NCBI GenBank assembly: GCA_001803875.1
Contig: MHEO01000039.1
Location: forward strand, 1 to 33,819
DNA length: 33,819 nucleotides
Direction: 5' to 3'
Source of the DNA: Nitrospirae bacterium RIFCSPHIGHO2_01_FULL_66_17
Lineage (GTDB): Bacteria; Nitrospirota; Nitrospiria; 2-01-FULL-66-17
The stretch's first letter is position 1; each line of letters starts with the position of its first letter. The notes under the pieces were generated by a model. That model saw only the letters and a program-made list of their open reading frames with translations, was not told the DNA's origin and did no database searches. The position numbers and the translations under genes were made by a program. Shown piece after piece: positions 1-33,819 of this stretch.

Positions 1-803
1 AGGCGCCGACGCTCCGCCGCCGTCATCCGGGCCAGCGTCGTCTCGATCTCCTCCACGGCGGCGCGCGGCACGACGGTTTCGTGGAGCTTCGCGGCGTCGT
101 ACACCGTCAACTTGAGGTACAGCGCGGCCGCGGTGGTGACCGTGCCGGCGGTGCCGATCAGGGTGCCCGATCCCGTCCCGTCGCGCAGCCGCGCCGCCTT
201 GCCCAGCGCGGCGCGGATTGCGGCGTCCATTTCACGCCGTTCCGCGTCCAGTGGAGGGTCGTGACGCAGACACCGTTCGCTCAGCTTGACGACGCCGAGA
301 TCGAGGCTGATCGCGCGGTCGAACTCGCCGTCACGGATCCGGATGATCTCCGTGCTCCCCCCACCGATGTCGAGGACGAACGCCTCGGTCGCCCTCTGTC
401 GGCGATCGGAGAAGCCGGCCTGCACGCCGAGCCAGGTCCGACGCGCCTCCTCCTCCCCCGAAATGACCTCGACGTCGAAGCCGATTTCGTCCTTCACCCG
501 TCCGAGAAAATCCGCGGCGTTCTCCGCCTCCCGCACCGCGCTCGTCGCCGCGGCCACCACCGCCTCGACCTCGTACCGGTGCACGACGGATCGGAACTCG
601 CGCAGGGATTCCAGCGCCCGTTCCACCGCATCGGGATTCAGTCGTCCCGTCCGGCCCACGCCCTCGCCCAGACGGGGAATGGCCCGCTGGACGAGACGAT
701 GGCGAACGCGCCCGTTGGCCGTGACGTCGGCAATCAAGAGCCGAAACGCATTGGTCCCGAGATCGATGGCCGCAACGAGGGCGGACGCGGCGGGCGGCGT
801 CAC
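1..803 (-). CDS. ppx: Exopolyphosphatase/guanosine pentaphosphate phosphohydrolase family (Ppx/GppA), C-terminus cut by window edge
   Basis: Manual minus-strand translation from GTG at 803: VTPPAASALVAAIDLGTNAFRLLIADV...FVLDIGGGSTEIIRI; the DLGTNxFRLL and DIGGGSTE motifs are typical of Ppx/GppA. The + ORF 81..944 is its shadow. Confidence 0.88.
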   Translation of the reverse strand, partial: MTPPAASALVAAIDLGTNAFRLLIADVTANGRVRHRLVQRAIPRLGEGVGRTGRLNPDAVERALESLREFRSVVHRYEVEAVVAAATSAVREAENAADFLGRVKDEIGFDVEVISGEEEARRTWLGVQAGFSDRRQRATEAFVLDIGGGSTEIIRIRDGEFDRAISLDLGVVKLSERCLRHDPPLDAERREMDAAIRAALGKAARLRDGTGSGTLIGTAGTVTTAAALYLKLTVYDAAKLHETVVPRAAVEEIETTLARMTAAERRR

Positions 804-804
804 G

Positions 805-1125
805 TCAGATCCACGAGTGTGCGGCCAGTTCGTCCCGGAGGCGGCGGGCTTCGGCGAGGAGGCTTTCGATCCGCCGGCAGTACTGCTGCGCCTGATCGTC
901 CGCAGGTTCGATCACGCCGCCGGCGTTCAACCGGCCTGCGATGAACCGTCCGAACTCCTCGTAGACCGCGTCCAGCGCCGCGTCGGTCTCGCGAAGGCGC
1001 CAGCGCAATCGGAGGAACCCGGGAAGCGCCGCGCCGCGGCGGCCGGCCGCCCCCAGGCCTCCCGCCACTGCGTACAGCCCGAGCGTTCCATCCTCGCGAA
1101 TTTTCTTCCACACGTCCATCCTCAC
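805..1125 (-). CDS. Hypothetical protein, 106 aa
   Basis: ORF between recG and ppx, stop overlapping the ppx start region; no recognised motif. Confidence 0.55.
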   Translation of the reverse strand: MRMDVWKKIREDGTLGLYAVAGGLGAAGRRGAALPGFLRLRWRLRETDAALDAVYEEFGRFIAGRLNAGGVIEPADDQAQQYCRRIESLLAEARRLRDELAAHSWI

Positions 1126-1158
1126 CTCACGCCTCCGCGCGCCCCGAGGCGCTCCCCG

Positions 1159-3651
1159 TCATCCGATCGTGCCCAGGGCGAGCCGCACGCCCCACGTGCG
1201 GACCACCGCCGCACGGAGCGCCGCGTGGCGCGGGTCGGCGAGCTGCGGATCCCGGCGCACCACGTCGAAAGCCTCGGTCCGGGCCTGCTCCAGGACCCGC
1301 GCATCGCGCACGAGATGGGCCACCTTGAGATCGGGGAGCCCCGACTGCCGGGTGCCCATCAACTCCCCGGGTCCGCGCAGCGCCAGATCCCGTTCGGCGA
1401 TGACGAAGCCGTCCTGAACCGCGACCATCGCCTCCAGTCGCTCGCGGGCGGCGTCCGACACCCGCCCGCCGGACATCAGAATGCAGACCGACGAGTGGCC
1501 GCCCCGGCCGACCCGCCCCCGGAGCTGGTGGAGCTGGGCCAGGCCGTAGCGATCGGCGTGCTCGATCATCATCACGGTCGCGTTCGGCACGTCGATGCCG
1601 ACCTCGACGATCGTCGTCGCCACAAGGACCTGAATGTCGCCGCGCAGGAAATCCCGCATGACGAGATCCTTCTCGGCCCGGTTCAACCGGCCGTGGAGCA
1701 GACCGACGCGCGCGTCGGCAAACACGTCGCGTCGGAGACGGGCGGCCAGCATGACCGCCGACCGCGCGTCGTCCTCGGCCGACCCCTCCACCAGCGGCGC
1801 CACCACGTACGTCTGGCGCCCGGCCCGCAGCTCGCGGAGCACCAGGTCGTTCGCGACGCGTCGCTGGCCTTCGCCGTACCACCTCGTCTCGACGGGTCGC
1901 CGGCCGGCCGGCAGTTCGTCGATCACGGAGATGTCCAGGTCGCCGTACACGCTCAACGCCAGGGTTCGGGGAATGGGCGTGGCGGTCATGATGAGCACAT
2001 CGGGGTGGTAGCCCTTCCCGACCAGGTGCGAGCGCTGGAGCACGCCGAACTTGTGCTGTTCGTCGATCACCGCCAACCCGAACCGGGCGAACCGGACGTC
2101 GGGCTGCACCACCGCGTGGGTACCGACGAGGCAGTCGACCTCCCCGCGCGACAGCCGGTTCAGCACCTCCGACCGCTCCCGTCGCGACAGGTCGCTGGTC
2201 ACCATGGCGACACGGACCCCGAGCTCGCCGAGAACCTTCTGGAGATGGCGGTGGTGTTGCTCGGTCAGCAATTCGGTCGGCGCCATCACGGCCGACTGGT
2301 ACCCGTCGCCCGCCGCCATCCAGATCGCCGCGGCGGCCACCAGGGTCTTGCCGCACCCCACGTCGCCCTGGATGAGCCGGTTCATCGGCCGCGCGGCCGC
2401 CATGTCCGCCAGCACCTCGCCGACGACGCGTCGTTGAGCCCCGGTGGGCTGAAACGGCAGGGACGACCACAGCGTCTCAAGCCGCACAGGGTCGCACCGG
2501 AACACCACACCGTCCCGTTCCCCGAGCGTCCGGCTGCGCCTCATCGCCAACCCGATCTCGAGGAGGAACAGTTCCTCGAACACCAACCGCCGATGGGCGG
2601 GGCTTGCGCCCGCGTTGTACTGCGCGAGATCGGCCTCGGACGGCGGAAAGTGGGCGGACCGGATCGCATCCGGCCGCGGAAGCAGGCTGTGCCGCGTTCG
2701 CACCTCTTCGGGCAGGCACTCCTCGTCGATCCCCGCCGCCGTCGCGAGAACGTGGTCCACGAGCACCCGCAGGGCGCGGGAGTTGAGGCCGCGGGTCTCG
2801 TGGTAGATCGGCGTCAGGCGGCCCGTGTGGAGCGAGCCCGCGTCCCCTGGAGCGAGAATCTCAAACTGGGGATTCTCCATGACGCCCACGGACAGGAGCC
2901 CCTCCAATTTGACCCGACCGCTGCACATGAGCATCTGGCCAGGCGCCAGCCGGCTCCCGAGATAGGACTGGTTGAACCATTTCAGCGCGAGGGTGCCGGT
3001 TGAATCGCCCAGGAGCGCCTGGACAATGCGCAGGGCGCGGCGCGACGTGACGATCGCGTCGACGGACAAGAGCGTACCGCAGACGGTGACGTCCTCGCCC
3101 ACACGGAGTGAGCCGAGGGGGATCGGATGGGCCCGGTCGACGTAACGCCACGGCAACATCCAGAGCAGGTCGCCGATCCGCTCGACGCCGAGACGAGCGA
3201 GCGATGCCGCCTTCCGAGACCCCACGCCGGGAAGATCCTGGATCGAAGCCGCAAGATCGATGTCGATGGGAAGCGGGGCCGGCTTGGCGGGCTCCCCCCG
3301 AACGGCGCCACCCCCTCCACGACGCAAGCCCTCCAAGACGTCACGAACGCGTTGCAGACGGTCTCGGCGGGTCTCGATCGGCAGACCGTCATACCCGTCG
3401 AGGAGACTCTGCAGGCGGCGCAACTGCGGATGGATCGACCGGAGCTCGGGGACGGCGAGGCCGTCGGCAATCCCATGCACCAAAAACGCCCCCAGGTTCC
3501 GGACGACCCCCAGCTTCGCGCCGGCCGCCCGACACGCAAACTCGACGGGCCCCTTCAATCGGTCCACGTACGCCGTCAGGCCGGGCGCCGGCTGGTTCGG
3601 CGCGACGGCGGCCGACCGGTCGGCCCTCGCTTGAACTTTGGGCGGCGTCAT
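1159..3651 (-). CDS. recG: ATP-dependent DNA helicase RecG
   Basis: Helicase motifs ([50 protein letters not shown]) and N-terminal wedge/HhH region ([20 protein letters not shown]). Start placed at internal ATG (MTPPKVQ). Confidence 0.95.
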
Positions 3652-3659
3652 GCTATGGT
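3631..3659 (+). promoter_or_regulatory. Predicted sigma-70 promoter for rpmB (TTGAAC-N17-TATGGT)
   Basis: -35 at 3631-3636, -10 at 3654-3659, 17-nt spacer, followed by AAAGGAG and the rpmB ATG. Confidence 0.6.
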
Positions 3660-3695
3660 ACGCAAAATGTTGTTCGCTTGAAAGGAGCAAGAGCC

Positions 3696-3887
3696 ATGGC
3701 ACGGGTGTGTGAAATCTGCAGCAAAGGGCGACAGGTGGGATTCAATGTCAGCCACGCCAACAATAAAACCAAGAAGGTCTGGGAGCCGAACCTCCACCAG
3801 ATTCACGGGGTGATCGCCGGCGTCGTCCGGCGCATCAAGGTGTGCACCCGCTGCTTGAGGTCCCAGCGGGTCCAAAAGGCGGTCTGA
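3696..3887 (+). CDS. rpmB: 50S ribosomal protein L28
   Basis: [34 protein letters not shown]... is a clear L28; AAAGGAGCAAGAGCC upstream. Confidence 0.97.
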
Positions 3888-3890
3888 GTC

Positions 3891-4673
3891 TTAGAACGTA
3901 TACGACGCTCCCAGCAACGCCCCGTAGTCGGGGCTGGGGGACGTCAGCCCCGTCACCAGCGAGCTGTCCAGGCTCACCCGTCGGTTGACCCGATACACCA
4001 CACCCAGCAACACCGTGAGCGGGTCCCCCGCGTCCGTGGGATCTCGATTGGTTTCCCCCGCCAGCTCGCTGACCACGGTGATGGCCGGCAAAATTGTCTC
4101 GTATTCGAAGGCGAGCGCGTAGTTGATCACATTGTCATACGCCCGCCCCGGCGCGTTGCCGACGAACGTGTAGCCGAGGTTGAAGTGAACGGTCAGGGGG
4201 AGGAATTCTTTCGTCGCGATCCCCATGAACCCGAGATCCGCCTCCCCCGTACACGCCGGCACCGGTGAGACCGCACCGCTTTCATCGCAACTTGGAAATT
4301 TCACCACCACCTCGCCGGCCAGGGACAAGGGGTTGGCCTCGCGCCCCTTCACGAACAGAATCTTCGGCCGCAGGGTGACGTCTCCCACGCCCTGGGTGCT
4401 CCCCGTCCCGCTCACGAAGACATACGGCGCTTGCACCTTGAAGTTGAGGTTGTTCAGCAGACCGTAGGTCAATTCGGTCATGAGCGTGTAGCGGGTGGCC
4501 TGGGATGAAAACCGCGCCGACTCCACGCCGACATCGAAGCGCGACACCCCGTGGTCAAGCGTCGGCCCTCGCTCGGTCGCGACAAAGGGCCTCGCGGCCT
4601 GGGCCCCGATCGCCGCCGCGAGCACGATGCCGCCCGCCACGGCCCCAATGAGCGGCCTCTTCCCGTTGGTCAT
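3891..4673 (-). CDS. Outer-membrane beta-barrel protein, putative transporter family
   Basis: Signal peptide (GAVAGGIVLAAAIGAQA), alternating amphipathic strands, C-terminal aromatic residue (GASYTF). Confidence 0.7.
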   Translation of the reverse strand: MTNGKRPLIGAVAGGIVLAAAIGAQAARPFVATERGPTLDHGVSRFDVGVESARFSSQATRYTLMTELTYGLLNNLNFKVQAPYVFVSGTGSTQGVGDVTLRPKILFVKGREANPLSLAGEVVVKFPSCDESGAVSPVPACTGEADLGFMGIATKEFLPLTVHFNLGYTFVGNAPGRAYDNVINYALAFEYETILPAITVVSELAGETNRDPTDAGDPLTVLLGVVYRVNRRVSLDSSLVTGLTSPSPDYGALLGASYTF

Positions 4674-4817
4674 GGGGCGGGATTGTACGGATTTTCGTTC
4701 CGACGGTCAAGGATGGGCTTGAAGTCGACGGACGGCTCGACGTTTTTTCCCCTTCTGCTATCCTTAACCGCGCTTCGGTCCTTGCACCACATTCACTGTC
4801 CTCGAAAGGAGCGCACC

Positions 4818-5228
4818 ATGGAGAAGGCCGTCCGCGAAAACATCAATGTCCTAGTGGTCGACGACGAAGTCGGGCCCCGTGAATCGCTCAAGATGATCCT
4901 GAAACCCTTCTATCACGTGTATACGGCGGAGAACGGAACCGATGCCCTGGCCCTGATGAAGGCAAACAAAATCGACCTCGTCACCCTCGATCTGAAAATG
5001 CCGGGCCTCCACGGCACGGAGGTGTTGCAGGCGATCAAGCGCGACCACCAGGGCACCGAAGTGGTCATCGTGACGGGATTCGGCGGTCTGAAGACCGCGG
5101 TGGACGGCATCCGGTTCGGCGCGTCCGACTATCTCCTCAAACCATTCAACATCACCGAAATGTTGACCACCATCCGACGGGTGCTCGACCGTCGCCCCTC
5201 GACCGCATCCCCGACGGCCGCGGCCTGA
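4818..5228 (+). CDS. Receiver-domain-only response regulator
   Basis: VLVVDDE...VTLDLKMPG...VVIVTGFG...ASDYLLKPF: receiver signature; no output domain; AAAGGAG upstream of ATG. Confidence 0.92.
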   Translation: MEKAVRENINVLVVDDEVGPRESLKMILKPFYHVYTAENGTDALALMKANKIDLVTLDLKMPGLHGTEVLQAIKRDHQGTEVVIVTGFGGLKTAVDGIRFGASDYLLKPFNITEMLTTIRRVLDRRPSTASPTAAA

Positions 5229-5230
5229 TT

Positions 5231-6979
5231 CTACGCAGGCGGCGACTCGCGCCCTCGCGGCGCCTCGATGGCGTGGGCGTGATCGTGATCGAAGGATCCT
5301 CCCTGAGGCGCCGCAGACACGAGACGGATCATCTCTTCCGCGTGGCGCAGGGCGGTCGACGTCACCGTCTCGCCGGCCAGCATCCTGGCGATCTCGCGCA
5401 CGCGCTCCTTGGGAGCCAACAGGCGCGCGCGGGTCGTGGTCCGGCCGCGCTGGACCGATTTTTCCACCAGGAGATGGGTGTGGGCGCCGCTCGCCACCTG
5501 GGGAAGGTGGGTGACGCACAGGACCTGGCGGTGCGCGGCAATCGCCTGGAGGCGTCGGCCGACGACCTCGGCAACCGCGCCTCCCACCCCGGTGTCCACC
5601 TCGTCGAAAATCAACGTCGGCACCTGATCGATCTGGGCCAGGACGGTCTTCAGCGCGAGCATGAGGCGCGACAGCTCGCCGCCCGACGCGATCTTCTTGA
5701 TCGGCTTGGAGGGCTCCCCCGGGTTGGCGCGAATGCAAAACTCCACGCGATCGCTCCCTCGCGGTCCCAGGGTCCCCGTCTCATCAAGCGCCTCGATCAT
5801 CACGTCGAAACGGGCGGTCATCTTGAGCCGCTCCAGCTCGACATTCACCGCCGTTTCCAAACGCGCCGCGGCCGCAAGCCGTTGGTCGTGTAACCGGGTC
5901 GCGAGCCCGTCCAGGCGGCGCCGCTGCTCGTCCACCCGCTCCGCCAGGTTGAGGCCGGTTTCAGCCTCCGCCTGGAGCGCCGTCAGGGCAGCCCGCTTCG
6001 AGGCCAGCAGTCCGGCGAGATCGTCACCCGAGACGCCGTATTTTCTCCGTAGGCGCTGCAACAATTGCAGGCGCGCCTCGATGCCGTCGAGCCGGCCTTC
6101 GTCCTGGGGAAGCCCCTCCGCGTACCCGCGCAACTGCGCCGCCACGTCCTGCAGCTGAATCAACGCGGCGCGGGCCAGGCCGGCCGCATCGCCCATCCGC
6201 CCGTCCACGCCGGCGAGTTCATCCACCTCGTCGCACGTGGTGCGGATCTCACCCAGCACGCACGCGTCCTGTTGGTGCAAGCGTTCGTACGCCCGGCGTG
6301 CGGTCTCCCGCAGCCGTTCCGCCTGCCCCAGGATCACCCGTTCCCGCTCCAGGGCTTCGTATTCGCCGGGCTGCACACCTGCCGCGGCGAGCTCGTCGAC
6401 TTCGGCCGCGAGTAGTTCCAGGTCGCGAGCCCTCGTGGACTCCCTGGCTCTCGACGCGTCGAGCTCCCGGCGCAGCAAGGACCACCGCGCCCAGGTGTGA
6501 CCATAGTCGGCGATCACGTCGTCGAGCCGCGCGTAGGCGTCCAGCAGCGTGAGGGGGATGTCGGCGCGAAGCAGTGACTGGTGGTCGTGCTGCCCGTGAA
6601 GATCGACCAGACGCTCGGTCACCTGGGCAAGCATACCCACGGTGATCGGCCGTCCGTTGAGGTACACCCGGCCCTTGCCCGCCCTGGTCAACACCCGCTG
6701 GACGACAAGCTCCCCCTCGTGCTCGTACCCCATGGCTCGAAGCTCCGACGCGGCCGGAGCCTCATCCTCGATGGCGAACGCGGCCTCGATGACCGCCTCG
6801 TCCTTGCCGGTCCGGATCAGGTCGGGGGAGCTTCGGCCGCCCAAGATCATCGTCACCGCATCGATGAGGATGGATTTCCCGGCGCCGGTTTCGCCGGTAA
6901 GGACGTTGAGATGGGAACCGAACGTCAGGTGGACCTGATCGATGAGGGCGAAATCCTGGATCCGGAGGTCACGGAGCAT
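5231..6979 (-). CDS. recN: DNA repair protein RecN
   Basis: MLRDLRIQDFALIDQVHLTFGSHLNVLTGETGAGKSILIDA...LIFDEVDTGVGGAVAEVVG. Confidence 0.96.
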   Translation of the reverse strand: MLRDLRIQDFALIDQVHLTFGSHLNVLTGETGAGKSILIDAVTMILGGRSSPDLIRTGKDEAVIEAAFAIEDEAPAASELRAMGYEHEGELVVQRVLTRAGKGRVYLNGRPITVGMLAQVTERLVDLHGQHDHQSLLRADIPLTLLDAYARLDDVIADYGHTWARWSLLRRELDASRARESTRARDLELLAAEVDELAAAGVQPGEYEALERERVILGQAERLRETARRAYERLHQQDACVLGEIRTTCDEVDELAGVDGRMGDAAGLARAALIQLQDVAAQLRGYAEGLPQDEGRLDGIEARLQLLQRLRRKYGVSGDDLAGLLASKRAALTALQAEAETGLNLAERVDEQRRRLDGLATRLHDQRLAAAARLETAVNVELERLKMTARFDVMIEALDETGTLGPRGSDRVEFCIRANPGEPSKPIKKIASGGELSRLMLALKTVLAQIDQVPTLIFDEVDTGVGGAVAEVVGRRLQAIAAHRQVLCVTHLPQVASGAHTHLLVEKSVQRGRTTTRARLLAPKERVREIARMLAGETVTSTALRHAEEMIRLVSAAPQGGSFDHDHAHAIEAPRGRESPPA

Positions 6980-7028
6980 TCCTCGCCCCCGCCGTCACGA
7001 GTGGGAGGGGACGCCTCGCACGACGCCC

Positions 7029-7361
7029 CTACGAGACGGCCAGCAATGAATCGATTTTCTCTTTGAACTGTTGCTTGGACGCGGCGCCGACGATCTTCTC
7101 GACCGGCTTCCCATCCCGAAAAAAGATCAGTGTCGGAATACCCATGATCTGGTAGCGGCTGGCCACGTCCGGATTTTCATCCGTGTTCAGCTTGGCGACG
7201 GTCAGCCGACCGGCATACTCGGTCGCCAGCTCCTCGATGGTGGGGGCGATCATCAGGCACGGCCGGCACCACGCCGCCCAAAAATCCACCATGATCAGCC
7301 CCTTCGTCTTTAACACCGCCCCTTCCCACGTGGCAGCGTCGACCTTCAGCGCCTGACCCAT
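7029..7361 (-). CDS. trxA: Thioredoxin
   Basis: VDFWAAWCRPCLMIAPTIEEL, MGIPTLIFFRDGKP. Confidence 0.95.
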   Translation of the reverse strand: MGQALKVDAATWEGAVLKTKGLIMVDFWAAWCRPCLMIAPTIEELATEYAGRLTVAKLNTDENPDVASRYQIMGIPTLIFFRDGKPVEKIVGAASKQQFKEKIDSLLAVS

Positions 7362-7388
7362 ACCGTTCCCCCTTGCGATGTGGCCGAA

Positions 7389-7418
7389 ATCCTATCGCAC
7401 CGCGAACGATCCTGTCAA
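7389..7418 (-). promoter_or_regulatory. Predicted sigma-70 promoter for trxA (TTGACA-N18-TAGGAT)
   Basis: Minus strand, -35 at 7413-7418 and -10 at 7389-7394, immediately upstream of trxA. Confidence 0.55.
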
Positions 7419-7420
7419 CG

Positions 7421-7454
7421 AAAAAGCCGCGGCCCCTCGCGAGAGGGGCCGCGG
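7421..7454 (-). terminator. Rho-independent terminator of groSL
   Basis: Minus-strand perfect 12-bp stem CCGCGGCCCCTC-tcgc-GAGGGGCCGCGG followed by CTTTTT, just after the groL stop. Confidence 0.85.
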
Positions 7455-7478
7455 TCACAATCTCTATCTGGGATGATT

Positions 7479-9146
<1,668 letters not shown>

Positions 9147-9203
9147 TCACAGGCCCCGTTTTCACGGGCCGAGAAGCGAAGTCCATTGACGTTTCTGTCC
9201 TCG

Positions 9204-9497
9204 TTACTTTTCTAACACGCCCAGAATGTCTTCCTCTTTGAGGATGAGGTAATCGGTGTCGTCGAACGAGATCTTGCTGCCCGAATATTTATCGAACAGC
9301 ACCTCGTCGCCGACCTTGACTCCCTTCACTTCGCCGCCGATCGCCTCGATCCGACCCCGTTGCGGTTTCTCCTTTGCGGCGTCGGGAATGTACAACCCCC
9401 CACTCGTCCGCTCCTGCTCTTCGGAATAGCTGACGAACACGCGCTCCTTGAGCGGTTTAAAGTTGACCTTCTTTCGGGTTGCCGTCTCCGTTCCCAT
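9204..9497 (-). CDS. groS: Co-chaperonin GroES
   Basis: FKPLKERVFVSYSEEQERTSGGLYIPDAAKEKPQRGRIEAIG...; start at MGTETATRKK. Confidence 0.97.
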   Translation of the reverse strand: MGTETATRKKVNFKPLKERVFVSYSEEQERTSGGLYIPDAAKEKPQRGRIEAIGGEVKGVKVGDEVLFDKYSGSKISFDDTDYLILKEEDILGVLEK

Positions 9498-9526
9498 CGG
9501 ATCTCCTCCTTGCTGAACAGGTGGTG

Positions 9527-9553
9527 GTAGCACTCATGGCCGTCGAGTGCTAA
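9527..9553. promoter_or_regulatory. CIRCE operator (HrcA binding site)
   Basis: gTAGCACTC-N9-GAGTGCTAA, one mismatch to the CIRCE consensus TTAGCACTC-N9-GAGTGCTAA, upstream of groS. Confidence 0.93.
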
Positions 9554-9554
9554 C

Positions 9555-9583
9555 AATATACTGAAGCCATTTTCAAAAATCAA
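9555..9583 (-). promoter_or_regulatory. Predicted sigma-70 promoter of groSL (TTGATT-N17-TATATT)
   Basis: -35 at 9578-9583, -10 at 9555-9560, directly adjacent to CIRCE. Confidence 0.75.
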
Positions 9584-9613
9584 GCACTTTTTTTCTTACC
9601 GTAATTCAACAGG

Positions 9614-10978
9614 TTAGATGCTGTTACCAGCTCCTGCCGCCGGAGCGTCCTGAGGCTTGTTCAAAAAATCTTTAAATACTGCCCAGCTTTTGAGCAGTTC
9701 GATGGCCTTTTGGAGCTGGAGATCCTCATCCGGTCCCACGCGAGGTTCATCCGGAATCGGCGTCAGCTCGGGGGTTTCCTGGGGCGTGGTCGGGGCCGGC
9801 GTGTCGCTTTCATTTTTGAGATGCCGCTCAAGGTCGCGCTCCCGAACCGCGGGGCGCCGAGGCCCCTCCTTGACGGGCGCGATGCGGACCGTGATCGTGG
9901 GATCGATCCCGGTGTTTTGGATCGAACGGCCCTTCGGCGTGTAGTACTTCGCGGTGGTCAGCCGCAGCCCGGACCCATCGCTCAACGGGATGACCGTCTG
10001 GACCGAGCCCTTGCCGAACGTGGTCGTCCCCACCACCACCGCCCGTCCCCAGTCCTGCAGCGCGCCGGCCACGATCTCCGAGGCGCTCGCGCTGCCTTCG
10101 TTGACAAGGACGATCATCGGGAGGTCCAGGATCGGGTGCGCACCGTCCGCCGTGTAGTCTTCGCCCTTGCCCTGGCGACCCTTGATCGACACGACGGCTT
10201 TGCCCTTCGGCAGAAAGAGTTCCGAGACCTCCACCGCGGCGGTCAAGAGCCCGCCCGGGTTATTGCGGAGGTCCAGGACCAGCGACTGCACCTTCTGCGA
10301 ACGAAGCGCGTCCAGCGCCTTGGTCAGATCCTTGCCGCTCTGCTCCTGAAATTGCGTCAACCGCAGGTAGCCGATGCCGTTGTCGAGCATCTTGTGGCGC
10401 ACGCTCTGGATCTTGATGATCTCCCGGACCAGCGACACGTCGAAGGGCGCGGCGCCCCCCTCCCGCTCGACGGTGAGGACAACCTTGGTGCCCTTGGGAC
10501 CGCGCATCTTGTTGACCGCGTCCATCAGGCTCACGTCCTTCGTCGACACCCCGTCGATCTTGACGATCCGGTCGCCGGCCTTGATCCCCGCCCGATCCGC
10601 GGGCGTATCCTCGATCGGGGCAATCACGGTCAGCCGCTCCTCCTTCAAGCCGATCTGGATGCCGAGGCCGCCGAACTCTCCCTTGGTATCAACCTGCATT
10701 TCCTTGTACATCTCAGGCGGCATGAAGGCCGAATGGGGATCGAGGGTGTTCAGCATGCCGCGGATGGCGCCGTAAATGACGTCCCGCGTCGTGGTCTCTT
10801 CCACGTAGTGGCGCTGAACCTGGTTGAGCACCTCGGTGAACGGTCGCAGCTCTTCGTACGTTTCGGCTTGCTCGGCCAGCCCCTTGCTCTCCAGCACCTT
10901 CCCGGACAGCATCCCCGCGAGAAACACCGCCACGATTCCCAGGGAGAGCCAGCCCGAGCGTCTGCGTTGATCGATCAT
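9614..10978 (-). CDS. ctpA: C-terminal processing peptidase, S41 family
   Basis: PDZ domain (GGLGIQIGLKEERLTVIAPIEDTPADRAGIKAGDRIVKIDG) and S41 motifs (LDLRNNPGGLL, VLVNEGSASASEIVAGALQD, GKGSVQT). Confidence 0.94.
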   Translation of the reverse strand: MIDQRRRSGWLSLGIVAVFLAGMLSGKVLESKGLAEQAETYEELRPFTEVLNQVQRHYVEETTTRDVIYGAIRGMLNTLDPHSAFMPPEMYKEMQVDTKGEFGGLGIQIGLKEERLTVIAPIEDTPADRAGIKAGDRIVKIDGVSTKDVSLMDAVNKMRGPKGTKVVLTVEREGGAAPFDVSLVREIIKIQSVRHKMLDNGIGYLRLTQFQEQSGKDLTKALDALRSQKVQSLVLDLRNNPGGLLTAAVEVSELFLPKGKAVVSIKGRQGKGEDYTADGAHPILDLPMIVLVNEGSASASEIVAGALQDWGRAVVVGTTTFGKGSVQTVIPLSDGSGLRLTTAKYYTPKGRSIQNTGIDPTITVRIAPVKEGPRRPAVRERDLERHLKNESDTPAPTTPQETPELTPIPDEPRVGPDEDLQLQKAIELLKSWAVFKDFLNKPQDAPAAGAGNSI

Positions 10979-12183
10979 TCCCTGCCTCCTTGTTTCACCA
11001 GCCATGCCACCGGATCAAGCGGATCTTCGCCATGGCGCAACTCAAAGTAGATGCGGTCGTCACCCGTCTCGTCGCGGGCCGTGCCGATGACCTGTCCCGC
11101 GCTCACCGCGTCCCCGGGGCGAACCCGGAGCGCATCGGCGTGCGCGTACAGCGACAGGTAGCGCTCCCCGTGGTCGATGATCACGACCATGCCATACCCC
11201 TTGAGGCGGTCTGCGTACGCGATCCGGCCGTCCGCCACCGCCCGAATCGGCGTACCGTCGGCCGCGCGGATTTCGACGCCCTTGCGATCCACATAGGTGT
11301 CGAAGCGCGGATGCTTATGCCGGCCGAACGCGCCCACGATCGCTCCCGACAACGGCCAGAGCAACCGTCCTTTCTCTTGCGCGAACCCCCTTCCGCCCGT
11401 GGGCGGCCGAGAGGCCCGCACCATCTCGCCGATCAATTTCTCGAGGCGACGGGACGCTTCCTCGAGATCCTCAATCGACCGCGTATAGGCGACCTTTTCC
11501 GCCCGGAGCCCGCGGAGGAGGCGCTGCCGCGTCTCCCGCTCCGCGAGGACGGCGTCCAGGGCGTCGCCCTTGTCGCGCCGAAACGCGTCCAACTCCTCCT
11601 TGAGATGTTCCAGCGCCGCGACCTGCACGGTGACGCTCGCCGCCGCCGCCTGCGCGTCGGTCAGCAGGCGGCGATCCCGGTCGAGAATCTTCCGAACGGT
11701 GTCATACCGAATCGTCATATCGGCGGGAGCGGCCGCCAGGATGAAGGACCCGTACGCCGCCGTCCTCCATTTCGCGATCTCACGGAGCCGGATTCGAGCC
11801 CTCCGACGCGTGTCGTCCGCCCGCTGCGTCAAGCCCCCCAGGGTCCGCGTCGCCTCGGCGATTTCAAGATCCTTCTGCGCCGCGCTGAGTTCGGCCAGGC
11901 GCAGGGCGCGGCGATTGATGCCCAGCACGCGCGCCGTCTCTTCAAGCCGCTCGGCCACCGATCGCTCCCGCGAACTGACGAGATCGCGCCGTTTCTTGAT
12001 CCGATCGAGTTCCTGCTGCAACACGGCCAGCTCCTGGCGCTCCTTGGCGATCCGGTCCGCCGGCGAGACCGCCCACGCCGCGTGCGGCGCGGGCCAGAGT
12101 GCGATCACCACGCCCACCGCGAACCCGCCGCACCCCCACCCCCGGTTACGGCGCGAGTTGCCGAACCCGTCGAGCCGCGACAA
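10975..12183 (-). CDS. envC: Murein hydrolase activator EnvC-like, M23 peptidase domain
   Basis: Coiled-coil N-terminus, then C-terminal LytM/M23 fold (GKGVEIRAADGTPIRAVADGRIAYADRLKGYGMVVIIDHGERYLSLYAH); 4-nt overlap with ctpA. Confidence 0.88.
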   Translation of the reverse strand: MSRLDGFGNSRRNRGWGCGGFAVGVVIALWPAPHAAWAVSPADRIAKERQELAVLQQELDRIKKRRDLVSSRERSVAERLEETARVLGINRRALRLAELSAAQKDLEIAEATRTLGGLTQRADDTRRRARIRLREIAKWRTAAYGSFILAAAPADMTIRYDTVRKILDRDRRLLTDAQAAAASVTVQVAALEHLKEELDAFRRDKGDALDAVLAERETRQRLLRGLRAEKVAYTRSIEDLEEASRRLEKLIGEMVRASRPPTGGRGFAQEKGRLLWPLSGAIVGAFGRHKHPRFDTYVDRKGVEIRAADGTPIRAVADGRIAYADRLKGYGMVVIIDHGERYLSLYAHADALRVRPGDAVSAGQVIGTARDETGDDRIYFELRHGEDPLDPVAWLVKQGGRE

Positions 12184-13009
12184 CGCTTCCCGCCCCCCCC
12201 ACGATGGCGCCCAGGCCGATCAAGAGCGGCACGAACTCCATCGGAAACACCAACCGATCGATCCACGCCGCCAGCAGGCCCTCGAAGGTCGAACCCCACC
12301 GCTCGTGGACCGCCAGCCACGCACCGCCCAACACCGCCGACGCGGCGAGCCCCCCCATGGTCCCGATGGCAAGCCCTTCCAGGAGAAACGGCTTGAGGAT
12401 CACGCCATCCGGCGCGCCCAGCAGACGGAGCAGGGAAACTTCCTCTCGGCGCACCCCCAGCGAAATGTGCACCATCACGCCGATGACCACCGCCACCGCC
12501 GCCGCCAGCGCCCCGCCGATCACCGCCCCCACGATCCACACGAGCCGGGCGGCCGCGCTCAGGTCCCGGATCAGCGCCTCCCCGAACCTGACATCCTCGA
12601 CCCCCGCGAGCGTCGCCCAGCGACGCGCCAGAGCCGCCATTCCGCTCGGCGTTTGCGCCGTATCGGCGACCGACACCTCGATCGAGGCGGGAAACGGATT
12701 GTCGCCCAGCCCCTCAAGCGCCGACCGGTCGAGCTGCATGAACCGCAGGAACTCCGCCTCCGCCTCGGCCTGGGTGACCAGATGGTGGGTCCGCACCGCG
12801 GGCTCGGACGCGATGGCCGCGCGAATCGCGTCAATCTCCTCCGGGGCGGCCGCGTCGCGCAGGTACACCACCACCTTCACATCGGCCCGCCACGCGCGCA
12901 TCAGCGTCCACGCGTTCCACGCCGCCAGCCAGCAGCCGCCGGCCAGGGTCAAGACCACGGCGGCCGTCAGGGTCACGCCCGCCGTCGCCGCCCGTTGCCC
13001 CCGGCTCAT
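12146..13009 (-). CDS. ftsX: Cell division protein FtsX
   Basis: Small FtsX-type permease (MSRGQRAATAGVTLTAAVVLTLAGG...VGVRREEVSLLRLLGAPDGVILKPFLLEG) overlapping ftsE by 4 nt. Confidence 0.92.
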   Translation of the reverse strand: MSRGQRAATAGVTLTAAVVLTLAGGCWLAAWNAWTLMRAWRADVKVVVYLRDAAAPEEIDAIRAAIASEPAVRTHHLVTQAEAEAEFLRFMQLDRSALEGLGDNPFPASIEVSVADTAQTPSGMAALARRWATLAGVEDVRFGEALIRDLSAAARLVWIVGAVIGGALAAAVAVVIGVMVHISLGVRREEVSLLRLLGAPDGVILKPFLLEGLAIGTMGGLAASAVLGGAWLAVHERWGSTFEGLLAAWIDRLVFPMEFVPLLIGLGAIVGGAGSVVAARRVRQLAP

Positions 13010-13749
13010 GCGCGTTCGGCGACCGGGCCCGCCACGACCACACGGCCGGCCTGTAAGATCACGCGCCGGGCGCCCAGCCGTCCGGCCAGCCCGGGGTCGT
13101 GGGTGGCCACGAGCAGCGTCGCGCCGCGGGCGTGCGTCGCCCGGAGGGTCGAGATCACCTCCCGGGCGGCGACCTCGTCGAGCAGCGCGGTGGGTTCGTC
13201 GGCGAGCACGATCGGGGGCCGCGTCACCAGCGCGCGCGCCAGGCAGACCCGCTGGGTTTCCCCCCCCGACAGTTGCGGAGGATAGGCCGTCCGGCGCCCT
13301 TCCATCCCGACCGCCTTCAACATTTCGTAGACCCGGATGCGCGTGTCGTGAAACGGGGCCTTGACCGCCCTGAGCGCCAGCGCGATGTTGTCGGCCACCG
13401 TCAACGCGGGAAGCAACGGCATCCCCTGGACCATCAGCCCCATCGACCGTCGGACCGCCGCCAGATCGGGCGTCCCGCCCCCGCTGATCTCCGTCCCGTT
13501 CACGAACACCGTCCCGGCGTCGGCGCGCTCCGCTCCGATCATGAGCCGGAAGAGCGTGCTCTTCCCCGCGCCGGTCGGGCCCTCGATCACGACGAGTTCG
13601 CCCCGCGCCACGTGAAAACTGACGCCGCGCAACACGTCGAGACCGGCCTGGAACGATTTCCACACGTCGAGGACCTGGATCGCGACGGGTCCGTTGCCGC
13701 CCGCCCCAGCCCTCGCCGGAGCCTGGGCCGAGACGGTCCGGCGCGACAT
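13006..13749 (-). CDS. ftsE: Cell division ATP-binding protein FtsE
   Basis: Walker A GPTGAGKST, signature LSGGETQRVCLARAL, Walker B PIVLADEPT; partner of ftsX. Confidence 0.93.
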   Translation of the reverse strand: MSRRTVSAQAPARAGAGGNGPVAIQVLDVWKSFQAGLDVLRGVSFHVARGELVVIEGPTGAGKSTLFRLMIGAERADAGTVFVNGTEISGGGTPDLAAVRRSMGLMVQGMPLLPALTVADNIALALRAVKAPFHDTRIRVYEMLKAVGMEGRRTAYPPQLSGGETQRVCLARALVTRPPIVLADEPTALLDEVAAREVISTLRATHARGATLLVATHDPGLAGRLGARRVILQAGRVVVAGPVAERA

Positions 13750-14138
13750 CAGGACGGCTTCCCCCGTCGCGACGCCAACTGCTCGTCGATCACCTCGTCC
13801 AGGGTCCGTCGTCCGCGAGGCATGGTCGGGCGCGGCGGAACGGGGGGGACGGGCGGGGCCTCGGGCGCAGCCGCGGACGGCGTCGCCCCGCCGCCGAACT
13901 GGCCGGTCGTCAGACTCTTGATCATCCCCTGGTGCTGCGCCTTCATCATTTCCCGCACCACCTCGGGGTTCGGACCCGCCTGGATCACGTCCGCGTAGGA
14001 CACCTTCTTCGACGAGAGAATGGCGCCTCCCGCGAACAGATGGGTCACGATGACGGGGTTCTGCTGCCCCCCGTCCTCGGTCTGCACGTGGTACATCTTG
14101 CCCCCGTGCTCCACGTCGGTATTGATGCCGCTCAGCAT
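13749..14138 (-). CDS. Conserved-looking hypothetical protein upstream of ftsE
   Basis: MLSGINTDVEHGGKMYHVQTEDGGQQNPVIVTHLFAGGAILSSKKVSYADVIQ...; stop overlaps ftsE start (TGATG). Confidence 0.7.
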   Translation of the reverse strand: MLSGINTDVEHGGKMYHVQTEDGGQQNPVIVTHLFAGGAILSSKKVSYADVIQAGPNPEVVREMMKAQHQGMIKSLTTGQFGGGATPSAAAPEAPPVPPVPPRPTMPRGRRTLDEVIDEQLASRRGKPS

Positions 14139-14232
14139 GGTTCTCCAGCCACGCACGCCCCGCTTGCCGCGGGGGCGTTACCGTCCGGGGTTCCCGTCCT
14201 CTGCGATCGACACGGACACTCCATCGCTCTCC

Positions 14233-14610
14233 CTACTCGGCGCACGAGGCGTCGAACGCGTTCGTGATGACATCCACCCGTGGCGGGCCCTCCGGCCGCT
14301 CGTCCACCACGACGATGTCAAACCGACACAACGGCTCGCCCAGTCGCCGGCGCGACAGATACTGCTGCGCCAAGCGAACCAGCCGGCGCTGCTTGCGCCG
14401 GTCCACGGCGAAGGCCGGATCGCCGAATTGCGCGCCCCGCCGCGCCTTGACCTCGACGAACACGAGGGTGTCGCCGTCGTACGCCACCACGTCCAGTTCG
14501 CCCCACCGCGAGCGGTAATTGCGCTCCACGATGCGGTAGCCGCGACGCGCGAGCGCCGCCGCCGCGACGGCCTCGCCGTGCGCGCCGAACGCGCCCGTGT
14601 CAGTGGACAC
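14233..14610 (-). CDS. yraN: YraN family protein (UPF0102, endonuclease-like fold)
   Basis: GEAVAAAALARRGYRIVERNYRSRWGELDVVAYDGDTLVFVEVKARRG. Confidence 0.93.
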   Translation of the reverse strand: MSTDTGAFGAHGEAVAAAALARRGYRIVERNYRSRWGELDVVAYDGDTLVFVEVKARRGAQFGDPAFAVDRRKQRRLVRLAQQYLSRRRLGEPLCRFDIVVVDERPEGPPRVDVITNAFDASCAE

Positions 14611-15211
14611 GCGACGCGCCTTCCCCCGGCACCCCGCGAAAGGTCCGACGATGAATCGCGCAGGCGCCGTAACGCGCCAGGCGATCGAGATGGGCCGGCG
14701 TCCCGTAGCCCTTGTGGACGTCGAATCCGTAGCGGGGATAGCGGACGTGGTAGTCGTCCATAAGCCGGTCCCGAACGACCTTGGCGACGATCGACGCGGA
14801 CGCGACGAGGTAACTGAGCCGGTCGCCCCCGATGATCGCCCGCTGGAGCAGGGGGAGGCGCGGCAACGGAACCGCGTCGATTAGAAGGGCATCGGGAGGA
14901 ACGCTCAACCGGGACACGGCCTCCTCCATGGCGCCGATCGTGGCCTGCAGGATGTTGATCCGTTCGATGTCGCGGGCTCCCACGATGCCCACGCCCACCG
15001 CCACCGCCTTCTCGAGTATCCGGTGATACAACTGCTCGCGCTCCGCGGGCGGGATGAGCTTGGAATCCCGCACGCCGTCGATCGGCCGGGTCCAGGGCAG
15101 GATGACCGCCGCCGCAACCACGGGCCCCGCGAGCGGGCCGCGCCCCGCCTCGTCGACGCCCGCAATGCGGACACGGCCGTCGGCCTCAAGCTCCCGTTCA
15201 TGGGTCAGCAT
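14600..15211 (-). CDS. rnhB: Ribonuclease HII
   Basis: RIAGVDEAGRGPLAGPVVAAAVIL, DSKLIPPAERE, YGFDVHKGYGTPAHLDRLARYGACAIHRRTF; start set at MLTHERELEADGR. Confidence 0.96.
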   Translation of the reverse strand: MLTHERELEADGRVRIAGVDEAGRGPLAGPVVAAAVILPWTRPIDGVRDSKLIPPAEREQLYHRILEKAVAVGVGIVGARDIERINILQATIGAMEEAVSRLSVPPDALLIDAVPLPRLPLLQRAIIGGDRLSYLVASASIVAKVVRDRLMDDYHVRYPRYGFDVHKGYGTPAHLDRLARYGACAIHRRTFRGVPGEGASRVH

Positions 15212-15248
15212 CGGCGCACGGCCGACGACCGCTTCCAGGGGAGACCGG

Positions 15249-15674
15249 TCAGGAGACGGGAAGCGTCTCGGCGGCCGGCGCTTCCGCCGGCTCGACCACC
15301 GGCCCGGCGGCCGACCGCGAGAGCCGGCTCTCCGCAGACCGCTCGGCGATACGCGCCGCGCGCCCCTTCTTGGAGCGCAGGTAATAGAGCTTGGCCCGCC
15401 GCACGCGACCGGATCGCACCACCTCGACCTTGTCGACAAACGGGGAATGGATCGGGAAAATCCGTTCCACCCCCACGCCGTAGGAGATCTTTCGCACGAC
15501 GAAGGTTTCGCGGTTGCTTCCGCCCTTTCTCCCAATCACCACGCCTTCGAAGACCTGAATGCGCTCTTTCTCGCCCTCGATCACCTTAACGTGGACCCGA
15601 ACCGTGTCGCCGACCTGGAACGCCGGAGCTTCCGGTTTCAAGAGGCGTTTTTCAATTCGCTGCATCTGACTCAT
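15249..15674 (-). CDS. rplS: 50S ribosomal protein L19
   Basis: [60 protein letters not shown]. Confidence 0.97.
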
Positions 15675-15780
15675 GGCTTCCTCCTATCCAAAGCTTGCCC
15701 CGGCGCACCGCCGGGGGTTCGCCCCGTGATCTTCGATTGGCCGACGCACCGGCTTCCAGATCCGTGACATCACGTCTGAC

Positions 15781-16521
15781 CTACGATGAGACCCGTTCGT
15801 CGAGGGCGTCCAGTCGGCGCCGCTCGTCCTCGCTCACCGCCGCGCGCTCAAGGAGGTCCGGTCGGCGGCGGTGGGTCTCCCGCAGTGCCTGCTCGCGCCG
15901 CCACGCCTTGATCGCGGCGTGATGGCCGGACAACAAGACGTCGGGCACCCGCAGTCCCCGAAACTCCGCGGGGCGCGTGTACTGCGGGTATTCCAAGAGA
16001 GAATCCACGAACGATTCCTCCACGGCCGAGGACGGATCGCCCAGGACGCCCGGCACGAGCCGCGCGGTCGCGTCCAGCATGACGAGGGCCGCCAACTCCC
16101 CTCCGGTGAGGACGTAATCCCCGATCGACACCTCTTCCCACGGGGCGGTCGCGCCGATCCGATCGTCGATGCCCTCGTAGTGCCCGCACAGAAACACCAG
16201 CCGACGGGGATCCCGGCTCCACTCCGCCGCCGCCTCGTGCGAAAAGCGTCGCCCGCGGGGCGACGTCACGATCCAGCGGCGCGGCCCGCCGTCGGCGGTC
16301 AGCGCGTCGATGGCTCGAGCGATGGGCTCCAGCTTCAACACCATGCCGACCCCGCCCCCGTAGGGCGCGTCATCCGCCGTGCGATGCCGGTCGTCGGTGT
16401 AGTCCCGCAGGTCCACCACGCGGACATCGAGCCGCCCCTGCTCCTGCGCGCGAGCGAGGATGCTGGCTCCGATCACCGAGCGGATCATCTCGGGGAACAG
16501 CGTCAGAATGTCACAGCGCAT
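15781..16521 (-). CDS. trmD: tRNA (guanine-N1)-methyltransferase TrmD
   Basis: MRCDILTLFPEMI...VDLRDYTDDRHRTADDAPYGGGVGMVL...LCGHYEGIDDRI...SIGDYVLTGGELAALVMLDA. Confidence 0.97.
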   Translation of the reverse strand: MRCDILTLFPEMIRSVIGASILARAQEQGRLDVRVVDLRDYTDDRHRTADDAPYGGGVGMVLKLEPIARAIDALTADGGPRRWIVTSPRGRRFSHEAAAEWSRDPRRLVFLCGHYEGIDDRIGATAPWEEVSIGDYVLTGGELAALVMLDATARLVPGVLGDPSSAVEESFVDSLLEYPQYTRPAEFRGLRVPDVLLSGHHAAIKAWRREQALRETHRRRPDLLERAAVSEDERRRLDALDERVSS

Positions 16522-17110
16522 CGTCATCCAGCCACCCGTTCGGCGGTCGCACAATGATTCGCCCGCCCGCGAGATCGACGTCCACCACCACGCTCTTCAC
16601 CGAGGCCAGCAACCGCTCGGCGCCATCGGCGTCCAGTACCAGGACATCGTGCGGCCCGGTCGACCACACCTCGCGCACGACGCCCACCCGTTCGCCCGTC
16701 TCGGTCCACGCGACCAGCCCCCTGAGCTGATCGTGATAGTAGGATCCTTCCGGCAACGCCGGGCGCTCGGCCTCGGCGACCGCCAGATACCGCCCGCGCG
16801 CGGCCACCGCCTCATCGATCGACGACCACTCCTTGAAACGGAGGTACACGCCCCCGCGAGGCTCCCCTCGAACCTCCGCCACCGTCACGCGGGCCGGCGG
16901 CTCACCCAGCAACCAGAATGTCGCGCCGACCCGAAAGCGCCCCGAGACGTCGGAGAGCGATTCCACCCGTACCTCACCGCGCAAGCCGTGCGGCTTGACG
17001 ATCCGGGCAACCAGCACCGGCGATTCGGGCGCCGCCTCGGGCGATCGCCCATCCCGACTCGGCATCAGAGCCCGCGGGCGGTGCGATCGAGCATCCGTCA
17101 CCGCCGCCAC
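16511..17110 (-). CDS. rimM: Ribosome maturation factor RimM (start may be further in, around 17062)
   Basis: LVARIVKPHGLRGEVRVESLSD...YYHDQLRGLVAWTETGERVGVVREVWSTGPHDVLVL. Confidence 0.92.
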   Translation of the reverse strand: MAAVTDARSHRPRALMPSRDGRSPEAAPESPVLVARIVKPHGLRGEVRVESLSDVSGRFRVGATFWLLGEPPARVTVAEVRGEPRGGVYLRFKEWSSIDEAVAARGRYLAVAEAERPALPEGSYYHDQLRGLVAWTETGERVGVVREVWSTGPHDVLVLDADGAERLLASVKSVVVDVDLAGGRIIVRPPNGWLDDDAL

Positions 17111-17121
17111 GCCCGCCGCGC

Positions 17122-17379
17122 TCAGCCCCCTTGAGGCGCCGCCCCGAGGCCGGCCCGCTTCAAGAGCTGCTTGACGGTCGCCGTCGTCTGGGCGCCCTGC
17201 TTCAACCAGCCCTCCGCCCGGCCCATGTCGAGCCGGACCCCCGATGCGTCGGCCAGGGGGTCATACGTCCCCAGGACCTCGATGAACCGACCGTCACGCG
17301 GCGCGCGCGAATCCGCAACCACGATCCGATAAAACGGCCGCTTGTGCCGACCGCGCCGAGCCAACCGAATCTTCACCAT
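17122..17379 (-). CDS. rpsP: 30S ribosomal protein S16
   Basis: [41 protein letters not shown]. Confidence 0.98.
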
Positions 17380-17422
17380 GTCGTTCGTCCCCTTTCCTTT
17401 CCGTTCCGCTCTTCTCTTCGCC

Positions 17423-18265
17423 TCACACGCCCCACGCCAGCCGGTCGCGAGTCGCTTTCAACAACCCTTCATACCCGTCCTGTGCGACCGTGCCAACCGC
17501 GTGCCGCACCGCGAGCGCCCCTCGAATCCTCCCCGCCGCTCGACTCGCCTCGACCCTGGCCTCGATGCGGCTCATGAGGCTCTCGGCCCCGACCGCGTCC
17601 GTGTCGAGCAGCACCATCGCGAAGGTCTGGTGGTCGTATCGTCCCGCCACGTCGACCTTCCGGAGGGACGCACGGATCGCCTCGCCGACCAGACGGATCA
17701 CCTGATCCGCGTCCGGACCGTCCAGCACCTCCCCCGAGAGGGCGGTCATCACGGCCGCCAGCGCGCGCTGTTGCCGCTGGGCGAGTTTGATCTCCCGCCG
17801 GTAGAGGTCGTCGAAATAGGCGCGGGCGTAAAGCCCCGTCACCCGATCGAGCCGCTCGTGCGCGAGAATCTGCTCCTCGAGCTCGGCCCGATCCGAGACA
17901 TCCCGGATCAAGATGAGCGCCAAGGGCGAGCCGTCGGCGGCCGTCATCGGAATGCACGACGCGGGCACCACCTGCCCCCCCCGGCCTGGGAGATTGACGT
18001 CCAGCGCCTCCCGGCGCTCGCGTCGTTCCAGCGCGGCCGCGCCCGGACACGCCGTCTCGCACAACTCGAACCCCTCCGCGTTCTGACACACCGCTACCTC
18101 GCTGCACACCCGCGTCCCGACCGCGTCGGACGCGGCGCAGGCGGTCAAGCGCTCGGCCGCCGGATTGAGCGCGAGGATCCGCAGCGCCCGATCGATCACC
18201 ATCACGCCGTCCGAGGTGTGCTCGAACAACTCCTTAAAGCGCTCCCGCTCGATCTCAAACGCCAC
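17423..18265 (-). CDS. PAS domain protein with degenerate GGDEF-like domain
   Basis: PAS ([32 protein letters not shown]) followed by a GGDEF-type fold ([21 protein letters not shown]...[16 protein letters not shown]); start at GTG 18265 preceded by GGGGGAGG. Confidence 0.82.
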
Positions 18266-18335
18266 GCGTCGCCTCCCCCACCGGTCCGCCGTCAACGGCA
18301 ACGCCCCACCGCAGGGGCCGTCCGGCGCCGTGCGC

Positions 18336-19667
18336 CTACGCGGAAAATAGGCGGGCGGCAAGCGACCGCCCGCGGGGCCCACCCAAGGCTTTCATCATCT
18401 TCTTGGCCTGCGCGAACTGCTTCATCAGTTGGTTGATCTCTTGAACCGTCGTCCCGCTCCCCCGGGCAATGCGCTTGCGGCGACTCCCGTTGATCACATC
18501 GGGGCGCCGGCGCTCCTCGGCCGTCATCGAGTTCACGATCGCTTCGACCCGCACCAGATCGCGCTCGGCGCCGTTCCCCTCCATGCGCTCGGCGAGCTTG
18601 GCGCCCCCGGGAATCATCGCCACGAGATCCGACAGCGATCCCAATTTCTTGACCTGTTGCACCTGCGCCCTGAACTCGTCGAAGGTGAACGCGTCGGTCC
18701 CCAGCGTCCGCTCCAGCGCCCGGGCGTCGTCCTGCGAGAACGCCTCCCGCGCCCGCTCGACGAGGCTCTCGACGTCGCCCATCCCCAGGATGCGGGACGC
18801 CGCGCGCTCGGGATGAAACGGCTCGAGCGCCGCAAGCGACTCCCCCACCCCCACGTACCGGATCGGCTTGCCGGTCACCGCGCGCATCGACAGGACGGCG
18901 CCCCCGCGGGCATCGCCCTCGGTCTTGGTCAGCACGATCCCGGTCACCCCGACCCGGCGGTCGAACTGCTCGGCGATCGACACCGCCGCTTGTCCGGTCA
19001 TCGCATCAGCCACCAGCAGCACCTCATGGGGCCGCACCGCGTCGCGGATCGCCGCCAGTTCGCCCATCAACTCGTCGTCGATCTGCAGGCGCCCGGCGGT
19101 ATCGAGCACCACCACGTCGATCCCCCCGCGGTCGGCCCTGGCCACGGCCGACCGGCACACCGCCTCCGCGGACCGCTCGTCGGCCGGCACGTGGACCGGC
19201 ACCCCCACCTGCCCGCCGATGACCTCGAGTTGGCGAATCGCGGCGGGGCGCTTTAAGTCGGCGGCCGCCAACAGCACGCGGCGGCCCTCGGCGTGAAACA
19301 CCCGCGCGAGCTTTCCCGCGGTCGTGGTCTTCCCGGCACCCTGCAACCCCACAAGCATCACCACCGTCGGCGGGTTGGGCGCCAACTGCACCGGGCGGTG
19401 AGCCTCTCCGAGCAGCGCGCGCAGTTCCTCCCACACGATGGTGACGACCTGCTGGCCCGGGGTCAGACTGTGCAAGACCTCCTGTGTCAGCGCCCGCGCT
19501 TTGACGGCGTCCAGGAGCGTCTTGACGACCTTGACGTGCACGTCGGCCTCCAGCAGCGCCAGGCGCACGTCGCGGAGCGCCTCCGTCACGGCGGCCTCGT
19601 CGAGGAGACCCCGTCCGCGGAGTCGCTTGAAGATCGACTCAAACTTTGCTGTCAGTCCGTCCCACAC
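18336..19667 (-). CDS. ffh: Signal recognition particle protein Ffh
   Basis: MLVGLQGAGKTTTAGKLA, VVLDTAGRLQIDDELM, C-terminal M domain GSRRKRIARGSGTTVQEINQLMKQFAQAKKMMK. Confidence 0.98.
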   Translation of the reverse strand: MWDGLTAKFESIFKRLRGRGLLDEAAVTEALRDVRLALLEADVHVKVVKTLLDAVKARALTQEVLHSLTPGQQVVTIVWEELRALLGEAHRPVQLAPNPPTVVMLVGLQGAGKTTTAGKLARVFHAEGRRVLLAAADLKRPAAIRQLEVIGGQVGVPVHVPADERSAEAVCRSAVARADRGGIDVVVLDTAGRLQIDDELMGELAAIRDAVRPHEVLLVADAMTGQAAVSIAEQFDRRVGVTGIVLTKTEGDARGGAVLSMRAVTGKPIRYVGVGESLAALEPFHPERAASRILGMGDVESLVERAREAFSQDDARALERTLGTDAFTFDEFRAQVQQVKKLGSLSDLVAMIPGGAKLAERMEGNGAERDLVRVEAIVNSMTAEERRRPDVINGSRRKRIARGSGTTVQEINQLMKQFAQAKKMMKALGGPRGRSLAARLFSA

Positions 19668-19708
19668 CGCCTAATCTCTTCATAGACGCATTTCGGCACA
19701 ACCGACGT

Positions 19709-19737
19709 AGTGTAGAGAAGCCACAACGGAAAGTCAA
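19709..19737 (-). promoter_or_regulatory. Predicted sigma-70 promoter of the ffh operon (TTGACT-N17-TACACT)
   Basis: -35 at 19732-19737, -10 at 19709-19714, 17-nt spacer, about 40 nt upstream of the ffh ATG. Confidence 0.75.
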
Positions 19738-19791
19738 GAAAATTTCCCTAGACTTTCTCGTGTGTTGCAGCGCAGCCGTCCATCCCACGGG

Positions 19792-21282
19792 TCACCCCAG
19801 ACTTCGGCGGATCTTGGCGGCATCGAGAATGTACTCCCCGAACTCCCTCCCTTCGCGCCAGAGGAGGTACGCGCTCGACACGAGGTTGCGGTGGAGGTAG
19901 TGCTCGGATCGACGAGGCCCCAGCTCTTCGCCGAAATGCACTTCAAGCAGCTTGACGTCGTCCTGAACGGTCGCCCACGCCGTGTCCTGCTTGGCCAGAA
20001 AATTGAGGTTTTCCTTGTTGAGGTACTGTCCCGCCTCGATGAGATCGGCCCGAAAATTCACGTAGATGGACTCCAGGTCGTCGAGCAGTCCCCGCTTTTT
20101 TGCCGCTCGCAACCCGCGTCCCGCCCCGATCAGCTCCGGGGGAACGCCGATCGAGTACAGCGCGGCCGTGAAGCCGATCGCGCGGGGCAACCGAACGCCC
20201 CCTTCGCCGCGCGCGTAGCCGAACAGGCCGAAGTGCAGCATCCGCTCGCGCCGCTGAGGGATGAACCGCGACAGGTCGTTGATCCGATCCGCCAGCGCCT
20301 CCACGGTGACCTTGTATTCGGCCGAGAAGAGCGCGTTGATCTGGCCGCCGCGTCTCACCTGGTCAGCGGTGTACAGCGGGGCGCGATGCTTTCCGAGCGC
20401 GCGATTGAGCACGCCGATCGCGCGCGTCACCTCGCTCAGGGGATAGTCGTACCGGAACGCCGACTGAATCGTCACGGTGCGGACCCCTGGATACTCACGG
20501 AGAAACGCATCCACCCGTCGCGGCGAGAGCCCCCCGCGGAAGGGAAGACAGCCGACACCGATGATGGGAAACACTGGAATCCCGGTTTCGTCCTCGAAGC
20601 GGTAGTACTCCGAGAGCGCAATCTTGGCCGCGATCGTGGCGGGAACGAGACCGTCGTTGAGCGAGGGGGCGGAGCGGGCCACGAACGGCCTCAAATAATC
20701 CGGCGCCGCCCCGTACTCCCGCCGGTGGAGATCCAGATACTCCATCAGGATTTTACGCGATGCGGTGAGGTGGGAGACGCCCTCGATGAGGGGGATCACC
20801 CTCAAATACGTGAACCGCTTTTCCTTGTCGCCGAACGCCTGGTGCTTGAGTGCGGCCACCTGGGAAAACGTCTTCTGAAGGTGGAGTAATTTTTTGGCAT
20901 CGTCGGTCATCGGAAGGATGACCTCGAACACCGGAGGATGCTTAAATCCCAGATCGTGCGCGAGATCTTCGAACGTCAGGATCCCGATGTACGCGCGCGC
21001 CAGGCGGTAGCCCTTTTCCTCCCAGATGTTCGGGAGCCGGAACGTGAGGAACACGTCCCCGCCCAGCGTCTTCTTCTTAAAGAAGTCGTAGTACTTGGAG
21101 AAAAGTTTGTCGACGACCGCCTCGTCGACGTATTTGCCTTCCCAGTCCCACATGTACTCCTGGCATTTGAGATCCCGAAACGCCGAGACGCACTCCTCCA
21201 CCTCCTCCTGCGCCGAAATGAAGGCGTCGCCATTCTTTTTCCACGGGGGGACGCCGGCGTGATCGGGGTGCTGGGTAGCCAT
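19792..21282 (-). CDS. ppcA: Phosphoenolpyruvate carboxylase, archaeal-type (PpcA/PEPcase_2)
   Basis: N-terminal MATQHPDHAG (archaeal-type PEPC STQHPDN motif), ~500 aa length, VFEVILPMTDDAKKLL, PLIEGVSHL, RPFVARSAPSLNDGLVPATIAAKIAL. Confidence 0.88.
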   Translation of the reverse strand: MATQHPDHAGVPPWKKNGDAFISAQEEVEECVSAFRDLKCQEYMWDWEGKYVDEAVVDKLFSKYYDFFKKKTLGGDVFLTFRLPNIWEEKGYRLARAYIGILTFEDLAHDLGFKHPPVFEVILPMTDDAKKLLHLQKTFSQVAALKHQAFGDKEKRFTYLRVIPLIEGVSHLTASRKILMEYLDLHRREYGAAPDYLRPFVARSAPSLNDGLVPATIAAKIALSEYYRFEDETGIPVFPIIGVGCLPFRGGLSPRRVDAFLREYPGVRTVTIQSAFRYDYPLSEVTRAIGVLNRALGKHRAPLYTADQVRRGGQINALFSAEYKVTVEALADRINDLSRFIPQRRERMLHFGLFGYARGEGGVRLPRAIGFTAALYSIGVPPELIGAGRGLRAAKKRGLLDDLESIYVNFRADLIEAGQYLNKENLNFLAKQDTAWATVQDDVKLLEVHFGEELGPRRSEHYLHRNLVSSAYLLWREGREFGEYILDAAKIRRSLG

Positions 21283-21374
21283 CGTCGCCGGAATTTTGCG
21301 GGGTGGCGAACGGCGTGGAATGGGAGATCTCCTGACTCAGGGGCAGCGCGGTTCCGATCAGTCGGTACCGCGCC

Positions 21375-21403
21375 AGACTACCAGAATCCTTGAACAATCT
21401 CAA
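21375..21403 (-). promoter_or_regulatory. Possible sigma-70 promoter of the PEPC gene (TTGAGA-N17-TAGTCT)
   Basis: -35 at 21398-21403, -10 at 21375-21380, minus strand. Confidence 0.4.
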
Positions 21404-21469
21404 ACACGACCGGCCTCCATGGGTTGCTCGCCGCGGAGTGCGGTTGGGGTGAGGGGGCGACGATGGATG

Positions 21470-21627
21470 CTAGGAACCTGTCCATGAATGGTCATCTGCG
21501 GCGTTGCCGCTGCGCATCCGCTCCTCACGTACCCACCGCGTACGCTCCGGTGCGGTGCTCACGGCGCCTGGCATCTGACGCATTCCTGAACAGACTCCAA
21601 CGATCGAATACTCGGACAGGTTCCTAG
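21470..21627. repeat. MITE-like palindromic repeat, copy 1
   Basis: Perfect 14-bp terminal inverted repeat CTAGGAACCTGTCC...GGACAGGTTCCTAG, long imperfect inner palindrome centred on GTAC-ccaccgc-GTAC; homologous to the reverse complement of 27902-28061. Confidence 0.85.
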
Positions 21628-21869
21628 GGGTGGTCGGATCGGACGTCGCGGCTCCGAACGCTCGCGACGCGCACGCGCACCGACGGCGGCGCGGGGCTTG
21701 GCGTCAGATGCTTTCTCAGGAGATCGAGGAATTCCTTTTCGGCGAGGAAGATCTCGCGGCACGATGGACAGGCGGTTAAATGCGTCTGGGTCCGCATCGA
21801 ATCCTTCGCGTCCAGCTCCCCGTCTAGATGGGGATGCATCACCTTCCTGATCGCGGAGCAATCGTCCAT
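21624..21869 (-). CDS. Zinc-finger (zf-HC2-like) anti-sigma factor
   Basis: MDDCSAIRKVMHPHLDGELDAKDSMRTQTHLTACPSCREIFLAEKEFLDLLRKHL; H-x3-C-x2-C motif, directly downstream of an ECF sigma gene. Confidence 0.85.
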   Translation of the reverse strand: MDDCSAIRKVMHPHLDGELDAKDSMRTQTHLTACPSCREIFLAEKEFLDLLRKHLTPSPAPPSVRVRVASVRSRDVRSDHP

Positions 21870-21965
21870 CGGGATCCGGTGCACAGGGTGACAGAATGCG
21901 GTGGGACGATCCCCGTTAACGGACGTCGATCATCATCCCGCTGCGACGAGGGGAACGCCCGCCGC

Positions 21966-22589
21966 TCAGGCCACGGCGTGCTCGGCGTGATGGAGGCGGG
22001 TCTGGCGGGAGGCACCAGCCCAGTAGTCCTTGAGCAATTTCTTCAGAAGATTGCGGCCGCGAGACAACCGCGACATGACCGTGCCGAGCGGACAGCTCAT
22101 GATCTCCGCGATCTCTTTGTAGTCAAATCCTTCGACGTCCTTGAGCAGCACGGCGAGGCGCAGTTTTTCCGGCAGCGCATCCATCGCGCGCTGGAAATCC
22201 TGGCGGAAGACCCCCTTCTCGTGCCGGCCACTCGCCGCCACCAACACATCCTTGGGCGACTCGTACGGATCATCTTCCACCACCTCGAGCTCGGTCAGCG
22301 ACACCTCGCGCGCACGCTGGTGATACCGATTGATGAACAGGTTCTTGGTGATGGTGAACAGCCAGGCTTTGTAATTGGTGATCTGCTCGTACCGGTGGTA
22401 AAACCGGTAGGCTCGCAGGTACGCGTCCTGAACCAAATCGTGCGCATCGTCGCTGTTGCCGGTCAACACGAGGGAAAAACCGTACAGCGAGTCAAGGTAC
22501 TTCAGCGTGATCTCTTCAAACTCGGCTTTTCTGGCTTCTTCCGGTCTCACCAACGTCAGCAGGGCACCGCTTTCCATTGTTTGCTCCAT
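21966..22589 (-). CDS. ECF-type RNA polymerase sigma factor
   Basis: Region 2 (DDAHDLVQDAYLRAYRFYHRYEQITNYKAWLFTITKNLFINRYHQ) and region 4 (LPEKLRLAVLLKDVEGFDYKEIAEIMSCPLGTVMSRLSRGRNLLKKLL). Confidence 0.94.
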   Translation of the reverse strand: MEQTMESGALLTLVRPEEARKAEFEEITLKYLDSLYGFSLVLTGNSDDAHDLVQDAYLRAYRFYHRYEQITNYKAWLFTITKNLFINRYHQRAREVSLTELEVVEDDPYESPKDVLVAASGRHEKGVFRQDFQRAMDALPEKLRLAVLLKDVEGFDYKEIAEIMSCPLGTVMSRLSRGRNLLKKLLKDYWAGASRQTRLHHAEHAVA

Positions 22590-22886
22590 CCGAGGTTGCT
22601 TTCCGGTCCGACCCAAACCACGGGCTGGGAAGTGCACGTACGGTGCCAATAGGTTCCGGTGGGAATTTACCGCGGGAACACGGGGATGGATCTAACGCAG
22701 GGGGAAAAAGTGAGACTCAACTTCCCTTATTCAGACCAAATCTTCATCACTTGAGACGGCCGCGACTGACCGTTATTGATGGAATTGCCCCCTTTCCCTC
22801 TTGAGCGACGAAAGAGTGGCTTGTGGCATTTCTTTCTCGCCAATGGCACCAACGCTATTGAAACTTAAGAAGAAACTTCGCTTGTG

Positions 22887-22914
22887 GACGAACCGGCCAC
22901 CTGGCCGGTTCGTC
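22887..22914. terminator. Strong hairpin downstream of the ribonucleotide reductase gene, possible terminator
   Basis: Perfect 12-bp stem GACGAACCGGCC-acct-GGCCGGTTCGTC 34 nt after the minus-strand stop; no U-tract follows on either strand. Confidence 0.45.
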
Positions 22915-22948
22915 CCCCTAGTCATCTGTGCCCCGGTGGATAAGGTTC

Positions 22949-25294
22949 TTAGCTACAGCGCGAGTACCCACACACGCCGCACTTTTCGCACCCTTCCTCG
23001 AATTTCAGCTCGCACCCGCAGTCCGGACACGGGAATGTCACCTTGCCGGTCCGATGATCCAGCAGCATGGCGAATGGCTTCGCCTGGGGATCCACCGCCG
23101 GGGCCTTGGAAGCAAGGTTTTCGGCGAGGCTTTTGGCGATCGCGTCGGAGCAGGACAGGACGCGGTCGGGGCCGAGGCCGTAGGGCTTATCGCAACGGAT
23201 CCCGATAAGCTGCTTGACGATCGCCTGGGGATCGGCGCCGGCGCGGAGCGCGAGCGAAATTAAGCGGCCGATCGCCTCGTTGAAGGAGCCCTCGCACCCC
23301 CCGGATTTGCCCATCATGTTGAAGACCTCGAACGCGCGGCCGGCCTCGTCTTGGTTGACCGTGACGTAGAGATCGCCGCACGAGGTCTTGGTCCGGCTCG
23401 TGCTGCCCGTGGTCGTTCGCGGCCGCGGCTTCGGCATGATCAGTTGCGTCGTCGGCGCGGGGGGTGGTGCCGAGACCGGCTCCGGCTGAACCGGGGCCGC
23501 CTGCGCCACCTTCGACGACTGGCCGACGTTTAAGACCTGTTCTTCCCGGCTGGCGTCGCGGTACACCGTGATGCCCTTGCACCCCAGGTTGTACGCCATC
23601 AGGTAGGCCTTCTTCACGTCCTCGACCGTCGCGTTGGCCGGCATGTTGATCGTCTTCGACACCGCGCTGTCGGTATGCGCCTGAAAGGCCGCCTGCATCT
23701 TGACGTGCCACTCCGGCGCGATGTCGTGGGAGGTCGCGAACACCCGCTGCCAGTGCGCGGGAACGCAGGCCAGTCCGCGCGCGGAGCCGTGGTTGTCCAG
23801 GATCTGCTGGATGAGATCCTCCCGCCAGAACCCTTCGCGCTTGGCCACCTGGATAAAGTCGTCCAGGACGTAGGGGAGGTGCTCGCCGTCCATCACGTTC
23901 TTGTACCAGATGAGCGAGAACTCGGGTTCACAGCCGCCCGAGGTGTCGGCGATCATCGAGATCGTGCCGGTCGGCGCGACCGTGGTCACGTAGGAATTGC
24001 GCAGCCGGTGGCCTTGTTGCTGGTGCAGCGAACCTTCCCAGTACGCGTAGGGTCCGCGCGCGTCGGCCAGTCGCTTGGACTCGTCGTAGCCGACATCGCG
24101 GAAGAACTTCATCACCCGGCGCCCCATCTCGACGCCCTCCTCCGAGTCATACGGGATACCCAGCTTGAACAGCAGCCGCGCGAAGCCCATGATGCCGAGG
24201 CCGATTTTCCGGTTGGCCTTGGTCACTGCCTCGATCTGGGGAATCGGGTAATTGTTCATGTCGATGACGTCGTCGAGAAAGCGGACGCCGGTCCGGACAC
24301 TCGACTCCAACCTCGCCCAATCGACCTCATACCGCCCGTCGCGCTCGATGACGTGGCGCTCGACGTTGATGCTGCCGAGATTGCACGACTCGTACGGGAG
24401 CAACGGTTGCTCGCCGCACGGATTGGTCGCCTCCATCGCCGCGATGTGGGGGGTCGGGTTCGCGCGGTTGGTCACGTCGATGAAAAAGAGACCGGGTTCG
24501 CCGTTGCGCCACGCCGCCTGGGCGATCGTGTCGAACACCTCGCGGGCGGGCAGGCGCCGGACGACCTCGCCCCGGCGCGGGCTGACCAGATCGTACTCCT
24601 CGCCCCGCTCCACCGCCTCCATGAATCGATCGGTGATCGCGACGCTGATGTTGAAATTCGTGATCTCCTTCGTGTCGGTCTTGCAGGTGATGAATTCCAG
24701 GACGTCGGGGTGATCCACCCGCAGGATGCCCATGTTCGCGCCCCGCCGCGTTCCGCCCTGCTTGACCGCCTCGGTCGCGTGGTTGAACACCTTCATGAAC
24801 GAGACCGGCCCCGACGCGACGCCGCCGGTGGTCCGCACGACGTCGTCCTTCGGCCGAAGCCGGGAAAACGAGAACCCCGTGCCGCCGCCGGTCTTGTGGA
24901 TGATCGCGGCCTGCTTGACCGTCTCGAAGATCTCTTCCATCGAATCGCCGACGGGCAGCACGAAGCACGCGGACAACTGCTGCAACTCGCGTCCCGCGTT
25001 CATCAAGGTGGGGGAGTTGGGCAGAAAGTCCGTCTCGGCCATGAACGCATAAAACGCCTCGGCGGCCCGCTCCACGTCCGCCTCGGTGCCGTAAAGCCGC
25101 TCGGCTTGGGCAATGTTGCGCGCCACGCGCTCGAACAGTTCCTGCGGGGTTTCGGTCACCTGGCCGCGCTCGTCCTTGGCCAGATACCGTTTCTTGAGAA
25201 CCCGCAGGGCGTTAGGTGAGAGCCGCGGGGCCTGGCGTGCGGAACCATTCCGGATCGGCTCACCCGTCACCGCCGTCTGGGCGCCTTCGTTCAT
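22949..25294 (-). CDS. nrdJ: Adenosylcobalamin-dependent (class II) ribonucleoside-diphosphate reductase
   Basis: LPNSPTLMNAGRELQQLSACFVLPVGDSMEEIFETVKQAAIIHKTGGGTGFSFSRLRP, NPCGEQPLLPYESCNLGSIN, C-terminal Cys-rich CPDCGCELKFEEGCEKCGVCGYSRCS; start at MNEGAQ. Confidence 0.96.
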   Translation of the reverse strand: MNEGAQTAVTGEPIRNGSARQAPRLSPNALRVLKKRYLAKDERGQVTETPQELFERVARNIAQAERLYGTEADVERAAEAFYAFMAETDFLPNSPTLMNAGRELQQLSACFVLPVGDSMEEIFETVKQAAIIHKTGGGTGFSFSRLRPKDDVVRTTGGVASGPVSFMKVFNHATEAVKQGGTRRGANMGILRVDHPDVLEFITCKTDTKEITNFNISVAITDRFMEAVERGEEYDLVSPRRGEVVRRLPAREVFDTIAQAAWRNGEPGLFFIDVTNRANPTPHIAAMEATNPCGEQPLLPYESCNLGSINVERHVIERDGRYEVDWARLESSVRTGVRFLDDVIDMNNYPIPQIEAVTKANRKIGLGIMGFARLLFKLGIPYDSEEGVEMGRRVMKFFRDVGYDESKRLADARGPYAYWEGSLHQQQGHRLRNSYVTTVAPTGTISMIADTSGGCEPEFSLIWYKNVMDGEHLPYVLDDFIQVAKREGFWREDLIQQILDNHGSARGLACVPAHWQRVFATSHDIAPEWHVKMQAAFQAHTDSAVSKTINMPANATVEDVKKAYLMAYNLGCKGITVYRDASREEQVLNVGQSSKVAQAAPVQPEPVSAPPPAPTTQLIMPKPRPRTTTGSTSRTKTSCGDLYVTVNQDEAGRAFEVFNMMGKSGGCEGSFNEAIGRLISLALRAGADPQAIVKQLIGIRCDKPYGLGPDRVLSCSDAIAKSLAENLASKAPAVDPQAKPFAMLLDHRTGKVTFPCPDCGCELKFEEGCEKCGVCGYSRCS

Positions 25295-25437
25295 ACGAAA
25301 CCCTCCTTGGTGTGGACTTGCTTTATGATTGAAGCGATAAGGTCGGATGACGCATCGATCACGTTCGGGAAAATTTTTCACACCGTGTGAGGTGCTGGAT
25401 TATCTCTCCTCGAGAATCGAGATATCGAGAGCGCCGC

Positions 25438-25467
25438 ATCCTACGCTCGTCACAATGTCCCTGTCAA
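25438..25467 (-). promoter_or_regulatory. Predicted sigma-70 promoter of the ribonucleotide reductase gene (TTGACA-N18-TAGGAT)
   Basis: -35 at 25462-25467, -10 at 25438-25443; implies a leader of roughly 135 nt. Confidence 0.6.
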
Positions 25468-25585
25468 GGGAAAAGCACAAGATACGGGGCCATGCAAGTC
25501 ATAAACCAACTAGATGTTGTGGATATACCTGTGAGTCGGAGGGGATCACATGTGGATCGGCTGTGGACAGCGCGGTTTCAGCGGC

Positions 25586-27382
25586 TCAGGGAAGCGGCGC
25601 CTCCAGAGTCACGAGCAGGCCGTATGAACCCATCGTGCCGGCTCCGGCTGACGGGCCCTTGAGGGACGCGGTGACCCTGGCGTAATAGGGGCCGGGCTGG
25701 GCGTCGAACACGACCGTGGAGGCCAATCGCTCCCCGTTGTTCACTCCCATATCGCGATAGAACGCAGGCAAGGGGACGGCCCGGTTGCACACCCCGAGCT
25801 GGACCGTTTTAGGAATCGCCGCGTCATCGTTCTCCACCTTCACGGTACTCACCACCACGACTGCCCCGGTCGCATTCACTATTTGCAGAAACGTGTCGGC
25901 CCCGTTGCTCAGGTTGAACGTCTCGACCTTCACGGATCGAGGCACATCAACGGTGAACTTCACGTAATCCACATCCCCAGCCGGGTAGAGCGTGTGGCAA
26001 GTCGGAGCCAGGCCGGCGTCCGGAGCGCTCACCATCACATCGTCGGGGCGGCTCTCGTACGCATCCGGCACGAACTCGATTTTCCGCAGCGTCGCCGTGG
26101 TCGCGAAATTCGAAAAGCTCGTCGGACCGAAGAGGTCCTTGAAATAGCCCGCGAAACTTTCCAGCGTGCCCGTCGGCGGTGGCACCGTTCTGAATCGGCT
26201 CATGATCTGCCACACGCGCTGGAGACCTTCCGCGGAGACGTCCCCGCCCTCTCCGTAGCCGTCGAGCAAATCCCAGAGCACTGCCGCCACCGCGATCTCG
26301 CTGGTCGTGTAGGTACCGTAGTCCTCGAGCGGGGTCCCGATGCCGGTGAGCACGGCGGAGTAGGGCTTCTCGATATCGAACGCGTAGCTGAGGCCGCGAT
26401 TCGGACTCCCCGGATCGCCCGCGTAGGTGTTCACCATCACCGGGCTCTCGCGGATCGCAGCCGACAAGAATGTCGCCCACCCCTCGGACCACGCGAGTCG
26501 GATGTCCTGGCTGTTGTCGTTCAGATAGTGCGCGCCGCCGATTTCGGCGGGCTTTGAAAAGCTGTAGGCCATGAAGTGCCCGAACTCGTGGAGGATCACG
26601 TCGTCGTCGTACTCGTCATGATCCCCGTTGTCCGGACCTCCGCCGTCCCCCCCCGAGAGCACGATGAATGCGTCGCCAGTCTGCTCATCGCCGCCAAAAT
26701 ACGTCCCGAAGGTCCCATCCCCGAAGAATGTCCCCGGCCGCCACACGCCATACAATTGTTCGGCGGGCGCCTGCCCGGTCAATGCGACGGCTTTCTCGGC
26801 CCCGGTGGTCAGCACGTCCATGATGTTGAAGGCGCCGGAAAACGGATACGCCACCCCGCCGGAAAGCTGCACCATGAGCGGCAGCGGAAAATCCCGCTTA
26901 TTAACTCCCGGCTTGGACGCGTCGAACGGGTCGCCCGGCCGGCTGTAGAGCTCGACGTTGTCGCTGGTCACGACGATCTTGAACTTCTGGGGATCGGTCC
27001 TCGAGGCGACCCGTGGATAGACGGTGGAAAAGCTCGTCAGCGTGGGGATGTCGGTGCAGTAGGACCCGTTCTTGTCGGTAAACGTGGTCGCGACCACGCT
27101 GCCGTCGACCTCGCGGACGATCTCGACCGCACCGTAGCGAACCGGCTTGATGATCCGTTCGCCGGTCAACCCCTGCGGGCTGTATAAGCGCTTGACGAAG
27201 GTGACCTTCCCGCCGACCACCACGCCCTGCCCCCGGCAGATGAGGTCGCCGATCGGCGTGCCGCCGCCTCCGGAGCCGCACCCCATGAGGCCCGCGAGGC
27301 CGGCGATCGCCGCCGCGCGCGCCAGCCGACGCCGGCGACACGGCAGGTCACGGCTCGTCGCGATATTCGATAACCGATTCAC
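25586..27382 (-). CDS. Putative secreted/lipoprotein HExxH metallopeptidase with C-terminal PPC-like domain
   Basis: Lipobox-like LAGLMGC, DDDVILHEFGHFMAYSF and WSEGWATFLSAAIRES, C-terminal PPC-like region (GDVDYVKFTVDVPRSVKVETFNLSNGADTFLQIVNATG...GPYYARVTA). Start uncertain (GTG at 27382 assumed; ORF reaches 27436). Confidence 0.75.
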   Translation of the reverse strand: MNRLSNIATSRDLPCRRRRLARAAAIAGLAGLMGCGSGGGGTPIGDLICRGQGVVVGGKVTFVKRLYSPQGLTGERIIKPVRYGAVEIVREVDGSVVATTFTDKNGSYCTDIPTLTSFSTVYPRVASRTDPQKFKIVVTSDNVELYSRPGDPFDASKPGVNKRDFPLPLMVQLSGGVAYPFSGAFNIMDVLTTGAEKAVALTGQAPAEQLYGVWRPGTFFGDGTFGTYFGGDEQTGDAFIVLSGGDGGGPDNGDHDEYDDDVILHEFGHFMAYSFSKPAEIGGAHYLNDNSQDIRLAWSEGWATFLSAAIRESPVMVNTYAGDPGSPNRGLSYAFDIEKPYSAVLTGIGTPLEDYGTYTTSEIAVAAVLWDLLDGYGEGGDVSAEGLQRVWQIMSRFRTVPPPTGTLESFAGYFKDLFGPTSFSNFATTATLRKIEFVPDAYESRPDDVMVSAPDAGLAPTCHTLYPAGDVDYVKFTVDVPRSVKVETFNLSNGADTFLQIVNATGAVVVVSTVKVENDDAAIPKTVQLGVCNRAVPLPAFYRDMGVNNGERLASTVVFDAQPGPYYARVTASLKGPSAGAGTMGSYGLLVTLEAPLP

Positions 27383-27851
27383 CCGTCTTGGTTTTCTTGG
27401 GGGGGGGAAGGTTGAGTTTGTGCTTGGACGGGTCACCCAGCGGGAGCATGAGCGACCGGGCGTCGCCGAGCGTGGTCCCGTCGGCGAATTTCAGCATCGC
27501 GGCGCCCTGGATGACCGCCGGCGCGGCCTTCCGCGGCCGGATCGTCACCATCAATGTTCGAACATCGCCCGCCCGCGCCGCCCCCTCCCAGGTCGTCGTC
27601 CCCGACACGAGATCCACGCCGTCCGGGAGAGTGATCGACAGCGACAGGCTCGGCGCGTCCACCAGGGGCCTCGCGCGGAGGGTCACGGTCACGTCCGCGT
27701 CCACCGCGACCGGCCCGCCGAAATCGAGCGACACGTCGAGTGGGGCGGCCGGCATCGTCGCCAAGCCGGGTCGGGGACACGAGAGAAACACAAGAACCAG
27801 CGCCGCCATCAAGGGCGCGCGGCTCCGCCCAAAGACCACGTTCATATTCAT
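27348..27851 (-). CDS. Hypothetical secreted protein
   Basis: Signal peptide (RAPLMAALVLVFLSCPRPGLA), beta-rich LPDGVDLVSGTTTWEG...; overlaps the metallopeptidase gene start. Confidence 0.65.
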   Translation of the reverse strand: MNMNVVFGRSRAPLMAALVLVFLSCPRPGLATMPAAPLDVSLDFGGPVAVDADVTVTLRARPLVDAPSLSLSITLPDGVDLVSGTTTWEGAARAGDVRTLMVTIRPRKAAPAVIQGAAMLKFADGTTLGDARSLMLPLGDPSKHKLNLPPPKKTKTGESVIEYRDEP

Positions 27852-27901
27852 CTAGACTCCTCCGTGTGGGGGTTTATTCTGAACCGAACCGGGGGGAACG
27901 G

Positions 27902-28061
27902 CTAGGAACCGGTCTGAACATTCGGCAGTTGGAGCCTGTTCAGGAATGCGCCAGATGCAAGGCGCCGGCGAGCACCCGGACCGGAGCGTACTGTTCCGTA
28001 CGTGAGGACCGGATGCGCAGCCGGCAACGCAGCAGATGGCCATTCATGGACAGGCTTCTAA
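27902..28061. repeat. MITE-like palindromic repeat, copy 2 (inverted relative to copy 1)
   Basis: CTAGGAACCGGTCTGAACATTCGG...GTAC-tgttcc-GTAC...CATTCATGGACAGGCTTCTA; reverse complement aligns along the length of 21470-21627, roughly 80% by hand alignment. Confidence 0.85.
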
Positions 28062-29035
28062 TCGGCCAGCCGCCAGTAGCGTAAGGTGGGCTCCCCGCGG
28101 GAGCGGTCCACGACCGCCAGAACGCCCTTTTTCACGCCGTTGGCCTCGCCTTCCGCGTAGACCGAGAACCACGAGCTGGCCACGGTAATTCGCGGCAGCA
28201 GTTGGCTGACCACGGCCGAGGTCATGCCGGGGACCTTGATCAGATCGCCCTTGGCGGCGAACGGCCGGGCATCGACGATCGTCTCCACCTGCTTGTCGTC
28301 GAGCGGGAACGCGACAGCGCCATCCTGGCCAGGCACCGGCAGTGTCTGCAGCACCACCGGGTCGGCGGTGTTGACGTTGATACTCTCGTCGGATGTGTAG
28401 ACCGTCAAGTACGGGCTGATCGTGCGGTACACCTCGTCGGAGATGCCTTTGACGAGGTGCAACTCGGCCAGGGTGTCCATCCGGCCGTTGCGGCAGCGGT
28501 ACGGCCGATCCAGGCGCTCGTAGTACGCCGACTCCGCGCCGGAGGGCTCCTCGATCTCGTCCCGATCCAGCCAATCCACGATCGCGTCGACCGGCGCGGG
28601 GTCGAGCCCCTTGAGCCGGAACAGGCGTTTGAGCTGCTCGATCTGAAGCGGAACCGAGGGTTTCGTCCCGCTCGGGGTCACCAGCATGTTGACGTTGATC
28701 TTCCCCCCCTCGTCCTGGATCCACGCCGCGACCGTCCCGTCCCCCAGGGGGTAGGGCGGGAGCGGCGTCGCCCAGAGTTCGGTCAAGTCGTCGCGGCCGC
28801 CGTGCCGGACCAGATCGTCCTTCAGGAGCGCCTGCGCGGCGGCGATGCCCGACGTCGCGAGGTGAAACGCCTTCATCCCGTCCCGGAAGTTGCCCGCGGC
28901 CTTCACCATCGTCCGGGTGGATCGGTCGAATTCGAGCACCGCCGTGACGAGCAGCACGAGGACGAGCAACGTGAGCACGAGGGCCATCCCGCGTTCGCCC
29001 GGCCGAGCGGCCCGCCGGTCAGGACGGCTTGTCAT
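28058..29035 (-). CDS. gspK: General secretion pathway protein K (minor pseudopilin)
   Basis: GERGMALVLTLLVLVLLVTAVLEFDRSTRTM, IQDEGGKINVNMLV, VDAIVDWLDRDEIEEPSGAE, SINVNTADPVVLQTLP. Confidence 0.92.
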   Translation of the reverse strand: MTSRPDRRAARPGERGMALVLTLLVLVLLVTAVLEFDRSTRTMVKAAGNFRDGMKAFHLATSGIAAAQALLKDDLVRHGGRDDLTELWATPLPPYPLGDGTVAAWIQDEGGKINVNMLVTPSGTKPSVPLQIEQLKRLFRLKGLDPAPVDAIVDWLDRDEIEEPSGAESAYYERLDRPYRCRNGRMDTLAELHLVKGISDEVYRTISPYLTVYTSDESINVNTADPVVLQTLPVPGQDGAVAFPLDDKQVETIVDARPFAAKGDLIKVPGMTSAVVSQLLPRITVASSWFSVYAEGEANGVKKGVLAVVDRSRGEPTLRYWRLAD

Positions 29036-29570
29036 AGGTCGAGACCACGAACGACCCGTCGAGCAGTTTCGGATCGGCGTACCGCGTCTTGAGGCGGAGG
29101 GACTTGACCCGGAGCCGCTGGGGCGCGCGATCGAGCGCGGTCAGGTACGCGACGATCTGGGGCAGGGTGACGCTCTCCAACTTGACCTCCGCGCTCAGTT
29201 CGCGATACGGCGGGAGCGTCTGGCTCGGCTGGGGACGAATCGACGTCAGCCGGCCTCGCATCTGCTGAGTCACCGCGGCCTCTTCGAGAAACGAGAGCAG
29301 CGAGAACGCGCCCGGGCGGGCGACCCGGCGGTCCAGCGCCGAGACCCGCTCCGCCGCGTCCTTGTACTGGGCGGCGAGACGCACCACGCGGTCCAAATCC
29401 GCCTGGCGCTGGACGATCACTCGATCCAGCCGCGCGCTCCGAATCAGCAGGGGATCGACCACCAGGCCGTACCCCGCCAGGACCGCCACGGCGACCGCGC
29501 CCAGCCCCAGCACGACGCGCTCGCGCTCGTTCCGCTCGCGCCACCACGCGAGGAGGCGGTCCCGCATCAC
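29019..29570 (-). CDS. gspM: General secretion pathway protein M-like
   Basis: Short N-terminus with a single TM helix (WWRERNERERVVLGLGAVAVAVLAGYGLVVDPL) plus coiled coil; position between gspL and gspK. Confidence 0.8.
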   Translation of the reverse strand: MMRDRLLAWWRERNERERVVLGLGAVAVAVLAGYGLVVDPLLIRSARLDRVIVQRQADLDRVVRLAAQYKDAAERVSALDRRVARPGAFSLLSFLEEAAVTQQMRGRLTSIRPQPSQTLPPYRELSAEVKLESVTLPQIVAYLTALDRAPQRLRVKSLRLKTRYADPKLLDGSFVVSTYDKPS

Positions 29571-31093
29571 ACACCTTCTCTCAGCGTGATGGTCATCAGG
29601 AACCGGACCTTGGACTGGTCGGCGGTCGTCTTGGCGTCACTCACCACGATACGGCCGACAAAGGGCGCCTTCGAGAGCGCGCCCTCGATGCGGTTCACCC
29701 AGTCGAACGACGCGGTCTCCGCCTCGATCCGGACCTTGTCCTGATCGATGGTCAGATCGGACACCGCGATGCCGCTGTCCTTGGGGATCGCGTCGGTCAG
29801 CTTCAACAGGATGTCGAGCGCGCCAACCTCGCCGCCGAGAAACGCCCGCTGTTTGGCGAGCGTGTCGATCGCAGCCTGGAGCTGATCGGGTTCGCTCACG
29901 ATCGTCGTCACTCCGGGGAGCGCGTCCTGAAAGGCCGCGCGCACCCGGTCCTGCACCTCGCGGTACCGGCGCTCCTTCCCGGCGGCTCGCACCCCCAGGT
30001 CGGCGACGCCCGCCGCGAGCACGAGCGCCGCCATGACGCCCGCGATCATCGCGCGCTTGCGCACCCCCGCCCGCTCCCGACCGTACGCGAACTCCCCCCG
30101 GCGGAAGTCGATGCGGCCGCGGTCGCGGGCCAGCCCCGCGAGCGCCAGACCGGCCGCGAGGGCGACCGGCGCGAGCGGCCGCGGCGCACCGCCGATCGGC
30201 ACCGACGGCCACGCGACGAGCTCCAGCCCCAGCGCGTCGGCGAGGAACGCGCCGACCTCCGGAAGATCCGACCAGAGGCCGCTCAGCGCCATCGCCCCGA
30301 CGCGCCGGCCCGAGTCGACCGCGTCGGCGTGCAGGGTGCGCCGCAACTCGTCGACCGCGGTCCGGAGCGCGGGAACCAGGGCGTCCGCCGCGCGAGCGGC
30401 CGAGGCCCGGTCGGCGTCGTCTCTCGCGTGACGGTAGATGGTTGCCTCCCGGAGCGCCTCGGCTTCGATCCCCGACTCGGCCGCCGCGCGCCTCGCCGCC
30501 TCGCCGTCCCAAGGCACGCCCCGCATCGCCCGCAGGCGCCGGCCGTCGAGCAGCGCCACCGAGATCCACCGATCGTCCAGGTGGATCAGCGCCAGGTCGG
30601 GACGGAGCGGCAGCCAGACCTCGGCGGCATGCGCGAGGGCCTCGGCGTCCACGGTCACCACGCGGGGATCGAGCCCCGCGCGAGCCGCCTCCTCCAGCCG
30701 GGCCCGCAAAGTCGTTTTCGGAACGGCCGCCGCCAGGAGGCGCGAGCGCCCCTCCGCCTGAGACACGAGCGACGCCGCGACCACGACCTCGTCGAGCTCG
30801 AACGGCAACTGCCCCTCGAGCTCGGACGGGAGGACGGCGTCGAGCTTCTCCCGCTGGGTGAACGGCAGGGTGACCGCCCGCGCGGATACGGCGTGAACCG
30901 GCACGCCGAGCGCGACCGGTTGCGCCCCCGGCGCCGCTTCCCGCGCGAGCGCCCGCAGCGTCTCGACCGGGCCCTCGGCGCCCTCGGGCACCCGCCGCGT
31001 GACGGCGCGCTCGATCCGAACGCCCTTGAGCCCCCGATTCACCACCGCGAGCGTAAGCGCCCGCGCGCCGATATCGAATCCCGCCCCGCGCAT
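29567..31093 (-). CDS. gspL: General secretion pathway protein L (PilM/PilN-like)
   Basis: Actin-like N-domain (GFDIGARALTLAVVNRGLKGVRI), central TM, PilN-like C-domain (LDILLKLTDAIPKDSGIAVSDLTIDQDKVRIEAETASFDWVNRIEGAL). Confidence 0.85.
   Translation of the reverse strand: MRGAGFDIGARALTLAVVNRGLKGVRIERAVTRRVPEGAEGPVETLRALAREAAPGAQPVALGVPVHAVSARAVTLPFTQREKLDAVLPSELEGQLPFELDEVVVAASLVSQAEGRSRLLAAAVPKTTLRARLEEAARAGLDPRVVTVDAEALAHAAEVWLPLRPDLALIHLDDRWISVALLDGRRLRAMRGVPWDGEAARRAAAESGIEAEALREATIYRHARDDADRASAARAADALVPALRTAVDELRRTLHADAVDSGRRVGAMALSGLWSDLPEVGAFLADALGLELVAWPSVPIGGAPRPLAPVALAAGLALAGLARDRGRIDFRRGEFAYGRERAGVRKRAMIAGVMAALVLAAGVADLGVRAAGKERRYREVQDRVRAAFQDALPGVTTIVSEPDQLQAAIDTLAKQRAFLGGEVGALDILLKLTDAIPKDSGIAVSDLTIDQDKVRIEAETASFDWVNRIEGALSKAPFVGRIVVSDAKTTADQSKVRFLMTITLREGV
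30422..30451. repeat. 30-nt motif, copy A (inside gspL)
   Basis: TCTCGCGTGACGGTAGATGGTTGCCTCCCG, 28/30 identical to copy B. Confidence 0.75.
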
Positions 31094-31097
31094 CCCG

Positions 31098-32036
31098 CTA
31101 CGAAATCGGTGTCCCGTTGAGTGTCACGTCGGGCCTCCCAAGCCGACCCCCGATATGCACCGTGATCGGACCGCCCTTGGTCCCCGCGAGGGCCAGCAGC
31201 GGCACGCGCGCGGTGGCCCCCGGCGAGGGCGACAGCTTGAGCGTGAGGTTGAGAATGCTCTCGCTCCAAGGCATCCGCACGAGGACCGTGCCCTCGCCCG
31301 AGGCGGTGCCGAGCGCCCCGCCCGCCGCGAAGCGCTGGACCGTCACCGTCCCGCCCTTGAGCGCAACCTGGGCGGCGATCGTGTCGAACTCGATCCCGTT
31401 GATGGGAACGCCCGCCGCCGTCAGCCCGTCGATCCGCAACCCCGTCACCTCCGCCGACCCCGCGCCCTCGCCGCTCCACCAGGCCTCGTTGGTCCACCGG
31501 CAGGTCAGATCGAGCCGCAGCGTGCCCCGCCAGTCGCCCGGGGGAAGAAACGGCAGGCGCGCCAGTTCGAACCCCTGGCCGACCTGGTCCAGCGCGAACC
31601 GCGCGCCCCCCGGCGCCGGGCGCAACACCCACGTCCCGCGCGACCGGCCGCCATACGCCTCCCACGCGATGTCGGCGTCGACCGTCCGCCGCAGCAACGG
31701 CCACAGCGCGAGCCGGACGCGGACCGCATCCACGGTCAGCGCGTTGAACGGCACCAATAAGCGGCCGCGGTCTCCCGCCGGCTCGAACCGCACGCCCCGC
31801 CACCCCACGCCGAGGGGGAAGAGGAACCGGCCGGACTCCACCGTCACCCGGGCGTGCGTGCTCCGCGCGACCCCGGCCACCAAGGCCGCCTGCAGGCGCT
31901 CGTACGGGAACGTCAGGACCAGAAACAGGCCCGCCGCGACCACGGCGTAGAGGGCGTACGCGGCCGCCGACCGCCACGGAACCCGCGCCGAGCCATCCCG
32001 TGCCGGGCTCATCGTGCCGGCCCGCGCGGGCGCCAC
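31098..32036 (-). CDS. gspN: General secretion pathway protein N
   Basis: N-terminal TM, FPYERLQAALVAGVARSTHARVTVESGRFLFPLGVGWRGVRF, AsmA-like beta repeats; GspN-type. Confidence 0.78.
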   Translation of the reverse strand: MAPARAGTMSPARDGSARVPWRSAAAYALYAVVAAGLFLVLTFPYERLQAALVAGVARSTHARVTVESGRFLFPLGVGWRGVRFEPAGDRGRLLVPFNALTVDAVRVRLALWPLLRRTVDADIAWEAYGGRSRGTWVLRPAPGGARFALDQVGQGFELARLPFLPPGDWRGTLRLDLTCRWTNEAWWSGEGAGSAEVTGLRIDGLTAAGVPINGIEFDTIAAQVALKGGTVTVQRFAAGGALGTASGEGTVLVRMPWSESILNLTLKLSPSPGATARVPLLALAGTKGGPITVHIGGRLGRPDVTLNGTPIS

Positions 32037-32040
32037 GGCC

Positions 32041-32772
32041 TCACCGCGTCCCGGCGAGGGGCAGGGCCACCACCGTCCGGACGCGCTCGGCGGGCGCGCG
32101 GCCGACGCCCGCCAGCCCGACCGTCACCTCGACCGCTCTCGGCAGGCCCTGGCGCGGTTTCGCCTCCCACGCGTCCACCCAGTCGGCGCCTGCGAGGTAT
32201 CGGAGCTTGAACTCCGTTACGCCCTCGGCCATGTCGTCGGTCTGAACGGCCCACGGCGCGTCACTGAGGACGTTGGATCGTTCCTCCCGCACCAGCCGTC
32301 CGGTCGCGCCGTCGGGGTCGGCCTCGACCCGATACTCGATCTGCGACACGTCGGACTCGGGGCGGTCGGCCACGTACCGCCGGTGGGCGAACGTCGTCCA
32401 GACCAGGCGGTCCCGGCGCGTATCCGCCCCGGCGGCCGTGTCGCTCGATCCCTCGAACCGTCCACGCCCGCCGTTGTCGGCAAACCAGTACGCGGCCGAC
32501 AGCTCGTCCACCAGGCGCTCCGTGATGACCTGCACCTGGCGCATCCGCTCGCTGGCCTCCGCGGTGTCGCGCGTCACGTCCACGCTGCGCGCAAACGCGC
32601 CGTACACGAGGGTCATCACGATCGCTAACAGCCCGATCGCCACCACCACTTCGATCAGAGTAAATCCGCGCTGCGCCAAAGGCGCGGCATGAAAATCGCC
32701 CCTTCCTCTCGGATCGCGAAGCAAGCCGCCGCGCGGCTCTAGCGTGACGGTAGATAGTTGCCTCCCGCTCAC
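32041..32772 (-). CDS. gspJ: General secretion pathway protein J (pseudopilin)
   Basis: Prepilin motif RG^FTLIEVVVAIGLLAIVMTLVYGAFARSVD; RLVDELSAAYWF; GTG start overlapping the gspI stop. Confidence 0.85.
   Translation of the reverse strand: MSGRQLSTVTLEPRGGLLRDPRGRGDFHAAPLAQRGFTLIEVVVAIGLLAIVMTLVYGAFARSVDVTRDTAEASERMRQVQVITERLVDELSAAYWFADNGGRGRFEGSSDTAAGADTRRDRLVWTTFAHRRYVADRPESDVSQIEYRVEADPDGATGRLVREERSNVLSDAPWAVQTDDMAEGVTEFKLRYLAGADWVDAWEAKPRQGLPRAVEVTVGLAGVGRAPAERVRTVVALPLAGTR
32657..32728. repeat. Pseudopilin leader repeat block, gspJ copy
   Basis: 72 nt, 64/72 identical by hand count to 33136-33207, including most third codon positions. Confidence 0.8.
32738..32767. repeat. 30-nt motif, copy B (5' end of gspJ)
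   Basis: TCTAGCGTGACGGTAGATAGTTGCCTCCCG. Confidence 0.75.
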
Positions 32773-33245
32773 GCCCCGCCCCCCGTCTTTGGACGCTGGA
32801 AGACGTAGCTCACCAGATCGACGCGCTCGTTACGGGAGGGTTCGCCCCAGGCCACCATGACGCGCACCTCCCGGACGAGATCGGTCGAGAACAGGCCGGT
32901 GGGGCTCACCTCCTGCCGCCACGTAAACCGCGCGTGCGCGTCGTCGAACCGGCCTTCGCTGGTCCCCAGGTCGGGGAACCCCCCGATGGTCGCGTCGGCC
33001 ATCCGTTGCTGCGCCAGCGCCGTGGCCGCGATGACGGCGCGGGCCTCGTCGTGGAGGACCATGTCCCGGTTGCGGAGGCCGAGTAGCGCGACGAACGCCA
33101 CCGCGATCACGGCGAGCGCCACCATGATTTCGAGCAGGGTAAATCCGCACTGCGCCGACGGCGCAGAATGAAAATCGCCCCTTCCTTGCGGATCGCGAAG
33201 CAAGCCGGCCACCCGCGTCGAGGTTCGCTGCGTCGGAGCCATCAC
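32769..33245 (-). CDS. gspI: General secretion pathway protein I (pseudopilin)
   Basis: Prepilin motif CG^FTLLEIMVALAVIAVAFVALLGLRNRD; ATALAQQRMADATIGG. Confidence 0.86.
   Translation of the reverse strand: MMAPTQRTSTRVAGLLRDPQGRGDFHSAPSAQCGFTLLEIMVALAVIAVAFVALLGLRNRDMVLHDEARAVIAATALAQQRMADATIGGFPDLGTSEGRFDDAHARFTWRQEVSPTGLFSTDLVREVRVMVAWGEPSRNERVDLVSYVFQRPKTGGGA
33136..33207. repeat. Pseudopilin leader repeat block, gspI copy
   Basis: Same 72-nt block as 32657-32728; contains the near-perfect palindrome CTGCGCCGACGGCGCAG. A partial third copy lies at 33777-33819 at the window edge. Confidence 0.8.
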
Positions 33246-33819
33246 GAGGCGGTCGTGTCTAGCGTGACGGTAGATCGTGGCCTCCCGTCGACGTAGCCCG
33301 CGACCACCGTCACCCGGCCGGTGATTGGGTTGATCGTGAGGGTGTAGCGCGACGGCCGCTTATTGATGCCGTTCAACCGATCGCCCTCCTCGAGGTGAAT
33401 CGCCGTCCGCGTGACGCCGCCCGACGGGAAGAACTGGGTGAACGCCGTGCCATCCGTCACCAGACCATGATGCGGGGTGGCCACGTCCTCGAAGCGGACC
33501 TCCGCGGGCAGCGCCCGTTTGGGCCCGACCGGCGGCCCCTCTTCGAGGACGCCGCCACGCGACACCAGCGTCGTCACCCAGAACTCGTCGGTGTCCAGAT
33601 CATAATACAGCCGCTGGATCGTGCGGGTCGCGATCGCCTCCTGAACGAGGGCGGCGGCCAGCCCCGCGAGGTCGCGCGACGCCGATCGCGCGTCGCCCCC
33701 GACGACACGCTGCAGGCGCGGCGCGACCAGCATGGCGACCAGGGCGAGGATGAACACCACGATCGTGATCTCGATCAGGGTAAATCCGCACTGCGCCAAC
33801 GGCGCAGACTGCAATCGTC
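33242..33819 (-). CDS. gspH: General secretion pathway protein H-like pseudopilin (5' end probably beyond window)
   Basis: Prepilin motif CG^FTLIEITIVVFILALVAMLVAPRLQ; stop overlaps the gspI ATG. Confidence 0.82.
   Translation of the reverse strand, partial: RLQSAPLAQCGFTLIEITIVVFILALVAMLVAPRLQRVVGGDARSASRDLAGLAAALVQEAIATRTIQRLYYDLDTDEFWVTTLVSRGGVLEEGPPVGPKRALPAEVRFEDVATPHHGLVTDGTAFTQFFPSGGVTRTAIHLEEGDRLNGINKRPSRYTLTINPITGRVTVVAGYVDGRPRSTVTLDTTAS
33258..33287. repeat. 30-nt motif, copy C (3' end of gspH)
   Basis: TCTAGCGTGACGGTAGATCGTGGCCTCCCG, 28/30 identical to copy B. Confidence 0.75.

Follow-up and report, generated by a model that had tools for sequence, protein, structure and literature searches.

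The window, the whole stretch of 33,819 nucleotides that was analysed, contains two copies of a palindromic element. Each copy is located between the end of a minus-strand gene and the next co-directional reading frame, as the initial annotation had proposed. The coordinates are given in Table 1. The two copies are mutually inverted and share 84–85% identity, and their predicted RNA folds have z scores of -5.2 (copy 1) and -4.6 (copy 2).

Table 1. Element copies in the window and the genes around them.
Feature	Position	Strand	Basis and remarks
Element copy 1, long form, 157 nt	21471..21627	- (family-consensus strand)	repeat alignment, profile match, RNA fold
Element copy 2, long form, 159 nt	27902..28060	+ (family-consensus strand)	repeat alignment, profile match, RNA fold, empty site in G001
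Short zf-HC2 anti-sigma-type gene, 81 aa (81 codons)	21624..21869	-	Pfam PF13490
gspK (T2SS protein K)	28058..29035	-	Pfam T2SSK
PEPcase_2 (phosphoenolpyruvate carboxylase), next co-directional gene past copy 1	19792..21282	-	start ~189 nt beyond element
Co-directional reading frame next past copy 2	27348..27851	-	no Pfam match; ~50–57 nt beyond element, depending on the start

Both neighbouring genes end on the element itself. The anti-sigma gene ends CAC CCC TAG, with its stop codon at 21624-21626 on the left terminus of copy 1, and gspK ends GCC GAT TAG, with its stop at 28058-28060 on the right terminus of copy 2. The initial annotation had noted that the TAG stop is located at the element terminus in both copies and that opposite ends face the gene, and both observations are borne out, these being the left consensus end for copy 1 and the right consensus end for copy 2. 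Its span for the second copy, 27902-28061, is correct except at the right end, which is placed one base too far, position 28061 being outside the element. The dinucleotide TA is apparently duplicated at 21471-21472 and 21625-21626 in copy 1, where the reconstructed empty site is C(21470)-TA-G(21627), and at 27903-27904 and 28059-28060 in copy 2, where the sequence in the sense of gspK is GAT TAG.

A profile was built from the two window copies and then refined. It identified a family of palindromic repeats of about 156 nt, with at least 75 matches in the 690 kb examined of the genome to which the window belongs (G000), 55 matches in 1.1 Mb of a genome of the same genus (G001), and many copies too in G002, which comes from the same family. 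The G000 assembly is 1.41 Mb and is estimated to be 65% complete. About half of it was examined, on contigs picked largely because they hold copies; the copy density is therefore biased upward, and the position statistics below are given per copy. The family is extragenic, with no copy inside any called gene. Annotated plasmid and phage collections gave no match, and a pattern search of viral contigs gave none either. Neither window copy matched an Rfam covariance model at the gathering threshold or at E ≤ 5, and identification as a known Rfam RNA was rejected.

The 156-nt consensus contains a hairpin core of about 125 nt, GGAGCCTGTTCAGGAA...TTCATGGACAGGCTCC. In this genus the core is often extended: in long copies it is preceded by a tail of about 29 nt, which starts CTAGGAGTGTGTCC and repeats the terminal TAGGAG..TGTCC, giving terminal inverted repeats at each end. 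Read from the outside, both ends of long copies begin (C)TAGGAG. A second short repeat of about 31 nt, CGGGAAGCAGCATTCGTCCGTCACGCTAGAG and its variants, occurs in the window at 30421-30451, 32737-32767 and about 33257-33287. It lies within genes and, at 32737, 2 nt past a stop. It is also found at the same places inside copies of the element (for example L042:7344, L076:9804, L076:9886 and L080:2163), as if it were a smaller mobile unit inserting into the hairpin.

The offset between element ends and stop codons was tabulated for the copies in both genomes. Genes were called using our own simple gene finder trained on G000, which missed the short anti-sigma gene in the window; this was added by hand. 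In the 690 kb of G000, 72 copies have an intact right end. The stop codon is located exactly at the terminus in 42 of these (at the right end in 32 and the left end in 10), and no more than 15 nt away in 58, compared with a chance expectation of 10.3% of the permissible non-coding bases. For G001, the 609 kb examined first gave 15/17 long copies and 11/12 short copies with a stop at the terminus or within 15 nt. Chance placement of copies at stops is thus excluded, and the genome-wide data support the suggestion that stop codons are where the element inserts. Several copies that consist only of the hairpin directly follow TGA or TAA stops, so the association with stops is wider than the terminal TAG.

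The genes that abut an element in the window genome were all compared with 1.1 Mb of G001. The gspK gene of G001 has no element and ends RYWRLAD-TAG (GAC TAG), with the next start about 49 nt further on, and a frame similar to that at 27348..27851 is also present downstream of it. The gspK of G002, also without an element, ends RYWRLAD-TGA. A gspK scan of the genome_contigs collection matched no relative. The order of gspK and the anti-sigma gene is shared with G001, and on this ground an integron attC site, considered since it too abuts stop codons, was dropped as a candidate. In total, 23 copies with a stop exactly at the terminus have an element-free relative of the abutting gene. Eleven of these relatives end at the same residue, their stops being TAA (5), TGA (4) and TAG (2). 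Eight more end within nine residues, including the relative of the anti-sigma gene (81 aa with the element; 86 aa without it, ending in TAA). Of the remaining four, one relative extends 19 residues further, another has a tail that is divergent though similar in length, and two could be aligned only in part. Given that C-termini in element-free relatives are the same or close, the element mostly occupies stops that existed beforehand, and in the majority of comparable cases does not truncate the protein. The proposal that it creates stop codons is contradicted by the G001 gspK, which has the same C-terminus and the same TAG, and the wider alignment of C-termini indicates that stop creation is not general.

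Of the stop codon, the element contributes no more than the third base: its first base, G, turns a TAA or TAG into TAG. Five cases are consistent with conversion of TAA to TAG in this way. The relatives ending in TGA show that between genomes at this distance stops also change unaided, so single cases of TAA to TAG carry little weight.

We think it probable that the two elements in the window represent a REP/MITE-like palindrome that is mobile but non-autonomous, its movement depending on an enzyme encoded elsewhere. Such an enzyme would move the palindrome into TA sites, with a preference for CTAG and with duplication of the TA. The ends read TA-GGAG from the outside, and insertion into a TAA or TAG stop would leave a TAG stop. 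Outside stops there is little TA, and copies that enter coding or upstream sequence presumably do not persist; stop codons would thereby collect the surviving copies. A leftover bias in orientation, and perhaps in site, could reflect strand-specific insertion or selection on the hairpin in the mRNA.

The search for the enzyme covered the DDE_Tnp_1 and Y1 transposase families. No DDE_Tnp_1 (PF01609) gene was found in G000 or G001, both of which are incomplete, and this family was rejected as the mobiliser. Genes for Y1 transposases are present, with three in G000, one in G001 and eight in G002. No Y1 gene was flanked by the element among all four of G000 and G001 and four of the eight of G002, G000 being incomplete, and a Y1/RAYT gene bounded by the element was therefore rejected for the loci examined. 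A match to GTACGTGAGG near one Y1 gene of G002 falls within an open reading frame and was rejected as a flanking copy. The Y1_Tnp (RAYT-like) genes are at L171, L172, L174 and L176 and at the G002 loci, and several have an additional C-terminal region. Among orphan ends in 1.3 Mb of these incomplete genomes, there was no autonomous relative having the same ends together with a transposase.

The element is strongly polar. When the two strands of each copy were folded as RNA, the consensus strand gave the more stable structure in 74 of 75 copies, the difference averaging about 11 kcal/mol. The outer stem of the consensus strand has 145 G-U cells versus 13 A-C cells, of which 68 of the G-U cells represent one fixed pair, and since the copies share descent the cells are not independent. 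Orientation is biased as well. The right end is favoured by 36:11 (p 3e-4) in long copies with an exact stop and by 27:3 (p 8e-6) in short copies near a stop. Copies in this favoured orientation have their more stable strand antisense to the abutting gene, which argues against a simple 3'UTR hairpin selected in that mRNA. The antisense placement fits a mechanism that reads one strand, as RNA or single-stranded DNA, or the elimination of copies whose strong hairpin would end up in the mRNA.

One such mechanism would be that movement is bound to one strand of the hairpin, either as RNA or as single-stranded DNA through a RAYT-type Y1/HUH transposase, with insertion preferring sequence at or just after stops. 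This is a mechanism within our preferred explanation and not fully separate from it. It is suggested by the polarity (also seen in 17 of 18 related hairpins at other loci), by the orientation bias and by the presence of Y1 genes, and weakened by the lack of a Y1 gene flanked by the element and by the dependence among the G-U cells. We regard it as possible, though not probable. The foot of the element, TAGGAGC, resembles the heads of published REPs, for example GTAGGAGC (PMC2817692), and a RAYT-type route would therefore be worth testing.

The composition of the target provides another alternative. The genome has about 66% G+C, and CTAG is depleted about tenfold, with 202 observed versus 2067 expected in the 690 kb of G000. 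Reconstructed empty sites of the copies bounded by TA are mostly CTAG or CTAC, which would fit a (C)TA(R) target with duplication of the TA. The TA at both ends and the empty site at gspK agree with such a duplication; the TA could also be the element's own, and the divergence of G001 blurs most of the empty-site comparisons. Stops account for 15% of non-coding TA sites in G000 and 11% in G001, and contain 29/42 and 13/16 of the TA-bounded copies, respectively.

It could thus be that the element inserts at CTAG or TA anywhere, and that the scarcity of sites and the loss of harmful insertions are solely responsible for the pattern, with no preference for stops. The depletion of CTAG is in line with this, as is the fact that many of the filled gaps hold no TA except that of the stop. 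When the comparison is with CTAG in 3' regions distant from starts, stops show a modest excess, with odds ratios of 3.6 (p 0.046) in G000 and 3.7 (p 0.11) in G001. Relative to all other non-coding CTAG the excess is strong (odds ratio about 11, p 4e-5 and 9e-4). Several of these tests use the same copies, and the p-values are therefore descriptive. A pure target effect also leaves the orientation bias unexplained, and the copies abutting TGA stops conflict with a pure TA target. Target scarcity and loss of harmful insertions thus explain much of the pattern, perhaps not all of it, and a residual preference for stops is suggestive. As a complete account, we consider the pure target effect rather improbable.

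A further alternative is that a function for the host holds the copies at stops, and that copies elsewhere are lost as useless. As proposed for the REPs of E. coli, such a function could be protection of mRNA ends, slowing or stalling of terminating ribosomes, or assistance in ending transcription. In E. coli, 260 of 496 REPs have been proposed to act in translation, being no more than 15 nt from a stop, and REPs at this distance are reported to stall ribosomes (PMC12306157). The precise position of the element at TGA and TAA stops as well as TAG would be expected of a host function, and convergent gene ends are over-represented among the sites of the element (21/60 versus 81/515). One pair of copies at orthologous genes shares 97% identity, each being the best match of the other. 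Other orthologous gene ends have copies with different inner modules; L070:8230 versus L217:8109 and L069:11293 versus L208:5727 share their gene ends and differ in inner or outer modules, suggesting exchange of modules between copies or repeated insertion at one place. Paired double changes that preserve pairing were found in 14 of 34 predicted pairs. These can come from structural selection, but also from strand-specific recognition or from template switching, which within palindromes can yield paired changes. The favoured orientation, moreover, puts the less stable strand in the mRNA, and many orthologs manage without the element. The initial annotation had put forward a structured 3'UTR, a terminator or an insulator as possible roles. 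The hairpin is a strong one, but a simple scan found no intrinsic terminator (hairpin plus T-run) at either window copy, and this role was rejected. Overall, a host function seems to us unlikely.

Related hairpins occur in other genomes of the class, at one or two per genome, and mostly lie soon after the stop of a long open frame; the sample is small, and the long open frames at these loci are candidate genes. At loci L097-L110 in such genomes there are hairpin families with different outer stems, for example CAGGCTGCTGAAAAAGTCC, close after stops and with unchanged strand polarity. There could therefore be a class-wide family of polar hairpins whose placement is tied to translation stops as such and not just to TAG. 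One strand would act as a hairpin of RNA or of single-stranded DNA, and copies would come to lie immediately after TAA, TAG or TGA with the stable strand antisense. We consider this broader proposal quite doubtful.

Finally, the proposal that the element makes new stops by inserting into coding sequence and truncating genes is very improbable indeed, and was rejected as a general rule by the comparisons of filled and empty genes, in which gspK and ten other genes keep their end residue without the element and eight more end within nine residues of it; the gene at L073:1, which has the relative 19 residues longer, may be one that its element has shortened.

A mobile palindrome that lands on stops, as we propose, can multiply in a gene-dense genome at little cost. 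In doing so it sets a strong hairpin right where translation ends in many genes. The related genomes represent natural pairs of filled and empty genes, in which one could follow how a hairpin next to the stop affects termination, the decay of mRNA and the expression of operons, and the strand polarity and orientation bias provide a concrete handle on how the element moves.

It is useful to compare the element with known systems. A search of open-licence papers for the words of the core sequence, or for insertion sequences that target stop codons, found nothing relevant. The closest resemblance is to REP and BIME sequences, which are likewise dispersed, extragenic, high-copy palindromes, often near stops, and are brought to mind also by the Y1 genes in these genomes and by the foot noted above. 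REPs are 20–40 nt long, whereas the element is 125–156 nt (core about 125, long form about 156). The REP head is GTAG (or GTGG), whereas the base that precedes the TAGGAGC foot is usually C and sometimes G. Because of its length, because its own terminus forms the stop codon, and because no rayt gene flanked by it was found in the loci examined, the element is not filed here as a REP, though it is REP-like in several respects. The TIR repeats of TIRYT genes (PMC3733652) are similar in being a repeat family alongside Y1 transposases that is unrelated to the GTAG REPs, and some of these TIRs are self-complementary; TIRYT genes differ in being bounded by their repeats, as no Y1 gene is here. With MITEs that use TA or CTAG-type targets and an IS transposase acting in trans, the element shares terminal inverted repeats, an apparent TA duplication, no evident coding capacity and many copies; it differs in that no autonomous partner was found and DDE_Tnp_1 is absent from G000 and G001. 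MIRUs are short mobile repeats described as inserting at start codons with a coupled short ORF (PMC12548453). Like the element, they insert at translation signals and disturb the host gene little; unlike them, the element is a hairpin and occupies stop codons. REPs near stops and MIRUs at translation signals are precedents for the element.
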